A stretch of 64,000 nucleotides of DNA from Bacillota bacterium (GTDB taxonomy: Bacteria > Bacillota > SHA-98 > Ch115 > JABLXJ01), in contig JABLXJ010000002.1 of NCBI GenBank assembly GCA_013178125.1, positions 124,001-188,000 on the forward strand. Reading direction: 5' to 3'. The notes beneath the pieces are model-generated. The model was not told the DNA's origin and made no database searches. It saw only the letters and a list, made by a program, of their open reading frames with translations. Position numbers and translations under genes: made by a program. Shown in pieces: positions 1-64,000 of this stretch. Within the stretch, counting starts at the first letter, position 1. Each line of letters opens with the position of its first letter.

Positions 1-2
1 AC

Positions 3-722
3 ATAGTAAGCTTCGATGATGAACGCCTCTATTCGGATGATCCGTTCGCTGCAGGCATTGTCGAGACTCTAGAGTATTTCCCCAGGGATATCCTAGATAA
101 TTATCTCATCAACGTCGGGCTTACGGGGGCGTACTCCCAGGTAGTTTTCCTCATGGGGCTGGAGCGAGTGATGGTTGGCATGATAGATGATCCTGACGGC
201 GTGAGGCGCGCCATCGAGGCGCGGCTACCCTTCGCGTTGCGCTGGGCCGAGAAATTGGCGAGCCTCGGGGCCCCGTGCATATGGATAGGCGAAGGCACGG
301 CATCTTCTACGTTAATCTCGCCGGCGATGTATAAGGAATTCGTCCTCCCGTATGAACAGGAGGTTATTTCATATATACATTCGCTGGGCATTCCATGTGT
401 AATCCATATCTGTGGTAACACGAACCCCAGCCTCGATCTCATTGCCCAAAGCGGGGCCGAGTGCTTCGAGCTCGACTGGCAGGTTGACCTCGGGCATGCA
501 AAGAACATGATAGGGGGCTCCATGTGTCTGAAGGGGAACCTCAATACGACGCTGCTTGCTGAGAGCGGGTCGGAAGAGATCTATCAGGAATCATGTAGAT
601 GTATTCGGGAGGCGGCGGCTGGGGGCGGGTTTATTTTGAGCAGCGGGTGCGCCGTCGGTAGAGATACGCCGGGCGAAAACATCGATGCAATGGTTAGGGC
701 CGCAATGGAATATGCGTATTAA
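3..722 (+). CDS. Zinc-site methyltransferase / uroporphyrinogen-decarboxylase-fold protein (5' end outside window)
   Basis: The frame is open from the first bases of the window and runs to TAA at 720-722, so about the last 240 residues are present and the start lies upstream. The visible part ends with an HICGN motif and, some 75 residues later, SSGC. This HxC...C arrangement is the zinc site of the MtaA/MtbA/CmuA branch of the URO-D superfamily, which transfers methyl groups between corrinoid proteins and thiols. True HemE enzymes lack this site. The next gene, 36 bases downstream, is a homologue with the same motif, so the two form a pair. The methyl donor and acceptor cannot be inferred, and no corrinoid protein is visible in the window. 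Family assignment is firm; the catalytic role is inferred. Confidence 0.8.
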   Translation: MVSFDDERLYSDDPFAAGIVETLEYFPRDILDNYLINVGLTGAYSQVVFLMGLERVMVGMIDDPDGVRRAIEARLPFALRWAEKLASLGAPCIWIGEGTASSTLISPAMYKEFVLPYEQEVISYIHSLGIPCVIHICGNTNPSLDLIAQSGAECFELDWQVDLGHAKNMIGGSMCLKGNLNTTLLAESGSEEIYQESCRCIREAAAGGGFILSSGCAVGRDTPGENIDAMVRAAMEYAY

Positions 723-758
723 TGTTTTAGCCTGAAATTGCCTATGGGGGAGATCAAG

Positions 759-1787
759 TTGTCGAATCCGCTCGAGCGCTGCATGAAAGCTATAAAGCTT
801 GAAGAGCCTGACCGGGTGCCGGTAATCCCATTAATTATTCGGCATGCCGCGAAAATTGAAAAGGTATCATTAAAGGATTATTCTCTCAACCCTGAACTCC
901 TTGTGCAGTGTCAAGTAGCCGCTCTCGAGAGATATGGCTATGACGGCATCCATGTTACCTCGGATAATTGGATCCTACCGGAGGCGGTGGGCTGTGAGAT
1001 AACATGGCCGGGCGACGAGCCGCCTGTGCTGCTGCGAAGCCCACTCAGCGATAGACGTGATATTGACAGGTTGCGGCTCGCGAACCCTTATGTTGACGGC
1101 AGGATGCCCCTCAGGCTTCAGGCGACGGGAATAGCCATGAAGGCCGTGGGCGACAGGTGCTGCGTGAAGGTCAATTTCGACCAGGGGCCGTTCAGCCTCG
1201 CATCCGCGTTGCGAGGAATACAGCAGTTCTTTCTTGATTTGCACGATGATCCTGTATATACCCTCGAGTTGCTGGATTTTTGTGCGAGAGTGGTCGCGGA
1301 GTTCGGGGTTGCAGCAGCCAAGGCCGGAGCTCACGTGCTTACCTTTGGGGATTCGGTTGCGAGCCTTGTTAACCGCGAAGCATATGAGCGGTTTGCTTTT
1401 CCCTTTGAGAAGCGGGTTATCCAGGAAATTCACCAGCGCACTGGCGGGGTGCCTGTTTTCCTGCACATCTGCGGCGATACAACGCGCATTTTAGACCTTA
1501 TGGCTCAGACCGGGGCCGACGGCCTCGAAATAGACTACGCTGTCGACCTGGCCTTCGCCAAGCGGACAGCCGGGGAGGTCACATGCTTGGAGGGCAATAT
1601 AGCCCCCTCGGAGGTGCTGCTGCAGGCCGGGCCCGACAGGGTGCTCGAGGAGGCTCTGAAATGTATCCAGGCGGCGGGCCAGGGCGGTGGCTTTATCCTC
1701 AGCTCCGGCTGCGAGGTCCCGCCTGACGCCCCGGCAGAAAACATCCTGGCGATGGTGCGTGCGGCGGAGGTTTACGCGGAGGGCTGA
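759..1787 (+). CDS. Zinc-site methyltransferase / uroporphyrinogen-decarboxylase-fold protein
   Basis: About 342 residues, the usual length for the URO-D/MtaA family. I start it at TTG 759, seven bases after GGGGGAG, because this gives the family-like N terminus MSNPLERCMKAIKLEEPDRV. An in-frame TTG at 738 is an alternative. The probable zinc ligands are H236 and C238 (LHICGD) and C318 (SSGCEVP), the pattern of corrinoid-dependent methyltransferases rather than of heme-pathway decarboxylase. It lies 36 bases behind a homologue and is probably co-transcribed with it. Roles in one-carbon or methoxy-compound metabolism are plausible. No substrate-specific partner (MtaB, MtaC or corrinoid protein) is nearby, so the reaction is unknown. 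Confidence 0.82.
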   Translation: MSNPLERCMKAIKLEEPDRVPVIPLIIRHAAKIEKVSLKDYSLNPELLVQCQVAALERYGYDGIHVTSDNWILPEAVGCEITWPGDEPPVLLRSPLSDRRDIDRLRLANPYVDGRMPLRLQATGIAMKAVGDRCCVKVNFDQGPFSLASALRGIQQFFLDLHDDPVYTLELLDFCARVVAEFGVAAAKAGAHVLTFGDSVASLVNREAYERFAFPFEKRVIQEIHQRTGGVPVFLHICGDTTRILDLMAQTGADGLEIDYAVDLAFAKRTAGEVTCLEGNIAPSEVLLQAGPDRVLEEALKCIQAAGQGGGFILSSGCEVPPDAPAENILAMVRAAEVYAEG

Positions 1788-1944
1788 TATATATGGCTTC
1801 GTAGTCATAAATCGCGCTAGTTTTCACAGATTTCGATATAAATTGCGTAGCTTACTGAGCATTGAATTGCTCAGTTATTTGTGTAATAATTAAGCTGTAA
1901 AGATGTATAGTAAATGAAGAAGATGCGCATAGGTGGTGATTGGA

Positions 1945-2268
1945 ATGGCACCGGGTGGCAGGCTTATGTTTACTAGAGGTCAGTTAATTCCCTCATCAGT
2001 CTTCGCGAAGAAATTTGGTTCATTCTTACAGAAGGTAAAAGATCACCCTGTATTCATTACTCATCGAAGCGGGGATATAAAAGCGGCCTTCATCGATATT
2101 GATGAGTATGAACGCTTAAAATCTTCTGAGGAAGAATTGGCCGAACTCCATCTCATTGCCGAGGCCAGCGACCGCCTCTTGAGATTTATTAAGGGCAAGC
2201 AACGCACATATAGCTTCGATGATATACTGTCTGAAGAAGGGCTGACAAGGGATGAGCTGGAAGATTGA
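1945..2268 (+). CDS. Phd/YefM-like antitoxin
   Basis: A small protein of about 108 residues. It contains 'FAKKFGSFLQKVKDHPVFIT' followed by 'GDIKAAFIDIDEYERLK', the layout of the Phd/YefM N-terminal DNA-binding domain, with a C-terminal acidic tail that would wrap a toxin. ATG 1945 is chosen because AGGTGG sits eight bases upstream; GTG 1933 and ATG 1966 are in frame. The stop overlaps the start of the RelE-like gene by 17 bases, so the two are translationally coupled as in type II toxin-antitoxin modules. By analogy it should repress its own operon and neutralise the toxin. Confidence 0.75.
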   Translation: MAPGGRLMFTRGQLIPSSVFAKKFGSFLQKVKDHPVFITHRSGDIKAAFIDIDEYERLKSSEEELAELHLIAEASDRLLRFIKGKQRTYSFDDILSEEGLTRDELED

Positions 2269-2647
2269 ATTCCTACCGGAAGCCAGGGATGACTTGAAGC
2301 GATTAGACGGAGATCAACGGAAGCAAGTCCTAAAGTCCATAAAGAAGTTGGAAATGGATCCGTTGGGCTACGGTTCACCTTTAGGCAGTAGATCAGGACG
2401 AAATTTGACAGGTTTATACAGCATTAGAGCAGATAACAGGTCACTCCGGGTGATTTATGCGATCTTCGATACCAGCATTCAGATAGTGCTAATCATTGTT
2501 ATCGGCAAGCGTGAAGACTTTGCTGCCCACAATGAAGCAGAAAAGCGCAAGGCATTCTATAATGAGCTCCTTAATTTCTTGGAGGGCTCCGTAGATCAGG
2601 ATAGTTTTGAATCCACTCTTGCCAGGATTTTGAGGAAAAGGTCGTGA
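2252..2647 (+). CDS. RelE/ParE-like toxin
   Basis: About 131 residues. The N terminus MSWKIEFLPEARDDLKRLD, the central 'GYGSPLGSRSGRNLTGLYSIRADNRSLRVIYAI' and 'IQIVLIIVIGKREDF' follow the beta-alpha pattern and conserved Arg/Lys positions of RelE-type mRNA interferases. The C-terminal extension of about 35 residues past the KRED segment is longer than in typical RelE (85-95 aa). The gene overlaps its antitoxin by 17 bases. Whether it cleaves mRNA in the ribosome or poisons gyrase (ParE) cannot be told from sequence. Confidence 0.75.
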   Translation: MSWKIEFLPEARDDLKRLDGDQRKQVLKSIKKLEMDPLGYGSPLGSRSGRNLTGLYSIRADNRSLRVIYAIFDTSIQIVLIIVIGKREDFAAHNEAEKRKAFYNELLNFLEGSVDQDSFESTLARILRKRS

Positions 2648-2951
2648 GCTCATCCTACGGGTTCTTTACATCCGCTATATCCGCGAATTATCTACGATTC
2701 TCTTATAGAGTCAGCCAACTCCTTGATTTGCCTCTGGTCTATTCTGGGCTGCAACCCAAAATCAAAATGTTGGAGCATACTGCCCTATTCATCTCTCCAT
2801 CCCGAACCTTACGCGCGCTAAGAAATTTTTGAAAAGCTCTCTAATCCAGAGGAGGATTTTAGGTTAGTATGTAGAATTAATAAAAATTAGGAACGTTACC
2901 AAATGGTTGTTATCATGTAGATTAGTATACGATACAGGTGTAATGTACAAG
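2648..2951. other. Intergenic stretch, A+T-rich, no convincing gene
   Basis: Lies between the toxin gene and the LacI-type regulator. A 62-codon open frame from 2644 has no family resemblance and no good ribosome-binding site. Around 2890-2900 the sequence GGAACGTTACC has the CG-centred near-symmetry of LacI-family operators and could serve autoregulation, but the palindrome is imperfect. Confidence 0.3.
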
Positions 2952-4055
2952 ATGTCGAGAAAGTCAACTCAAATACCGCAGCTGTCACAGGGTAATCCCA
3001 ATGAACTGATTCCGTCACTGGGGGGTAAGCAAATCAAAAATCCGACGATAAAGGATGTAGCCGCCATTGCAGGCGTCTCGCCCTCGACGGTTGGACGGGT
3101 TATAGGTGAGTACGGCTCTACTAGTGCCAAAGCACGAGAAAGAGTGGCTAAGGCAATAAAGCAACTAGGGTACAAGCCCAATGCCATAGCGAGGAGCTTG
3201 AAAAGTCGGCGAACGAGGACCCTTGGCTATCTCTTGCCCATCATAACAAATCCGTTTCACGCCCAAATCGCTAAGGGGATTCAGGACGTAGCCAATGCGC
3301 ACGGCTACAATGTGATTCTATGTAGTACGGGTATGAATGCCCAGAGGACTTCTGAGTTGGGGCGAGTTTTGCTTGAAAATAGGGTTGATGGGATCGTTCT
3401 CTCGCTACCTGGTGACGATTCTGTGTTTGGACTAGTGGAGGCCTTTAGAGATAGTGGGATTCCTATCGTAGTTTGCCATGGTTCCAGGAGGATAGCCGGC
3501 GTTGATAAAGTCATGTGTGACGATGCTAGAGGCGGGTACCTGGCAGCGAAACATCTCGTAGACTTCGGCCACCGGCGGATTGGCATAATAGCTATAAAAG
3601 ATAGCACCACGAGTTCCTTGAGACTAGATGGATGCCGGAAAGCACTTGGTGAGGTTGGGATCGATCTCTCTCCTGAACTAGTAATGGAAGTTCCGGATTT
3701 CTCGCAAGAAGCTGGTTATACCGGGACGAAGCTTTTATTAATGCGTTGTGAACAGCCCACTGCCATAATTGCGTTCAACGACCTTATGGCCCTGGGTGCG
3801 ATGGATGCCCTGGCAGAGGAGAATCTAGGGGTGCCCGGGAACGTATCCGTAGTTGGCTTTGATAATACATTTGCCGCAGTTATGCGTCCGCGCCTCACGA
3901 CGGTGGCTCTCCCGATGTATCAGGCTGGTCAGATTGCCGCACAGCTTTTGTTTGAGCGTATTAATGGACGTTATCGCGGAGAACCGAGAGAGGTGAGCCT
4001 TCCGGAGGAACTCATCCTAGGGGGGTCCTCTACCGTGCTGAAAATACGGGCTTGA
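2952..4055 (+). CDS. LacI-family transcriptional regulator
   Basis: About 368 residues. The LacI helix-turn-helix is recognisable ('TIKDVAAIAGVSPSTVGRVI', then GYKPNAIARSLKS as hinge helix). It is followed by a periplasmic-binding-like sensor domain with 'TRTLGYLLPIITNPFHAQIA' and the C-terminal 'LTTVALPMYQAGQIAAQLLF'. The HTH is preceded by about 35 residues, longer than usual, so the start is uncertain: ATG 2952, ATG 2943 and TTG 2907 are all in frame, none with a strong Shine-Dalgarno site. It sits just upstream of a sugar ABC importer, cupin isomerase and pyranase, so it is the likely local repressor responding to the imported sugar or its phosphate. Confidence 0.9.
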   Translation: MSRKSTQIPQLSQGNPNELIPSLGGKQIKNPTIKDVAAIAGVSPSTVGRVIGEYGSTSAKARERVAKAIKQLGYKPNAIARSLKSRRTRTLGYLLPIITNPFHAQIAKGIQDVANAHGYNVILCSTGMNAQRTSELGRVLLENRVDGIVLSLPGDDSVFGLVEAFRDSGIPIVVCHGSRRIAGVDKVMCDDARGGYLAAKHLVDFGHRRIGIIAIKDSTTSSLRLDGCRKALGEVGIDLSPELVMEVPDFSQEAGYTGTKLLLMRCEQPTAIIAFNDLMALGAMDALAEENLGVPGNVSVVGFDNTFAAVMRPRLTTVALPMYQAGQIAAQLLFERINGRYRGEPREVSLPEELILGGSSTVLKIRA

Positions 4056-4304
4056 TGAGAGTTGTCTTCAACTGGATGGGGGAGTTTTGTCCAGTACGAG
4101 CCTCCCGGGATCTTCAAGTGGGAGATGGATGAATGACTTGGAGGGGCAGGTCAAGCTTGTATCGTGAATCTATCGCGAATCTACAAAAGGACGCAAATGG
4201 GGGTGGAAAACTAAGTACCGACATGATATGTCAGCTGTTATGAGGGTTAGCTGCGGGTAAATGGAGCGGGCTGAAAATAGAGTTACTAAGGAGGTTATGG
4301 AAAA

Positions 4305-5624
4305 GTGAAAAGAAACCTTGTTTACATTTTGTGTGCAGTAGCCTTACTTGTCCTGATATTTGGGTTTGCGACGGGTACCATGGCGGCTAGTTCGACAACA
4401 CTACATATCTATGGCGTATTCCCGCCGAACCCGAAACAGGCTGAGGCCCTGCAGAAGGGTTTTCAGGCTATTCACCCCGATGTAACCTTGAAATGGCACA
4501 GATTTCTTGATGAACGCTTTATAGAGTCTTTCATGGCGGCTCGTACAGCGGGGGAACCGATTGACGTAGTTGCTTTGAATGGACAGGATTTGCGCTTTTT
4601 TGCAACTTCCGGTATGCTTGAGAATCTTACGCCCTTTGTAAAAAATAAGGAAGCCTATTATAAAATTGGGATTGACCCATACACCATCGGGGGCAAGCTA
4701 TGGGCTCTCCCTGGTCTCAGTCCCGGGGTGGTTAGTATGGGACTCTATTATAACAAGTTGATATTTAATAAATACGGACTTACGCCCCCCGAAACCTACG
4801 CGGATATGGTAAAGATAGCTAGAACGCTCCGCAGCCATAATGTTGAGCCTCTGGTCCATGAGGGCGGGGTTACCTATATGTGGCCTCTATGGTATTTCTT
4901 CACCTTTGCCCAAACGAGCAAGAACCGTTCAGTAGAACGCACAGCGGATATCCTGGAGGGCAAGGGGAAATTCACCGATGCCGACTCGATGGAGGCAATG
5001 AGAGCGATTCAACAATTTGCTAAAGATAGAGTGTTTATCACTGGCGTGAATAGTATGTCTCGTGATCAGGCTGCGCAGGCTTTTATGAATGGGAAAGCGG
5101 CCATGTGGGTAGCTGGTTCTTGGATGAATCCGCAGTTCATTCAGAAGGCAAAAGAAGAGCCCAAGATCTTCCAACCAGGTCGTACTCATTTCCCTATATT
5201 GGTCGAAGGGGTTATCCCAGAGGCACCTGGTGGGCCGCCGCCTGCGATCGGTATCTACAGGGGATCCAAGAATAAGGATCTAGCTAAAGACCTGGTTCTT
5301 TATTTAGCTGGTCCGGAAGCAACGGAAATCGTCGCAAGTCTAGATCAATTCGGGCGTGGTGCAGGTTATGCCTTACCTGAAGTGAAAGGTGCACCAGGAG
5401 AGCTCAACGAGCTGACTCGAAAGGACTTTCCTCGCACCGTAGTCTGGCTCGACTGGTTTTGGCCGCCGGAGATCACCCGGGTTTTCCAGACAGAAATACA
5501 AGCTGTGGTCGGTTTGCAGCGTAAACCTGAAGATGCGATGCTGAACATCCAAAAAGAATTTGATCGTCTGGTTGCCAGGGGTTATAAATTTAGTGGGGTG
5601 GTAGAGACTACAGCCGCTGAATAA
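4305..5624 (+). CDS. Sugar ABC transporter substrate-binding protein (importer A)
   Basis: 439 residues, extracytoplasmic solute-binding protein family 1. A GTG start lies ten bases after AAGGAGGT. The signal peptide has KRN as n-region, a hydrophobic core and a probable cleavage near 'GTMAAS'; no lipobox cysteine is present. The 'GKLWALPGLSPG...LYYNKLIFNKYGLTPPETYADM' region and 'AFMNGKAAMWVAGSWM' are hallmarks of CUT1 oligosaccharide-binding proteins. Two permease genes follow, separated by a terminator-like hairpin. The ligand is probably a mono- or oligosaccharide; specificity cannot be read from sequence. Confidence 0.92.
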   Translation: MKRNLVYILCAVALLVLIFGFATGTMAASSTTLHIYGVFPPNPKQAEALQKGFQAIHPDVTLKWHRFLDERFIESFMAARTAGEPIDVVALNGQDLRFFATSGMLENLTPFVKNKEAYYKIGIDPYTIGGKLWALPGLSPGVVSMGLYYNKLIFNKYGLTPPETYADMVKIARTLRSHNVEPLVHEGGVTYMWPLWYFFTFAQTSKNRSVERTADILEGKGKFTDADSMEAMRAIQQFAKDRVFITGVNSMSRDQAAQAFMNGKAAMWVAGSWMNPQFIQKAKEEPKIFQPGRTHFPILVEGVIPEAPGGPPPAIGIYRGSKNKDLAKDLVLYLAGPEATEIVASLDQFGRGAGYALPEVKGAPGELNELTRKDFPRTVVWLDWFWPPEITRVFQTEIQAVVGLQRKPEDAMLNIQKEFDRLVARGYKFSGVVETTAAE

Positions 5625-5706
5625 AAACTCATTAATATAACTCAATTATTAGATGCGTAATCTGTGTAATGTTATCCTCACCAAATTAGGAAACATGGGC
5701 TTGGCG

Positions 5707-5735
5707 GGAGGGCGGTTGCCAGCCCTCCTTTTCCC
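5707..5735 (+). terminator. Stem-loop between binding protein and permease genes (importer A)
   Basis: GGAGGGC pairs with GCCCTCC around an eight-base loop, followed by TTTT. It sits after the binding-protein gene and before the first permease. A partial terminator or mRNA-stabilising hairpin here would let the binding protein be made in excess over the membrane subunits. Confidence 0.65.
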
Positions 5736-5820
5736 TTCTTAGTGATGAGTCGGGTGCGTTCTTGAGTAACGCGTCAAAACCCGGAAAGTCTGTGGCGCCG
5801 CATATGGGGGTGCGTTTACG

Positions 5821-6732
5821 TTGACTCAGAATGTGATCCGCCGAAAATCGGTAATCGCCACTTTTACTCCATATTTACTTATAGCGCCGGCTCTAATCCT
5901 ATATTTAACTTTTACAGCTTATCCGATCCTCTATGGAATATGGTTGAGTCTACTTGACTGGGATGGCTTTTCTCAAAATATGATATTCGTCAGCTTTCGG
6001 AATTTTAGCGAGATCATTCTTCATGATCAATTATTCCGTTTATCTTTGTGGCACAACGTGATCTATACCCTTGGAACCGTCATGGCCAAGACTATAGTAG
6101 GGTTAGGCTTGGCACTTCTCCTTAATAGGAGTACCAAGATGCTAGTTGTATATAGAACTGCAATTTTTATTCCGGTAATCTTATCGTTTGTAGTGGTCGG
6201 GATGATGTGGTCATGGATCTTGAACCCAATATTCGGGCTCGCCAATGCCCTCTTCAAAACACTTGGTCTCGGTTTCCTGGCCCAGGATTGGCTTGGCAAT
6301 CCTCGCCTTGCATTATACACTGTGATGTTTGTCGATCTTTGGAAATGGGCCGGGTTCCATATGGTATTATTTCTCGCTGGACTTAAGGGAATTCCCGAGG
6401 TGCTTTACGAAGCTGCAGCTATTGATGGCGCTACCCCGTGGCAGCGGACGATTCGAATCACCGTGCCTCTCCTCTCAACGCCAGCTTTCATGGGAGCTGC
6501 ACTGGCCATCATTGGAGGATTTGGTGTCTTTGATCTAGTTTATGTACTTACTTCGGGTGGTCCCTATAATGCTACTGAAGTAGTAGCTCACCACATGTAT
6601 TTGCAAACCTTCAAGTTTCGCCGAGTAGGGTACGGTGCAGCAATGGCCTGGATCCTCTTTTTGATTATACTTCCGCTGGTCATTACACAGGTCCGATCTA
6701 TGCTTCGAAATATTCAGGAGGCCTCTGGCTAG
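5821..6732 (+). CDS. Sugar ABC transporter permease, MalF-type (importer A)
   Basis: 303 residues starting at TTG, eight bases after GGGGGTG. Six hydrophobic segments are visible. The cytoplasmic EAA loop reads 'YEAAAIDGATPWQRTIRITV', the contact site for the ATPase subunit. Sequence order and topology match the first CUT1 permease (MalF/UgpA-like). It forms the channel with the next gene; no ATPase gene is in this cluster. Confidence 0.93.
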   Translation: MTQNVIRRKSVIATFTPYLLIAPALILYLTFTAYPILYGIWLSLLDWDGFSQNMIFVSFRNFSEIILHDQLFRLSLWHNVIYTLGTVMAKTIVGLGLALLLNRSTKMLVVYRTAIFIPVILSFVVVGMMWSWILNPIFGLANALFKTLGLGFLAQDWLGNPRLALYTVMFVDLWKWAGFHMVLFLAGLKGIPEVLYEAAAIDGATPWQRTIRITVPLLSTPAFMGAALAIIGGFGVFDLVYVLTSGGPYNATEVVAHHMYLQTFKFRRVGYGAAMAWILFLIILPLVITQVRSMLRNIQEASG

Positions 6733-6822
6733 ACTTTAACAGGGCACTAAGGCTTGACTTGAGCTTATTCTATTTCTATTCAGGCGGATTTTCAACGCGT
6801 GGATCGTGGGGGCGACTTAGGA

Positions 6823-7749
6823 ATGAATGATCTAATTACGGGAGGGACTTCTTCGGTGCTTAGAGGAATGGCTAGAGGGCGTTCCTCGACGACAGTATTA
6901 GCCTGTGCGGCGCCAGGAATAAGGGGGAGACGTCTGTTAGCCATATTACTAACTCACGCGGTACTAATTATTTGTTCAATTATCGCCGGCTATCCTATTG
7001 TTTGGCTCGTGTTAAATTCTTTTAAGACCGAAACGCAACTTTACTCAAATACCTTTAGTATTCCGACGGTAATCAATTGGGAAAACTACCGCGAGGCTAT
7101 TGAACTTTCGAGGATTGGGACATTCATTTGGAATAGCATTTTTGTGACTACATCTACAGTAATAATTGTAGTGTTTCTTGGTTCATTGGCCGCTTATGCC
7201 TTTGCAAGGCTTAGATTTAGGGGCCGAGAGATCCTATTTTACACCTTCCTTATATCGATGATTCTCCCTCCCACGGTCAGTATTATTCCCCAGTTTACCG
7301 TAGTCGTAAAGCTTCACCTGATTAATACTTATTTCGGTTTGATTTTACCCTATGCCTCGGGGGGGTTAGCCTTTGCAATCTTTCTTTTCCGCGGGTTCCT
7401 GGCAGGTCTCCCCCGAGAGTTGGAGGAAGCGGCTCTTATCGACGGTTGTTCGTTACTGCGGGTCTACTCTCAGATTGTAATTCCCCTATCTAAGCCTATT
7501 ATCGCCACGGTTACTATCTTTCAATTCATGAATACCTGGAATGAGTTTTTCTGGGCGTTATTGGCAGCCCAGGACCCTACGGTAGCGACGATTCCAGTCG
7601 GGCTCATAAATTTCTCGACACAATGGGTAACTAAATGGCCATCTCTTTTCGCTGTTTTAACTCTGGCGGCAGTTCCCATTATTATCGTTTACGTAGCCCT
7701 TCAGGGACAGTTCATTTCGGGTCTTACCTCGGGCGCATTAAAGGGGTAA
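6823..7749 (+). CDS. Sugar ABC transporter permease, MalG-type (importer A)
   Basis: About 308 residues from ATG 6823; GTG 6799 is an in-frame alternative. The N terminus is longer than usual (about 45 polar residues before the first membrane segment). Features include six membrane segments, the EAA loop 'EEAALIDGCSLLRVYSQIVI', and the C-terminal 'GQFISGLTSGALKG' typical of MalG-like subunits. Its partner is the permease 90 bases upstream. Confidence 0.92.
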   Translation: MNDLITGGTSSVLRGMARGRSSTTVLACAAPGIRGRRLLAILLTHAVLIICSIIAGYPIVWLVLNSFKTETQLYSNTFSIPTVINWENYREAIELSRIGTFIWNSIFVTTSTVIIVVFLGSLAAYAFARLRFRGREILFYTFLISMILPPTVSIIPQFTVVVKLHLINTYFGLILPYASGGLAFAIFLFRGFLAGLPRELEEAALIDGCSLLRVYSQIVIPLSKPIIATVTIFQFMNTWNEFFWALLAAQDPTVATIPVGLINFSTQWVTKWPSLFAVLTLAAVPIIIVYVALQGQFISGLTSGALKG

Positions 7750-7822
7750 GAAGTTATTGAGAACGGCCCTCAGCAAAATAATATTTATATCACACACCCA
7801 AAAACTGAGATGGGGGATATCC

Positions 7823-9043
7823 ATGCATAAATCAAGGATGATCCATGAAACGTTTGAAAAAGGGGAAGGCATCCTCAGGCTAGTACCCACGTTTGTGCCG
7901 CGACGCTTTGGGTTGCCTGGCTACAGGTTAAGGTTACATCTTGATGACTACTACGCTCTGGGGACCAAACGAGGGGCAATCAAGGAACGCTGGTTTTCTT
8001 CTGTAATCGCTGCAATGAATGGTGAACTAGCGCCACCCGACGAAGGCATGAGTTATGTGGCTCCATCTGATAACATCGAGGATAAGTTCCTTTTCAAGGA
8101 TGCCGTCGATGAGCTCGGAGCTCAGCTCATCGGGGAAGAGCTAAAGGCGAAGTATGGTACTTGGCCTATGTACGCTAAGTTTTTTGATTATGAGACACCT
8201 CTATTCCACCACCTTCATCTCGACGATCTGGCAGCGGGGCGTGTTGGCCGACTTGGCAAGCCAGAGGGCTACTATTTCCCTGTACAGCTCAATAACTATC
8301 TCGGCCAGTTCCCGGTCACGTACTTTGGCTTTGATCCGGATGTTACAATTGAACAGGTTAAGGAGAGGTTGCTGAAGTTCGAGACTTCCGATAACCGTAT
8401 TACTGAGCTTTCTCGAGCTTATCGCATAGAGCTTGGAACCGGTTGGTACACCCCGCCGGGTGTGCTCCATGCACCGGGTTCTTGTTTGACATATGAACCC
8501 CAATGGAATAGCGATGTCAACTCAGTCTACGAGAATATTGCGGCCGGGGAAGTGTATCCGTACGAATTCTTGGTCGAGAACTGCCCTGAGGATAAGAAAC
8601 GCAATATCGAGTACATTTTGGGCCTTATGGATTGGGAGAAGAACGTGGACCCGTATTATAAGAGACACTACTTCAGGCCACCCGTGCTCTGCGCGCATTC
8701 AGATGAACGTCACATTGAAAAATGGATTATCTATGCCAATGATTATATAGGAGCCAAGGAGCTAACAGTAATGCCGGGCCAGACGGTAACGGTGAAGGAC
8801 GCTGCCGCTTATGGTTGCATCATTATCCAGGGACACGGGAAACTGGGGGTGTATGATGTTGAAGCAGCGATCATGCTCCGGTTTGGTCAGTTGAGCGCTG
8901 ACGAATACTTCGTTAGCGAAGAAGCAGCAAGAAAGGGAGTAACCATTGCCAACTATAGCCGCTGGGAGCCCATGGTTATCCTCAAGCATTTCGGCCCGAA
9001 CCACCCTGAAATGCCAAGATTAGTTCCGAGCGAAGGAGAGTAG
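7823..9043 (+). CDS. Cupin protein, type I phosphomannose-isomerase-like
   Basis: About 406 residues from ATG 7823, chosen because GGGGGAT precedes it by six bases. Two cupin halves are suggested: 'TPLFHHLHLDDLAAG' supplies a HxH metal motif and 'WYTPPGVLHAPGS' a further histidine. Both resemble the metal sites of class I mannose-6-phosphate isomerases and related sugar isomerases. It is placed after the permeases and before the RbsD-like gene, so it probably isomerises the imported sugar. Exact substrate unknown; overall similarity to ManA is partial. Confidence 0.65.
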   Translation: MHKSRMIHETFEKGEGILRLVPTFVPRRFGLPGYRLRLHLDDYYALGTKRGAIKERWFSSVIAAMNGELAPPDEGMSYVAPSDNIEDKFLFKDAVDELGAQLIGEELKAKYGTWPMYAKFFDYETPLFHHLHLDDLAAGRVGRLGKPEGYYFPVQLNNYLGQFPVTYFGFDPDVTIEQVKERLLKFETSDNRITELSRAYRIELGTGWYTPPGVLHAPGSCLTYEPQWNSDVNSVYENIAAGEVYPYEFLVENCPEDKKRNIEYILGLMDWEKNVDPYYKRHYFRPPVLCAHSDERHIEKWIIYANDYIGAKELTVMPGQTVTVKDAAAYGCIIIQGHGKLGVYDVEAAIMLRFGQLSADEYFVSEEAARKGVTIANYSRWEPMVILKHFGPNHPEMPRLVPSEGE

Positions 9044-9087
9044 ATGATGATGAGGCCACAGAACGAGGTCCAATTGGGGGTGATATT

Positions 9088-9483
9088 ATGAAGAAAACTG
9101 GCATTCTAAATAAAGACGTATCTGAAGTCGTAGCAAGTATGGGACACTACCAGAGTCTCGTGGTCTGCGATGCCGGTTTCCCTATCCCTGATGGGGTGAG
9201 AAGGATCGATCTGGCTCTGGAGGAGGGCCTACCACGCTTTCTTGATGTGCTGCGAGTTGTCTTAAAAGAGCTGCAGGTCGAGCAGATAGTCATCGCCAGG
9301 GAGACCATAGAGTGCTCGCCATCCAGGTATCGGGAAATAACCGATATGTTCCCGGGGCTCACACCGAAGATCGTATCACATTCTGATTTCAAAGAGATGT
9401 CTAAGAATGCCAAGGCTTGTATACGAAGCGGGGAGTGCACGCCGTACTCAAATATCATTCTTGTCTCAGGTGTGACCTACTGA
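9088..9483 (+). CDS. rbsD: D-ribose pyranase RbsD
   Basis: 131 residues, the family length. 'MKKTGILNKDVSEVVASMGH' with H20 and 'VVCDAGFPIP' with D28, plus the C-terminal 'CTPYSNIILVSGVTY', are the RbsD signature. The enzyme interconverts pyranose and furanose forms of a pentose (ribose in the type enzyme) after uptake. A GGGGGTGA ribosome-binding site precedes the ATG. No ribokinase is adjacent and the transporter is CUT1, not the RbsABC type, so the physiological sugar may not be ribose. Confidence 0.88.
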   Translation: MKKTGILNKDVSEVVASMGHYQSLVVCDAGFPIPDGVRRIDLALEEGLPRFLDVLRVVLKELQVEQIVIARETIECSPSRYREITDMFPGLTPKIVSHSDFKEMSKNAKACIRSGECTPYSNIILVSGVTY

Positions 9484-9671
9484 GGTTGGTATAAGTAGGC
9501 AAACGAATCTTGATTACCTGTTCGTGAGACGGCCACTCCAGCCCCATTAGTTGGAGCCAGAATTCATATCCTCCCCAGACATCAAGATTATCGCCAGTTG
9601 CTATAGATGAAAAGAAACAATGTAGAAAGGTAATGGGTAAGTATAATAAAAATAATACAGGGGGAGAGGTA

Positions 9672-11768
9672 ATGCGTACATTTGTTCTTGAAAATGAGAA
9701 CTTGCGTTTGGAGTTTGACCGTTGTAATGGTGCATTAATAGGGTTAACCGCTGTTAAAACTGGATGGGAAATCCTAAATCGTCCTCATTTGGGACTTTCC
9801 TTTCGTTTGATGGTGCCCCTGCCGAAACGCCGCAATAACCCGGTATTTGGCGAAAAACAGTCGGTTACATCAATTGAGGTCAGTCCCGATAATCGGGGTG
9901 CGACTTTTGTATGGGACGGCGTCACCTCAGAACATGGTGGAAAGCACGACATCAAATTAACCTTAAAAGTGAATTTAACTGCACAGCAGGTGGTATTTTC
10001 ACTGAATATCGAGAACAATTCCCAGTACACAGTTGAAAATGTCTACTGCCCATATTTGGGCGATATACAACATCCACCAGCCGAGGAATGGTTTAAGACT
10101 TTCATTTATCGCTATGCCACCGCGGAGGAGTGGTCTTTATGGCCTACTTTCCAGAATCTGCGTGGTTATTACGGCGTTGACTATCCTACTCAATTTGGCC
10201 CGTGGTCTCCCAGTTGTGGTGCGCCGATGTCGCCGTTTTGCTTGCTGCGGGGTGCCAAACAAGGCCTTTATGTCGGCATTTGTGAACCAAGCCCTGAGCT
10301 GGTCGCGTGGCATGCTGAATTGCGTCCCGGTTATGGAAGTTCGATAGATGCTAGGGTTCCGGAGGGATTAAGTATCGGCGGCAAAGATGTTGCCACCCGG
10401 TTTGCTGCAGTGCATATACCTTTTATAATGCCCGGAGAGACACGTTCTTTGACTCCGGTGGCACTGGAGGCCTTTGAAGGAGGCTGGCAAAAAGGCGTTG
10501 ACATTTACAAAGAGTGGCGCAGCAGTTGGATGGAAACGCCTCAGGTTCCGGAATGGGCACGAGAACCCCATTCCTGGCAACAGATTCACATCAATTCTCC
10601 GGAAGATGAATTGCGTATGTCATTTCGTGACCTGGTAAAAATCGGGGAAGATTGTGCCAAACACGGTGTAAAAGCTATTCAGCTTGTAGGATGGAATGAT
10701 GGAGGCCAAGACCAGGGTAATCCTTCCCATGACCCTGATCCGCGACTTGGAACATTTGAGGAGTTGAAAGAGGCCATTGCCAAGATACAGGCGATGGGCG
10801 TCAGGGTGATCCTGTTCTCTAAGTTCACATGGGCTGACCGCGCCACCGAGAGGTTCCGAAAAGACCTTATCCGCCATGCCATTAAAGATCCCTACGGCGA
10901 TTATTATGTATATCAGGGATATCAATATCAGACTGCGACTCAGCTCTTAGACATCAATACTAAGAGACTGATCCCGATGTGTTTCCTATATGAGGAATAT
11001 CTCAAAGTCTGTGAAGAAGAATTCAAAAAGACTATCAAGCTGGGAGCAGACGGCATACTTTTTGATGAGTGTCTCCACCATTCACCCGCGCTGCTTTGTT
11101 TTGATAAAAGTCACGGCCATCGCTATGGTGCGCCAGTTTATGCTAATGACCGCAAGCTTATTCAGCATTTCTCGCGCTTATTGCCGGAAGGTAAGGAATT
11201 CCTGTTTGCAGGGGAGGCCTGTTACGATTGGGAATTTGAGGCTTACCACTTATCCTACCACCGCAGTGAGAGTAAAGAACACATTCCTTTAACACGATAC
11301 ATGCTTCCCGATGTGCCATTGATGACTGCCGTAACCGGTTTCAATGACCGAAATATGATTAACCAGTGCCTCATGTACAGGTACATCATTAGCTATGAAC
11401 CATACAACTTCAAAGGGCGGCTTGATGATTATCCGTTGACGGTGGCCTATGGTAAGCAAATGGATCAACTCCGTACCGAGCTTCGAGAGTATTTCTGGGA
11501 TGGGGAATTTCGTCATGAATGTGGTGCAACTGTTACCACGTTAGATGGTCAACCATATCATCCTTATGCGGTATTCATTAATCGGACTAGTGGTAAAGCC
11601 GGGATAGTAATATCTAACTATGACGAACACAAAGGTGTAATTGTTAAGGTCAAATTGAATGATGGAAGTTCTTTAGGTCGTTATCGTTTGGTGGATGATG
11701 CGACATGGAAATCTACAGAAGACGGGATTATCATTCCGCCTCAGTCAGCTGCCGTTGTAGTGGATTAG
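9672..11768 (+). CDS. Glycoside hydrolase-like protein (DUF6259-type, TIM barrel with beta-sandwich)
   Basis: About 698 residues from ATG 9672, directly behind GGGGGAGAGG; an upstream ATG at 9633 is less likely. The N-terminal third is a beta-rich mutarotase-like domain ('NLRLEFDRCNGALIGL'). The middle is a barrel with 'IQLVGWNDGGQDQGNPSHDP', 'GVRVILFSKFTWADR', 'DGILFDEC' and 'FLFAGEACYDWEFEAY'. The Asp in FDEC and Glu in AGEAC are candidate catalytic residues, as in GH36-clan enzymes. There is no signal peptide, so it should act inside the cell on an imported oligosaccharide. Substrate unknown. Confidence 0.7.
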   Translation: MRTFVLENENLRLEFDRCNGALIGLTAVKTGWEILNRPHLGLSFRLMVPLPKRRNNPVFGEKQSVTSIEVSPDNRGATFVWDGVTSEHGGKHDIKLTLKVNLTAQQVVFSLNIENNSQYTVENVYCPYLGDIQHPPAEEWFKTFIYRYATAEEWSLWPTFQNLRGYYGVDYPTQFGPWSPSCGAPMSPFCLLRGAKQGLYVGICEPSPELVAWHAELRPGYGSSIDARVPEGLSIGGKDVATRFAAVHIPFIMPGETRSLTPVALEAFEGGWQKGVDIYKEWRSSWMETPQVPEWAREPHSWQQIHINSPEDELRMSFRDLVKIGEDCAKHGVKAIQLVGWNDGGQDQGNPSHDPDPRLGTFEELKEAIAKIQAMGVRVILFSKFTWADRATERFRKDLIRHAIKDPYGDYYVYQGYQYQTATQLLDINTKRLIPMCFLYEEYLKVCEEEFKKTIKLGADGILFDECLHHSPALLCFDKSHGHRYGAPVYANDRKLIQHFSRLLPEGKEFLFAGEACYDWEFEAYHLSYHRSESKEHIPLTRYMLPDVPLMTAVTGFNDRNMINQCLMYRYIISYEPYNFKGRLDDYPLTVAYGKQMDQLRTELREYFWDGEFRHECGATVTTLDGQPYHPYAVFINRTSGKAGIVISNYDEHKGVIVKVKLNDGSSLGRYRLVDDATWKSTEDGIIIPPQSAAVVVD

Positions 11769-11836
11769 CGGCGACCATATCCCCGAGGCCATCACCACAA
11801 GGCTTGAGTTCCGAGTTCGACAGAGGCTAGATACAC

Positions 11837-11879
11837 AAGGGGGCTGAAGTGCACCAATACCAAGGCATTCGGCCCCCTT
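11837..11879 (+). terminator. Strong stem-loop after the glycoside hydrolase gene
   Basis: AAGGGGGCTGAA pairs with TTCGGCCCCCTT (12 pairs, one G-U) around a 19-base loop. There is no U-tract (followed by AATCCTT), so it may be a Rho-independent terminator of low strength or an mRNA 3'-end stabiliser. It lies in a 348-base gap; the rest of the gap shows nothing else clear before the IclR gene. Confidence 0.6.
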
Positions 11880-12116
11880 AATCCTTAAACGGTTGCCTCG
11901 GCCAGCCCGTTGAGTGTGTCCCCGGCACTCTTCTCTCAGCATTTCTGGTCCATAGTACCGCGTCTATATGCTCTCATCAGGATCTTTTATGCTGCTCCGC
12001 CTAACGAAAAATATTTTTGAGATACGGAAGGATTTCCTTTATCTACGTTGAATATATCAAATAACACAATACGATAATGATTTTCGCTATGCGGAAAATC
12101 AAGTAGGATTAGGAAG

Positions 12117-12974
12117 ATGTCTAGTATGGATGATGATAGACGTTCAGGACTTGTGCAGTCCATTCAACGGGCATTCCGAATCATCGAATTCATGGCTAGC
12201 GGGCCGAGGGAAGTAGCGCTCACGTCAATAACTTCTGCGCTCGGTATGCATGTTGCGACGGTTCACAGGATACTTGCTACCCTTATCTCCCTGGGTCTTG
12301 TTGAGCAGGTGCCGGGGAATAAAAAGTACCGGCTGGGGATGAAAGCTATAGAGCTTGGAATCGCAGCTCTCGGCCAGATAGACTTGCGGGAGGAAGCTAC
12401 CCCATATCTCAGGAAGCTCATGGAACTCACTGGTGAGACTGCAAACCTTGTGGTGCTCGATAGGGACGAGGTCGTATACATAGACAAGGTTCAAAGCAGC
12501 GCATCCCTCGGGATGTTTGTGAAGATAGGCAGGCGTGCCCCGGTTTACTGCACCGGTGTGGGCAAGGTGCTCACATCAGAGATGCCTGAAGATGAGGTTA
12601 AGGCGATCCTTTTAAAGAGCGGCATGGAACGGCTGACTCAAAACACGATTTGCAGTGTGGAGGGTTTTCTTGAGGAGCTCGAGAGGACCCGCGAGAGAGG
12701 ATATGCCCTCGATAATGAGGAGTGTGAGCCTGGGGCGAGGTGTGTTGCAGCCCCCCTGAGGGATCACACCGGGCGCATAATCGCAGCTGTGAGCGTATCA
12801 GGTCCATCGGTCAGGTTCACTGAAGAGAGACTGCCTGAGCTTATCCAACAAACGATGGAGGTCGCAGCTGAGATATCAAGGAGGATGGGGTACAGGGAAA
12901 AGGCAGAAGAGATAAGCGGGTTGGATGCCTCTAAAGGCAGGGGCCGTAAGCTTGCCCAAGCATCCGGGAAATAG
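12117..12974 (+). CDS. IclR-family transcriptional regulator
   Basis: 285 residues. N-terminal winged helix 'GLVQSIQRAFRIIEFMAS...ALTSITSALGMHVATVHRILATLISLGLVEQ', then the IclR effector domain with 'VVLDRDEVVYIDKV', 'GRRAPVYCTGVGKVLTS' and 'NEECEPGARCVAAPL'. A nearby in-frame ATG at 12126 is an equally good start. It lies 60 bases upstream of a glyoxylate-carboligase-like gene in the same direction, an arrangement recalling AllR/gcl in enterobacteria. Both genes look more G+C-rich than their neighbours, so they may have arrived together. Likely a repressor of the following gene. Confidence 0.93.
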   Translation: MSSMDDDRRSGLVQSIQRAFRIIEFMASGPREVALTSITSALGMHVATVHRILATLISLGLVEQVPGNKKYRLGMKAIELGIAALGQIDLREEATPYLRKLMELTGETANLVVLDRDEVVYIDKVQSSASLGMFVKIGRRAPVYCTGVGKVLTSEMPEDEVKAILLKSGMERLTQNTICSVEGFLEELERTRERGYALDNEECEPGARCVAAPLRDHTGRIIAAVSVSGPSVRFTEERLPELIQQTMEVAAEISRRMGYREKAEEISGLDASKGRGRKLAQASGK

Positions 12975-13034
12975 GACTTGTGACTGATAACAATACATAA
13001 AAGCTTTAAAGCCAATGATCGAGGGAGTGTTTAT

Positions 13035-14705
13035 ATGAAGGTAGCAGAGGTCGTAGTAAAGATTCTAGAAAGTGAAGGGATAGATACGGCATTTGGAATA
13101 CCCGGGGCATCTATAAACCCCGTGTACAAGCACCTCGGCCAGTCCTCAAAGATACGCCACTATATAGCACGACATGAAGAAGGGGCGGCCCACGCTGCTG
13201 ATGGCTATACGAGGGCGAGCGGCAAGATGGCGTGCGCTATAGCAACAAGCGGGCCTGCGGCAACCAACTTCGTGACAGGCCTCTATACAGCACAGATAGA
13301 TTCTATTCCAATTGTCGCGATAACAGGCCAGAACACAAGGGCGCAGCTTGGTAAGGAGTCATTCCAGTGCGTTGATATCGCCACCATAGCAGAACCTGTT
13401 GTGAAGGGGGCGTGGTGCATAACCGAGCCTGCGCAGGTGCCCGGGATAATGAGGGGAGCCTTCAAACTTGCAAGAGAGGGTAGACCGGGTCCTGTTCTCT
13501 TGGATTTACCCTTGGATGTGCAGATGGCTGATATCTCATACGACCCTGATGTCGACTCTCCGCTTGCCTGGGAGAAGCCGAAGCCGGATCCCAGGAAGAT
13601 CGAGAAGGCTATCGACATGATCCTCTCTGCAAAATCCCCCATCCTGCTTCTCGGAGGCGGGGTCATATTAGCCGGTGCAACAGAGGAGTTTGTCAAATTT
13701 GCAGAATACATGGCCCTTCCGGTTGTGACAACCTACATGGGTAAGGGCGGGATATCGCCTGATCACCCGCTCTATTGCGGGCAGGTGGGTATCCAGTGTA
13801 ACACCAGGTTTGGGAATAAGGCGTTTTTGGATTCAGACCTTGTAATAGGGATAGGGTGCAGGTTCAGCGACCGCCACACAGGAGGGCTTGACGTTTACAC
13901 CAAAGGCCGGAAGTTCATCCATGTTGACATAGAATCGACGCAGATAGGCAGGATCGTCCCCACAGAGCTCGGGATAGTATCGGATGCAAAGCTTGCACTT
14001 GAGGCCTTACTTAGTGCGGCAAAGGAGAAGACCAAGAGGCGAGAGCCGCAGGGTTGGGTTAGTGATATCCCGAGGCTACGGGGGGAGATGGAGCGAAGGC
14101 TCAAGTTCGATAACGTTCCGATCAAGCCCCAGAGGGTATTCTATGAGTTGAATGAGTTCTTCGGTGACGATGCCATCTTCACGGTAGGCTGTGGCCTGGT
14201 CCAGATATGGTCAGGCCAGTTCCAGAGGGCGTCCAGGCCAAGGCATTACCTGCCGTCAGGCGGGGCAGGGACGCTTGGTTATGAGATTCCAGCGGCAGTA
14301 GGGGCAAAGATAGCAAGGCCCAACAATCCTGTAGTAGCTGTAGTTGGGGATGGAGGCTTCTCCTTTATGGGCGAGGAGCTCGCCATGGCGTGCCAGTATG
14401 ACATCCCTGTAGTTATCGTGATAGTGAATAATGGGTATTTGAGCCTGATAAGGCAGAATCAGAAGTATGCATATGACTTCGAGTATGGTGTCGACCTGTG
14501 GTACAAGGAGAAGATGATAGATTTCGTGAAGATAGCGGAAGGTTATGGAGCTAAGGCTGAAAGGGTTGAGGATCCGGCTGAGATATCAAGGGCGCTAAGG
14601 CGGGCTGTGGATTCCGGTAAGCCTTACGTAATAGATGTCATCGTGGAGAGGCAGACCGATTGCTCGATGGGAGTGGATATCGATAAGGTGAGGGAGTTTG
14701 AGTAA
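13035..14705 (+). CDS. ThDP-dependent carboligase, glyoxylate carboligase/acetolactate synthase type
   Basis: 556 residues with the three domains of the acetohydroxyacid-synthase superfamily: Pyr domain with 'ARHEEGAAHAADGYTRA', central domain with 'GRKFIHVDIESTQIGR', and PP domain with 'GDGGFSF...VNNGYLSLIRQ' for ThDP-Mg. Along its length it resembles glyoxylate carboligase (Gcl: 'DNVPxKPQRV', 'RHTG', 'SMG' near the C terminus) more than IlvB. However, residue 48 is Glu, the usual cofactor-activating residue, where E. coli Gcl has Val51. The predicted reaction is decarboxylative ligation of 2-oxoacids, possibly two glyoxylates to tartronate semialdehyde. The exact substrate is uncertain. Confidence 0.8.
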   Translation: MKVAEVVVKILESEGIDTAFGIPGASINPVYKHLGQSSKIRHYIARHEEGAAHAADGYTRASGKMACAIATSGPAATNFVTGLYTAQIDSIPIVAITGQNTRAQLGKESFQCVDIATIAEPVVKGAWCITEPAQVPGIMRGAFKLAREGRPGPVLLDLPLDVQMADISYDPDVDSPLAWEKPKPDPRKIEKAIDMILSAKSPILLLGGGVILAGATEEFVKFAEYMALPVVTTYMGKGGISPDHPLYCGQVGIQCNTRFGNKAFLDSDLVIGIGCRFSDRHTGGLDVYTKGRKFIHVDIESTQIGRIVPTELGIVSDAKLALEALLSAAKEKTKRREPQGWVSDIPRLRGEMERRLKFDNVPIKPQRVFYELNEFFGDDAIFTVGCGLVQIWSGQFQRASRPRHYLPSGGAGTLGYEIPAAVGAKIARPNNPVVAVVGDGGFSFMGEELAMACQYDIPVVIVIVNNGYLSLIRQNQKYAYDFEYGVDLWYKEKMIDFVKIAEGYGAKAERVEDPAEISRALRRAVDSGKPYVIDVIVERQTDCSMGVDIDKVREFE

Positions 14706-14770
14706 CATCACTTTTCAAATCGAATTATAAATGGATAAGGTTTCAAAGAGTATCGAAGGAGGAGAAGATA

Positions 14771-16228
14771 ATGAAGAGAGTCGTTAGTTTAGGTTTAACG
14801 ACTAATCCGCGACCTTCAGCCCATAGACCCCAGGAGACTATTTTTTCCCCTCATGTAGAATCTGTCAGTTCAGGCCGGGGGCGCGCGGAGATATTCAGTC
14901 ATCTAAAAGTCACTAAATTTAGGATTGGACAGGCTGACGAAGTCGCCGAGATCGAACAAACAGTCGATCCCTTACCGGGTACTCACTTGGAAAGCTATTA
15001 TCCTAGGCGACCATGGTATCCAGATGTGTTGGGGCGAGATGTCTTTGTTCGAGACCTAACGCAGATCCCAACTAGTGAACTTGCAACAGAGGCAGCAGTT
15101 ATCGATCTTTCAAAACTAGGGAGACAAGCAATAACAGCTAAGGATCTTGAGCAGGCGGGCTCTCACGTCAGAGAGGGCGATATGGTGCTTGTGCGCACGG
15201 GGTTTAGCGACCAGTATTATGGCACTCTACCAGGGCTCGAATCTTATTCGAACTCTCCGGGATTCACCATGGATGCGGCTCAATGGTTGGTCGATAAAAA
15301 GGTCAATACCGTGGGTATAGATTTCCGCCATTTAGAGGCACCGGAGGTACTAGCCAATGGTGGTGATATGCGGGTGCATGAGGTATTCCATATTAACAAG
15401 ATCGCTATTATCGAAGATGTTACCCGCTTAGGCCAACTGAAAGGTAAAAGGGTTTTTGCGGCCTGTGGTCGCCCACTCAAGACCAGGTATTTAACCGGGG
15501 CTGCAACGCGGCTAATGGCATTGGAAGAAGGTAAATTGATAGACCTATCGCATCCACTTTCCCCGAGGATCGAAGTGGGAGCTGATCAAGGCATCAACCG
15601 CAGCGAGCCTTTTAGGTTTAAATCTCATATCTACAAGTGGATGAACATTGTTGACTTTAATCTCTGGGATTTTGGAATGACAGCCGCTACTGGTCCACAA
15701 CTAATCTCATACGTCAACCGCCTAGGGACTCACTTGTTATCTGCTAGTACTACAGATAAGATTCCCATCCAGTGGTTATTCGGACGGTCTGAGGTCATTG
15801 ACCTTTATCACTGCGGTGCTAGCCGCCTAATCGACACAAGATTACTACAGGAAGCCCTTAAAAATAAGACGCCGGAGGCGCTGGTAGTTCACACAGGTTT
15901 TACAGACTGGTATTACGACCTAGACGAGTTCATCGACTATTCTCCTAGCTTTACTGAGGATGCAGCTCAGATGCTTGTTGATAGAGGTGTGAAACTCCTA
16001 GTGGTAGATATACCAGTCATCGATCGACAAATCCCAAGTGAGGGTAAGGAGGTGGAACAGAAGGCCCTAGGTTGTTTATTAAAAAATGATGTTTTGGTGG
16101 TGGCGTGTGCGGCGAATATGAATCTATTGCGGCAGAGAAATCTAGATATTTTGGTTTTACCGTTACCGATCGCCGGCCTGACGAGTGTCCCTACTGATAT
16201 CATTGCTGTAGAAGAGTGGCTGGAGTAA
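14771..16228 (+). CDS. Tandem-domain cyclase-family (kynurenine formamidase-like) protein 1
   Basis: 485 residues built from two copies of the cyclase/PF04199 fold, about 1-245 and 250-485. Each half ends alike ('CGRPLKTRYLTGAATRLMALEEGKLIDLSHPL' opening the second). Each contains a GTH motif ('LPGTHLESYYP' and 'RLGTHLLSAS'), 'VRTGFSDQYY'/'VHTGFTDWYY' and 'DAAQWLVDKKV'/'DAAQMLVDRGV'. Usual members are about 200-260 residues with metal motif HxGTHxDxPxH. Here both metal motifs are incomplete; the second lacks the preceding His and following acid. A paralogue lies at 33608-35116. GAAGGAGGAG precedes the ATG. Probable role: metal-dependent hydrolysis of an amide or lactone. Substrate unknown. 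Confidence 0.72.
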   Translation: MKRVVSLGLTTNPRPSAHRPQETIFSPHVESVSSGRGRAEIFSHLKVTKFRIGQADEVAEIEQTVDPLPGTHLESYYPRRPWYPDVLGRDVFVRDLTQIPTSELATEAAVIDLSKLGRQAITAKDLEQAGSHVREGDMVLVRTGFSDQYYGTLPGLESYSNSPGFTMDAAQWLVDKKVNTVGIDFRHLEAPEVLANGGDMRVHEVFHINKIAIIEDVTRLGQLKGKRVFAACGRPLKTRYLTGAATRLMALEEGKLIDLSHPLSPRIEVGADQGINRSEPFRFKSHIYKWMNIVDFNLWDFGMTAATGPQLISYVNRLGTHLLSASTTDKIPIQWLFGRSEVIDLYHCGASRLIDTRLLQEALKNKTPEALVVHTGFTDWYYDLDEFIDYSPSFTEDAAQMLVDRGVKLLVVDIPVIDRQIPSEGKEVEQKALGCLLKNDVLVVACAANMNLLRQRNLDILVLPLPIAGLTSVPTDIIAVEEWLE

Positions 16229-16299
16229 GTGGAGCTTATTGGCAAAGTTGGTTTCCCCCGCAGGAGGAGATTAAAAGAATTATGCGAGGTGATTAGACT

Positions 16300-17670
16300 A
16301 TGAAACGCGGTCTTATTGGATTTACCGTGCTTATTCTGGTGATAGGTACGCTGTTAAGCGGTGGAGCCGTCGCTAAACCGGCAACATTGAACATGTTAGT
16401 CTGGAATAGCGAGCAAATGCCTAGATGGATTCCATATGCAGAAAAGATCGCCAAAGATATGGGAATTGGTCTCCAAGTACAGACTAATACCTTTGACGGC
16501 GTAAGAGACAAGGCCATCCTTGACTTCATGAGTGGTTCGCAAACCTGGGATATCATCTTGGTTGAGGATAAGTGGGTAGCCGAATTTGCGAAGCTCGGGT
16601 TGGTGATCCCGATTGATGATTTTGTTAAGCGGGGCGTAGCTGATCCATCCATCCTAGATATTGATGACCTTAACCCCGCGATTCGGCCGCTGCAGGTGTT
16701 CAACGATAAGCGATATGGACTACCATTTATGATCGATTCAGTGATTGTATTAGCCTATCGGAAAGATATATTCGAAGATCCTAGAGAAAAAGCGGCATTC
16801 AAGGCGAAGTACGGCTACGAACTAGCGGTTCCCGAAACCTATGATCAGTATCGCGATATCGCTGAGTTTTTCACGCGAAAGGCCGGGGAAATGCTCTGTG
16901 GTTCGGTGCTTAAGTCGGATTTCTATGGAATTTCTCACTCAAATAAGAAGAATGGATTCTTATGGCATGACTATATCCCTTATATGTTGGCCTTTGGTGA
17001 GGAGTTTGGGTACGATGCCAAGAAACTAGTTCCCACTTGGAACTCAGAGGCAAATAGGAAGGCTGCGGAGTTTTATGTTTCCTTGACAAAGTTTATGCCG
17101 CCCGGGCATATCAATATGACAAGCGGTGAGGCGACCTCCATGTTTGCTCAGGGAAAGGTAGCCATGCAGGAGGAATACTACTTCCGTATCAGGGAAATCG
17201 CTGGAGCGGATACATCCCTGGTGAAGGATAAATACGCCGTGGCGCCTTTGCCCTCGGCAGTCAAGTCACATCCTACCCTGTTAAGTACAGCTGCTTGGGC
17301 AGTCTATGCCAAATCCAAACAATCTGACCTTGCTTACAAATTCATAGAACGTCTATATTCTGCGGAATACGATCGGAGGAAGGCACTTGAAGTTAAGAAT
17401 TATATTCCATTCCGAATTTCAACCATAAGGAACCCCGAGATTCGGAAAAAGGCCGGAGCACACTTTATACCCTTCCTTGAGGGAATCGTCAATAATCCCA
17501 AGGTTGAGATTCATAAGCACCCAATGCTGATCGAATACCCGCAGATGATAGATATCTACGAAGATAGTCTGTCTAAAGCGTTAACGGGTCGGGCAACTGT
17601 GGAGCAGGCCTTGGAGGAAGGACAAAGGGCACTAGAAAGGCTGTTCCATAAGGCAGGTTATATAAAGTAG
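16300..17670 (+). CDS. Sugar ABC transporter substrate-binding protein (importer B1)
   Basis: 456 residues. Signal peptide MKRGLIGFTVLILVIGTLLS with probable cleavage at GGAVA-KP and no lipobox. Family 1 solute-binding features: 'YGLPFMIDSVIVLAYRKDIF', 'SMFAQGKVAMQEEYYF', 'AAWAVYAKSKQSDLAYKFIE'. GAGGTGATTAG upstream of ATG 16300 serves as ribosome-binding site. It follows the tandem cyclase by 71 bases and precedes two permeases, suggesting that the cyclase acts on a ligand imported here. Confidence 0.9.
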   Translation: MKRGLIGFTVLILVIGTLLSGGAVAKPATLNMLVWNSEQMPRWIPYAEKIAKDMGIGLQVQTNTFDGVRDKAILDFMSGSQTWDIILVEDKWVAEFAKLGLVIPIDDFVKRGVADPSILDIDDLNPAIRPLQVFNDKRYGLPFMIDSVIVLAYRKDIFEDPREKAAFKAKYGYELAVPETYDQYRDIAEFFTRKAGEMLCGSVLKSDFYGISHSNKKNGFLWHDYIPYMLAFGEEFGYDAKKLVPTWNSEANRKAAEFYVSLTKFMPPGHINMTSGEATSMFAQGKVAMQEEYYFRIREIAGADTSLVKDKYAVAPLPSAVKSHPTLLSTAAWAVYAKSKQSDLAYKFIERLYSAEYDRRKALEVKNYIPFRISTIRNPEIRKKAGAHFIPFLEGIVNNPKVEIHKHPMLIEYPQMIDIYEDSLSKALTGRATVEQALEEGQRALERLFHKAGYIK

Positions 17671-17712
17671 ACTTCCTACTATCGAGAAGCTAATGCAAAG
17701 CAACATAAATCC

Positions 17713-17743
17713 GAGTGTTCGACCCGACTAGGGTCGAACACTC
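17713..17743 (+). terminator. Perfect 13-bp stem-loop between binding protein and permease genes (importer B1)
   Basis: GAGTGTTCGACCC pairs perfectly with GGGTCGAACACTC around the loop GACTA. Only TCT follows, so this may be an mRNA-stabilising or processing hairpin rather than a classic terminator. Its position mirrors the stem-loop in importer A. Confidence 0.65.
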
Positions 17744-17776
17744 TCTAAAGTTCCGATGACGGGGGAGCTTTAATCG

Positions 17777-18631
17777 ATGAAGAAATCTATTCTTGTTCTA
17801 TGTGGGTTCTTCTTACCTGGGATCGTTTACCTAGTCACGTGGCGAATCATTCCTCTACTTTACACCATGGGGATTAGCATGACTTCTTGGAATTTGATCA
17901 GGGACCGGCAACCCGGATTTTCGGGTGTCGAGAATTATTTGATGCTTTGGTCTGATCCAGAATTTCACCATTCCCTTTGGTTGAGCCTGCTTTTTACGGT
18001 AATAGCCACGGCGATTGAGCTCGGTATAGGACTGGCTTTAGTTGTTGGCGTCAATGGTAATAGGCGTAAGGATTTGTTGCAAACAGTTTTCCTAATGCCG
18101 ATGATTATCACTCCTGTTGTGGTTGGTACTATATGGTATTTAATTTATCACCCTGTTCTCGGTCCAATAGCAGATCTCTTGAAACGGTTGGGTTTTGGTA
18201 CTGTGGACCCCTTAGGGACGCGGGAGACAGCTTTATCTAGCATCCTTCTTGGCGACATTTGGCAGTGGACTCCCTTCGTTTTCTTAATTCTACTGGCCGG
18301 CCTACAAATGATCCCGCGAGAATTATATGAGGCATGTCGTGTAGATGGGACAAATGATTGGGAGCTGTTCCGATTCATCACTCTACCACAACTCAAAGGC
18401 AGTATTGTTACCGCCGTGATCCTACGGTCAATGGATGCCTTTCGGGAATTTGATAAAGTCATGATTATGACGGGAGGAGGACCGGATAACTCAACGGAGA
18501 TGAGTAGCTTACTCATCTATAAACGAGCATTTCAGTTTTTTGACATCGGTTACGCGGCTGCAATGGTAATAATCGTCTTAGCTATACTGTCATTCGCGTA
18601 TGTAGTCTATTTGCGTAGTGAAAACGGCTAG
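17777..18631 (+). CDS. Sugar ABC transporter permease, MalF-type (importer B1)
   Basis: 284 residues with six membrane segments and the ATPase-contact loop 'YEACRVDGTNDWELFRFITL', an EAA loop in which the third residue is Cys. GGGGGAG lies ten bases before the ATG. The stop at 18631 is followed closely by the second permease, indicating co-translation. Confidence 0.92.
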   Translation: MKKSILVLCGFFLPGIVYLVTWRIIPLLYTMGISMTSWNLIRDRQPGFSGVENYLMLWSDPEFHHSLWLSLLFTVIATAIELGIGLALVVGVNGNRRKDLLQTVFLMPMIITPVVVGTIWYLIYHPVLGPIADLLKRLGFGTVDPLGTRETALSSILLGDIWQWTPFVFLILLAGLQMIPRELYEACRVDGTNDWELFRFITLPQLKGSIVTAVILRSMDAFREFDKVMIMTGGGPDNSTEMSSLLIYKRAFQFFDIGYAAAMVIIVLAILSFAYVVYLRSENG

Positions 18632-18672
18632 TGCTATGGCAGTATATCTGGTCCTGGAGGGAGGAAGTGCCA

Positions 18673-19497
18673 GTGGGAAAACGTTTCAATTTCGGTTCAG
18701 GTAATGTACTTTTGGCCTTCGCTATTTGTTTTAGCCTGTTTCCCATATTCTACCTGGTATTGACAGCCATTAAACCTGTTCAGGTTCTGTTTGCCACGCC
18801 GCCACGTTGGTGGTTTGCCTTGTCTTTTGAGGAGTTCACGTTTCTTGGTCAGGATCAGCTTTATCGGCAGTATCTTATAAATAGTATCGTTGTGACCAGC
18901 CTTAGTACTCTTGTTGCCCTTTTGCTCGGAGTCACCCTGGCCTATTCCTTCTCTAAATATAACTTTGCGGGTAAAGAAGCCTGGTTTTTCTTGATTATGT
19001 TATGTCGGGCTTATCCACCGATCACGACTTTGATTCCTATTTATCTTTTGATGCGTTTTATTGGACTATCCGATACATTGATTGGCCTTATTTTGGTTTA
19101 TGCTGCTTTCCAGGTACCCATGGTGGTCTGGATCATGCGTAGCTTTTTTAGCGGCGTTCCTAACGAAATTAGTGAAAGTGCCCAGATCGACGGTTGCTCT
19201 CCTTGGATAATGTTCTGGCAAATTATGGTCCCATTGGTTACTCCGGGTATTATAGCAGCTGGGATCCTGATCTTTATCCTAAATTGGAATGAATTCTTGT
19301 TCGCTTTTGTGCTCACTTCAGTTAAGGCAAAGACCCTGCCAGTGATGATTATGACATTTAGCGAAACGGACGATGTTGTGCAGTGGGGGAAATTGTCAGC
19401 TTTAGGTGTGACCACTATCCTGCCAGTGATTATATTCGGTATCGGATTGCGTCGTTACCTCGTACAAGGTTTGACAGCTGGGGCTATTAAAGGATAA
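18673..19497 (+). CDS. Sugar ABC transporter permease, MalG-type (importer B1)
   Basis: About 275 residues from GTG 18673, eight bases after GGAGGGAGG. GTG 18631 and GTG 18667 are in frame but placed poorly relative to that site. Six membrane segments, loop 'SESAQIDGCSPWIMFWQIMV', C-terminal 'LVQGLTAGAIKG'. Partner of the upstream permease. Confidence 0.92.
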   Translation: MGKRFNFGSGNVLLAFAICFSLFPIFYLVLTAIKPVQVLFATPPRWWFALSFEEFTFLGQDQLYRQYLINSIVVTSLSTLVALLLGVTLAYSFSKYNFAGKEAWFFLIMLCRAYPPITTLIPIYLLMRFIGLSDTLIGLILVYAAFQVPMVVWIMRSFFSGVPNEISESAQIDGCSPWIMFWQIMVPLVTPGIIAAGILIFILNWNEFLFAFVLTSVKAKTLPVMIMTFSETDDVVQWGKLSALGVTTILPVIIFGIGLRRYLVQGLTAGAIKG

Positions 19498-19580
19498 CAG
19501 GCCATGCTTTAGGGTAGCAAAAACGACCTTAGCCTTGTCATCGTCTGTAAGGATATTTTAATGCAAGGAGGGAACATAAA

Positions 19581-20513
19581 TTGAGGCTTCCTAGCCAGGC
19601 TAGTAGCGTACCTAGGACGTCAAGTATACAATATCTGCTAAAGACGATTGGCCGAAATAGTCTAGCCTATTACTTTTTCTTGCCTGCCTTTTTACTTATC
19701 GTCGCAATGACGATATATCCCGTCTTCTATTCATTGCGATTTAGCCTATATGATTCCGTAATGTTGACGAGGGGTTCCTTTTGTGGCCTTAAAAACTACA
19801 TAAAGATTTTCACGGATCCTACCGTGAGTGCCAACATACTCGCATCAATGCTCTTTATATTTGGTTCTCTTGTATTAGTTCTTCCTTTAGGATTAACGTT
19901 AGCCTTGATCCTGAATGAAAAGAAGATCCGTCTTGGTCCTCTTGCTCGAACGTTGATCCTTTTGCCATGGGTAACCTCTCAGATAGCTTCCGCCCTACTA
20001 TGGAGATGGTTACTCAATCCCGATTTCGGGGTGGTACCCTATTGGCTCGAGTTACTAGGTTTCGGGAGAGTTAACGTCTTTCAAAGCGGTGGTGTAGCCA
20101 TGACCACTCTCGTATTGAGCAATATGTGGCGTTCGGTAGCTTTTTCAATGGTGGCTTTCTTAGCAGCACTACAAGCGATTCCTACTAACCTATACCATGC
20201 CGCTCAGGTAGATGGTATACCACCATCAAAAGTTTTTTTCAAGGTAACATTACCCCTTATCACTCCAACAGTGTTGGTATGTGCGGTCATATTGACGCTG
20301 AGTTATTCTAACATAATTACCCTTCCACTGGTGTTAACCGGCGGAGGGCCTTTAGCTAAAACGGAGGTATTGAGTATTCGTCTCTATAGGGAAGCCTTCT
20401 CATACTATAACATTGGTTTTGCATCTGCGCTCGCGATCTTTAATCTCATGGTTAGTATTGTCCTCGTAATAGCTTACATGTGGGTCCTTAGGGCAAAGTC
20501 TTTCTTCAGATGA
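19581..20513 (+). CDS. Sugar ABC transporter permease, MalF-type (importer B2)
   Basis: 310 residues starting at TTG 19581 with AAGGAGGGA upstream. Six membrane segments; the EAA-type loop 'YHAAQVDGIPPSKVFFKVTL' begins with His instead of Glu. It starts a second complete permease pair directly behind the first, so two importers are encoded head to tail before the single ATPase gene. Confidence 0.9.
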   Translation: MRLPSQASSVPRTSSIQYLLKTIGRNSLAYYFFLPAFLLIVAMTIYPVFYSLRFSLYDSVMLTRGSFCGLKNYIKIFTDPTVSANILASMLFIFGSLVLVLPLGLTLALILNEKKIRLGPLARTLILLPWVTSQIASALLWRWLLNPDFGVVPYWLELLGFGRVNVFQSGGVAMTTLVLSNMWRSVAFSMVAFLAALQAIPTNLYHAAQVDGIPPSKVFFKVTLPLITPTVLVCAVILTLSYSNIITLPLVLTGGGPLAKTEVLSIRLYREAFSYYNIGFASALAIFNLMVSIVLVIAYMWVLRAKSFFR

Positions 20514-20569
20514 ATATTCAAATGGATACAATCGTATGAACATCATGTAAAATCATGGAGGGATATGGT

Positions 20570-21409
20570 GTGAGTTCCCTAAGGACATATTCTAATTTCA
20601 TATTGGCGGCCAAGTATGTTTTTGTCATTGCAATATGTTTTCTGATGATATTACCATTCATATGGGCTCTAGTCACTTCGCTTAAACCGCTGGACGCGAT
20701 CATGTCTTATCCTCCGCAGTGGATACCTAGAGCCCCGACTTTAAGCTACTTCTTAAATGTTGTAAGATCTAGTATGCCAAGATATTTTCTTAATAGCATA
20801 TTAGTGTCTTTAGGTACGATCCTTGTATCGCTAGGTGCGGGATCTCTAGCAGGGTACAGTTTAGCAAGATTTGATTTCCCTGGTAAAGGACTACTTATGG
20901 TTATGGTGCTAATGAATATGATGGTACCCGGTGTCGTAAATTTAGTACCCGTATATCTTATTGCTAGTTCTATCGGTATTTTGGATACTTATTTAATTCT
21001 AATCCTTGTTTATAGCGTTTGGCAGATACCAATAGTTGTATGGCTAATGAAGGATTTTTTTGAGACGATTCCTTCTGCGCTTGATAAAGCTGCGATGATA
21101 GATGGTTATTCACCACTGCAAGCCTTTATAAAGATTATTCTACCTCTTTCTAGGCCGGGTCTCGTGGCAGCGGCAATCATGGTCTTTGTCTATGCTTGGA
21201 ACGAGTTTATAATAGCTCAGACGTTGACATCATCCGATAATATGAGGACTATACCGGTAGGCCTACATTACTATATTACAGTGTTTGGTGTCCAGTGGGG
21301 TGAACTATGTTCAGCTGTTCTCTTGGCACTACTGCCCATTGTCAGTATCTTTATATGCTTACAACGATACCTCCTACATGGAATGGTGGCCGGAGCTTTA
21401 AAGGGGTAA
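20570..21409 (+). CDS. Sugar ABC transporter permease, MalG-type (importer B2)
   Basis: About 279 residues from GTG 20570, which has GGAGGG seven bases upstream; ATG 20555 is in frame but overlaps that site. Six membrane segments, loop 'DKAAMIDGYSPLQAFIKIIL' and C-terminal 'YLLHGMVAGALKG'. Pairs with the preceding permease. Confidence 0.92.
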   Translation: MSSLRTYSNFILAAKYVFVIAICFLMILPFIWALVTSLKPLDAIMSYPPQWIPRAPTLSYFLNVVRSSMPRYFLNSILVSLGTILVSLGAGSLAGYSLARFDFPGKGLLMVMVLMNMMVPGVVNLVPVYLIASSIGILDTYLILILVYSVWQIPIVVWLMKDFFETIPSALDKAAMIDGYSPLQAFIKIILPLSRPGLVAAAIMVFVYAWNEFIIAQTLTSSDNMRTIPVGLHYYITVFGVQWGELCSAVLLALLPIVSIFICLQRYLLHGMVAGALKG

Positions 21410-21454
21410 CACTTTAAGAGAATAACTAATTAAATGGAGTAGGTGGATATTGCT

Positions 21455-22540
21455 ATGGCTGAAGTCCGTCTTGAGAATGTGGAGAAAAGTTATGGGCAAG
21501 TGTGTGCAGTTAGGAACTTGAGTCTTGCTATCCGGGAGAACGAGTTTGTGACACTCCTTGGACCTTCCGGATGCGGGAAGTCGACGGTACTTAACATGAT
21601 TGCAGGCCTGCTTGAGCCATCTGCGGGAACTATCTATATTGATGGTCAGAGTGTTAATGATATACCTCCACATCGGCGCGGCGTGGCGATGGTTTTTCAA
21701 GACTACGCGTTATATCCACATATGACGGTATTTGACAATATCGCATTCCCATTACGAGCCAAGAAAGCTGATCCTAAAAGTGTTAAGCAAGAGGTGGAAA
21801 ATGTCGCAAATACTTTAGGCTTGACCGAGCTTCTACATAGACTTCCCAAAGAGCTCAGTGGGGGTCAACGACAAAGAGTTGCCTTGGGGCGTGCGATTGT
21901 TCGAAAACCGAAAGTTTTTTTGATGGACGAACCTTTATCCAACCTTGATGCTCGCCTTCGTATACATATGAGGGCGGAACTTCGAAGGCTACACCGTGCC
22001 ATAGGGACAACGACGATTTACGTTACGCACGACCAAGCGGAAGCCATGACTTTGTCAGATCGCATTGTTGTCTTAAAGGACGGGATAATCCAGCAAATCG
22101 GTACGCCCTTAGATGTCTATAGAAAACCGGCAAATACCTTCGTTGGTGGATTCATAGGAGCTGTCGGTATGAATTATATCTCCTGTGAGGTCAATAGCTC
22201 TGGCATAGTTATCACAGCCAATAATCCATCTCTACATATATCATTACCGAGACATATTTTGGATGCGTTGTCGAAGAGAGGGGCATCAAAAGTACTTCTA
22301 GGTGTGCGGGCGGAAGATATATGTATAGCAAGCAAAAACGATAACGCCATTGAAGGGGTGGTGGATGTACTGGAGAGAATGGGATCGGACACCTACATTC
22401 ACGTCATCCTTGGAGAAACTCGGGTTATTGCACGAGTTTCGTCCGATATTGACGTAGGGGAGGGAAATGCAATACGTCTTTCGTTTGATATGGGCAAGAT
22501 TTCCTTCTATGCAGCAGACACAGGTGATCTTATCATCTAG
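21455..22540 (+). CDS. Sugar ABC transporter ATP-binding protein (MsmX/UgpC-like)
   Basis: About 361 residues from ATG 21455. Walker A GPSGCGKST at residues 36-44, signature LSGGQ at 134-138, Walker B VFLMDEP at 154-160, switch His192 in THDQAEA, then a C-terminal TOBE-like regulatory domain. This is the only transporter ATPase in the window, although there are four permease pairs. MsmX-type ATPases are known to energise several CUT1 importers in Bacillota, so this one probably serves all four. It lies directly behind permease pair B2 and before binding protein B2. Confidence 0.95.
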   Translation: MAEVRLENVEKSYGQVCAVRNLSLAIRENEFVTLLGPSGCGKSTVLNMIAGLLEPSAGTIYIDGQSVNDIPPHRRGVAMVFQDYALYPHMTVFDNIAFPLRAKKADPKSVKQEVENVANTLGLTELLHRLPKELSGGQRQRVALGRAIVRKPKVFLMDEPLSNLDARLRIHMRAELRRLHRAIGTTTIYVTHDQAEAMTLSDRIVVLKDGIIQQIGTPLDVYRKPANTFVGGFIGAVGMNYISCEVNSSGIVITANNPSLHISLPRHILDALSKRGASKVLLGVRAEDICIASKNDNAIEGVVDVLERMGSDTYIHVILGETRVIARVSSDIDVGEGNAIRLSFDMGKISFYAADTGDLII

Positions 22541-22834
22541 GGGCAACTTCACATCCTATGAAGCTTTCGTGGGCGGCTATTCCGGGGGGTTGTGATTCGA
22601 GAGGGCTCGGCGTCTCAGCATTGGTATATAGAAGGAGGCGATCAAGGTGGTGAATTAATCGCAATTGACCGAGGTTTATGTGGATAGCCCGTTGCGGTAC
22701 TTTATCATTGCATGTGGTGGTCGCAAGTCTTTTCTCTTAGGTAGATGATCAAAGCCCAAGAATTCGGCCGCTCTGCAATTAGCATGGCTACCAAAGTAGT
22801 AAAAGTAATATATTCCTTAGGGGGGAAACACGCG
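22541..22834. other. Intergenic stretch before binding protein B2
   Basis: About 290 bases between the ATPase and the binding-protein gene. An in-frame ATG at 22745 would extend the binding protein by 30 polar residues in front of its signal peptide, which is unlikely. GAAGGAGG at about 22630 is not followed by a long frame. No hairpin or promoter stands out. Confidence 0.3.
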
Positions 22835-24112
22835 ATGATCAGAAGGTTTCTAGTGTATCTATTTATAGTTGCTCTGGCAGTAGTGATGGGGTTTGTTGCA
22901 TGCATCGAAACGCAAGCTCAGAAAAAGGTGGAAATCCGATACTGGACATTCCTACAGCGGGGAGGGCAAACCCCACGTGAACTAGGGGAAACCGCAATTA
23001 TCGAGGGATTTGAAAAGAAGTACCCTAATATCAAGGTCCGCGTCGAGATGGTCCCATGGCCGGAGATGGATACGAAACTTATCACGTCGGTAGCCGCTGG
23101 CCGGGGACCTGACGTAACAAGAGCTGATAGTTTTAGAATTCGTGAACACTTAGCTGCCAATACCTTGGAAGATTTGAGAAAATACGTAAGTAAGATGTCG
23201 GTGGAGGAGCGGAAGGATTTCCTCGTATGGGATGAAGGGCTTCCAGGCGGGAAAAAACCAAACTTCTATCTGCACCATAGCTGTTGGGCGCTCTACTATC
23301 GTAAGGATCTCTTCCAAAAGGGAGGCCTGGAGCCACCTAATAGTTGGGACGATCTCGTGGATGTGTCCAAAAAATTAACGACAGATAAGATATGGGGTTT
23401 TGTCCAGGGTATGGACAGGGGGCAGCCGGGCGTTACGTATACCCTCTGGCCCATGATATTAGGGGCAGGAGGTAATATTTTAGAGAACGACAAGGCCGTC
23501 TTCAATAGCGCACCCGCGATTAAGACACTTCAGTTCATATATGACCTGGTATACAAGCATCGAGTCTCGCCAGTGGATCAGCTGACGTATTCTTATGATA
23601 ATGTGATGGAGGGGTTCATGGCGGGTAAGTTTGCCATGGTAATTGAAGGAGCCCATCGCTACGGTCATATGCAAACCTCAGCAATTCTTAAAGATAATGT
23701 GGGCCTTACATACATACCTTCTCCAGTCTCCGGAGAGCCTTCACCCACCCTCATGTCTGGATGGACTCTTGGGATTCCCGTGACATCAAGGCATAAGGAT
23801 GAGGCATGGAAGTTCATTGAGTACTATGTTAGTGCGGAAGCCCAGCTAATGAACGCTAAACTGGCGGGCGAGCTGCCCGTTAGAAGGTCGGTCCTTAATG
23901 ACCCGTATTTTCAAACAAAGGAGGCAGCGGCACAGAGGTTCTTTGCACTCTACCTTAATACGAAATCTCAACCATTCCCCAAATCTCAAAACTACGGTTT
24001 GCTAAAGGATACCTTTGTTATGGCTCTTCATGAGATATTGACTAATAGGAAGACCGTTCAAAAAGCGCTTGATGACGCCGTTGCCAAATATAACGAAGCG
24101 CTAAAGAAATGA
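22835..24112 (+). CDS. Sugar ABC transporter substrate-binding protein (importer B2)
   Basis: About 425 residues from ATG 22835, eight bases behind GGGGGGAA. The signal peptide core 'FLVYLFIVALAVVMGFVAC' ends in a possible lipobox (FVAC), which would make this the only lipid-anchored binding protein of the five; signal peptidase I cleavage near 'TQAQ' is the alternative. Family 1 features: 'FEKKYPNIKVRVEMVPWPEM', 'LHHSCWALYYRKDLFQKGGL', 'GFMAGKFAMVIEGAHR'. It lies behind permease pair B2 and the ATPase. Confidence 0.9.
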   Translation: MIRRFLVYLFIVALAVVMGFVACIETQAQKKVEIRYWTFLQRGGQTPRELGETAIIEGFEKKYPNIKVRVEMVPWPEMDTKLITSVAAGRGPDVTRADSFRIREHLAANTLEDLRKYVSKMSVEERKDFLVWDEGLPGGKKPNFYLHHSCWALYYRKDLFQKGGLEPPNSWDDLVDVSKKLTTDKIWGFVQGMDRGQPGVTYTLWPMILGAGGNILENDKAVFNSAPAIKTLQFIYDLVYKHRVSPVDQLTYSYDNVMEGFMAGKFAMVIEGAHRYGHMQTSAILKDNVGLTYIPSPVSGEPSPTLMSGWTLGIPVTSRHKDEAWKFIEYYVSAEAQLMNAKLAGELPVRRSVLNDPYFQTKEAAAQRFFALYLNTKSQPFPKSQNYGLLKDTFVMALHEILTNRKTVQKALDDAVAKYNEALKK

Positions 24113-24154
24113 AATCAAATATGGTAAATAGATGGCTATATAGAGCCAATTCAC

Positions 24155-24208
24155 CCCAGCCCGTCGGTAAGACATGAGGTCTTTCTTCCATTTAGGTGAC
24201 GGGCTGGG
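24155..24208 (+). terminator. 11-bp stem-loop after binding protein B2
   Basis: CCCAGCCCGTC pairs perfectly with GACGGGCTGGG across 32 bases, and the loop contains a smaller AAGAC/GTCTT hairpin. No U-run follows. It separates the binding-protein gene from the FAD oxidoreductase and resembles the stem-loops after the other binding-protein genes. Confidence 0.6.
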
Positions 24209-24270
24209 CGTGATAAAACAAACGGGCAGTGGACTAGAATTGATCTAACTAGACCAAGGAGATGGTTTAG

Positions 24271-25608
24271 GTGAGCTATGTTGCGACTGATCTTCAATTC
24301 GATGTCATTGTCGTTGGGGGAGGCACTGCAGGGTTAATAGCAGCGTTGGCTTCCGCTAGGCTAGGCGCATCAACTTTGCTAGTCGAACGATCCAGTTACC
24401 TGGGTGGCAATGCCGCAGTGGGGATGACGTGGGGGGGCTTCTTCGATAATGCTGGAGTACAGGTTATTAAAGGAATACCACAAGAACTTGTAGATACGTG
24501 TGTATGTTTGGGAGGAGGATTGGGGCATCTACAATATACAGGATCGGATAGATGGATATCTAGTGTGGCTTCTGTCGACCCTGAAGTTTTTAGATACTGT
24601 GCGCTAAGGAAGGTGCAGGAAGCTGGGTGTATCCTGTGGCTGCATACCACCTTTATTCAAGCGTCTGTTGAGGGCAACAGGGTTGTATCCGTCGAGCTCA
24701 CGAATAAATCCGGTAGATATTCCGTTCGAGGAAAGGTAGTAATTGACGCTACAGGGGACGCAGATGTAGCCGCATCTATAGGAGTGCCCTGGGAGCGTGG
24801 AGGAGATAGAATACAGCAATGCTTGAGTAGTATATTCCGTATAAGCAACGTTGATATATCTGCATTTAGTAGATTCATGAATACTAGGGTAAATACACGA
24901 AATAAGAATCCATGGAATATTGAGACACAAACGATGCGAGATGATGTTTCATATTGGTGTCCGTGGAAGGTGTTTCCTGAAGAAGCCCAACGAATGCCCA
25001 AGCTATTTGGTGTGTACTATCATGGCAAACAGGGAGATATTTTCGTCAACTGCAATAGCGTGGCACTAAATGCATTGAATATCTACGATTTGACAACCGC
25101 TGAGGTAGAATTGAGGCATCAGGCCTTCACTATACTTCGTTTTTTGCAGAAGAATATACCCGGGTTCGCTTCCAGTTTCATCGCTGCTATATATCCTCTG
25201 GGAGTGCGAGAGAGTCGAAGGATCGTCGGTGATTATACTTTAACTCTAGGCGATATAATGAAGCAAAGATCTTTCCCTGATGTAGTAGCTATGGGTGCTT
25301 ACCCGCCTGACGTTCATGATCCTAGTGGGAAACCTTTAATAGACTCACAAGGGAACGTCTGCTACCAGATCCCGTATCGTAGCTTACTAGCGAGAGATAT
25401 AAGTAATTTACTTGTGGCGGGGCGTTGCATTTCTGCAACATTTGAGGCCCAATCTGCTGTGAGGGGCATAGGGCCGTGCATGGCAATGGGGGAAAGCGCT
25501 GGTACCGCAGCCGCTCTTTCTGCTAAAGGCTCCGCTGATCTACGAGAACTAAAGGTTCAGGTGTTGCAGGAGACCCTGATCAAGCGGGGGGCGTATCTTG
25601 TCGTCTGA
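24271..25608 (+). CDS. FAD-dependent oxidoreductase (FAD_oxidored / GidA-like fold)
   Basis: 445 residues from GTG 24271 behind AAGGAGATGG. N-terminal dinucleotide fold 'DVIVVGGGTAGLIAALASAR' with 'LLVERSSYLGGNAAVGMTWG'; C-terminal 'NLLVAGRCISATFEAQSAVR' and 'GESAGTAAAL' complete the FAD site. This family of flavoproteins is common beside sugar ABC importers in Bacillota and Thermotogota, but its substrates are mostly unknown. It probably oxidises a hydroxyl or C-C unit of the imported compound. It is the last metabolic gene before the insertion-sequence nest. Confidence 0.85.
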   Translation: MSYVATDLQFDVIVVGGGTAGLIAALASARLGASTLLVERSSYLGGNAAVGMTWGGFFDNAGVQVIKGIPQELVDTCVCLGGGLGHLQYTGSDRWISSVASVDPEVFRYCALRKVQEAGCILWLHTTFIQASVEGNRVVSVELTNKSGRYSVRGKVVIDATGDADVAASIGVPWERGGDRIQQCLSSIFRISNVDISAFSRFMNTRVNTRNKNPWNIETQTMRDDVSYWCPWKVFPEEAQRMPKLFGVYYHGKQGDIFVNCNSVALNALNIYDLTTAEVELRHQAFTILRFLQKNIPGFASSFIAAIYPLGVRESRRIVGDYTLTLGDIMKQRSFPDVVAMGAYPPDVHDPSGKPLIDSQGNVCYQIPYRSLLARDISNLLVAGRCISATFEAQSAVRGIGPCMAMGESAGTAAALSAKGSADLRELKVQVLQETLIKRGAYLVV

Positions 25609-25739
25609 GACGGTTCCATTACATTTATCCTTTCCAGCTTCACAAGTGGAAAGAGTAGGCTGTCGAGAATCTACCCCAGTTATTTGCCGATGATAAAAAG
25701 AGTATTGACAAAGTCAGAAATGAGTACGAAGCAAAGCTA

Positions 25740-26876
25740 AGTTAGTGTCCAATTAAATTTGCCACTTTGCCAGGCATATGTTACAATGTCCTGCTAGAGA
25801 CCATATTGGCCTGTAGCAGGGAGGATGAGTCTATGATCTATGTGGGTAGGTTAAGCTACAAGCAACGAGATGAGCTTATTAAGTTCTCGCGTCACGCGGT
25901 CGGAAGGGAGGCACTTCGTGCCCATATGATACTCCTCTCTTCAAGAGAATACTCAGTACCCCAGATAGCCGAAATCTACGACTGCGACCGCGATACTGTC
26001 CGTGCCTGGATCAAAAGGTATCTTGAATCAGGCATAGACGGACTGCGTGATGCGAAAAGATCCGGGCGTCCACCTAAGGGCGGCAAGGCCGCCCGGTGGG
26101 CCATAGACCAAGCTATAAACATGATCCCTCTCGTGTTCGGTCTACGTGTAACTAACTGGACTGCTAAGACCCTGCGGGCTTTTCTGGCTTCATTTCAGTT
26201 AAACCTGAGCGTCGGTACCATATGACGAATCCTCCATAGCCTGGGATTCCGATGGAGAAGGCCCAAACTCGTTGCTTTAAAGTCTGACCCTATGAAAGAT
26301 TTCAAGCTTGAGGTCATAGACATATTCCTTACGGCCTTTGGCTCTGCTTGTACCGTGTTCTTTCAGGACGAATCATACTGCCAGCTGCTACCTAATGTTC
26401 GTTCCTGCTGGATGAGACGAGGCCAGCAGAAAGAGATTATTACGCCAGGTACCAATAAGCGAGTAAGTGTATATGGGGCGCTTGACCCCAGAACAGGCAA
26501 GTGGATACACTCAATATTCCTGAAAAAGAACGCACAAAACTTCATTGCATTCCTCGAGATTTTGTGTAGCCGGGTAAAAACAGGGCCGATAATCGTCATC
26601 TTGGATAACGACCGGACCCATAAAGCCAAGGTAGTAAAGGAGTGGCTTATGACCCATCCAGAGGTACATCTACTTTGGCTTCCCAAGCACACTCCCCATC
26701 TAAACCCAGTGGAGACTGTATGGAGGCACCTGAAGGGGCACTTAGCTAACCATTGCTTTATGGATGTAGATGAACTCATCTGGACCATTGAACAATACTT
26801 CAGTCATGGGTCCGGGGTGAATTTTAAGTTACCAATTGCTGCATAAAAAAGTTCGGTAAACTTTTGTGCATTAACT
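25740..26876 (+). mobile_element. IS630-like insertion sequence with TA target duplication
   Basis: Bounded by TA at 25738-25739 and 26877-26878. The outer ends AGTTAGTG... and ...CATTAACT are imperfect inverted repeats (AGTTA then similar bases over about 30 positions). Length about 1.14 kb, as usual for IS630/Tc1-mariner elements, which insert at TA. The carried transposase has an internal stop codon. Confidence 0.85.
25833..26846 (+). pseudogene. IS630-like transposase interrupted by one in-frame TGA
   Basis: One frame runs from ATG 25833 to the TAA at 26846, broken only by TGA 26223-26225 after 'SVGTI'. The expected protein reads on as RILHSLGFRWRRPKLVALK. The first half is the HTH ('YSVPQIAEIYDCDRDTVRAWIKR', 'GRPPKGG'). 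The second half has the DDE catalytic core: 'FFQDES', 'VILDNDRTHKAK' and 'LPKHTPHLNPVETVWRHLK'. A single point change (TGG or CGA to TGA) explains the break, so the copy is probably recently inactivated. Confidence 0.85.
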
Positions 26877-27390
26877 TAGATGAACCCTATGCCGAGATTG
26901 GCCACCTCACTACGCAGATTGCGTGGTTCAAAAAAAGTTTCTGAGTTACCCCGGTTAGAAAGGTGAGAAGCGTTGTTGAAGAGCTTTGTGGTACTGAGTT
27001 GTCCAGGTCAACCGTTTCTGACCTATACATGCGTCTTGATCCTGTGGTGAAGGAATGGAACGAACGGGACTTGAGCGATCGAGAATATCCCTTTGTCCTG
27101 GTGGACGCCCTTGTGATAAAGGTGCGTAAAGAGGGGCGGGTGCGAGTGCAAAGTGTGCTCCTTGCGGCTGGGATTAACCGGGAGGGGTATCGGGAGATTC
27201 TGGGGTTGATGATAGGGGATAGCGAGTCCGAGGCAAGTTGGTCGGAGTTTTTTGGCCGGCTGAAGGTGCGGGGGTTAAGAGGGGTTGACATGGTAGCCTC
27301 AGAATCCGTAATATCCTTGAGGTCTGTCCAGAAGATGCTACATTCTCGACTGAGGTACATATTCGACGCTCCGGATCTTGAGACAGCTAG

Positions 27391-29438
27391 CGGAAGTTTC
27401 TCATTTATCAATGTGAATAGTCCTCAAATGCCCGTCTGATCTGGCTTTGAGCGCTCGGATTTGTATTACCCAATCATCGCAAGACCCTTAAGACCAAGCT
27501 CATCAAATAGTTTCTTTTGAATATCGCTCATCTCTGTGAGTGTGATATGAGCTCTGGTATGGGCTATCTCCGGATATATATGCGCTACCTCTTCTATCTC
27601 AGACAATGTTTCGATGATAGAGGCTATGCTCATTTCAATCCCTTTCTCGCTGAGCCATTTCTTGAGCAGTGATACCAGGCATAACGCGAGAACACAGTAG
27701 AAAGCATGTACCCGTATCTTTTGATCAGTCCAGTGAAACATCGGAGCCCAGCTCACAAAGTAGGGATCCTTCATCTGCTTAAAATCATTCTCAAACCCGC
27801 CAAGGTGTCTATAGGCGGCAACGATTTGCTCGGTGGTCCAGTTTTCATTATCCGTACATAGAAGGGTCTTACCAAACCGGAGATTCATAACCTCATCCAT
27901 AACGTTTTGATCTATTGTATATCGAATGGATGGAAACCCATTCTCTAATTCAATTTGCACCTTGACAATATCACGTATATACGGTTCTCCTCGTAGCATC
28001 CCTTCTACACGTTTACTTACGGATGCAGTTGTTGGCTTCTTACCCTTTACTACTTTACCGGATATCCACTCATTTAAGCTGTGTTGAAGCTCATTTAGCG
28101 CATCGGTTATTCGCCTTAAGGTGGTTATGAGGCCTTGCATTTGTCCAAGCCGCAGACTCTCACTGTAAATGACCGCTACCGTTCTCTCGTAGTCCCCGAT
28201 CTTCTTTTTTGTCCGGTAGGCAACCTCTCCAGCATAGCTACTGCTAAAAGCCTCAAATTTCGAGATCGGGATCGAGAGAAGGTCTTTGTGATGCGATGGA
28301 ACTAAAGACCCGACAAAGTGAAGTGGCGTCAAAGCAAGCGAGGAAAAGTTCTCCTTGCTGTTGTTACCTTTATCTATTACCAGGGTTATGTGTTCGAAAT
28401 CCCTGTATAAGGCCTTGTATCGTTTCACCAACTTATCAGTTACGCACCCGAACTCTTGTGAATCCGTAGAATTACCTGGATATACTTCATGAAATAAGGG
28501 TACGAAGAAGTCAACCGTGGCCATAAGGGCAAGATCAACCTGTCTTAAATCATTGCGTTTCTGTTTGTTATGCCCTCGCCTGGAGAGCTCGCTATCTGTC
28601 CGGGTGTCGATGTAGGTAAAGAAGTTGGTAGTGTCATATACAGCGCATTCGAGGTTGAGATTGAACTCCTTCACCATATTTGAAGCAAGGTCAGCCTCAA
28701 TAGAAGCTATAGCATGTTCATCGAGGTATCCCATGTTATGCCAGAACCTCTGGCTCGATAGGGCTCCCGGCTTTGAGGGAATGAGTCTACGAAGAACAGT
28801 GCCCTGGTACCATTCCCCGATGCGTCTTTTGCTTGTGGGTGCTACGGCTCTGTTGATAGCAGCTATAGCCATATACTCACCCACGGTCAGTCCCTGGTCT
28901 CGTTTAGACACATGAGCATCGATAGTCTCAATGAGCCTGATGCGCCTAGCTACAGAGTACAGAGCGGCTATGGCTCCGAAGTCGAAGACCCTGGCAGAGA
29001 TAGGCTTATCCGGGTGAGCCTTTTCGAGCTTGTCCAAAATATCCTGGACTCGCCCGAGGTATTTTTGCCAGACTATCCTTGGTTTACCCTCGATACGTTT
29101 GGATTCAACGATATAATAGTAGTATTGATTGCCCTTCTTCTTTTTGATGATGGTGGGCACGATAACCCCTCCGATCCCAAGGGCAATACAATATTCGATA
29201 TCGTACCCAATTCTTCCTGCTTATTCTGCGCCATATCTGATAAAATATGACATGTAATTAATTCCAATATCTATAGCATATAGGGTAATACATTTGGTTT
29301 CCTTTAATTTTTCCATACCTGTCGAGGGTGGTTATGAAATCAAGGCTTGTAGCTTGGAATTTGCCTGTACGCCAGATCAGATTGTCAAGGTGCACTGGAA
29401 ATTTTAAAGGGTCTCAACTCATAAATGAGAAACTTCCG
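27391..29438 (-). mobile_element. IS1634-like insertion sequence, about 2.05 kb, with 18-bp perfect terminal repeats
   Basis: Ends are CGGAAGTTTCTCATTTAT at 27391-27408 and its exact reverse complement at 29421-29438. Both are flanked by CTAG (27387-27390 and 29439-29442), the probable target duplication, so the visible inverted repeat totals 22 bases. A second inverted repeat, TGTATTACCC at 27462 and its complement at 29283, lies inside. The intact transposase gene reads on the minus strand. The element landed inside an IS256 transposase gene. Confidence 0.85.
27466..29160 (-). CDS. IS1634-family transposase
   Basis: 564 residues, complete and apparently intact. N terminus MPTIIKKKKGNQYYYYIVES is typical of IS1634 (IS4 superfamily) transposases. 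The DDE region includes 'AVYDTTNFFTYIDTRTD', 'LVIDKGNNSKENF' and the late Y-x-K segment 'GFENDFKQMKDP'. It occupies nearly all of the element between the terminal repeats. Being uninterrupted among broken neighbours, it is the youngest insertion in the nest and could still be active. Confidence 0.92.
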   Translation of the reverse strand: MPTIIKKKKGNQYYYYIVESKRIEGKPRIVWQKYLGRVQDILDKLEKAHPDKPISARVFDFGAIAALYSVARRIRLIETIDAHVSKRDQGLTVGEYMAIAAINRAVAPTSKRRIGEWYQGTVLRRLIPSKPGALSSQRFWHNMGYLDEHAIASIEADLASNMVKEFNLNLECAVYDTTNFFTYIDTRTDSELSRRGHNKQKRNDLRQVDLALMATVDFFVPLFHEVYPGNSTDSQEFGCVTDKLVKRYKALYRDFEHITLVIDKGNNSKENFSSLALTPLHFVGSLVPSHHKDLLSIPISKFEAFSSSYAGEVAYRTKKKIGDYERTVAVIYSESLRLGQMQGLITTLRRITDALNELQHSLNEWISGKVVKGKKPTTASVSKRVEGMLRGEPYIRDIVKVQIELENGFPSIRYTIDQNVMDEVMNLRFGKTLLCTDNENWTTEQIVAAYRHLGGFENDFKQMKDPYFVSWAPMFHWTDQKIRVHAFYCVLALCLVSLLKKWLSEKGIEMSIASIIETLSEIEEVAHIYPEIAHTRAHITLTEMSDIQKKLFDELGLKGLAMIG

Positions 29439-29767
29439 CTAGGAGACTTAAGGATGAGGTAACACAAGAATTCGGAGCGCAGGCACCCAAGGCAATAGAG
29501 AGGCTTGAAGCTGGGTTTGAGGATGCGATGCAGTGATAGGTACTCAGAAGCAGCCTAGAACAGTAAACTGGGAGGCGATAGCTACCAGAGGAGAATTTAC
29601 ACACAGAATCGGACTTGACCGGGAAATAGACAAGACACGTTATCTATTCTAATCACTGAGGGAAACGCTTCCCCAGGATACCAGGATATATTCTGCATAA
29701 AACTCTTCAGCGTAACCATGTAAACTAATAATGAAACTGTTTAATTTAATGTAGTAGCATATTATGA

Positions 29768-29783
29768 TTGGATACACATCCAA
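29768..29783. promoter_or_regulatory. Possible operator upstream of importer C
   Basis: TTGGATacacATCCAA is a perfect 6+6 inverted repeat, 117 bases before the permease start and just upstream of the AT-rich TTGTATACCTTATATGAT. It could be a regulator-binding site. The -35/-10 assignment is not clear. The rest of 29640-29899 shows no gene. Confidence 0.35.
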
Positions 29784-29899
29784 CTTGTATACCTTATATG
29801 ATGGGGCGATGAGTCAAGCGTTTTTACTTATACCCTTACTGGTTTAGCTTTAGGAGATTAGGTATCTAAAAGCTTCAAAAATGGGAGGCGTCTTAGTGA

Positions 29900-30796
29900 A
29901 TGGAATCTAGGATTTCTTCCTGGACTAGAAAGAAAAGTGTTTTTCCGTATCTCCTTCTGCTTCCGACACTTCTGCTTATGATTATATTTCTTTTATATCC
30001 ATGGTTGTGGGGTTTTTGTTTAAGCTTCCAGTCATGGAGTCCTTTTCGGTTGGATCCTCCACGCTTCATCGGACTCAAGAATTATATGGATACTTTATCC
30101 AGACCCATTTTTCAGAGCTCGTTAGTTAAGACAATAGTATTTACCATATTTAACGTTGGGATACAGTTTTTTCTCGGATTCGCGGTTGCTTTATTATTGG
30201 ATACGAGACGTCACAGCCGTAAGTTTTTCCTAACACTATGTATCCTGCCGATGATGATCACCCCAAGTATTGTAGGCCTCATTTGGAAAGTCCTTTTGCA
30301 TAATGAATGGGGGATCGCAAACTATTTTATAGAAACCATCGGCTTAACTAAATTAGGATGGTTATCGGATCCTACATTGACGCTCGTTACCATCGTCTTG
30401 GTCGAAGTATGGCTACATACACCATTCACTACCCTTGTCCTATTAGCTGGTTTGCAGGCTATTCCCCCAGAACCTTACGAGGCCGCCAAAGTTGATGGCG
30501 CTTCCGGGTTTCAAGCCTTTCGCTATATCACCTTGCCGTGGCTCCAACCATTAATAGTAATCGTCCTCATGTTTAGGATAATGTTCAGTCTTAGGGCTTT
30601 TGATACCATCTATTCGCTATTCCGCTCGGGTGGGCCGGGGAATGAGGGAATGGTGTTGGGGGTATACTTGTACGAACGTTTACGTATTACATGGAGTATG
30701 GGAGAAGCCGCAGCTTTATCCTATATTATTCTCTTCCTGACCGCATTATTCAGTATGGTATTTGTGGTGAAGCTATATAGGGGGGAACAACAGTGA
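29900..30796 (+). CDS. Sugar ABC transporter permease, MalF-type (importer C)
   Basis: 298 residues, ATG 29900 with GGGAGG about 13 bases upstream. Six membrane segments and the EAA loop 'YEAAKVDGASGFQAFRYITL'. The last four bases overlap the next gene (GTGA), so the two permeases are translationally coupled. No ATPase gene in this cluster. Confidence 0.92.
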   Translation: MESRISSWTRKKSVFPYLLLLPTLLLMIIFLLYPWLWGFCLSFQSWSPFRLDPPRFIGLKNYMDTLSRPIFQSSLVKTIVFTIFNVGIQFFLGFAVALLLDTRRHSRKFFLTLCILPMMITPSIVGLIWKVLLHNEWGIANYFIETIGLTKLGWLSDPTLTLVTIVLVEVWLHTPFTTLVLLAGLQAIPPEPYEAAKVDGASGFQAFRYITLPWLQPLIVIVLMFRIMFSLRAFDTIYSLFRSGGPGNEGMVLGVYLYERLRITWSMGEAAALSYIILFLTALFSMVFVVKLYRGEQQ

Positions 30797-31641
30797 AGCC
30801 TAGATATCACTGGTTTAAGGAAATTGGAATAAACCTACTTCTGGTTTTAATAAGCCTGTTTTTCGCATTCCCCATATTATGGTTGGTGTTAATGTCAATT
30901 AAGCAACCTCAGGACACATTTAAATTACCGCCCGTTCTTTGGTTTAGTCCAACACTTGAGTCCTATAAACAGTTACTTTTTAGAAGTCACTACTCTATTG
31001 GACTCGATTTCTGGCGCCTTTTCAGGAACAGTGCAATCAGCGCCATGGTAGCAGCAGCCCTTTCGATGTTCGTTGCTTCGCTTGGCGCCTACAGTTTGTC
31101 AAGGTTTTACTTCCGAGGGAAAAAGCTACTTTCTTTTATAATTATTGCTACTAGAATGTTACCGCCTCTAGCCTCTGCTATACCTCTATTCTTGTTTGCT
31201 TTTCGGTTGGGGATGATTGACACCCTATTTATATTGAGTACAGTCTACTGCGTAATTAATATCCCATTTGCATTATGGATGCTAAGGGGATTCATGGATC
31301 AAGTTCCTACTGAGTTAGAAGAATCAGCTATGATTGACGGCTGCACCCGTTTTGGGGCCATGTTAAGGATAGTGATGCCACTAATAGGTCCTGGTTTAGG
31401 AGCTACTGCTATTTTCACCTTTCTTAATAGCTGGAACGATTTTGCTTTAGCTCTGGTCTTAACTAATAAGAATGCTATGACTTTACCATTAGTTGCTATG
31501 TCCTTTATTACAGAAGAGGGAGTCTATTGGGGTCCCATGAGTGCAGCAATAACGCTCATTGCGGCTCCCGCTGTGCTCTTTGTAATTGTTGCCCAAGGGT
31601 ACCTTGCTAAGGGGTTAACAATGGGAGCAGTTAAAGGCTAA
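30793..31641 (+). CDS. Sugar ABC transporter permease, MalG-type (importer C)
   Basis: 282 residues starting at GTG within the stop of the preceding permease; GGGGGAA lies before it. Loop 'EESAMIDGCTRFGAMLRIVM' (EES instead of EAA) and C-terminal 'GYLAKGLTMGAVKG'. Followed 130 bases later by its binding protein, so the gene order is the reverse of importers A and B1. Confidence 0.92.
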   Translation: MKPRYHWFKEIGINLLLVLISLFFAFPILWLVLMSIKQPQDTFKLPPVLWFSPTLESYKQLLFRSHYSIGLDFWRLFRNSAISAMVAAALSMFVASLGAYSLSRFYFRGKKLLSFIIIATRMLPPLASAIPLFLFAFRLGMIDTLFILSTVYCVINIPFALWMLRGFMDQVPTELEESAMIDGCTRFGAMLRIVMPLIGPGLGATAIFTFLNSWNDFALALVLTNKNAMTLPLVAMSFITEEGVYWGPMSAAITLIAAPAVLFVIVAQGYLAKGLTMGAVKG

Positions 31642-31770
31642 GGACGTCGCCTCTAACCCTTTTAATGCATCGGCGGCCGAGTAAAGGAGGTGGGGGGTAG
31701 CCCTATATTGAAGCTATATCGGATGTTCAATGATTATTGGGGACGAATCAATAAAGGGGGGTTTAGGAAA

Positions 31771-33066
31771 ATGCGTTTAATCAGCAGGAAGGCTTTGATA
31801 GTAGTTTTGACGGGCATTTTGATATTTGCTTTTACAGCCCAGAGCACCGTTGCCGGGGAGACGGTAATTAACTTCATTGCCAGTGTCGGAGGTAGTGGGA
31901 AGAGTTTTGCGGGTGGAGTAGAGCGGTTTAACGAGAAATATAAAGGGCAGTACAGGGTTGAAGTTACCTTGGTGGCGTGGGAATCTGTTTTGGAAAAAGC
32001 CGTAATGCAGTTCATGTCTCGGAGGCCCACTTATGATGTACTAGCTGTTGATGGTATGTGGATTCCGGCAGTCCGTCAGTATTTGGAGCCGTTAGACCCT
32101 TACGTGGCCAGGTTTGGACCCGAACCAGTTAAGTTGTTCGGGCGAGGGGCATTACGTGATCTTACCTATCATGGAAAGATTATCGCTTTCCCAATTCGTT
32201 CGGGGGTTATCTTGAATTACTACCGGAAGGACCTTTTAGATGCTGCTGGCCTTAAAGTCCCTCGAACCCTGGATGAGTACACGGCTGCAGCCAGGAAACT
32301 CACCCGCAAGGATGCCAGTGGCAAGGTTCATGTTTACGGTACCTCCCTTATGGCACAACATCCAACCTGGACTACCTGGTCATTTAGTCAGTTCGCCCGT
32401 CCCCATGGAATTAGCTTCTTGACGGATGACAATACAGGTCCTAGCCCCGCCTTAAAGGAGAGTGGTACCCTTCAAATCTTGAAGTTTATCAAAAACTTGC
32501 AGGATGAAGGGTTGACCCCGAATCCTCTGGCGTGGACATACGATGATAACGTAGTTGCCTTCCAAAACGGACGTCTGGCTATGACGCCTGAAATGAGTGT
32601 GAGGGCTTTACTGCTAGAAGACCACGCCAAGTCTCAGGTAGCGGGTAAAATGGGATATGATGTCTTGCCAGCCGGAAAACTTGGTCCAGATGAACCTGCC
32701 TATGCCGGAGGCTACTGGACTTTGGCAATCGATAAAAACAGCAAGGTTAAGGAAGCCGCTTACCAATTTATCAAATTCATGACGAGTCTAGAGAACCAAA
32801 AGTATATGGCCATAAAATGGTCAAATGGACCCACTGCGCTTGCTCTTTACGATGACCCCGAGTATATAAAGATTAACCCAGCCGCCCCAGCTATTAAAAA
32901 AGTGCTGGAAGGAATCGGGTATGCTCAAGATTTCCCTGTGCGGCAGAACCCCGAGTTGACCAAAGTCGTGCATGAAGAGATGCAGGTTTTTCTATTAGGT
33001 CGGCAGACGGCTGAGCAGACCGGTATGAATATGTTCAACCGTATCAAGGAAGTTATGGAGCAATAG
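31771..33066 (+). CDS. Sugar ABC transporter substrate-binding protein (importer C)
   Basis: About 431 residues from ATG 31771 (GGGGGGTTTAGGAAAATG). Signal peptide ends near 'QSTVAGE'; no lipobox. 'INFIASVGGSGKSFAGGVER' opens the mature protein and is almost repeated in the orphan binding protein at 37873, which is clearly a paralogue. Other features: 'YDVLAVDGMWIPAVRQYLEP', 'TYDDNVVAFQNGRLAM', 'GGYWTLAIDKNSKVKEAAYQ'. The tandem cyclase 2 gene follows 540 bases downstream, paralleling cyclase 1 and importer B1. Confidence 0.9.
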   Translation: MRLISRKALIVVLTGILIFAFTAQSTVAGETVINFIASVGGSGKSFAGGVERFNEKYKGQYRVEVTLVAWESVLEKAVMQFMSRRPTYDVLAVDGMWIPAVRQYLEPLDPYVARFGPEPVKLFGRGALRDLTYHGKIIAFPIRSGVILNYYRKDLLDAAGLKVPRTLDEYTAAARKLTRKDASGKVHVYGTSLMAQHPTWTTWSFSQFARPHGISFLTDDNTGPSPALKESGTLQILKFIKNLQDEGLTPNPLAWTYDDNVVAFQNGRLAMTPEMSVRALLLEDHAKSQVAGKMGYDVLPAGKLGPDEPAYAGGYWTLAIDKNSKVKEAAYQFIKFMTSLENQKYMAIKWSNGPTALALYDDPEYIKINPAAPAIKKVLEGIGYAQDFPVRQNPELTKVVHEEMQVFLLGRQTAEQTGMNMFNRIKEVMEQ

Positions 33067-33607
33067 GTCTTCGTAGAAACCTTTTTAGCTAGCCTTAAGG
33101 CTGGGATCGCAATACTATAACTAAGGTTTTCTAGTGCTGCGCTTTATAAATACTATAGTCCTTATTTAGTAAGGTACTGTTTGTTAGATCTGAGGCTGTC
33201 GGTTATTACCACTAACTGGCATGGCATATTGTGGATACAACGAAGCCATGCGGGTTTGAAGGTATCGAGCCGCACCATTATGTGGATGATTTGGACAGAA
33301 ACTGGAGAAAATCGACAGTCTCAGATCTGGCCAGGTATATAAACAGCGGTTTATAGTATGAGGAAGCGCAGTACTAGAAAATCAGATTTCGGGGGATATG
33401 ATAAGGGGAATCAAAGGCTAATGGTTTACGGCCGGCCCCTTTACCGACCCCGAAACTATATCAGGAGAAGGGAACGGCAGAAGGGGCCATTTCCTGTAAA
33501 ACATCGATATGACGCAAAAATAGAATCGGGAGTCTCAGCTATTCTATTCAACTTACGTTCTTCAAATTCTTGACGACAGGCTCCCCTGAAAGAGAGGACT
33601 AGGTATC
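33067..33607. other. Intergenic region between binding protein C and cyclase 2
   Basis: Contains the small palindrome AGCCTTAAGGCT at 33091 and a longer inverted repeat (listed separately). One frame around 33233-33358 reads VDTTKPCGFEGIEPHHYVDD and ends in NSGL-stop, which looks protein-like but has no start or recognised family. A 71-codon frame at 33358 has no support. Confidence 0.35.
33186..33328. repeat. 143-bp segment bounded by 16-bp inverted repeats
   Basis: AGATCTGAGGCTGTCG at 33186-33201 is matched by CGACAGTCTCAGATCT at 33313-33328 (15 of 16 positions complementary, the other a G-U). No target duplication is evident. It could be a small non-autonomous element or a long-range RNA stem behind the binding-protein gene. 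Confidence 0.45.
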
Positions 33608-35116
33608 ATGCGAAGAGTAATTGACATGAGTCTGACTATTACACCTAATAATGGACGAAATCCATTCTATGGTTCCTTGCCGGTAAACTGTCTACACGTA
33701 GAACCAACAGGGGATCGTAGACCCAGAGGTTCGGCATTTGCATACTTGAAGATTGAACCCTATAAGTTTGGGGATTCATACGAACATATGGTAATGAATG
33801 TCCTCTGCACTACTGATCCTTACCCAGGTACTCACGTGGAGACGTATTACCCAGAGAAATGGTGGTATCCTAAAGAGGATGGTCGGCATTTATTCCGTAG
33901 AGATGTCGCCCATATTCCAGTCTCAATGCTATGCGGGGAGGCGGTAATCTTTGACTTCCCCTATAAAGAAAAACCCGTCATCGATGCCCCAGATTTCGAA
34001 AGGTCTGATATAGAAGTGCGAGCGGGGGACATTGTGTTTGTAAGAACTGGATACAGCTCAGTTTATGCCAATATGCCCCCGGAGCAACGCTTATATGACG
34101 GTTCACCAGGCCTAACAAATGAAGCGGCCCAGTGGCTGGTTGATCGGCATATCAAGGCTTATGGCGTTGATGCTCGTGGTTTGGAAGCCGGGAGGAGTTC
34201 AGTACCAGGGGCTAAACTGGATGTTCACCGTATATTCCATCTGCATAATGTAGTACTCTTAGAAGACTTAGCTAATCTTGATAAGTTAACCAAATCCCGA
34301 GTCTACGTTATGTGCGGCGCCCCGTTGAGAATCGAATATCTCACGGGTGCTGCTGGCCGTGTGGTGGCTATTGATGATGGGAAGATTATCGATCTTTCAC
34401 ATAAGGTGCAGTGTTATCCCAAGACGAGGATCCAGTTAGAAGACATTCGCAGAGAACCTGTCAATCAGAAGCCACGGTTATTGAAACGGGCTACGGTTAC
34501 CCCATTTACCATAACAGATTACGGGATAGATGATTCTGTCGGCCCGGAGTATATGGAGTTCCCGAGCCACTTAGGGACTCATGTTGAGATTCCATACTAT
34601 AATTCTGAAGACACGGGTCCCATGAAGGATATTGAAAGGGACATTTATTCAACACCACTGGAGCAACTAATTGGCACCGCAGCTGTTATTGATCTGACAA
34701 CAAAAGGCCCTGTTGAATTGATCACTGCCCGTGATCTGACAAACCAGGGGACTAATGTCCAACGTGGCGATATTGTCATTCTAAAGACCGGGTATACAGA
34801 TAGATATTATGAGCTAGATGAGTATTTCGACCTCAGTCCAGCCTTATCGGAAGATGCGGCCGGGTGGTTGGTTGATCGTGGGGTTCGAATGCTGGTGACT
34901 GACATAGCCTCGGTAGATCGACAAAGGCCCAGTTATGGTGAGCTACCAGAACGGACTATACATTCTATTTTATTCAAGCACAATATCCCAATAGTTGAGA
35001 GTGCCTGTAATACTTGGCTTCTTTTTAGAGATAGGCTTTTCTTAGCATGCTTGCCGCTACCTTTTGTGGGACTCGATTCATCTCCGGCCCATGTGATCGC
35101 GGTAGAGGATTGGTAA
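33608..35116 (+). CDS. Tandem-domain cyclase-family (kynurenine formamidase-like) protein 2
   Basis: 502 residues with two cyclase domains, paralogous to 14771-16228 along the whole length. The first domain has 'DPYPGTHVETYYPEKWWYP', the second 'FPSHLGTHVEIPYYNSE', which keeps the H-x-G-T-H-x-E metal pattern better than the paralogue. Both halves carry 'VRTGYSSVY'/'LKTGYTDRYY' and 'EAAQWLVDRHI'/'DAAGWLVDRGV'. The C terminus 'PLPFVGLDSSPAHVIAVEDW' matches 'PLPIAGLTSVPTDIIAVEEW' of the first protein. It follows importer C. Predicted to be a cytoplasmic metal-dependent hydrolase of an imported compound; the substrate is unknown. Confidence 0.75.
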   Translation: MRRVIDMSLTITPNNGRNPFYGSLPVNCLHVEPTGDRRPRGSAFAYLKIEPYKFGDSYEHMVMNVLCTTDPYPGTHVETYYPEKWWYPKEDGRHLFRRDVAHIPVSMLCGEAVIFDFPYKEKPVIDAPDFERSDIEVRAGDIVFVRTGYSSVYANMPPEQRLYDGSPGLTNEAAQWLVDRHIKAYGVDARGLEAGRSSVPGAKLDVHRIFHLHNVVLLEDLANLDKLTKSRVYVMCGAPLRIEYLTGAAGRVVAIDDGKIIDLSHKVQCYPKTRIQLEDIRREPVNQKPRLLKRATVTPFTITDYGIDDSVGPEYMEFPSHLGTHVEIPYYNSEDTGPMKDIERDIYSTPLEQLIGTAAVIDLTTKGPVELITARDLTNQGTNVQRGDIVILKTGYTDRYYELDEYFDLSPALSEDAAGWLVDRGVRMLVTDIASVDRQRPSYGELPERTIHSILFKHNIPIVESACNTWLLFRDRLFLACLPLPFVGLDSSPAHVIAVEDW

Positions 35117-35405
35117 AAATCCTGGGGATTAAACAAGGAGATAGCGATATAGTGAATGTAAGTTGAAAGAAAGGTCGGGGAACAGGGCTATGTGTTTCTC
35201 CGACTCTTTCGGTTCATCTTTGTTCATGAGGAGATACAGACCTACGGGTGTAAACTAGAGGTGAAATCTTAGTAAATGTAGGAACTTTAGTCCGCATCGA
35301 TATTTATAGCGCGCACTATCCTATCTACTAAATGTATGACACATGTTAGGCATGGCACCACTTAGCCCACTTAGTTCTCCTGTTCATAAATAAGGTGACG
35401 TATTA

Positions 35406-36033
35406 TCATGCGATAAGTGATTCGACCCCGTTATCTCCTTTATCGGAGAGCCTAGATATTAACGTTTCTAGATCGACTTTGGTAAACTTCCACTCGAACG
35501 GTTTGGCTAGCTGCTCATAGTAGTTCTCGAAAGCCAGCAGTCGGCTCTGTGCCTCCGATATAGCTGGGAATGTATAGGGGGGGCAGAACCTTACGCTGAA
35601 CGATAGAAAAGTAGATTTCAATCTAGTTGAGCCAACTTGCGTGCACGGGGAGGTGAACAAGGACCAAATGAGGCCATCGGCTCTGCAATCGGCGAATTGC
35701 ATGCTCACCTCGATGAGCCGAGCCGTTGTCTATAATCCAAAAAACCCGGTGTGCCGAGCGGTAAGGTTCCTGAGACATAACATCATCAACCAGCCGGTCA
35801 AAGGGTTTGATGCCGCTACGCTCTTCACAGCGTCCGAACAGTTTGGCTCGGTAGACATCGAGGGCGGCCAAGTAAACAAAGGCACCTTGGCGTCGGTACT
35901 CATGCTCCACACGCATGGGTATCCCCGGTGCCGCCGGTTCGCTTGGGTATCGCCGTTCTCGTGCTTGAATGCTGGTTTTCTCGTCGGCTGAAATTCGGTA
36001 TCCAAAATAACTTATTCTAGCAAATTCATTCAT
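35406..36033 (-). pseudogene. IS630-family transposase remnant (different lineage from the 25.7-kb copy)
   Basis: Minus-strand reading gives 'ISADEKTSIQARERRYPS', 'YLAALDVYRAKLFGRCE', 'VFWIIDNGSAHRGEHAI', 'LVLVHLPVHASWLN', then TAG, IEIYFSIVQRKVL, a frameshift at a run of seven C (G on the plus strand near 35577), then 'AQSRLLAFENYYEQLAKPFE' to TGA. These are DDE-core motifs of an IS630 subgroup. The N-terminal DNA-binding half is absent, so the gene is truncated, nonsense-mutated and frameshifted. Confidence 0.8.
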
Positions 36034-36345
36034 GGAGGGCTCAGTAGTTCCCTAAACTATATCGGTAATTTAATAATCGTCCATGCAACTTATCCGGTGC
36101 CCTATGGATAACCGGAAAGGGAGGGGAGGGCGGCCGGGGGTGAACGTTGATTTTGCCCTGGGTCGCCCGGGTGTCAGGGGCCTACAATAGTGCACCACTA
36201 TTTTGACATGGCTGAAATATTGGGCGTCGGGGGTAGGGTCCTTTAAGAGAGGCAGAGAAGGCGAGGCATGCCTATCTAGAGGTAGTTCAATATGGCAAAA
36301 TGGAGGCGATCAATGCTGGAATGGAATTTATACCGAAAATCAGAC
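36034..36345. other. Non-coding stretch upstream of the SorC-type gene
   Basis: No gene recognised. It may contain the eroded end of the IS630 remnant. A G-rich tract with GGAGGGGAGGGCGG at 36120-36133 has no evident partner structure. Confidence 0.25.
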
Positions 36346-36375
36346 TTGACCTAAGCCAAGCCATGGTTGTATTAT
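36346..36375 (+). promoter_or_regulatory. Probable sigma-A promoter for the SorC-type regulator
   Basis: TTGACC at 36346-36351, an 18-base spacer and TATTAT at 36370-36375, ending 53 bases before the ATG. Good match to the TTGACA/TATAAT consensus. Confidence 0.6.
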
Positions 36376-36377
36376 AC

Positions 36378-36407
36378 TGTTAAATATAACGATAGGTGTT
36401 AAATATA
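36378..36407 (+). promoter_or_regulatory. Direct-repeat operator candidate downstream of the promoter
   Basis: TGTTAAATATA occurs at 36378-36388 and again at 36397-36407, a 19-base period (nearly two helical turns). It lies over the expected transcription start of the SorC-type gene, so autoregulation by repression is likely. Confidence 0.5.
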
Positions 36408-36428
36408 TCAGAAAGATAAAGATAAGAT

Positions 36429-37376
36429 ATGCTACAACGCGAGAGTCATGATAAAACTGAAGCATTGTTGACGAGTGTTGCTTTCCTATATTATGAAAAA
36501 GGTCTCACTTTGGAAGAGATTGCTCGGCGGTTTTGTGTATCAAAAATGACCATTTCTCGTATGTTAGATAAAGCACGGTTGCGGGGAATCGTAGAAGTCA
36601 AAATTCACCTTCCTATTGAGCACGATAAGAACCTTGAAGGGCAATTGATGAAGAAATTTGCTCTGAAGGATGCATTTGTTATTAAAAACCCTGGTACTAG
36701 TAATCTTGTAGAGCTTCTAGGTCAGGCTGGTGCATATTACTTACAGCTATATCTAAAGAGTAACGATATTCTAGGTATTGCACAGGGTAAAACGATGTCG
36801 AAGGTCGCCGAGTATATGGCCCCGAATTTCTATGAGGATTTACACATCGTCCAGATAATGGGCGGTCTCACTGACGTTGTCTCAACCAACATGTTCAGTG
36901 TTATCCAGGCATTTTGTGAGAAGCTTAAATGCAAAGGAACATATGTCCATGCGCTGGGTTACGCCAGCAGTAAGAAGCGGCGTGATATTCTGTTAGATGA
37001 AATCTTCAAAGCTACAGAGTTGGGTGAGTTGTGGGAAAAATGTAATATCTGTATGATGGGGATAGGAAATGCCGATGATACCTCCATATATACGAGATTG
37101 GGTTTTGCTACTTTAGACGAGTTAAAGGAAATCCAAGCCCTCGGTGGGGTAGGGGTGGTACTGGGTTATTTCGTAAATATCCATGGGGAGCTGTTATCCT
37201 GTTCAGTTAATGAACGCGTGTTGGCTATGCCGATTGAGTTGTTAAAAAGGGTTGATCATGTCATTGCGGTAAGTGGCGGCCATGAAAAGATCGGCGCAAT
37301 TATCGGAGCGCTCGCTACGGGATGGATAAATGCTTTAGTAACAGAGGAGGAAACGGCTAGACAGCTTTTAATGTAA
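36429..37376 (+). CDS. SorC/DeoR-like sugar-binding transcriptional regulator
   Basis: 315 residues. N-terminal HTH 'VAFLYYEKGLTLEEIARRFCVSKMTISRMLDKARLRGIVEVKI' followed by the SorC sugar-phosphate-binding domain ('SNDILGIAQGKTMSKVAEYM', 'VQIMGGLTD', 'VIAVSGGHEKIGAIIGALAT'). SorC regulators respond to phosphorylated sugars. Its neighbours are an orphan binding protein downstream and tandem cyclase 2 upstream, so it may control the orphan binding protein, itself or importer C. GAATCAA/TTGATTC just after the stop may form a weak terminator hairpin. Confidence 0.92.
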   Translation: MLQRESHDKTEALLTSVAFLYYEKGLTLEEIARRFCVSKMTISRMLDKARLRGIVEVKIHLPIEHDKNLEGQLMKKFALKDAFVIKNPGTSNLVELLGQAGAYYLQLYLKSNDILGIAQGKTMSKVAEYMAPNFYEDLHIVQIMGGLTDVVSTNMFSVIQAFCEKLKCKGTYVHALGYASSKKRRDILLDEIFKATELGELWEKCNICMMGIGNADDTSIYTRLGFATLDELKEIQALGGVGVVLGYFVNIHGELLSCSVNERVLAMPIELLKRVDHVIAVSGGHEKIGAIIGALATGWINALVTEEETARQLLM

Positions 37377-37754
37377 GAATCAAAGCTTTACCCTTGATTC
37401 GGTTGTCCGGCAACGCACCTTTATTCTTAAAGATCTTATTCGAGGGCTATGACTAGCATTTGGTTTGATAAGTCTTGATAGGGCATTAAGCTGTTAACGC
37501 CGATGATTTAGGATAGCGGTGTAAATCATCGCAGCGGAATAGGTGCAAAAAGGCCAGTATCTCTTATACGATCTTGCAAGACGCGGTACTAAGGCTGTCA
37601 GTTCCAAATTGCTGGTGAAGTCATCCGCGCAATGGCTTGGCTTGGTACCTTCAAACCCGATCCGTTATATCTGTGATCCTCCATATTAGTTGGTGACAAT
37701 AATCGGCGGTTTTGGTCCTAACCTTCTCAGAAGAAACCACCAGAAGGAGGTGAT
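37377..37754. other. Intergenic stretch before the orphan binding protein
   Basis: Apart from a 7-bp inverted repeat at 37377-37400 right after the SorC gene, no gene, strong hairpin or consensus promoter is seen. Confidence 0.25.
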
Positions 37755-37790
37755 GTGAGGAGGAAAAGGCTATCGCTGTCGCTAGCTTGA
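37755..37790 (+). CDS. Possible 11-residue leader peptide or remnant start of a secreted protein
   Basis: AGAAGGAGGTGAT at 37742-37754 is a near-perfect anti-Shine-Dalgarno match. It is followed by GTG and the short frame MRRKRLSLSLA, then TGA. The residues look like the n-region of a signal peptide. It may be a leader peptide, or the decayed start of a former binding-protein gene, 80 bases upstream of the current one. Confidence 0.3.
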   Translation: MRRKRLSLSLA

Positions 37791-37872
37791 TTATCTTATA
37801 AGAGTCAATTGGCACTACCCAGCTATCGGAATTGCAGGTTGGTCACAATTTAATTGCGAGGGGGCAGCTATT

Positions 37873-39156
37873 GTGCTAAGGCGATCGATGCTACTAGCCT
37901 TAATTCTGGTGACCTTGATGAGTTCCATGAGTGTAATTGGGTGGGCAGCAGGTAGAGAGATTACGATCAATGTGCTGGCAAGCGTGGGGGGTAGTGGGAA
38001 ATCTCTTAGCAAGGGGATTGAATTATTCAATGAAAAGTATAAGGGCGAATATCAAGTAAAGGCCACACTGATCGCACACGAATCTCTGCAAGAAAAACAG
38101 ATGATGCAGTTCATTACTCGTGTTCCAACTTATGATGTATTATCCATCGATGCAGCCTGGCTCCCAGCCGTATCTCGTTATCTAGAGCCTTTAAGTCCCT
38201 GGATAAAAAAATATGGACCCCATAATATGGAAGAAATGTACGGAGCGCCAACCATAGGCCGTATAACTTTCGATGGACATGTCGTAGGTCTACCGGTTCG
38301 GTTCGGTACGGTTATTCTATTCTATCGCGATGATTGGTTCAACGAGGCAGGCTTACAGGCACCTACAACGTTAGAGGATTATGTCAGTGCAGCAAGGAAA
38401 TTGACAAAGCCTGGTCGCTACGGTACGTCATTAAAGCTACAGTCACCTGCTTGGAGTCTAGAATCCTACGGCTGTTTTCTTTTGCCGCATGGGGGAGCAT
38501 ACCTTACAGATGATCTGAAGCATGCCAGCTCGTCTCTAACAAGTGAAGTAGGGATAAAGGTCCTTAACTTCCTCAAAGAATTACAGGATAATAGAGTTAT
38601 ACCAAATCCCCTTGAGTGGACATATGATGATAATGTAGTGGCATTTCAGACAGGTAAGATCGCCTTTTCTCATGAATATAGTGCACGGGCCGCACTCCTT
38701 GAAGATCACAAAAAGTCAGTTGCAGCGGGGAAAATGGGGTACGACGTCTTACCCACTCCTAAAGCCCCCATCGGCCCTCACACTCCCCGGTATTTCGGTA
38801 GTTATTGGACATTAGCTATTGATAAGAACTCCAAGAACAAGGAAGCAGCATATAAATTCATTAAATTCATGGCAGATGTAGAGGCCCAGCGATATATGGC
38901 TTTTAAAGCCGATAATGGGCCTGCTGTTCTCTCCATCTATGATGATCCCGAATATAGGCGGATAAACCCTGCAGCTCAGGCTATAAAAAAGGCCATTGTT
39001 ACCCTCGGGACTGCGGATTTCCTCGCTGTACCTCAGAATCTAGAGCTCACGAAGGTGGTTCATGAGGAACTACAATCATTTATCATTGGTAAGCAGGACG
39101 CTGCTAAGACAGCTAAACGGATGAGGGATAGAATAGATGAGGTATTAGGCAAGTAG
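37873..39156 (+). CDS. Orphan sugar ABC transporter substrate-binding protein
   Basis: 427 residues from GTG 37873 with GAGGGGG upstream. Signal peptide with likely cleavage at 'IGWAAGR', no lipobox. It parallels the importer C binding protein through its length: 'INVLASVGGSGKSLSKGIEL', 'NPLEWTYDDNVVAFQTGKIA', 'AGKMGYDVLP', 'FGSYWTLAIDKNSKNKEAAY'. No permease or ATPase lies beside it; an IS110 element follows. It may deliver a second ligand to the importer C permeases, or be left over after loss of its own permeases. Confidence 0.9.
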   Translation: MLRRSMLLALILVTLMSSMSVIGWAAGREITINVLASVGGSGKSLSKGIELFNEKYKGEYQVKATLIAHESLQEKQMMQFITRVPTYDVLSIDAAWLPAVSRYLEPLSPWIKKYGPHNMEEMYGAPTIGRITFDGHVVGLPVRFGTVILFYRDDWFNEAGLQAPTTLEDYVSAARKLTKPGRYGTSLKLQSPAWSLESYGCFLLPHGGAYLTDDLKHASSSLTSEVGIKVLNFLKELQDNRVIPNPLEWTYDDNVVAFQTGKIAFSHEYSARAALLEDHKKSVAAGKMGYDVLPTPKAPIGPHTPRYFGSYWTLAIDKNSKNKEAAYKFIKFMADVEAQRYMAFKADNGPAVLSIYDDPEYRRINPAAQAIKKAIVTLGTADFLAVPQNLELTKVVHEELQSFIIGKQDAAKTAKRMRDRIDEVLGK

Positions 39157-39176
39157 AGTGTTGAATGAAGACCTTG

Positions 39177-39200
39177 GGCCGGGGTTTCAATGCCCCGGCC
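39177..39200 (+). terminator. GC-rich stem-loop after the orphan binding protein
   Basis: GGCCGGGG pairs perfectly with CCCCGGCC around TTTCAATG. It lies 20 bases past the stop codon. No U-run follows (AATTAGG). Confidence 0.65.
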
Positions 39201-39464
39201 AATTAGGAAGTAGACCCTCATGTCGCCTTGGGCGACACCATCAGAAGGATGAAAATGGGGTTCATGTCGAATGATTCTTCTGCGGCTGGCGAAGAGAGGT
39301 CGGGTTTTCGTTGGTGCCTCGAGCCCGAGAAGTAGACGGACCCCAGCGGTCTGGTGTACCACAGATTGTTGCTCCTTTAGGAAGCACGCAGGGCAGATTG
39401 GCCCATTTAAAGGTTGCTGCACCAGCCGCAGTTAATCTACAGCCGCAGAAGGAGAGGGAGTTGC
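39201..39464 (+). ncRNA. IS110 5' non-coding region, candidate bridge RNA
   Basis: About 264 bases precede the IS110 transposase start. IS110-type elements encode a guide ('bridge') RNA in their non-coding flank. Seen here: a perfect hairpin GTCGCC-TTG-GGCGAC at 39222-39236 and several weaker pairings, such as TCGGG with CCCGA near 39300-39332. Element ends cannot be fixed because IS110 lacks inverted repeats, so loop assignment is not possible from this copy alone. Confidence 0.4.
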
Positions 39465-40679
39465 ATGGAGATTCTACACGAGCGTTGTTGTGGGTTAGAC
39501 GTCCATAAGAAGATCGTTATGGCTTGCGCTATCACGCCTGAGGGGAAAGAGATCAGGACGTTTGGCACCATGACAGAAGACATTCTGGCCCTTGCAGAAT
39601 GGGTTAAATCTAAGGGTTGTACCCATGTTGCAATGGAGAGCACGGGGGTGTATTGGAAACCAATCTACAACATACTGGAACTGGCAGGTATCGAGATTCT
39701 GGTTGTAAATGCCCAGCATATCAAGGCAGTCCCTGGGAGGAAGACAGATGTTAAAGATGCCGAGTGGATTGCTGATCTATTGCGCCATGGCTTATTACGC
39801 GGCAGCTATATCCCCAATCGAGAGCAGCGGGAGCTACGGGAGTTGGTACGTTATCGGAAGAGCCTGATTGAGGAGCGAGCTCGGGAAGTGAACCGTATCC
39901 AGAAGGTATTAGAAGGGGCTGGCATCAAATTGGCATCGGTAGCCACGGATATAACTGGTGTCTCAGGGAAGGCCATAATCGAAGCTATCATCGATGGTGT
40001 AGAGGACCCGAAAGCCCTAGCGAAGCTAGCACGCGGCCGGCTTAAGGAGAAAGAAGGAGAATTGGAGGAGGCCCTGCGTGGTCTTGTGGGAGAGCACCAA
40101 AGGATGCTTTTAGCCACTCAGCTACAGCACATCGAATTTCTGGATCAGCAGATTGCGACCCTTGATGAAAGGATAGGGGAGCGGATGCGCCCTTTTGAGA
40201 GGGAATTAAAGTTGTTGGATACGATTCCGGGTATAGGGCGTCGGAATGCAGAAGCTATCCTAGCATGTACTGGCGTAGATATGTCTCGATTTCCGAGTGC
40301 AGCACACCTATCATCATGGGCTGGGGTAGCCCCTGGTAACAACGAAAGCGCAGGCAAACGGAAATCAGGCAAAACCCGTCAAGGGAGTCCTTTATTACGA
40401 ACGACTCTTATACAAGCCGCGAGAGCTGCTGCTAGGACAAAGGGTACATATCTATATGCCCAATATCACCGGATAGCTGCCCGTAGGGGAGCCAATCGAG
40501 CCTGCGTTGCGGTTGCGCATACCATTATAGTAATTGTTTACAACATGATAAAGAATCTTCGGCCTTACTACGAGCTTGGCGATAGTTACTTTGAGAAACG
40601 TCGGCAACAAGCTATAGCCAGGAAGGCCATCAAGCAATTAGAAGACCTGGGGTACAAGGTTACCCTTGAGGTTGCATAG
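39465..40679 (+). CDS. IS110-family transposase (DEDD recombinase)
   Basis: About 404 residues from ATG 39465 behind AGAAGGAGAGGG. The N-terminal RuvC-like DEDD domain contains '[14 protein letters not shown]', '[18 protein letters not shown]' and '[18 protein letters not shown]'. The C-terminal Tnp domain has '[18 protein letters not shown]' and '[20 protein letters not shown]', including the catalytic Ser region. Complete and apparently intact. It sits between an orphan binding protein and a truncated PIN-domain gene, suggesting local rearrangement. Confidence 0.93.
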
Positions 40680-40801
40680 ATATCTGGGTATTGAACTCTG
40701 TTTAATGCTAGCCAGTTCACTATATACCAGCTCTGGCATAGTATGGGAAATCTAATGCCAGGGTCGGTAGGTAGGATGTTGGTGTTTTTTGCTCACTAGC
40801 C

Positions 40802-41032
40802 ATGTTAATTTTCAGGGCAGATCTCTGCGAAGATAAAAGCGACAATAAGTTTATAGCATGCGCCCTTGAGAGTGGTGCTCAATACCTAATAACCACGGAT
40901 GGTGCACACCTTGGAGGTCTGGCGGATATCATATATGCCCAATATAGAAAATATATACAGATAATGTCCCCCTATCAAATTGTTCGCATGGAGGCTTCCC
41001 GGCCTGAGGTTGATTTGTCTCCAGTATCATAG
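40802..41032 (+). pseudogene. C-terminal remnant of a PIN-domain toxin-like protein
   Basis: 76 residues. 'CEDKSDNKFIACALESGAQY' plus 'LITTDGAHLGGL' and 'IMSPYQIVRM' match the last third of PIN-domain (VapC/COG1569-like) proteins, where the D-x-x-D-N-K-F segment carries catalytic acids. The first two thirds are missing and no antitoxin gene is adjacent. Loss probably accompanied the IS110 insertion 120 bases upstream. Confidence 0.6.
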
Positions 41033-41047
41033 AAAACTACGTGAGAT

Positions 41048-41132
41048 GCGTTCCGGGGACGGCGCGCTTGCGGCGCGCCTCCGTTGAAATTTGGCGCGAG
41101 GGCATCGCCAAATTTCAACGGCCCCGTCACGC
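41048..41132. other. GC-rich multi-stem structured element (possible structured RNA or REP-like repeat)
   Basis: Three helices fit in 85 bases: GGCGCGC/GCGCGCC at 41061-41079, a perfect 16-bp stem CCGTTGAAATTTGGCG/CGCCAAATTTCAACGG at 41081-41121, and an outer, interrupted GCGT..CGGGG/CCCCG..ACGC pairing. No U-tract on either strand. It lies exactly at the boundary between the accessory half and the core half. Confidence 0.55.
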
Positions 41133-41230
41133 AAGCACCGGCAAACCTTGGAAAACGGCGGTGATTTTTAAACTCACACTTAGTGGTAAGCTAGTGGTAG
41201 CCACTCAGCTTTTCGTCCTGCCTTAGCTTT

Positions 41231-42244
41231 TCAGCTTGCCTTGCCCTTAAGCTCCTTCACCTTCAACACCTCAGTATTGACCAGGTTGGGCGGCACCTCG
41301 CCCTTCAGGATCGCGGCGCACCCCTCGGCGGCCATCGTTGCCATCTTCGTGCGCGTGGCCACGCTCGCGCTCGCGATGTGGGGGGCGATGGTGAGGTTAT
41401 CGAGCCCGAGGATCGGGTGGTTCGCCGGGATGGGCTCAGGCTCGGTGACATCGAGCCCCGCGCCAGCGATCTTGCCATCCCGCAGCGCCTCATACAGGGC
41501 ATCCAGGTCCACGATCGGCCCGCGGGCGGTGTTGATCAGGATCGCGGTCTTTTTCATCATGGCGAGCTCCTGCCTCCCGATCAGGTGGTAGGTCTTATCC
41601 GTCAGGGGCACGTGCAGGCTCACGAAATCCGAGCGCTGCAGCAGCTCCGGGAGCTCGACATACTCAATACCCAGCTCCTTCTCGAATTTCTCGTTCCGGT
41701 AGACATCGTAGTAAAGGAGCTTCATCGAGAAGCCGGTGGCGCGCCTCGCCATCTCATACCCGATCCGCCCGAGGCCCACGAGCCCCAGCGTGGCATGGTG
41801 GATGTCCTGGCCGAGGAAGCCCGTCGGGACCCAGGTTTTCCACTTGCCCTGGCGGGTATGCTTGTCGGCCTCGACGATGCGGCGCGCGCTCGCCATCAGG
41901 AGGGCAAACGCAAAATCTGCGGTCGTGTCCGTGAGGACGCCGGGCGTGTTGGTCACAGCTATACCCCTTTTCGTCGCCTCGGGGATATCGATGTTGTCAA
42001 AGCCTACAGCATAGTTGCTTATGACCTTGAGCTTCTCGCCGGCATCCATGGCCTCTGCATCCATCTTATCGGTAAGGAGGGATATGATCCCGTCTACATC
42101 CCGGATTTCTTTGAGTATGATCTCGCGCGGGGGCGGGAGCTCACCATCCCATACCTTCACATCTGCGACCTTCCGGATGATATCGAGGCCGGCTTCAGGA
42201 ATCTTGCGGGTTACATAGACTTTGAACTTCGCCATAGTCAGCAT
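41231..42244 (-). CDS. D-isomer 2-hydroxyacid dehydrogenase (glycerate/hydroxypyruvate/glyoxylate reductase)
   Basis: About 337 residues. First ATG at 42244 follows GGAGG by five bases; ATG 42235 (MAKFKVYV) is the alternative. NAD(P)-binding 'LGLVGLGRIGYEMARRA', substrate-site 'NYAVGFDNIDIPEATKRGI', catalytic Arg in 'INTARGPIVDLDALYEAL', Glu in 'GAGLDVTEPEP' and His in 'IAPHIASAS' are all present. This is the GyaR/GhrB-type family reducing glyoxylate or hydroxypyruvate. Last gene of a minus-strand operon behind a TIM-barrel isomerase-like gene and a GntR regulator. Confidence 0.9.
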   Translation of the reverse strand: MLTMAKFKVYVTRKIPEAGLDIIRKVADVKVWDGELPPPREIILKEIRDVDGIISLLTDKMDAEAMDAGEKLKVISNYAVGFDNIDIPEATKRGIAVTNTPGVLTDTTADFAFALLMASARRIVEADKHTRQGKWKTWVPTGFLGQDIHHATLGLVGLGRIGYEMARRATGFSMKLLYYDVYRNEKFEKELGIEYVELPELLQRSDFVSLHVPLTDKTYHLIGRQELAMMKKTAILINTARGPIVDLDALYEALRDGKIAGAGLDVTEPEPIPANHPILGLDNLTIAPHIASASVATRTKMATMAAEGCAAILKGEVPPNLVNTEVLKVKELKGKAS

Positions 42245-42280
42245 GTATCCTCCAATCTATATCATCGCCTCTCACGGGCG

Positions 42281-43195
42281 TCACAGGCGGGCCCAGGCTT
42301 CGTTGAGGGTCCTCTTTGCGTTTGCGATCACAATTTCCGACGACTCGCCCGCGAGCGGCTTCACCTCGAAGCTCACTATACGTGGGGCATCCTCATTCAG
42401 ATAGCCGATTTCAAACAACACCCTCAGGAACTCCGTGAGCTCCGCCACGTCATTTTCCCCGCCCGCGATGCCGAATCTGGGGTGGGCATCTCCGTAAGCG
42501 GGATGCGATTTGTCCTTGACCACGGCGTTCCCTATATGGGCGTGCACCAAGTAGTCCTTGACGGGGACGAGCGCATCCCTCGCCGTCTGGCCAAGGAGCG
42601 GCAGGTGGCTCAGGTCAACCATGAGGCCGAAGTTGTCAAACTTCTTCCTGACGTTGCTTGCTATCCTCAGGGCGGTGTCATTCGGCCCCACAAGGGATTT
42701 CTTCTCTATATCCCTGTCGAATATCTCGAGCACAACCGGCATGTCCCCCTTTGACCTGGCGTGAGCGCAGAGCTGCTCGATGGAATCCTCCAGGGCCTGG
42801 CAGGCGTCCTCCTCCCTGTCCTTGCCCGGGTACTTACCGGCGAGGAAAGCAAACCCAACGCATCCGAGCTCGTAAGCCTCATCGATGCCCTCCTTCAGCG
42901 TGGCGATGGTCTTCTCCCTTACGGCAGGGTCGAGCGAGTTGATGTCGAGCCCTGTGGTAAGGGTTCTCGGTTGCCCACCGTAGGCCACCGTCATATGCGC
43001 CTCGTTGAGGAGCTTCCTTGCGGCCTGGCGGACGCCGGGATCCTTCATCCAGGTGACCTCGACGGCGTTGAAGTAATCATCCTCGGCAATCTTCGTGAGG
43101 GTCTCGATGATCGGGCCTTCGCCCTTCATTACCTGAGGATAGGCCATGAAGTGGATCAACCCGACCTTCATGTACCTGTACATTGAGTCCTTCAT
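42281..43195 (-). CDS. Sugar phosphate isomerase/epimerase-like TIM barrel protein
   Basis: About 305 residues from ATG 43195, with AAAGGAG upstream and the stop of the GntR gene (43197) just ahead, so translation is coupled. 'MPVVLEIFDRD' (Glu ligand), 'GLMVDLSHLPLLG' (Asp/His), 'LVHAHIGNAVV' (His) and 'IVSFEVKPLAG' (Glu) follow the metal-binding pattern of the AP_endonuc_2/xylose-isomerase-like family. That family includes hydroxypyruvate isomerase and tagatose epimerase. The downstream hydroxyacid dehydrogenase fits a three-carbon acid or ketose substrate, but this is inference. Confidence 0.8.
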   Translation of the reverse strand: MKDSMYRYMKVGLIHFMAYPQVMKGEGPIIETLTKIAEDDYFNAVEVTWMKDPGVRQAARKLLNEAHMTVAYGGQPRTLTTGLDINSLDPAVREKTIATLKEGIDEAYELGCVGFAFLAGKYPGKDREEDACQALEDSIEQLCAHARSKGDMPVVLEIFDRDIEKKSLVGPNDTALRIASNVRKKFDNFGLMVDLSHLPLLGQTARDALVPVKDYLVHAHIGNAVVKDKSHPAYGDAHPRFGIAGGENDVAELTEFLRVLFEIGYLNEDAPRIVSFEVKPLAGESSEIVIANAKRTLNEAWARL

Positions 43196-43196
43196 A

Positions 43197-43937
43197 CTAT
43201 CCACGCTCCTTTGACTTTGACTTCTTTGCCTCATCCAGGACAAATCCTGCAACGGTATTCAAATGATCCAGAGCGGCCTCTCGCGCGGCTTTTTCGTCCC
43301 TGTTTTCGATGGCCGTGAATATCCTACGGTGCGCTTCGATGGCTGTGGACCTGCCCTCGGCGAGGCGCGCTACGCGCCTGTTGGCCTCCCTCAGGAGCTC
43401 CCTCAGGATCAGGTTCGTCTTGGCGAGCACGGGGTTGCCAGCGGCTTTATCGACCTTTTTATGGAAGAGCATGTCGTATTCCAGGAACTCCTCGACGTTG
43501 CGCGAGGCGCTCTCCTCCATGCGCTCCATGATCTCCCGTATCTCCGAAAGGCACTCCCCAGTCCTGCGGGATGCAGCGAGGCCAGCGGTCTCGACCTCGA
43601 GGATTGAACGAAGCTCCATTATATTGCCGATGTTCTCGGTATCAAACATGAGCACATACGAGAGCGGCTGGATGATCTTCTCCGATGTCGCTTTCGCAAC
43701 AAAGCTGCCCTCGCCCGGACGGATCTCGATCCACCCCATGAGCGCCGCGGCCTTGAGCGCCTCCCTAAGCGATGCCCTGCTCACCCCGAGGGCCGCAGCC
43801 AGCTCGCGCTCGGCCGGGAGCCTGGTGCCCACGGGGAGCTGGCCGTCGAGGATGGCGTTTTGCAGTTGCTCCAGGATGAGGTCGATCATCTGGGGCCGCT
43901 TGATCTTAGCGATCTTAACGAATTGGTCGCCTTCCAA
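43197..43937 (-). CDS. GntR-family (FadR/FCD) transcriptional regulator
   Basis: 246 residues. The winged helix 'LEQLQNAILDGQLPVGTRLP' with 'ERELAAALGVSRASLREALK' is followed by an all-helical FCD effector domain ('ELRSILEVETAGLAA', 'DMLFHKKVDKAAGNP', 'AHRRIFTAIENRDEKAAREA'). FCD regulators bind small organic acids such as lactate, pyruvate or glycolate. It leads the operon with the isomerase-like and dehydrogenase genes. A palindrome fitting this family lies 58 bases upstream. Confidence 0.93.
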   Translation of the reverse strand: MEGDQFVKIAKIKRPQMIDLILEQLQNAILDGQLPVGTRLPAERELAAALGVSRASLREALKAAALMGWIEIRPGEGSFVAKATSEKIIQPLSYVLMFDTENIGNIMELRSILEVETAGLAASRRTGECLSEIREIMERMEESASRNVEEFLEYDMLFHKKVDKAAGNPVLAKTNLILRELLREANRRVARLAEGRSTAIEAHRRIFTAIENRDEKAAREAALDHLNTVAGFVLDEAKKSKSKERG

Positions 43938-43989
43938 AGGCCTGACTCCTTCCTTACGGTTTCCTTATGGTTTCCCTAGGGCCAACAGG

Positions 43990-44018
43990 TTTATTGGTCT
44001 GACCATAGGTCTGGTCAA
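43990..44018 (-). promoter_or_regulatory. Putative promoter of the GntR operon with embedded operator
   Basis: On the minus strand TTGACC (44018-44013), a 17-base spacer and AATAAA (43995-43990). The -10 is weak. The spacer contains the palindrome TGGTCTGACCA (43995-44005), the TGGT-NNN-ACCA form bound by FadR-subfamily GntR proteins, plus a second half-like GGTCTGGTC. Binding there would block the promoter. Confidence 0.5.
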
Positions 44019-44449
44019 CAATCCAGATTATTTTATTCTATGTAGTTGATAGAATTCCTTCAATCGCCATAGAATCATTTCATGTTTAAGCAAAGGCCTG
44101 GCCAAAGCGGGCAAAGGCTTGATTAAAGCGAAGGCTCGGGTGCTAACTCGAAGTCCGCCAATTCAGGGTCCCTGATGTGACATATATCGCATGACCGGGG
44201 CTGTATAATAAGATAAGGGGTAATTGCGGCTGGCGCAATAATAGAGGAATACCCACGGGGAGCGGGTAAGATTAGGTTGAATGCTATCTTGATCCTGCCC
44301 GGTCCCGGGGGGACAGTGCGGGGGGCCTGCACCCATCGCCCAGACCGCACCGGTATCGCCTGGATGGGGGTGGCCCCCGAGCCGCAGCCGCGGCACTCAC
44401 CAAAGGGGCTATAGGCCATGGGGCCGGGGATCTCGAGGAGGCTGGCTCC
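44019..44449. other. Divergent intergenic region before spoIIGA
   Basis: Holds a possible plus-strand sigma-A-type promoter: TTGATA at 44046-44051, an 18-base spacer and TAGAAT at 44070-44075. It is 375 bases ahead of spoIIGA. I see no clear 0A box. The G+C-rich 44270-44440 part has several GGGG/CCCC tracts without one dominant fold. Confidence 0.35.
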
Positions 44450-45334
44450 ATGAATGAGGTAATACTCAGGATACTTCAGAGCGCCCTCATGGCGTTTATC
44501 ATGCACTATCTTATTCTCTGGGCTACGTCGGGAGTGCTCGGGCTTAGAAGCACGAGCGTTAGGCTCTCGCTCGGCGCCTCTCTCGCGACCCTCATCGACG
44601 CGACTATTATTGTCTTGATGGTTGCCAGGGTCATGGCCACCCCTTCGGCGGTTCTCCTGGCTTTTCTATCAATAATCCCAGCAGCGCGCATTTCCTATGG
44701 TCGCCTCCTGCCCCGCAGGCTCGCGGTAACCATCGCTTACGTGTATATCATAACGATAATGGGCGGAGGGGGCGGTCTTGCGGTCTCATACCTGACGGGC
44801 GGCAGGCCCATACCCGCCTTCATAGCCACAATCGCAACCATCCTCGTGGTGGCTGAACTCGGCTGGGGCCTCGTTCACAGGAGGATCCGGGAATGGCTCT
44901 TCTTCGTGCCGATAGAGATATTCTTCGGTGAGGAGCGCGTCTTTGTTAATGCCCTGATAGACACGGGCAACCGCCTGAGGGACCCAATAACGGGAGCGCC
45001 GGTCATAATCCTGGAGTATTCGGCGGTTGCATCGATCCTCCCTGGTGAGGTGCGACAGGTATTTGATTTGCTTGACACGGAGGACCTTGCGGCGATCACC
45101 GATATCGTAGCCAATTCGTCCTGGTCATCGCGGTTCAGAGTTTTACCGTTTGCATCCATAGGAAAGGAAAAGGGGATGCTCATAGGCTTTCGCCCCGATG
45201 AAGTGCGCATAATGGAGGGCGACCGGAGGGCTTCCACCAGGAATGCCGTGGTGGGTATCTACACTCAACGGCTTTCAGCCGAGGGCGGCTTCAGAGCCCT
45301 CCTCCACCCTGAAATCCTTGAATCGGCATCCTGA
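44450..45334 (+). CDS. spoIIGA: Sigma-E processing peptidase SpoIIGA
   Basis: 294 residues. Five hydrophobic segments in the first 140 residues anchor it in the septal membrane. The C-terminal half is a retropepsin-like aspartic protease with 'NALIDTGNRLRDPITGAPVI' (catalytic D171). It cleaves the pro-sequence from sigma-E in the mother cell when signalled by SpoIIR from the forespore. Its substrate gene sigE follows 58 bases downstream and spoIIR lies 1.8 kb further on. GAGGAGG precedes the ATG. Confidence 0.93.
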   Translation: MNEVILRILQSALMAFIMHYLILWATSGVLGLRSTSVRLSLGASLATLIDATIIVLMVARVMATPSAVLLAFLSIIPAARISYGRLLPRRLAVTIAYVYIITIMGGGGGLAVSYLTGGRPIPAFIATIATILVVAELGWGLVHRRIREWLFFVPIEIFFGEERVFVNALIDTGNRLRDPITGAPVIILEYSAVASILPGEVRQVFDLLDTEDLAAITDIVANSSWSSRFRVLPFASIGKEKGMLIGFRPDEVRIMEGDRRASTRNAVVGIYTQRLSAEGGFRALLHPEILESAS

Positions 45335-45392
45335 TGCGAACCAGCATCCTGATACCTGATGCCTGATGCCCATGCGGATAGGAGGGGAGAGA

Positions 45393-46133
45393 ATGACGCC
45401 ACGCGTTGCACTCAATCGGCTCATCTTGTTCCTCCGGCTTTATTTGATCCTTCTCGTGCGCCGGTTGGGCTTATTTCCGGGATATATCATACTGTTCGTT
45501 GGCAACAGTGAGGCTTTGCCGCCACCCCTCTCCAGCGACGAGGAGATATCGCTCTTGAAACGGCTGGCACGTGGGGAAAAGGCCGTGAAGGGCGAGCTTA
45601 TCGAGAGAAACCTGCGCCTTGTTGTGTATATTGCCAAGAAATTCGAGAATACCGGCGTGGGCATAGAGGACCTTGTATCAATAGGCACCATTGGTCTTAT
45701 CAAGGCCGTCAACACATTCGATCCCATGAAAAAGATAAAGCTCGCTACCTACGCCTCACGCTGCATAGAAAATGAGATCCTCATGTATCTGAGGCGAAAT
45801 AACAAGACGAGGGCCGAGGTTTCATTTGATGAACCCCTCAATATCGACTGGGATGGGAATGAGTTGCTGCTTTCCGATGTAATGGGGACCGACAATGACA
45901 TTGTATACAAATCCATTGAGGAGGAGCTGGATAAATCGCTGCTCGAGGCGGCCATGCGTCGCCTCACGGGGCGCGAGAAGAAGATCATGGAGCTCCGCTT
46001 TGGGCTGGTGGATGGTGTGGAGAAGACTCAGAAAGAGGTGGCCGATCTTCTTGGAATATCTCAATCCTATATATCCAGACTTGAAAAGCGTATTATTAGA
46101 AAGCTAAGAAAGGAGATAAAGAGAGCGGAGTAG
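45393..46133 (+). CDS. sigE: RNA polymerase sporulation sigma factor sigma-E (pro-form)
   Basis: About 246 residues from ATG 45393, behind GGAGGGGAG. It has a hydrophobic/basic pro-sequence of about 36-40 residues ending before '[15 protein letters not shown]', longer than in B. subtilis. Then come region 2 ('[20 protein letters not shown]', '[15 protein letters not shown]', '[20 protein letters not shown]') and region 4 ('[20 protein letters not shown]'). It directs early mother-cell transcription once SpoIIGA removes the pro-sequence. A Rho-independent terminator lies 40 bases downstream. Confidence 0.97.
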
Positions 46134-46172
46134 ATTTTGTCGCCATATTAGATAAAATGTCGACTGATCTTT

Positions 46173-46206
46173 AAAATCGCGCGTATATGCGTGATTTTCT
46201 TTTTTA
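46173..46206 (+). terminator. Rho-independent terminator after sigE
   Basis: AAAATCGCGC pairs with GCGTGATTTT (10 pairs, one G-U) around GTATAT, followed by CTTTTTTATT. It ends the spoIIGA-sigE transcript so that sigG depends on its own promoter immediately downstream. Confidence 0.9.
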
Positions 46207-46209
46207 TTC

Positions 46210-46239
46210 GCATAAAAAAGGTAGATGGAGGTAATACTT
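46210..46239 (+). promoter_or_regulatory. Consensus sigma-F promoter upstream of sigG
   Basis: GCATA at 46210-46214, exactly 15 bases, then GGTAATACTT at 46230-46239. This matches the sigma-F consensus GYWTA-N15-GGNRANANTW at every defined position. It lies directly behind the sigE terminator and about 56 bases before the sigG start, consistent with forespore-specific, sigma-F-driven sigG expression as known in B. subtilis. Confidence 0.85.
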
Positions 46240-46294
46240 CTATTGAAAGAATATGGCACTGAAAGGGATAGGCGATCCATCGGGGGGATTCTTC

Positions 46295-47068
46295 ATGCTG
46301 GTCAACAAGGTGGAAATCTGCGGCGTCAACACCTCAAAGCTGCCTGTATTATCCAACCAGAAGATGCGCGAGCTCCTTGTCCAGGTTAGAGCTGGTGACC
46401 GCTCAGCCCGCGAGAAACTGATTCACGGGAATCTCAGGCTGGTCTTGAGCGTTATTCAGCGCTTCAACAACCGCGGAGAGTATGTGGACGACCTGTTCCA
46501 GGTGGGTTGCATCGGACTCATGAAGGCCATAGATAACTTCGATTTAAACCAGAACGTGAGGTTTTCGACATATGCTGTCCCGATGATAATAGGGGAGATA
46601 AGGCGCTACCTGAGGGACAACAACTCGATCAGGGTGAGCCGGTCTTTGAGGGATGTAGCTTACAAGGCCCTTCAGGTACGTGATGCCCTGGTAAACAAGA
46701 ATTCCAAGGAGCCCACCATCAACGAAATTGCAGAGGAGCTCAATCTCCCCCGGGAGGAGATTATATACGCCCTCGATGCTATTCAGGACCCGGTATCTCT
46801 TTTCGAGCCGATATATCACGATGGCGGGGACCCCATATTTGTCATGGACCAGGTGAGCGATGAAAAGAATCAGGATAGCACATGGCTTGAAGGCATATCG
46901 ATAAGAGAGGCGATGGAGAAACTGGGCGAGCGGGAGCGAACCATACTCCGCAAGAGGTTCTTCGAGGGCAAGACGCAGATGGAGGTTGCGGAGGAGATCG
47001 GGATATCCCAGGCCCAGGTCTCGAGGCTCGAAAAGGCTGCCTTGAAGCACATGAGGAAGCTCATGTGA
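46295..47068 (+). CDS. sigG: RNA polymerase sporulation sigma factor sigma-G
   Basis: About 257 residues from ATG 46295, chosen because GGGGGG precedes it and 'NKVEICGVNTSKLPVL' is the conserved sigma-G N terminus; ATG 46253 would add 14 unrelated residues. Regions 2-4 are complete: 'NLRLVLSVIQRFNNRGEYVDD', 'RFSTYAVPMIIGEIRRYL', 'GKTQMEVAEEIGISQAQVSR'. It drives late forespore transcription. It has its own sigma-F-type promoter, and a 34-base palindrome follows the stop. Confidence 0.97.
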   Translation: MLVNKVEICGVNTSKLPVLSNQKMRELLVQVRAGDRSAREKLIHGNLRLVLSVIQRFNNRGEYVDDLFQVGCIGLMKAIDNFDLNQNVRFSTYAVPMIIGEIRRYLRDNNSIRVSRSLRDVAYKALQVRDALVNKNSKEPTINEIAEELNLPREEIIYALDAIQDPVSLFEPIYHDGGDPIFVMDQVSDEKNQDSTWLEGISIREAMEKLGERERTILRKRFFEGKTQMEVAEEIGISQAQVSRLEKAALKHMRKLM

Positions 47069-47101
47069 GCTTATATAGACTTATATAAGTCTATGTAAGC
47101 T
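47068..47101. terminator. 34-base near-perfect palindrome after sigG
   Basis: The inner 20 bases at 47075-47094 (ATAGACTTATATAAGTCTAT) are a perfect palindrome; with AGCTTAT and GTAAGCT on the outside the pairing covers 34 bases with one T-G. It begins at the last base of the sigG stop codon. No U-run follows, so termination is uncertain. A transcription-factor site or cruciform is possible. Confidence 0.6.
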
Positions 47102-47182
47102 GCAACTTTGGAATTCTAACTTCATGAGCCTGATTCATGTAATGGCTTGATGTCCTGGGCACGGGCAGGGGAGGTGAGATGT

Positions 47183-47935
47183 TTGCGGGCGCGTGTTATA
47201 ACAACTTGCGGTATTATAGCTATCGCAGCGATCCTTATAGCCATATCGTCAGCGTTCTCGCCTGCGAATAACAGGGTGGACGAGGCCTATACCCCGGATA
47301 ACCTGGTCCGGCTCCACATCGTAGCAAACAGCGATTCGGCAGCGGATCAGGCCCTGAAATTGGAGGTCAGGGATGTGATCCTTGATATGGCAAGGAAGTT
47401 GCTCGAGGGGGTTACCAGCAAAGAGGAGGCCAGGCAGGTCTTGCAGGAAAACCTGCCGGCATTACAGGAAGCTGCCCGGGCCTATGTTAAGAGCCGCGGC
47501 AGGGATTATCCAGTTATTGCGGAGATGGGGAGGTTCAAGTTTCCAAAGCGGACCTATGGTGATGTCATTGTCCCTGCAGGGAATTATGATGCGCTTCGCA
47601 TAATACTGGGGAAAGGCCTGGGCCAGAACTGGTGGTGCGTTTTATTCCCCCCGCTGTGCTTTGTTGATATATCAAGAGAACGCCTGGCTGTCAGCAGGAT
47701 CAAAGCGGATGGGAGCCCCGAGGAATCGCTATCGAGATTGAAACTCGAGCTCGGGCGATACGCCACCACGCGACAGGGCGGCTTTCTTGCAAAGGACTTG
47801 AAGAGCTTAAAGGAACTGAAGATCCTATCTGATCCCGCGGCGGAGCTTGGGCGGCTCCTGAGCCCCCTAATGTTATTTTACTATGATTACGATGCCCTTG
47901 CCGGGGGTGAGGAGCACAATGAGCGGCTGCAATAA
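47183..47935 (+). CDS. spoIIR: Stage II sporulation protein R
   Basis: About 250 residues. TTG 47183 is preferred because GGGGAGGTGAGA lies nine bases upstream; TTG 47147 and GTG 47174 are in frame. An N-terminal secretion signal ('VITTCGIIAIAAILIAISSA') precedes the SpoIIR domain: 'LVRLHIVANSDSAADQALKL', 'YPVIAEMGRFKFPKRTYGDV', 'QNWWCVLFPPLCFVD'. It is secreted from the forespore into the intermembrane space to activate SpoIIGA. No sigma-F consensus is seen directly upstream, so it may be read from the sigG promoter. Confidence 0.95.
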   Translation: MRARVITTCGIIAIAAILIAISSAFSPANNRVDEAYTPDNLVRLHIVANSDSAADQALKLEVRDVILDMARKLLEGVTSKEEARQVLQENLPALQEAARAYVKSRGRDYPVIAEMGRFKFPKRTYGDVIVPAGNYDALRIILGKGLGQNWWCVLFPPLCFVDISRERLAVSRIKADGSPEESLSRLKLELGRYATTRQGGFLAKDLKSLKELKILSDPAAELGRLLSPLMLFYYDYDALAGGEEHNERLQ

Positions 47936-48060
47936 GCGGCAAGGCAAGTAGGAGCACAAGAAGACAAGAAGAAGCACAAAGTAGATCAGGCGAGTCCGGA
48001 ATAGCACCACCCGGCGTCCGGAAGCATATAATGTGTACGTGAGCGCCGGGGGTGAACGCG

Positions 48061-48327
48061 ATGCTGATAAGGACATCCGAGCTAAGGGTCAAGGATGTCG
48101 TAAACGCTTTGGATGGCCGGAGACTGGGGCCGGTTTCGGACCTCGAGATCGATATTGACACCGGCCAGGTCAAGGCCGTCATGGTGCCGGGCCCGCCGAG
48201 GTTTCTAGGTATAATTGGCCGGGGCAATGATTACGTCATACCGTGGGAGCGCATCAAGCGGATCGGTCTTGATGTGATACTTGTTGAGGTTAGCGATGCC
48301 GTCGATCCCCGGGAGTTTTCGCACTAG
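48061..48327 (+). CDS. YlmC/YmxH-family PRC-barrel sporulation protein
   Basis: 88 residues from ATG 48061, after GGGGGTGA. 'IRTSELRVKDVVNALDGRRL' and 'GPPRFLGIIGRGNDYVIPWERIKRIGLDVILV' are the PRC-barrel pattern of YlmC/YmxH, small proteins linked to sporulation in Bacillota. Molecular role unknown. Terminated by the hairpin at 48395. Confidence 0.9.
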   Translation: MLIRTSELRVKDVVNALDGRRLGPVSDLEIDIDTGQVKAVMVPGPPRFLGIIGRGNDYVIPWERIKRIGLDVILVEVSDAVDPREFSH

Positions 48328-48394
48328 CGAGTTTTTGCATCAGTGAGATGCATCAGTGAGGTCTTACATTAGCGTGACCCCGGCCTGGAGGGGT

Positions 48395-48442
48395 AGCCAG
48401 CTTCCTGTCAATGCAGGTGATGCAGGTGGCTGGCTTGTTTAT
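48395..48442 (+). terminator. Rho-independent terminator after ylmC
   Basis: AGCCAGC..CCTG pairs with CAGG..GCTGGCT with a 2-base internal mismatch, followed by TGTTTATTT. It closes the sporulation block ahead of nrdR. Confidence 0.75.
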
Positions 48443-48580
48443 TTCACGGAAGATGTTATATAATGAGGTTAGGCCTGTCTTTATGTCTTGAATATGCTAA
48501 TTATCTCGATATTAATTTCCCGGTATTAATACTATTGTTAGTTGTCCTGGAGCCACCGTCCGGAGGAGGGAGGCTGGCTC

Positions 48581-49036
48581 ATGAAGTGTCCATATTGCGG
48601 GGCCCCCGAGAGCAAGGTCGTAGATTCGAGAGCGGCTGATGAAGGTAGCTCCATAAGGAGAAGGCGGGAGTGCGTCGCCTGCGGCAAGAGGTTCACCACT
48701 TACGAGGTCGTAGATGAGATACCCTTGACCGTCGTCAAAAAGGACGGGCGGCGCGAGCCATTCGATCGCAACAAGATCCTGGCGGGGCTCCTCAAGGCCT
48801 GCGAGAAGAGGCCGGTCCCTGTGGCCAGACTCGAGGTGCTCGTTGATGGCGTTGAGAGGGCCCTCAGGGGGAAACTGGAGCGGGAGGTCAGCAGTTCGGA
48901 GATCGGGGAGATGGTCATGGAAGGGCTCCGGGATATAGACGAGGTCGCCTATGTGCGGTTTGCGTCGGTTTACAGGCAATTCAAAGACATCGATCGTTTC
49001 ATGCAGGAACTCCAGAAGCTCTTGAATGATAGATGA
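48581..49036 (+). CDS. nrdR: Transcriptional repressor NrdR
   Basis: About 151 residues from ATG 48581 behind GGAGGGAGG. Zinc ribbon with CPYCG and [12 protein letters not shown], then an ATP-cone domain ('[20 protein letters not shown]', '[15 protein letters not shown]'). NrdR senses ATP/dATP and represses ribonucleotide reductase genes. Standard length. No reductase gene is in the window. Confidence 0.97.
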
Positions 49037-49125
49037 TGGGTGGTTATGAAGGATTTGCCTCCCTGGTGTAGAAACAGTAAGGGAGACAAGTCTGCTCTGG
49101 GAATGCGGTTGCTGGAGGTGGGAGC

Positions 49126-50274
49126 ATGCCATCCGGGAGAAGGCGCAGTGCAAGCAGGTTTATCCCGGTGGTCCTTCTGACAGTCGCCGGAGCCATGCTC
49201 TGGTCGATCTATTCCGGTTTTCATATCCCATCAACCATATCTGATGTACAACTGGCAACCGCGGAGCGAAGGGTTATTGAGGATACATTCCCGGCAAAGG
49301 GCGTTTTCATAAGGGATGAAGAGGTGTATATCTCCCCGGTTGCAGGGGTCGCGGAGCTTCTCGCCGGCAACGGGGCCATGGTGAGGGCCAGGACGCCGGT
49401 CGCCAGGGTCGCGGGTCCCTATTCCCGGTATTGGCAGGAGGATGAACCAGGGCTCAGACCAGGGGGCGTCAGAGCAGAGGGCGGTGGCACGGGATCTGCC
49501 GGAGATGCCGGGGAGCCCTCGCAGGGCGCTGGCGCTTCGCGGGACGCCTCGCAGGACGTTGTCGTGCTCGGCGCGCGCTCGCCCGGCATTGTGCGCTACA
49601 GTATCGATGGCCTGGAATCCATCTTATGTCGCGAGTCACCGCCTAACCTGACGCTCGAGGAGCTGACCTCCTTGAAGAAGCCCCCTGAGCGTGTGAAGAA
49701 TGGCGATAGGGTTGCCGCCGGAGCGGCGGTCTTCAAGATTGTTGACCCTGCGCACCTCGATGTTCTTGTATATGGTCCGGCAGGGGATATTGGGCGGCTG
49801 TCCGTGGGGAAAAGGGTGTGGGTGAGGTTCCCGGGCGACCCGGGCGAAGGGCTTGACCCGGTGCCAGGCCGCATCGTGAGGGTATCTGTTCCTCCCAGGA
49901 GGCCCGGGAAGTCCAGGGATGCCGGTGGCATGGGCCCTGGTGACGCGCAAGGGGGCAAAGCGCCAGGGGGCGGGGGCCGGGACCTGACCGGCTCGGCCGT
50001 TATCGAGCTTGACGAGTGGATTCATGGGGCGGATGGGCAGAGGTTTGTTGACGTCTGCATCATTTCCGACATCGTGGAGGGTGTTTCGGTCCCGGTCGAG
50101 GCGATCGTCAAAAGGGGAGGTAAGGCCCTCGTATACGTTTCCAGGAGGTCCGGCATTTCAATGCGTGAGGTCTCAGTAAGGGCGCGGAATCCGAGATACG
50201 CTATAGTGAAGGGTGTGGAGGATGGCCAGGCCGTGATCATAAATCCCCTGGTGTTGGAAAGGCAGGGGATGTAG
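49126..50274 (+). CDS. HlyD-like membrane-fusion/adaptor protein
   Basis: 382 residues, ATG behind GGAGGTGGGAGC. One N-terminal membrane segment ('FIPVVLLTVAGAMLWSIYSG'), then 'GVFIRDEEVYISPVAGVAEL' and 'KNGDRVAAGAAVFKIVDPAHLDVLVYGPAGD', the lipoyl/barrel-sandwich pattern of HlyD proteins. Residues about 108-150 and 264-290 are Gly/Arg/Asp-rich low-complexity linkers. It is set between nrdR and ylmE, as seen for similar proteins in other clostridia-like genomes. No partner ABC exporter is next to it. It may act in the envelope or division rather than in efflux. Confidence 0.7.
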   Translation: MPSGRRRSASRFIPVVLLTVAGAMLWSIYSGFHIPSTISDVQLATAERRVIEDTFPAKGVFIRDEEVYISPVAGVAELLAGNGAMVRARTPVARVAGPYSRYWQEDEPGLRPGGVRAEGGGTGSAGDAGEPSQGAGASRDASQDVVVLGARSPGIVRYSIDGLESILCRESPPNLTLEELTSLKKPPERVKNGDRVAAGAAVFKIVDPAHLDVLVYGPAGDIGRLSVGKRVWVRFPGDPGEGLDPVPGRIVRVSVPPRRPGKSRDAGGMGPGDAQGGKAPGGGGRDLTGSAVIELDEWIHGADGQRFVDVCIISDIVEGVSVPVEAIVKRGGKALVYVSRRSGISMREVSVRARNPRYAIVKGVEDGQAVIINPLVLERQGM

Positions 50275-50276
50275 AC

Positions 50277-51002
50277 GTGGATGACATGGATGCCGCGGGC
50301 GGGGAGCTTGCGGGGCGTCTCTCGGCCATTAGGGAGAGGATATCTGCAGCGGCGATCAGGTCGGGCCGGAGGCCTGAGGATATCAGGTTGATTGCCGTAA
50401 CTAAGGGCGTAGACAGCGCGAGGGTCCGGCAGGCCATCGATCTCGGGGTTGACGCAATAGGGGAAAATAGGGTCCAGGAGGCCAGGGCAAAGCTCCTCGA
50501 TATCGGACGGGGTCCGGGCTCGGGCGTGGAGTGGCACATGGTAGGACACCTCCAGACGAATAAGGTAAGGGCCGCGCTCGAGATCTTCGATGTCATCCAG
50601 TCGCTTGACAGGTGGAAGCTGGCCTCCGAGCTCGATGCTCATGCCCGAAAACGAGGGATGCCCGTCGACGCGCTGGTTCAAGTCAAGGTATCAGACGAGG
50701 AGACGAAGTCGGGCCTCGATCCTTCCGAGGTCCTGGACTTCGTCAGCCGGGTTGCGGCCGAACTGCCGGGCCTGAGGATTGTTGGGTTGATGGGGATCGC
50801 GCCGTATTTCGACGATCCGGAGAAAACCCGGCCCTATTTCAGACGGGTGCGGGTGCTGGGGTTGATGATCGAGGAGGCCAGGATCCCGGGCGTGGCCATG
50901 CAGTATCTCTCCATGGGCATGACGAACGATTTCGAGGTGGCTATAGAGGAAGGTTCAAATATGGTCCGGATAGGAACAGGAATATTTGGTCCGCGGCGGT
51001 GA
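50277..51002 (+). CDS. YggS/YlmE-family PLP homeostasis protein
   Basis: 241 residues. 'IRLIAVTKGVDSARVRQAID' supplies the PLP-lysine; 'IGENRVQEARAKL', 'WHMVGHLQTNKV', 'LSMGMTNDFEVAIEEGSNMVRIGTGIFG' complete the single-domain alanine-racemase-fold family. It buffers pyridoxal phosphate and has no racemase activity in known members. It starts at GTG three bases after the HlyD-like stop and precedes sepF, the usual ylmE-sepF order. Confidence 0.95.
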   Translation: MDDMDAAGGELAGRLSAIRERISAAAIRSGRRPEDIRLIAVTKGVDSARVRQAIDLGVDAIGENRVQEARAKLLDIGRGPGSGVEWHMVGHLQTNKVRAALEIFDVIQSLDRWKLASELDAHARKRGMPVDALVQVKVSDEETKSGLDPSEVLDFVSRVAAELPGLRIVGLMGIAPYFDDPEKTRPYFRRVRVLGLMIEEARIPGVAMQYLSMGMTNDFEVAIEEGSNMVRIGTGIFGPRR

Positions 51003-51051
51003 ACCAGGCGAAATGGGCAAAATAGGCGAGGATGCCGGGAGGGAAATTGCG

Positions 51052-51501
51052 GTGGGCAAGGGTATTCTGGATAGGGTGCTTGACTTCATGGGCTTCGGCG
51101 GGGAACCCGACGAGGCCGAAGGGGAATACGATGTGTATGATTCGAGGGGTGCGAGGAGCGACCCGCGCGCCGATAGCAGGGCAACCAGGAAGCTCGTCCC
51201 GCTGAAGACTGCGAAGCAGGCGCGTCTTGTGATCACGGAGCCTGCACGATTTGAAGATGTCCAGGAGGTGGCTGACAACCTGAAGGGCAGGAGGCCGGTC
51301 ATCGTAAACGTAGACGCGCTCGAGAAGGATGTCGCCAGGAGGGTGTTGGATTTCGCGGCCGGCGTAACTTACGCACTTGACGGGGGCATGCAGAAGGTGG
51401 GCGAGGGGATATTCCTCTTCACGCCGAGCAACTTTGATGTAGCCGGAGAGATCCAATCGGGCGACGGGGATGAGGACTCCACCTTTTTTGCAAAGCGTTG
51501 A
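51052..51501 (+). CDS. sepF: Cell division protein SepF
   Basis: About 149 residues from GTG 51052, with GGGAGGG upstream, giving MGKGILDRVLDFMGFG, the membrane-binding amphipathic helix. A polar linker is followed by the SepF fold: 'ARLVITEPARFEDVQEVADN', 'RPVIVNVDALEKDVARRVLD', 'GGMQKVGEGIFLFTPSNF'. SepF polymerises and anchors FtsZ to the membrane. Confidence 0.95.
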   Translation: MGKGILDRVLDFMGFGGEPDEAEGEYDVYDSRGARSDPRADSRATRKLVPLKTAKQARLVITEPARFEDVQEVADNLKGRRPVIVNVDALEKDVARRVLDFAAGVTYALDGGMQKVGEGIFLFTPSNFDVAGEIQSGDGDEDSTFFAKR

Positions 51502-51563
51502 TGCCGGTCAGGTCAAGCGCCATCGTATGGGTGCTGTGAGCGGCAGGTAACGGAGGTGCGGGT

Positions 51564-52331
51564 GTGCAGGGCGAGGCGGATAGCGTGTTTTTGAATATCG
51601 TCTCGGACAGGGCTGAAGCCGCAAGGCGGGATGCAGGCATCAAACTTATGGATTTCCTGGATCCTCACCAGCAGGCCCTGGCCCAGGCGGTTATAGAGCG
51701 AACCCCCGGCGTTAAAATTCGCTTTGATGGCGGGTATGCAAGGGCCGAACGCAAACGGGCTGCGATTATGCCTGATTTTTATCTGACCGAAACTGCAGAT
51801 TTCTCCCTGACGGCCCTGGAGGTAAGACCTCTTTACCAGGACCAGGGGGCCGGGGCTTTAAGTCACAGGGATTCCCTAGGGGCCATTCTGGGGCTTGGGC
51901 TCAAGCGGGAGAAAGTCGGTGATCTCATAGTCTTGCGCGACAGGTGCCAGGTTGTCCTCGCAGCGGAGATACAGGAATATGTGCTTCTCAACCTCCGGAG
52001 GGTCGGTGATGTTGAGGTGGGGGTCAGGCCCATAGACCTTGACCAGCTGGAGATTCCCGCTGAAGTTGTCAGGGAGGTTCGCGGCACGGTCGCATCTATG
52101 AGGCTGGATGCCATAGCTAGCCTGGGCTTTGGCGTGTCCCGGACGAAGATGGCCGAGGATATCAAGGCCGAAAGGGTCAGGGTCAATTGGACTACCTCAA
52201 CCAGCCCTGGCCGGCAGATCAAGCAGGGCGATGTGATCTCCATCAGGGGCAGGGGAAGGCTTGAAATAAAGGAGGTGCTCGGCCAGACAAAGCGCGGCCG
52301 GATCAGCCTGGTCCTGAATCGTTACGTCTAA
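51564..52331 (+). CDS. YlmH-family RNA-binding protein (S4 domain)
   Basis: 255 residues from GTG 51564 behind GGAGGTG. An N-terminal YlmH domain ('AEAARRDAGIKLMDFLDPHQ') is followed by a C-terminal S4 domain ('MRLDAIASLGFGVSRTKMAEDIKAERVRVN'). The family binds ribosomal RNA or stalled ribosomes in Gram-positives. In most Bacillota a yggT/ylmG gene sits between sepF and ylmH; here only a 62-base gap separates them. Confidence 0.93.
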   Translation: MQGEADSVFLNIVSDRAEAARRDAGIKLMDFLDPHQQALAQAVIERTPGVKIRFDGGYARAERKRAAIMPDFYLTETADFSLTALEVRPLYQDQGAGALSHRDSLGAILGLGLKREKVGDLIVLRDRCQVVLAAEIQEYVLLNLRRVGDVEVGVRPIDLDQLEIPAEVVREVRGTVASMRLDAIASLGFGVSRTKMAEDIKAERVRVNWTTSTSPGRQIKQGDVISIRGRGRLEIKEVLGQTKRGRISLVLNRYV

Positions 52332-52346
52332 GGGTGTGTAGGCAGC

Positions 52347-52604
52347 ATGGGAGATAATGTCGATAGGCGCATTGCTGTTGTCGGGATAGCAGTTGAAGAC
52401 AGGAAGCTCGCAGCCGCGAAGGTAAATGAGATATTGAGCCTTCATGGGGATATAATTGTCGGGCGCATGGGAATACCCTATAAGGAAAAGAATATTTCAG
52501 TGATGGCGCTCATAATTGACGGCACAACCGACGATATAGGGAGCCTCACGGGCAAGCTGGGGAATATTCCGGGCGTCAGGGTGCGCTCTGCGGTAACCGT
52601 GTGA
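52347..52604 (+). CDS. TM1266-family ACT-like protein (putative iron-only hydrogenase regulator)
   Basis: 85 residues with an ACT/NikR-like fold: 'RRIAVVGIAVEDRKLAAAKV', 'NEILSLHGDIIVGRMGIPYK' and 'MALIIDGTTDDIGSLTGKLG'. The family was named for linkage to Fe-Fe hydrogenase maturation genes, none of which is in this window. It follows ylmH by 15 bases, so it belongs to the same transcript. Confidence 0.88.
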   Translation: MGDNVDRRIAVVGIAVEDRKLAAAKVNEILSLHGDIIVGRMGIPYKEKNISVMALIIDGTTDDIGSLTGKLGNIPGVRVRSAVTV

Positions 52605-52647
52605 TTTTCGATCTTTGAGTAAGAGTATATGAGTATGAGCAGGGGCC

Positions 52648-52956
52648 ATGAGCAAGGGGAAAGATGCGCTAGACGAGGGCACGGTTGAGACGCTTATAAA
52701 GAAGATAAGCGAGCTCTCCTCGCGGCTCGAGAAGGCCGAGATAGCGGAGTACATAGAATTCCTGAGGAACCCGAGGAGGATCATATACGTCAATTTTATC
52801 TCTGGGCTGGCGAGGGGGTTTGGTATAGGCCTGGGGACAACGGTGCTGCTGGCGATATTCCTCTACCTGATGTCGCATCTTGTGACCTTGAACCTGCCTG
52901 TGATCGGGAAGTTCATTGCAGACATCGTGAGGATTGTCCGCGATCACCTGCGCTGA
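52648..52956 (+). CDS. DUF5665 membrane protein
   Basis: 102 residues. An N-terminal helical half ('TVETLIKKISELSSRLEKAE') leads into 'IEFLRNPRRIIYVNFISGLARGFGIGLG' and one strongly hydrophobic segment ('TTVLLAIFLYLMSHLV'). This is the DUF5665 pattern common in Bacillota. Function unknown. Confidence 0.85.
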   Translation: MSKGKDALDEGTVETLIKKISELSSRLEKAEIAEYIEFLRNPRRIIYVNFISGLARGFGIGLGTTVLLAIFLYLMSHLVTLNLPVIGKFIADIVRIVRDHLR

Positions 52957-53099
52957 GCTGGCCTATCCGTGAGCTGGTGTATCCGGGCTGGCACATGCTT
53001 AATCGATATATATCGATATGTCTGGTATATTCTGGCGTATCTAGAGTTCTCGCCACTCCTGGGGTCTATCCCGGGTGGAGACTGGGGGTATAGAAATCC

Positions 53100-53756
53100 G
53101 TGGATAGGAGGAAATTAGAGCACTTCAAGGCCATCATAGAAGAACAGAGGTCGCGTCTCCTCGACCGGGTCGAGCAGTTGGATAAAGGCCTCCAGACTTC
53201 CATGAAGGACTCTACCGGGGAATTATCAAGCTATGACAATCACCCTGCTGATGAGGATACCACTATGTATGATAGGGAAAGGGACGTGGGAATCAGGGGT
53301 AATACCATAGGGATCCTCCAGAGGATGGATGACGCGCTGGAGCGGATCGAGTCGGGCGAATACGGCACCTGCGAAAACTGCGGCAGGCAGATAGAGGAGG
53401 AGAGGCTTCTCTCCATCCCCTACACTACGCTTTGCGTTGAATGCCAGAACGAGCTCGAGATCAGCATGCCCGATCGCTTCCGGAGGCCGGTGGAGGAGAA
53501 GGCCCTGGGCGCGCCGTTTGGGGCGCACTTCCTCCGCCCGGACACGCCAGGGATAGATGGAGAGGATGTGTGGCAGGATGTGGCGAAGTACGGTACGTCC
53601 AACAGCCCACAGGATATACCGGGATCAACCGAGTTCGGAGAGGTCTACTGGAACGCCGGGGAGGATGTCGGGGCGGTGGAGGACCTGGATTATATCATCG
53701 ACGAAGGGGATCCTGATGACATCCCGCCTGATCCCGATATCTATAAAAGGGAATGA
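53100..53756 (+). CDS. YteA-family protein (TraR/DksA C4 zinc finger)
   Basis: 218 residues from GTG 53100, GGGGGTATAG upstream. Helical hairpin 'HFKAIIEEQRSRLLDRVEQL', conserved 'ELSSYDNHPADEDTTMYDRERD', zinc finger CENCGRQIEEER...CVEC, and a long acidic tail ending 'DDIPPDPDIYKRE'. YteA proteins are found in spore-formers; DksA-like proteins act on RNA polymerase. It stands alone in front of lspA. Confidence 0.92.
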   Translation: MDRRKLEHFKAIIEEQRSRLLDRVEQLDKGLQTSMKDSTGELSSYDNHPADEDTTMYDRERDVGIRGNTIGILQRMDDALERIESGEYGTCENCGRQIEEERLLSIPYTTLCVECQNELEISMPDRFRRPVEEKALGAPFGAHFLRPDTPGIDGEDVWQDVAKYGTSNSPQDIPGSTEFGEVYWNAGEDVGAVEDLDYIIDEGDPDDIPPDPDIYKRE

Positions 53757-53820
53757 AAGGATATCTAGTTTTGAGGCTGTCTCTTCAAGAATCACCTGAG
53801 CAGGATAGGGGTCGAGCGAA

Positions 53821-54318
53821 TTGAGAGTGAGAGGTCGGGGGCGAATCTACAGGGGAAGGGCGGGCCGGGGAAGCGCTACCCTGGTGATGGTGCTGGTGAT
53901 TATCATATTGACCGTGATTTGCGACCAGCTGAGCAAGATGTGGGTTATGAAGACCTTCCCGGCAGGGGTTAGGGTTCCGGTATGGGATGGGAAAGTTTAC
54001 ATAACGCGGACGGCGAACCCGGGGGCGGCATTTGGCATACTTCCTAACCAGACTGCCTTCCTTATAGTGGTCGCCGCGGTGGTCCTCCTGCTTGTTATTA
54101 TATATGGACGTCACCTTATTGCCAGGAGCCCGGTGCTTCGCTTGGGTTTTGGGCTCGCTGTTGGCGGCGCTCTCGGGAACATGATCGACCGTCTGAGGTT
54201 CGGGCGGGTCACGGATTTCATCGACCTGAAGTTCTGGCCGGTGTTCAACATCGCCGATATTGCCATCGTCTGCGGCGTGGTATTGCTTTTCTGGGGGCTT
54301 CTCAGGCTGACACAGTGA
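53821..54318 (+). CDS. lspA: Lipoprotein signal peptidase (signal peptidase II)
   Basis: 165 residues beginning at TTG 53821. Four membrane segments. Catalytic aspartates in 'GALGNMIDRLRFGRVTDFID' and 'FNIADIAIVCGV', and 'TRTANPGAAFGIL', are the family signatures. It removes signal peptides from prolipoproteins after Lgt acts; lgt is the next gene. The N terminus has about 20 extra basic residues. Confidence 0.96.
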   Translation: MRVRGRGRIYRGRAGRGSATLVMVLVIIILTVICDQLSKMWVMKTFPAGVRVPVWDGKVYITRTANPGAAFGILPNQTAFLIVVAAVVLLLVIIYGRHLIARSPVLRLGFGLAVGGALGNMIDRLRFGRVTDFIDLKFWPVFNIADIAIVCGVVLLFWGLLRLTQ

Positions 54319-54420
54319 CCTGACATAATGGCCTATGCAGTGGCCTGATAGGTGGTCTGATACGGGACGATCCAGTGGCCCGATTGAGCGGCGCAGGATC
54401 CAGGTCAGGGGAGGGCTAAT

Positions 54421-55203
54421 GTGAGACCAATTCTATTTTATGTACATAAGGTGCCAGTCTTCTCCTACGGCTTCATGATCGCCATTGCGTTCATCGCCGG
54501 GACGATCCTCGGCGTGCGCGAGGCCAGGAGGAGGGGGATCGAACCTGAGAAGGTCATTGACCTGGCCCTTTGCCTCTGCATTTCGGGCATTATAGGGGCA
54601 AGGCTGCTTTACATCCTGCTGGACCTGCCTGCATACTGGGGAGAGCCGCTCGAGGTTCTAAGGTTCAAAGATGGTGGGCTCTCGTTTCACGGCGGGTTGT
54701 TTGCAGCGATCCTCGCGGGGATCTGGTTTTGCAAGAGGTCTGGCGTGAACCCGTGGGTCATGGCAGATGTGGCAGCTGCACCGGTCGCGCTGGGTTACAG
54801 CATAGCACGGATTGGTTGTTTCCTGAATGGGTGCTGTTACGGCGTTGCGAGCAACATCCCGTGGGCCATAGCCTGCGCTGCAGGGGACGCTACGAGGAGG
54901 CACCCGACGCAGCTCTACGCCGCCCTTGGGAGCCTGGTGATCTTCGCGATCCTCATGAGCCTGCGTGGCCACAGAAGGTTTCCAGGTTTCCTCATGTTCC
55001 TCTATGTCGGACTTTATTCCATCCTGAGGTTCGTCGTCGAGGTATTCCGGGATGTTCCGAGGTTCGCGGGGCCTCTCTCCATAGCCCAGGTTGCGAGCGT
55101 AATTGTGGGTTTTGCGGCGTTTGCCTGTATCCACCTTCTCTCGGAGGAGCCGGGTAGAAAGGCAGGTCGGACGCTCGGTGATCCGCACAGTCACGGCAGG
55201 TGA
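54421..55203 (+). CDS. lgt: Prolipoprotein diacylglyceryl transferase
   Basis: 260 residues from GTG 54421 behind GGGAGGG. 'FSYGFMIAIAFIAG', 'GGLSFHGGLFAAI' with H90, 'SIARIGCFLNGCCYG' and 'RHPTQLYAALGSL' define Lgt. It attaches diacylglycerol to the lipobox cysteine. Having lspA and lgt adjacent completes lipoprotein maturation here. It overlaps the pseudouridine synthase gene by about 26 bases. Confidence 0.96.
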   Translation: MRPILFYVHKVPVFSYGFMIAIAFIAGTILGVREARRRGIEPEKVIDLALCLCISGIIGARLLYILLDLPAYWGEPLEVLRFKDGGLSFHGGLFAAILAGIWFCKRSGVNPWVMADVAAAPVALGYSIARIGCFLNGCCYGVASNIPWAIACAAGDATRRHPTQLYAALGSLVIFAILMSLRGHRRFPGFLMFLYVGLYSILRFVVEVFRDVPRFAGPLSIAQVASVIVGFAAFACIHLLSEEPGRKAGRTLGDPHSHGR

Positions 55204-56149
55204 AGGGGATGAGGGGGCAAGGCTCGATGTCTTCCTGGCCAGGACCCTGGCCGGAGACATACCATCCCGGGCATTTGCGCGCAAGCTGATAGACCTGCGC
55301 AGGATATCGGTGAACGGGAATGCCGCCAGACCAAGCTACAGGATGCGTGCAGGCGACCAGGTCGAGGCGGCTATACCGGAGCCGGAGCCGCCGCGATGCG
55401 AGCCTGAGGATATACCCCTCCACGTCCTGTATGAGGATTCGGACATAATCGTGGTAAATAAGCCGAGGGGCATGGTGGTGCATCCTGCCGCCGGGAACCC
55501 CGCCCACACGCTGGTGAATGCCCTGCTGGCGCACTGTAGCGACCTTTCGGGCATAGGCGGGGAGATGCGGCCGGGGATCGTGCACCGGCTTGATAAGGGT
55601 ACGTCTGGGGTCATGGTGGCAGCGAAAAATGATTTTGCCCACGCGGGCCTGGCCGTCCAGCTGAAGGCGCATGAAATGGAGAAGACCTATCTCGCCCTCG
55701 TGCACGGTGAGGTCAGGGAGGGGAAGGGGACCATCAGGACCTACATAGGGAGGCACCCGGTGCACCGCAAGAAGATGGCCGTGGTCGATGAGGGCCGGGG
55801 TAAGATCGCCATAACTCATTTCGAGGTCCTTGAGCGCTTTGAGACCCTTGAACGTCTCGGTCTCGGTGTGTCTGAGCGTTTCACCCTTCTCAAGATCATC
55901 CTGGAGACGGGTAGGACCCACCAGATCCGAGTCCACATGGCGAACATCGGTCACCCTATCGTGTGCGACAATGTCTATGGCCGCCGCAGGTGCGAGTTTG
56001 ATATAACCGGGCAGGCTCTCCATGCGTGGAAGCTCAAGCTCCGCCACCCCAGGACGCTGGAGGAGATGAGGTTTTGTGCACCTGTGCCTGCGGATATGCA
56101 GGGGATAATAGACTCGCTTCGAACGTTCCCGCTTCGAACCGGTGATTGA
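55178..56149 (+). CDS. RluD-type pseudouridine synthase
   Basis: About 323 residues from GTG 55178 inside the end of lgt; a more upstream start at 55103 gives an atypical N terminus. S4 domain ('ARLDVFLARTLAGDIPSRAF'), then 'IVVNKPRGMVVHPAAGN' and the catalytic 'GIVHRLDKGTSGVMVAAKN' with Asp, followed by 'LETGRTHQIRVHMANIGHPI'. RluA/RluD family, modifying 23S rRNA. The pyr promoter starts at its stop codon. Confidence 0.93.
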   Translation: MIRTVTAGEGDEGARLDVFLARTLAGDIPSRAFARKLIDLRRISVNGNAARPSYRMRAGDQVEAAIPEPEPPRCEPEDIPLHVLYEDSDIIVVNKPRGMVVHPAAGNPAHTLVNALLAHCSDLSGIGGEMRPGIVHRLDKGTSGVMVAAKNDFAHAGLAVQLKAHEMEKTYLALVHGEVREGKGTIRTYIGRHPVHRKKMAVVDEGRGKIAITHFEVLERFETLERLGLGVSERFTLLKIILETGRTHQIRVHMANIGHPIVCDNVYGRRRCEFDITGQALHAWKLKLRHPRTLEEMRFCAPVPADMQGIIDSLRTFPLRTGD

Positions 56150-56174
56150 CAATGGACTGGCCTTCTGATATATT
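56146..56174 (+). promoter_or_regulatory. Consensus sigma-A promoter of the pyr operon
   Basis: TTGACA at 56146-56151, exactly 17 bases, TATATT at 56169-56174. The -35 box overlaps the stop codon of the preceding gene. Transcription would start near 56181, leaving about a 200-base leader before pyrR. Confidence 0.9.
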
Positions 56175-56230
56175 AGCGTGGAAAGGATCGCTGTGGAAAG
56201 GATTAGTAATGCAACGATTCCCTTTAAGCT

Positions 56231-56244
56231 GGTCCGGCGAGGCT
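56231..56244 (+). promoter_or_regulatory. PyrR-binding element in the pyr leader
   Basis: GGTCCGGCGAGGCT matches the PyrR binding-loop consensus ARUCCNGNGAGGYU at all defined positions except the first. It is followed by TGGCAAGG as in other pyr leaders. UMP-bound PyrR here would stabilise the anti-antiterminator and let the downstream terminator form. Confidence 0.85.
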
Positions 56245-56270
56245 GGCAAGGGGTTGAATGTAATGTGTTG

Positions 56271-56303
56271 AGGCCTTCTCGCCGGAGCGGGAAGGCCTTT
56301 GTT
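56271..56303 (+). terminator. Attenuator terminator of the pyr leader
   Basis: AGGCCTTCTCGC pairs with GCGGGAAGGCCT (12 pairs, one U-G) around CGGA, followed by TTTGTT. It lies 27 bases behind the PyrR-binding element, giving a complete binding-loop/terminator attenuator ahead of pyrR. Confidence 0.88.
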
Positions 56304-56324
56304 GATAAGGGCTCAGTGTGATAG

Positions 56325-56978
<654 letters not shown>

Positions 56979-57082
56979 ATGCAGACCTTGCGCAGGCCCG
57001 CCCCGACCCGGGGATGGGCTCAGGTTTGGGCTGTAACATAGAGATAATGTAACGAAAACGAGGTGGAGGGTGAGGCGGATAT

Positions 57083-58024
57083 ATGCCACTCAAGAGCAAG
57101 GATGTGCTTGGCCTGGAGGATCTCTCGGTCGAGGAGATCGAGCTTATCCTGCAGACAGCGGAGCCGTGCAAGCAGATATTCACGCGCGATATCAAGAAGC
57201 TGCCGACGCTCAGGGGCAAGACCATGGTCAACCTGTTTTACGAACCCAGCACGCGGACGCGGACGTCTTTTGAGCTTGCGGGGAAGTGGATGAGCGCGGA
57301 TGTGACGAATATCGCAACGGCGTCAAGCAGCGTGGTCAAAGGGGAGAGCTTGAAGGATACGGCCAGGACCCTTGAGGCGCTCGGCGCCAATATAATAGTG
57401 ATCCGCCACCAGATGGCCGGTGCTCCTCACGTGATAGCCAGGTGCGTCAAGGCATCCGTGATCAATGCCGGGGATGGAATGCACGAGCATCCGACCCAGG
57501 GGCTCCTGGACCTTTACACGATTCGGGAGCACAAGGGGCGCATCGCGGGGCTCAAGGTTGTCATAATCGGTGATATCTTGCACAGCCGCGTCGCCAAGTC
57601 CAACATCTGGGGGCTCACGAAACTCGGCGCCGAGGTTACGGTGTGCGGGCCGCCCACGCTCATCCCGCAGGGTATAGAGAGGATGGGCGTCAATGTGGAA
57701 TACGACCTCGATGTGGCGCTCCGCGGTGCCGATGTCGTGAACATTCTCAGGATTCAGCTCGAACGCCAGAAGAAAGGCTTGTTCCCGACCATCCGCGAGT
57801 ATTCCAGGCTTTACGGGGTAAATGCGAAGCGGCTCAGGGCCGCCAGGCCCGATATTCTCGTAATGCACCCCGGCCCCGCAAACCTCGGCGTGGAGATAAC
57901 CGGGGATGTCGCGGAAGGTGTCCGTTCCGTTATTCATGAGCAGGTGACCAACGGGGTGGCCGTAAGGATGGCGCTCTTGTATCTTTTGTCAGGTGGAGGT
58001 GCCTCGGGTGAGATTGCTGGTTAA
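57083..58024 (+). CDS. pyrB: Aspartate carbamoyltransferase catalytic subunit
   Basis: 313 residues. '[15 protein letters not shown]' binds carbamoyl phosphate, '[19 protein letters not shown]' and '[11 protein letters not shown]' complete the active site. First committed step of pyrimidine synthesis. GGTGAGGCGG precedes the ATG. Its last 17 bases overlap pyrC. No regulatory pyrI gene, as usual in Bacillota. Confidence 0.97.
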
Positions 58025-59378
58025 GGGTGGGAGGGTCATCGACCCGGAGGCCGGGCTCGATGAGGTCCTGGATATTCTGATTGAGAATGGAAAGATAGTA
58101 TCAGTGGCCAGCGGCATCCCGGCCAAGGGTATCCCGGCCAGGGTCGGGGCCGGAGCAGGAGCTGGGACTGGGACTGGGGCTGGGGGAGGGGCAGGGATCG
58201 AGACGGTCGATGAGGTCGTTGATGCCTCGGGAATGATTGTGACGCCGGGCCTTGTGGACATGCATGTGCACCTGCGCGAGCCGGGCAGGGAGGACGAGGA
58301 GACCATCGAGACGGGGACTGCTGCAGCGGCTGCAGGTGGGTTCACGTCGATCGCCTGCATGCCAAACACAACCCCTCCGCTGGATACAGGCGCCTTCGTG
58401 GAGGCGGTCCGGATGCGGGCAGCGCGTGCCGGCCTGGTGAACGTCTTCCCTGTTGGAGCCATAACCAAGGGGCTGGCCGGGGAGGAGCTAGCTGAGATCG
58501 GGGAGCTTCGCGATGCGGGCGTCGTCGGACTCTCTGATGATGGCAGGAGCGTGATGAATGCCGAGGTCATGCGCCGGGCGATGGAATACGCGCAGATGTT
58601 CGACCTTCCCGTCATCCCGCATTGCGAGGACACCAACCTCACCGCGGGCGGCGTGATGAACGAGGGTTACATGTCGACGGTGCTCGGCCTCAAGGGGATG
58701 AGCCCCGCAGCTGAGGAGGCGATGGTTGCCCGGGATATCATCCTGGCGGAGCTCACCGGCGCTCGCCTGCACATCACCCATGTGAGCACGGCCGGCTCCG
58801 TGCGGCTTATAAGGGATGCCAAGCGGCGCGGCGTGCGGGTGACGGCCGATGCGACTCCTCACCACTTCACGCTGACGGATGAGGCGGTGCGGACCTATGA
58901 CACCAATACCAAGATGAACCCACCGCTGAGGACCCGGGAGGATGTGGAAGCCATCAGGATGGGCCTCGCCGACGGCACGATCGATGCCATCGCAAGCGAC
59001 CACGCGCCGCATACTTTTGAGGAGAAGGATGTAGAGTATGATAATGCGCCTTTCGGCATAATCGGCCTCGAGACCTCGCTCCCATTGGCCCTGACGGAGC
59101 TTGTCGGAGGGGGCTACCTTCCCCTCGGGGAACTCATAAGGAGGATGTCGTCCAACCCGGCGCGAATCCTCGGCCTGGGAGACAAGAAGGCGGGGATCGT
59201 TGCCGGCGCCGACGCTGACCTGACGGTAATAGATGTGAAGAGGGAATTCACAGTCGATATCAACGAATTCCGGTCGCTCTCGCGGAATTCGCCCTTCGGC
59301 GGGCGGAGGCTGAAGGGACAAGCCTTCGCCACGATCGTGGGAGGCCGGGTGGTGTTCAAACGATGGGTAGCGGTATAG
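58008..59378 (+). CDS. pyrC: Dihydroorotase
   Basis: About 456 residues from GTG 58008, eight bases after GGAGG and inside the pyrB end. Metal motif '[14 protein letters not shown]', then 'PHCEDTNL', '[14 protein letters not shown]' and 'IASDHAPHT' mark a class I dihydroorotase. Residues about 40-62 form a Gly/Ala/Thr-rich low-complexity insert encoded by a G-rich near-repeat at 58141-58197, absent from typical family members and located in the N-terminal beta domain away from the active site. Confidence 0.96.
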
Positions 59379-60388
59379 GGGAAGGCATTGAAAGCAAGCC
59401 GGTGCAGGTTACGGCGCGGGTCATCTCGAACGTGGAGATTGCACCGTCTGTCTTCCGGATGTCCCTTGATGCGGCCGGGATTGCCCGGTCCGCCCTGCCT
59501 GGGCAGTTCGTGCATGTGGCATGCCATGGCCCATTGAGCCTGGACCCGCTTTTAAGAAGGCCGTTCAGCATCTGCGGGGTTGACAGGCAGGGTGGGGCCA
59601 TCGACATCATCTACCAGGTGGTTGGCCGCGGCACGGAGCTGCTCTCGCGAATCGCCGTGGGGGTGGGGGGCTCGGGCCGGCAGGCAGCCGTCGACATCCT
59701 CGGGCCGCTCGGCCGCGGGTTCGGCATCCCCAGGGACGCGCTGCCCGCCAATCTGCCGGGCCGGCCAGACACATCGGAGGCACGATACGGGCCAGGTGCG
59801 CCAGGCGCGCCGTGTGCGTGTGCTGTTAGTCCTGTGCTTCTCGTGGGCGGAGGGCTCGGCGTTGCGCCCCTCATCTTCCTTGCGCAGGCCCTCGCCGGGC
59901 AGGGGATACAAGCAGATGTTATAGTGGGAGCCAGGTCGCGCGACCTGATTCTGGGCGTTGAGGAATTCGCGCAGCTTGGATGCGATGTGGAGCTCGCCAC
60001 CGAGGACGGGTCGGCGGGGGCCCGGGGTCTCGTTACGGAGCTGGTCGAGCGGCGGCTTGGTCTTGGTGCGCTGGCTGATGGGCGCGCTGGTGCGCACACT
60101 GATGGGCGCGTCGATGGAGGGCATGTTGATGGGCGTGGGGCTCCGGCCGTGCGCTACGCTGCCGTCTTTGCGTGCGGGCCGGCGGCCATGCTCGAGGCGG
60201 TAGCCCGCCTGGCGATGGAGCGGGGCGTCCCGTGCCAGGTGTCCCTGGAGGAGCGAATGGCCTGCGGGGTGGGCGCGTGTCTCGGCTGCGTTGTGAAGAC
60301 CAGGGCAGGGTACAGGCGCGTATGCGCCGACGGGCCCGTGTTTGATGCTGTGGATGTCTTCTTTTTATCTGCCTCCCCCGCGGGGTGA
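59363..60388 (+). CDS. pyrK: Dihydroorotate dehydrogenase B electron-transfer subunit
   Basis: 341 residues, about 80 longer than usual PyrK. FAD domain 'PLLRRPFSICGVDRQGGAID', NAD part 'VLLVGGGLGVAPLIFLAQAL', and the 2Fe-2S site 'ERMACGVGACLGCVVKT' plus 'RRVCADGPVF'. Extra length comes from two low-complexity inserts: a Pro/Gly/Ala stretch near residues 130-153 and a 'DGR.GAHTDGRVDGGHVDGRG' repeat near 235-260. It passes electrons from dihydroorotate to NAD together with PyrD. Overlaps pyrC by 16 bases. Confidence 0.94.
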   Translation: MGSGIGEGIESKPVQVTARVISNVEIAPSVFRMSLDAAGIARSALPGQFVHVACHGPLSLDPLLRRPFSICGVDRQGGAIDIIYQVVGRGTELLSRIAVGVGGSGRQAAVDILGPLGRGFGIPRDALPANLPGRPDTSEARYGPGAPGAPCACAVSPVLLVGGGLGVAPLIFLAQALAGQGIQADVIVGARSRDLILGVEEFAQLGCDVELATEDGSAGARGLVTELVERRLGLGALADGRAGAHTDGRVDGGHVDGRGAPAVRYAAVFACGPAAMLEAVARLAMERGVPCQVSLEERMACGVGACLGCVVKTRAGYRRVCADGPVFDAVDVFFLSASPAG

Positions 60389-60548
60389 TCTGTTAAGTAA
60401 CAGCCTGATGCCCATGCCATATACAGGTGGCGCGATACCTGAAACGCGCCCCATCCCATAATGCGGTAAAGATTTATGGGGGGTGTTTGAGCTGGCGGAG
60501 CCGGATCCGGATGTACGTAGAGATGTAGATGTGTGCAGGGGTATATAC

Positions 60549-61583
60549 ATGGATGAGGATGAAGGTAATGGTGGGGATGCGGATGTCAGGGTGAAAGAAG
60601 GGTTGCAAAAACAGGATCCAGAGCCTGACTTGCGTGTCGCAATTGGGTCGATTCAGCTCAAGAATCCCGTGATGGTTGCATCCGGGACCTTCGGCTTCGG
60701 TGAGGAATACAGCAGGTTTTACAACCTTGAAGAGCTCGGGGCCATAGTTGTCAAGGGCCTCACCCTCAGGCCGCGCGAGGGCAACCCTTCGCCTCGAATA
60801 GTGGAAACCCCCGCCGGGATGCTGAACTCCATCGGGCTCCAGAACCCGGGCGTGGACGCGTTTATTGAGCGGGAACTCCCCCGGCTCAGGGGGTACAGGG
60901 TCCCGGTGATTGCCAATATATCAGGAGATGCCTTCGAGGATTATTTCGAGATCGCGGAGCGCCTCGATGGCGTCCCGGGCGTGGCGGGCCTGGAGGTGAA
61001 TGTATCCTGCCCCAATGTGGCGAAAGGCGGCCTCGCCTTCGGCCTGGATCCCGACTCGGTCTACAAGGTCACGCGGGGTATCCGCAAGAGGGTTAAGACA
61101 ACGGTCATCGTGAAACTCTCACCTAATGTTCAGGATATCGTCGCGATCGCCAGGGCGGCGGAGCAGGGCGGCGCGGATGCCGTTTCGCTCATCAATACCC
61201 TGACGGGCATGGTCATCGACGTGCAGCGTGCGCGGCCGGCCCTTGCGAATATCTTCGGCGGCCTGTCGGGGCCATGTGTGAGGCCGGTGGCCGTGCGGAT
61301 GACATGGCAGGTGGCGCGGGAGGTCGGGGTTCCCGTGATAGGCATGGGCGGCATCATCACAGGCCGCGACGCCCTGGAATTCATCATGGCCGGCGCGTCG
61401 GCCGTGGCGGTGGGCACGGGCAGCTTCGTGCAGCCGCGGGCGGCGCTCGAGGTCGTGGAGGGCATCCGTTCATACATGGTGGAGAGGGGCTACGCTTCGG
61501 TTGAGGCCCTGCGCGGCCTTGCCTGGAATGTTCATGGCGTGGCGCCGGCGAGCCCGAACGATAAGGGCGAGCCCGCACGATAG
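60549..61583 (+). CDS. pyrD: Dihydroorotate dehydrogenase B catalytic subunit
   Basis: About 344 residues from ATG 60549, after CAGGGG; GTG 60483 is in frame further up. The first 30 residues are acidic and variable; the family domain starts at 'LRVAIGSIQLKNPVMVASGT'. 'GLEVNVSCPNVAKGG' holds the class 1B catalytic Cys, 'VGVPVIGMGGIITGRDALEF' and 'GASAVAVGTGSFVQP' the FMN phosphate site. Works with PyrK. Confidence 0.95.
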   Translation: MDEDEGNGGDADVRVKEGLQKQDPEPDLRVAIGSIQLKNPVMVASGTFGFGEEYSRFYNLEELGAIVVKGLTLRPREGNPSPRIVETPAGMLNSIGLQNPGVDAFIERELPRLRGYRVPVIANISGDAFEDYFEIAERLDGVPGVAGLEVNVSCPNVAKGGLAFGLDPDSVYKVTRGIRKRVKTTVIVKLSPNVQDIVAIARAAEQGGADAVSLINTLTGMVIDVQRARPALANIFGGLSGPCVRPVAVRMTWQVAREVGVPVIGMGGIITGRDALEFIMAGASAVAVGTGSFVQPRAALEVVEGIRSYMVERGYASVEALRGLAWNVHGVAPASPNDKGEPAR

Positions 61584-61642
61584 CCTGGAGGTTTGGAGTA
61601 GTTTTGGGGGGGTAGGTTTTACGGGGGTACCTATCATCAGCA

Positions 61643-62491
61643 GTGAAAGCGGGTGCATTTATGGGTGCATCTATGAAAACATCTAATATGCTCAATATTA
61701 AAGGGAACAATAAGGGGAAACCCGCGCCCCCGGGCGAGGCTGGCCGCAGGGTGATCGTTGCGCTTGATGTCTCCTCTGTGAACGAGGCCATCGCCCTGGT
61801 GGACAGGCTCTTGGAATTCACAGATTCATTCAAGGTCGGGATGGAGCTTTTCTATGCAGCAGGCCCCGCAGTGATAGATAAGATCAGGCAGAGGGGAGGG
61901 AGGGTTTTCCTGGATCTGAAGCTCCACGACATCCCGAACACGGTCGGCGCAGCTGCCGCAAGTCTCTCGAGGCTCGGGGTATGGATGTTCAATGTCCATG
62001 CATCGGGGGGGCTCGATATGATGAAACGAGCGGCCCAGTCAGTATCGGGGGCGGTGTCGGAGGCGGCCCTCGGGCCTGTTGTGGGCCTCGGCATGGAGAG
62101 GCCGAGGGTGCTCGCGGTCACGGTGCTCACGAGCATCGACGATAGGAGCCTCAGGGGCGAGCTCGGGGTCGCGCGCTCGGCCGCCGAGCAGGTGGTGGTG
62201 CTCGCCGGGCTCGCGAAGGAGGCCGGGCTTGATGGGGTTGTCGCCTCCCCGAGGGAGGCGCAGGCGATACGTGAGGCCTGCGGGCCTGAATTCATCATAG
62301 TCACCCCGGGTGTAAGGCCGGCCTGGGCCGAGGCGGGCGATCAGAGGCGCGTCGCTTCGCCGGCCGAGGCGTTCAGGGCGGGGGCCGATTACATCGTGGT
62401 CGGACGGCCGGTAACGCAGGCACCAGACCCGGCGGGTGCCATGAAGCGCATCATAGAGGAGGTTTCCGGCATCATAGACGCCGGGGAATAG
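61643..62491 (+). CDS. pyrF: Orotidine 5'-phosphate decarboxylase
   Basis: Up to 282 residues. The enzyme proper begins at 'RRVIVALDVSSVNEA'; the preceding 35 residues are variable, and starts at 61643 (GTG), 61661 or 61673 are all possible. Catalytic 'VFLDLKLHDIPNTVGAA' and phosphate-binding 'FIIVTPGVRP' with 'GADYIVVGRPVTQAPDP' are intact. It makes UMP from OMP. Confidence 0.95.
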   Translation: MKAGAFMGASMKTSNMLNIKGNNKGKPAPPGEAGRRVIVALDVSSVNEAIALVDRLLEFTDSFKVGMELFYAAGPAVIDKIRQRGGRVFLDLKLHDIPNTVGAAAASLSRLGVWMFNVHASGGLDMMKRAAQSVSGAVSEAALGPVVGLGMERPRVLAVTVLTSIDDRSLRGELGVARSAAEQVVVLAGLAKEAGLDGVVASPREAQAIREACGPEFIIVTPGVRPAWAEAGDQRRVASPAEAFRAGADYIVVGRPVTQAPDPAGAMKRIIEEVSGIIDAGE

Positions 62492-62633
62492 GTGCAGGCT
62501 TATCGGGGGGGAGTAGGCACATCAAGCCGGGGAACCAGTCCGTGAGGTAGAGACAGACTTAGGATAATGTAGATGGTTTAGGCAGATAACCAGAACAGGC
62601 CTATGGGAAGGAACAGGAGGCTGTTTTGCGATA

Positions 62634-63218
62634 ATGGATGGAAGCGAGCTTCTAAGGATATTGAAGGAGACCGGAGCCTATTTGAATGGTCATTTCCTGC
62701 TTACGTCAGGGCTGCACAGCGACGCATATGTGGAGAAGTTCAGGGTCCTGGAGAGGCCGGAGTACACGGAGGCGGCCTGCCGGGAGCTGGCGGGGCGGTT
62801 TGGCGACCAGGGCGTCGCGGTTGTCGTCGGGCCCACCATGGGCGGCGTAATCCTCGCCTACGAGGTGGCGCGGGCCCTCGGGGCGAGGGCCATCTTCGTG
62901 GAGCGCGAGGGCTCAGGACGGACCCTCAGGCGCGGCTTCTCGATCGCGAAAGGGGAACGGACCCTTGTGGTGGAGGATGTTGTGACCACCGGTGGCTCTG
63001 TTCGCGAGGTTATCCAGGTCGTGCAGGATGCCGGCGGCGATCTGGTCGGCGTGGGCCTGCTTATTGATAGGAGCGCTGGGGGGGCCGATTTCGGCGTGCG
63101 GACCGAGAGCCTGTTGAGGTTGCCGCTGGTGACCTACCGGCCGGAGGAGTGCCCGCTGTGCCGCGATGGCATCCCGCTGGTGCGTCCGGGGAGCGTGGTG
63201 AGGCAACATGAGAGCTAA
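62634..63218 (+). CDS. pyrE: Orotate phosphoribosyltransferase
   Basis: 194 residues. PRPP motif 'TLVVEDVVTTGGSVREVIQV', 'GHFLLTSGLHSDAYVEKFRV' and 'VVVGPTMGGVILAYEVARAL' identify PyrE. The C-terminal 'ECPLCRDGIPLVRPGS' with a CxxC pair is found in the clostridial/thermophile subgroup. The final 11 bases overlap purE, so purine and pyrimidine genes are translationally coupled here. Confidence 0.96.
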   Translation: MDGSELLRILKETGAYLNGHFLLTSGLHSDAYVEKFRVLERPEYTEAACRELAGRFGDQGVAVVVGPTMGGVILAYEVARALGARAIFVEREGSGRTLRRGFSIAKGERTLVVEDVVTTGGSVREVIQVVQDAGGDLVGVGLLIDRSAGGADFGVRTESLLRLPLVTYRPEECPLCRDGIPLVRPGSVVRQHES

Positions 63219-63726
63219 TTCATCGAATCCTCTGGTGGGAATAATAGCCGGCAGCGAGAGCGACGCCCCGGTCATGAAGGCCGCAATGGATGTGCTTGAG
63301 CAATTCGGCATCCCCTATGAGTTTACCATAGCATCGGCGCACCGGGCGCCGGCGCGCGTCCAGGAATACGCAAGCAGCGCGGCGGGCAGGGGCCTCGAGG
63401 TCATCATTGCAGGCGCAGGCATGGCGGCTCACCTTCCCGGCGTTATCGCCTCCTGGACCGTGCTCCCCGTCATCGGCGTCCCGGTCAAGGGCGGCGCCCT
63501 CGGTGGCGTGGACGCCCTCTACTCCATGGTTCAGATGCCGGGCGGGGTCCCGGTCGCAACCGTGGCAATCGACGGGGCCAAGAACGCCGCCCTGCTCGCG
63601 TGCGAGATCCTGGGGGTCAAGTTCCCCGAAATCCGGGACCGGCTCATAAAATACCGGCAGGACCTCGAGAGACAGGTGGCGAGCGCCGCCGCCAGGGTCG
63701 CGCAGGGCGAACTATCTACGGAATAG
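63208..63726 (+). CDS. purE: N5-carboxyaminoimidazole ribonucleotide mutase
   Basis: 172 residues. 'VGIIAGSESDAPVMKAAMDV', 'TIASAHRAPARVQEYA', 'IIAGAGMAAHLPGVIASWT' are class I PurE motifs. It converts N5-CAIR to CAIR in purine synthesis. purK is not visible; the following DNA carries a new promoter and structured leader instead. Confidence 0.95.
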   Translation: MRANSSNPLVGIIAGSESDAPVMKAAMDVLEQFGIPYEFTIASAHRAPARVQEYASSAAGRGLEVIIAGAGMAAHLPGVIASWTVLPVIGVPVKGGALGGVDALYSMVQMPGGVPVATVAIDGAKNAALLACEILGVKFPEIRDRLIKYRQDLERQVASAAARVAQGELSTE

Positions 63727-63798
63727 GCAGCGGGGCCAGGGAAGGGTCGGGCATGCCGAATATTTATGAGGTTTTGATGAGAAACGTTCGGAAATAGC
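63727..63798. other. Short spacer after purE with a 14-codon frame
   Basis: ATG at 63753 opens MPNIYEVLMRNVRK and a TAG stop right before the next promoter, with GGAAGGG about 15 bases before it. This may be chance. No terminator hairpin for purE was recognised. Confidence 0.25.
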
Positions 63799-63827
63799 TT
63801 GACAAGATGTCAATCTAGCGTTAGAAT
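63799..63827 (+). promoter_or_regulatory. Strong sigma-A promoter downstream of purE
   Basis: TTGACA at 63799-63804, 17-base spacer, TAGAAT at 63822-63827. Transcription would begin near 63834, exactly at the first stem of the leader structure described next. Confidence 0.85.
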
Positions 63828-63833
63828 TTGGAT

Positions 63834-63942
63834 GGAATACGGTGAAAACCGAATATTCCAGGCCGGGAGATTTCAAACCTTCGGTGGCGCCTCGTAGCCT
63901 TCCCTGCCTCCCCCACATTCAGCGGAGCCTCCGGGCGCCACC
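63834..63942 (+). ncRNA. Structured leader or small RNA of unknown class
   Basis: Stem 1: GGAATA/TATTCC with inner CGGT-GAAA-ACCG, a GNRA-capped hairpin at 63834-63859. Stem 2: GGTGGCGCC at 63883-63891 pairs perfectly with GGCGCCACC at 63934-63942, enclosing a pyrimidine-rich 42-base loop that contains CGGAGCCTCCG. It does not fit the cobalamin, ZTP, purine or tetrahydrofolate riboswitches or a tRNA by eye. It probably belongs to a gene beginning beyond the window. Confidence 0.5.
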
Positions 63943-64000
63943 TCTTATAATGCTTCCCCCACATGCTTTGTTCGTAATGGAGGTAAGTAAGTCTGCGAGC

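Follow-up and report, generated by a model that had tools for sequence, protein, structure and literature searches.

A predicted terminator and a sigma-F-type promoter at the head of a probable sigG-spoIIR unit, and the relation of read-through blocks before sigG to gene order in endospore formers

In the DNA analysed here (a 64,000-nucleotide stretch, hereafter the window), a hairpin with a T run and a sigma-F-type promoter follow each other within 67 bases of the gap between sigE and sigG, and spoIIR is the next gene after sigG. We consider it fairly likely that these 67 bases form the insulated start of a forespore operon, in which a terminator is needed because spoIIR is on the same RNA. 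A broader proposition, which we regard as evenly balanced, is that across endospore formers the means of blocking read-through into sigG depends on the gene behind sigG: a terminator would replace a mask over the sigG ribosome-binding site (RBS) where a spoIIR gene without a sigma-F promoter of its own follows, since only a stop of transcription would separate SpoIIGA, pro-sigma-E and SpoIIR.

The genes of the locus are all on the + strand, in the order spoIIGA, sigE, sigG, spoIIR, a ylmC/ymxH-type gene and nrdR; coordinates are collected in the table. The sigE-sigG gap is 161 bases long, and the hairpin with its T run precedes the promoter in it. The true start of sigG is the ATG at 46295 (MLVNKVEI, with a full TIGR02850 match), as against a mechanical open reading frame start at 46253. 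The spoIIR gene, missed in the preliminary description, is the sole TIGR02837 match in the assembly, and a match to a sigF-type sigma gene is present in the same genome (G000:C1:398577-399299).

Table. Features of the spoIIGA-spoIIR region, in positions of the window
Feature	Position	Strand	Basis
spoIIGA, protease activating pro-sigma-E	44450..45334	+	TIGR02854, E=1.4e-45, 155.9 bits, under the curated cut-off of 209.55; gene order
sigE (pro-sigma-E)	45366..46133	+	NF006158, 403.4 bits, and TIGR02835, 401.9 bits, both above cut-off
Intrinsic terminator (predicted): hairpin 46173-46198, T run 46200-46208	46173..46208	+	Sequence, shuffles, like element in L002
PsigG, sigma-F-type: -35 GCATA 46210-46214, 15 bases, -10 GGTAATACTT 46230-46239	46210..46239	+	Pattern score, conservation
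Probable start of the sigG-spoIIR RNA, approximate	46246	+	Distance from the -10 box, established promoter spacing
Likely sigG Shine-Dalgarno sequence, GGGGGG	46282..46287	+	Best 16S-tail pairing; 22 bases 5' of the NKVEI codon
sigG, ATG 46295	46295..47068	+	TIGR02850, 507.9 bits, above cut-off
spoIIR, forespore signal for sigma-E activation; start TTG 47183 or GTG 47174	47183..47935	+	TIGR02837, 186.9 bits, above cut-off

SpoIIR is the trigger of sigma-E activation, a signal passed from the forespore to the mother cell, and cell-type fidelity in sporulation requires that it be produced in the forespore. Loci were called linked when spoIIR lies behind sigG, as in 110 of 239 loci, one of them L050 from Moorella mulderi, and sigE-adjacent when sigE lies upstream of sigG. 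A hidden sigma-F promoter between the two genes was rejected: the best site in 46901-47185 of the window reached only 9 of 12, and the 110 sigG-spoIIR junctions resembled shuffled DNA, a site of at least 11 being found in three of them and in seven of 110 shuffled ones. In 30 genomes searched, where the spoIIR genes of all 30 loci were located by match position, a sigma-F-like site preceded 17 of 22 unlinked spoIIR genes (2.8 expected), none of six linked ones and neither of two that lie behind a SigG-like paralogue. The spoIIR genes of B. subtilis, C. difficile and the unlinked genomes studied here, which have a sigma-F promoter of their own, likewise provide forespore expression of the sigma-E-activating signal, whereas that of the window lies on the same strand directly behind sigG, with no such site. 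As linked spoIIR genes have no sigma-F-like site of their own, PsigG is the only forespore promoter visible for them, and it probably drives both sigG and spoIIR.

Two side observations concern this region. A near-perfect palindrome at 47068-47101, between sigG and spoIIR, gives a strong hairpin (z -6.1) without a T run, which might lower the level of the spoIIR portion of the RNA or bring about its processing. It was not seen by eye in L002, of the same genus, and it is not a dispersed repeat, a single site being found in the genome with up to three mismatches allowed. In L270 (genome G020) and L271 (genome G024), a second, diverged SigG-like gene lies directly 5' of spoIIR; the high-scoring sigG of these genomes (L127, L124) is elsewhere, behind sigE, and the best sigma-F-like sites before the two paralogues score 11 and 10 of 12, inside the shuffled range.

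From these features we infer termination, sigma-F dependence, co-transcription of sigG with spoIIR and a selective reason for the arrangement. RNA polymerase arriving from spoIIGA-sigE would halt at the hairpin and T run and, in the forespore, polymerase carrying sigma-F would start near 46246 and transcribe sigG and then spoIIR. A read-through RNA covering spoIIGA, sigE, sigG and spoIIR would bring together in one cell the coding sequences of the protease, of its substrate pro-sigma-E and of the activator. A mask over the sigG RBS would leave spoIIR translatable, whereas a terminator would block both genes, and this would be the reason for the terminator of the window; because masking protects sigG alone, transcription itself would have to stop where spoIIR follows. 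In engineered B. subtilis, according to a passage of PMC4703394, vegetative production of SpoIIGA, pro-sigma-E and SpoIIR results in sigma-E activity without sporulation.

The two devices were compared across genomes. For each sigE-adjacent locus we took the best intrinsic terminator before PsigG (dG of -8 or lower) and the mask, defined as the probability, predicted from in silico folds, of the sigG RBS being paired with RNA that lies 5' of the transcription start, and called at a probability of at least 0.5. From 187 such loci five were left out (L170 and L057, with short downstream DNA; L126, L129 and L236, with a promoter score below 11), so that 182 remained, 171 of them distinct. Of the 63 linked loci 49 had a terminator before PsigG, as had 22 of the 108 unlinked ones (p=1.7e-13), and an RBS mask was predicted in 17 of 63 linked and 75 of 108 unlinked ones (p=9.6e-8). 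The linked loci comprised 39 with a terminator only, seven with a mask only, ten with both and seven with neither; the corresponding numbers for unlinked loci were 13, 66, 9 and 20. L025 and L111 are among the 14 linked loci of 63 that have no terminator by our rule. Shuffling of the spacers left a terminator call in 8.5% of the linked loci and 2.5% of the unlinked ones, and the terminator contrast persisted at dG cut-offs from -6 to -12. Masking exceeded spacer-shuffled controls in unlinked loci (0.60 vs 0.39, p=1e-9); in linked loci it did not (0.30 vs 0.26, p=0.64).

The first loci, from which the idea came, had a terminator in 18 of 25 linked and 12 of 69 unlinked cases, and a mask in 9 of 25 and 47 of 69. 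In the later loci L131-L238, hand-picked among the matches listed, with some congeners skipped and three added, and not independent by ancestry, the counts were 31 of 38 and 10 of 39 for the terminator and 8 of 38 and 28 of 39 for the mask. Loci without sigE upstream stand outside the contrast; 38 of them were linked (terminator in 14, mask in 7) and 12 unlinked (terminator in 4, mask in 6).

The preliminary description had proposed that the terminator isolates sigG from read-through. This is the natural reading of the sequence, the succession of terminator and promoter being well supported and the promoter widely conserved, but it holds only in part: the insulated unit is probably sigG-spoIIR, because the spoIIR gene that follows sigG has no promoter of its own that could be detected, and in unlinked sigE-adjacent loci the customary device is the mask and not a terminator.

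A different account, which we consider rather unlikely, is that an ordinary terminator precedes PsigG, that spoIIR has no special role, and that the association results from shared ancestry and from the longer spacers of the linked lineages. On a single SigE+SigG tree obtained by a quick search (173 rows, by protein), the minimum number of changes was about 11 for linkage, 31 for the terminator and 33 for the mask. Only five supported independent pairs were available and they gave no trend (terminator changing the same way 1.8, the other way 1.2; mask 0.2 and 1.0), which is in favour of ancestry, as is the presence of terminators in some of the unlinked loci. When terminator was paired against mask, 4.1 of 16 pairs were opposite and 1.2 the same (median p 0.375). 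On the other side, a model in which gain and loss of a device depend on linkage fitted better, for the terminator (p=0.0008) and for the mask (p=0.011), with one tree and three starts. With one row kept per clade, the terminator contrast survived thinning (median p 1.5e-6 with 110 clades, 7.7e-5 with 67, 0.0078 with 48 and 0.019 with 28), whereas the mask contrast faded (2.6e-5, 0.0033, 0.049 and 0.43, respectively).

Spacers were also longer in linked than in unlinked loci (median 98 vs 39 bases), so that room in the spacer is a partial confounder. The terminator contrast was nevertheless retained in spacers of at least 50 bases (51 of 61 linked vs 21 of 44 unlinked) and with 15-nt promoters only (51 of 65 vs 16 of 55), and the position of spoIIR behind sigG, with no visible promoter of its own, likewise argues for a role of linkage. 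Shared ancestry as the whole explanation is weakened, although well-supported independent switches are too few to decide against it.

The full-consensus sigma-F promoter sequence placed at 46210 by the preliminary description was confirmed, with all 12 informative positions of the pattern GYWTA - 14 to 16 bases - GGNRANANTW matched at a spacing of 15. When the 200 upstream bases were shuffled with dinucleotides preserved, only 6 of 2000 sequences reached this score. The 3.48 Mb genome contains the strict pattern GYATA-N15-GGNAANANTW three times and the reversed control pattern twice, so that genome-wide the strict pattern is at chance level; a match inside this single spacer is not expected by luck. 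By strict scoring, 84 of 121 sigG upstream regions (the window counted twice, as itself and as L008) had at least 11 of 12 positions, against about 4.8 expected from shuffles; 10 of the 131 records fell outside the first anchor motif and were added later by profile. A relaxed score accepted any base at the last position and A at the second -35 position, and shuffled 230-base regions reached 11 in about 2.8 of 22 cases; with it, a site of at least 11 of 12 was found before sigG in 234 of 239 loci, or 223 of 228 distinct ones, the spacing being 15 nt in 156 and 14 nt in 67 of the latter.

On this sequence evidence the element is the known PsigG, the spoIIIG promoter of B. subtilis and of Clostridia, which has the same sigma-F-type boxes between sigE and sigG, and this part of the locus is ordinary. 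The 15-nt spacing and ATG start of the window are the commoner state in Clostridia, according to passages of PMC5942855, whereas in B. subtilis PsigG has 14-nt spacing, sigG begins with GTG and the leader carries an RBS hairpin. Among sigE-adjacent loci, 65 of 68 linked and 55 of 116 unlinked ones have the 15-nt spacing; spoIIR linkage as the cause of spacing was dropped, many 14-nt loci being named Bacilli, so that such an effect is inseparable from ancestry. The -10 region of the window (46224-46244) also contains a GGAGGT, Shine-Dalgarno-like before TTG 46243, and a nine-pair inverted repeat; in L002 an ATG with a short open reading frame occupies the place corresponding to this TTG.

Since sigma-F and sigma-G boxes overlap, it is conceivable, although we think it unlikely, that those of PsigG are used mainly by sigma-G, in autoregulation, or by both factors, in which case the insulator would matter more for the late loop than for the sigma-F step. 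The C. difficile evidence on this point is mixed in the passages concerned: transcriptomes placed sigG under sigma-G and not sigma-F control despite its sigma-F-like boxes (PMC7438776), which together with sigma-G autoregulation (PMC5942855) speaks for such use, whereas a PsigG fusion depended on sigma-F (PMC3789822). In addition, GG opens the -10 box, and the boxes are the same as those before most unlinked spoIIR genes, spoIIR being a known sigma-F target; both observations favour sigma-F.

The terminator end given in the preliminary description, 46206, is fair: the hairpin has 11 pairs (four of them G-C) and a loop of four, and is followed by a single C and then by TTTTTTATT, a T run directly 3' of a G+C-containing stem. 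A simple scan of 42000-50500 proves little by itself, because it returned eight terminator-like sites (one nested in the sigE hairpin) against 6.7 (sd 2.4) in shuffled sequence; the sigE hairpin is the one with most pairs among them. The fold of 46130-46212 was matched or bettered by only 4 of 200 shuffles (z -2.4), and in L002 a comparable hairpin with a T run occupies that position too. The preliminary description had also called for alignment of this spacer in relatives. The promoter is widely kept; L025 and L111, the two other genomes of the same order, have no terminator before PsigG by our rule. In itself, the succession of terminator and sigma-F-type promoter is ordinary. That the hairpin terminates poorly, so that read-through continues and is dealt with by RNA processing or translation, could be argued from the scan and from a stem in which half of the pairs are A-T or G-T, and is quite improbable given the fold, the T run, the conserved position in L002 and the lack of an RBS mask in the window.

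For B. subtilis, it has been proposed that a large hairpin keeps sigG from being translated off read-through RNA (PMC5942855), and a passage of C. acetobutylicum work cites the early read-through RNA as untranslated in B. subtilis (PMC2530871). This hairpin over the sigG RBS has the same task as the terminator of the window, namely that no sigma-G be made from spoIIGA-sigE read-through; the window is predicted to stop transcription instead, and a read-through mask of the B. subtilis type is absent from it (P_up 0.00). Many relatives have a promoter region complementary to the sequence around the sigG RBS, a mask present in read-through RNA alone, and in 25 of 115 distinct loci the pairing of a promoter with its own RBS was equalled by at most 5% of promoter swaps. 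As for an RBS hairpin of the B. subtilis type in the PsigG transcript of the window, the RBS pairing is 0.63, but the leader folds no more stably than shuffled sequence (z +0.39; 138 of 200 shuffles equal it), and the idea was not retained.

Leaders of sigG just 3' of PsigG in family f3 share a conserved stretch like GCTGAGATATTYTGGAAACG, with a mean ungapped identity of 0.66 in 13 loci (L004-L007, L009, L012, L013, L016, L020, L021, L023, L027 and L119) and of 0.35 before the -35 box; L025 and L111 have similar letters. The possibility that the leaders of this class encode a peptide in their conserved part was rejected, start codons and frames varying among relatives as judged by eye. The L002 leader has about 88 more bases between PsigG and sigG than that of the window, and the two are alike at both ends.

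Linkage of sigG and spoIIR was not found in the titles, abstract openings and passages of the open-licence PMC papers searched; the spoIIR cistron and a choice of insulation that depends on linkage, neither of which appeared in that literature, are what the present analysis adds. If these proposals are true, a single 70-base insulator would guard both sigma-G in the forespore and the timing of sigma-E in the mother cell, in little-studied lineages, and gene order would predict the type of insulation. The B. subtilis picture, with translational masking and an unlinked spoIIR, would then not be transferable to many Clostridia-like genomes of the linked order.
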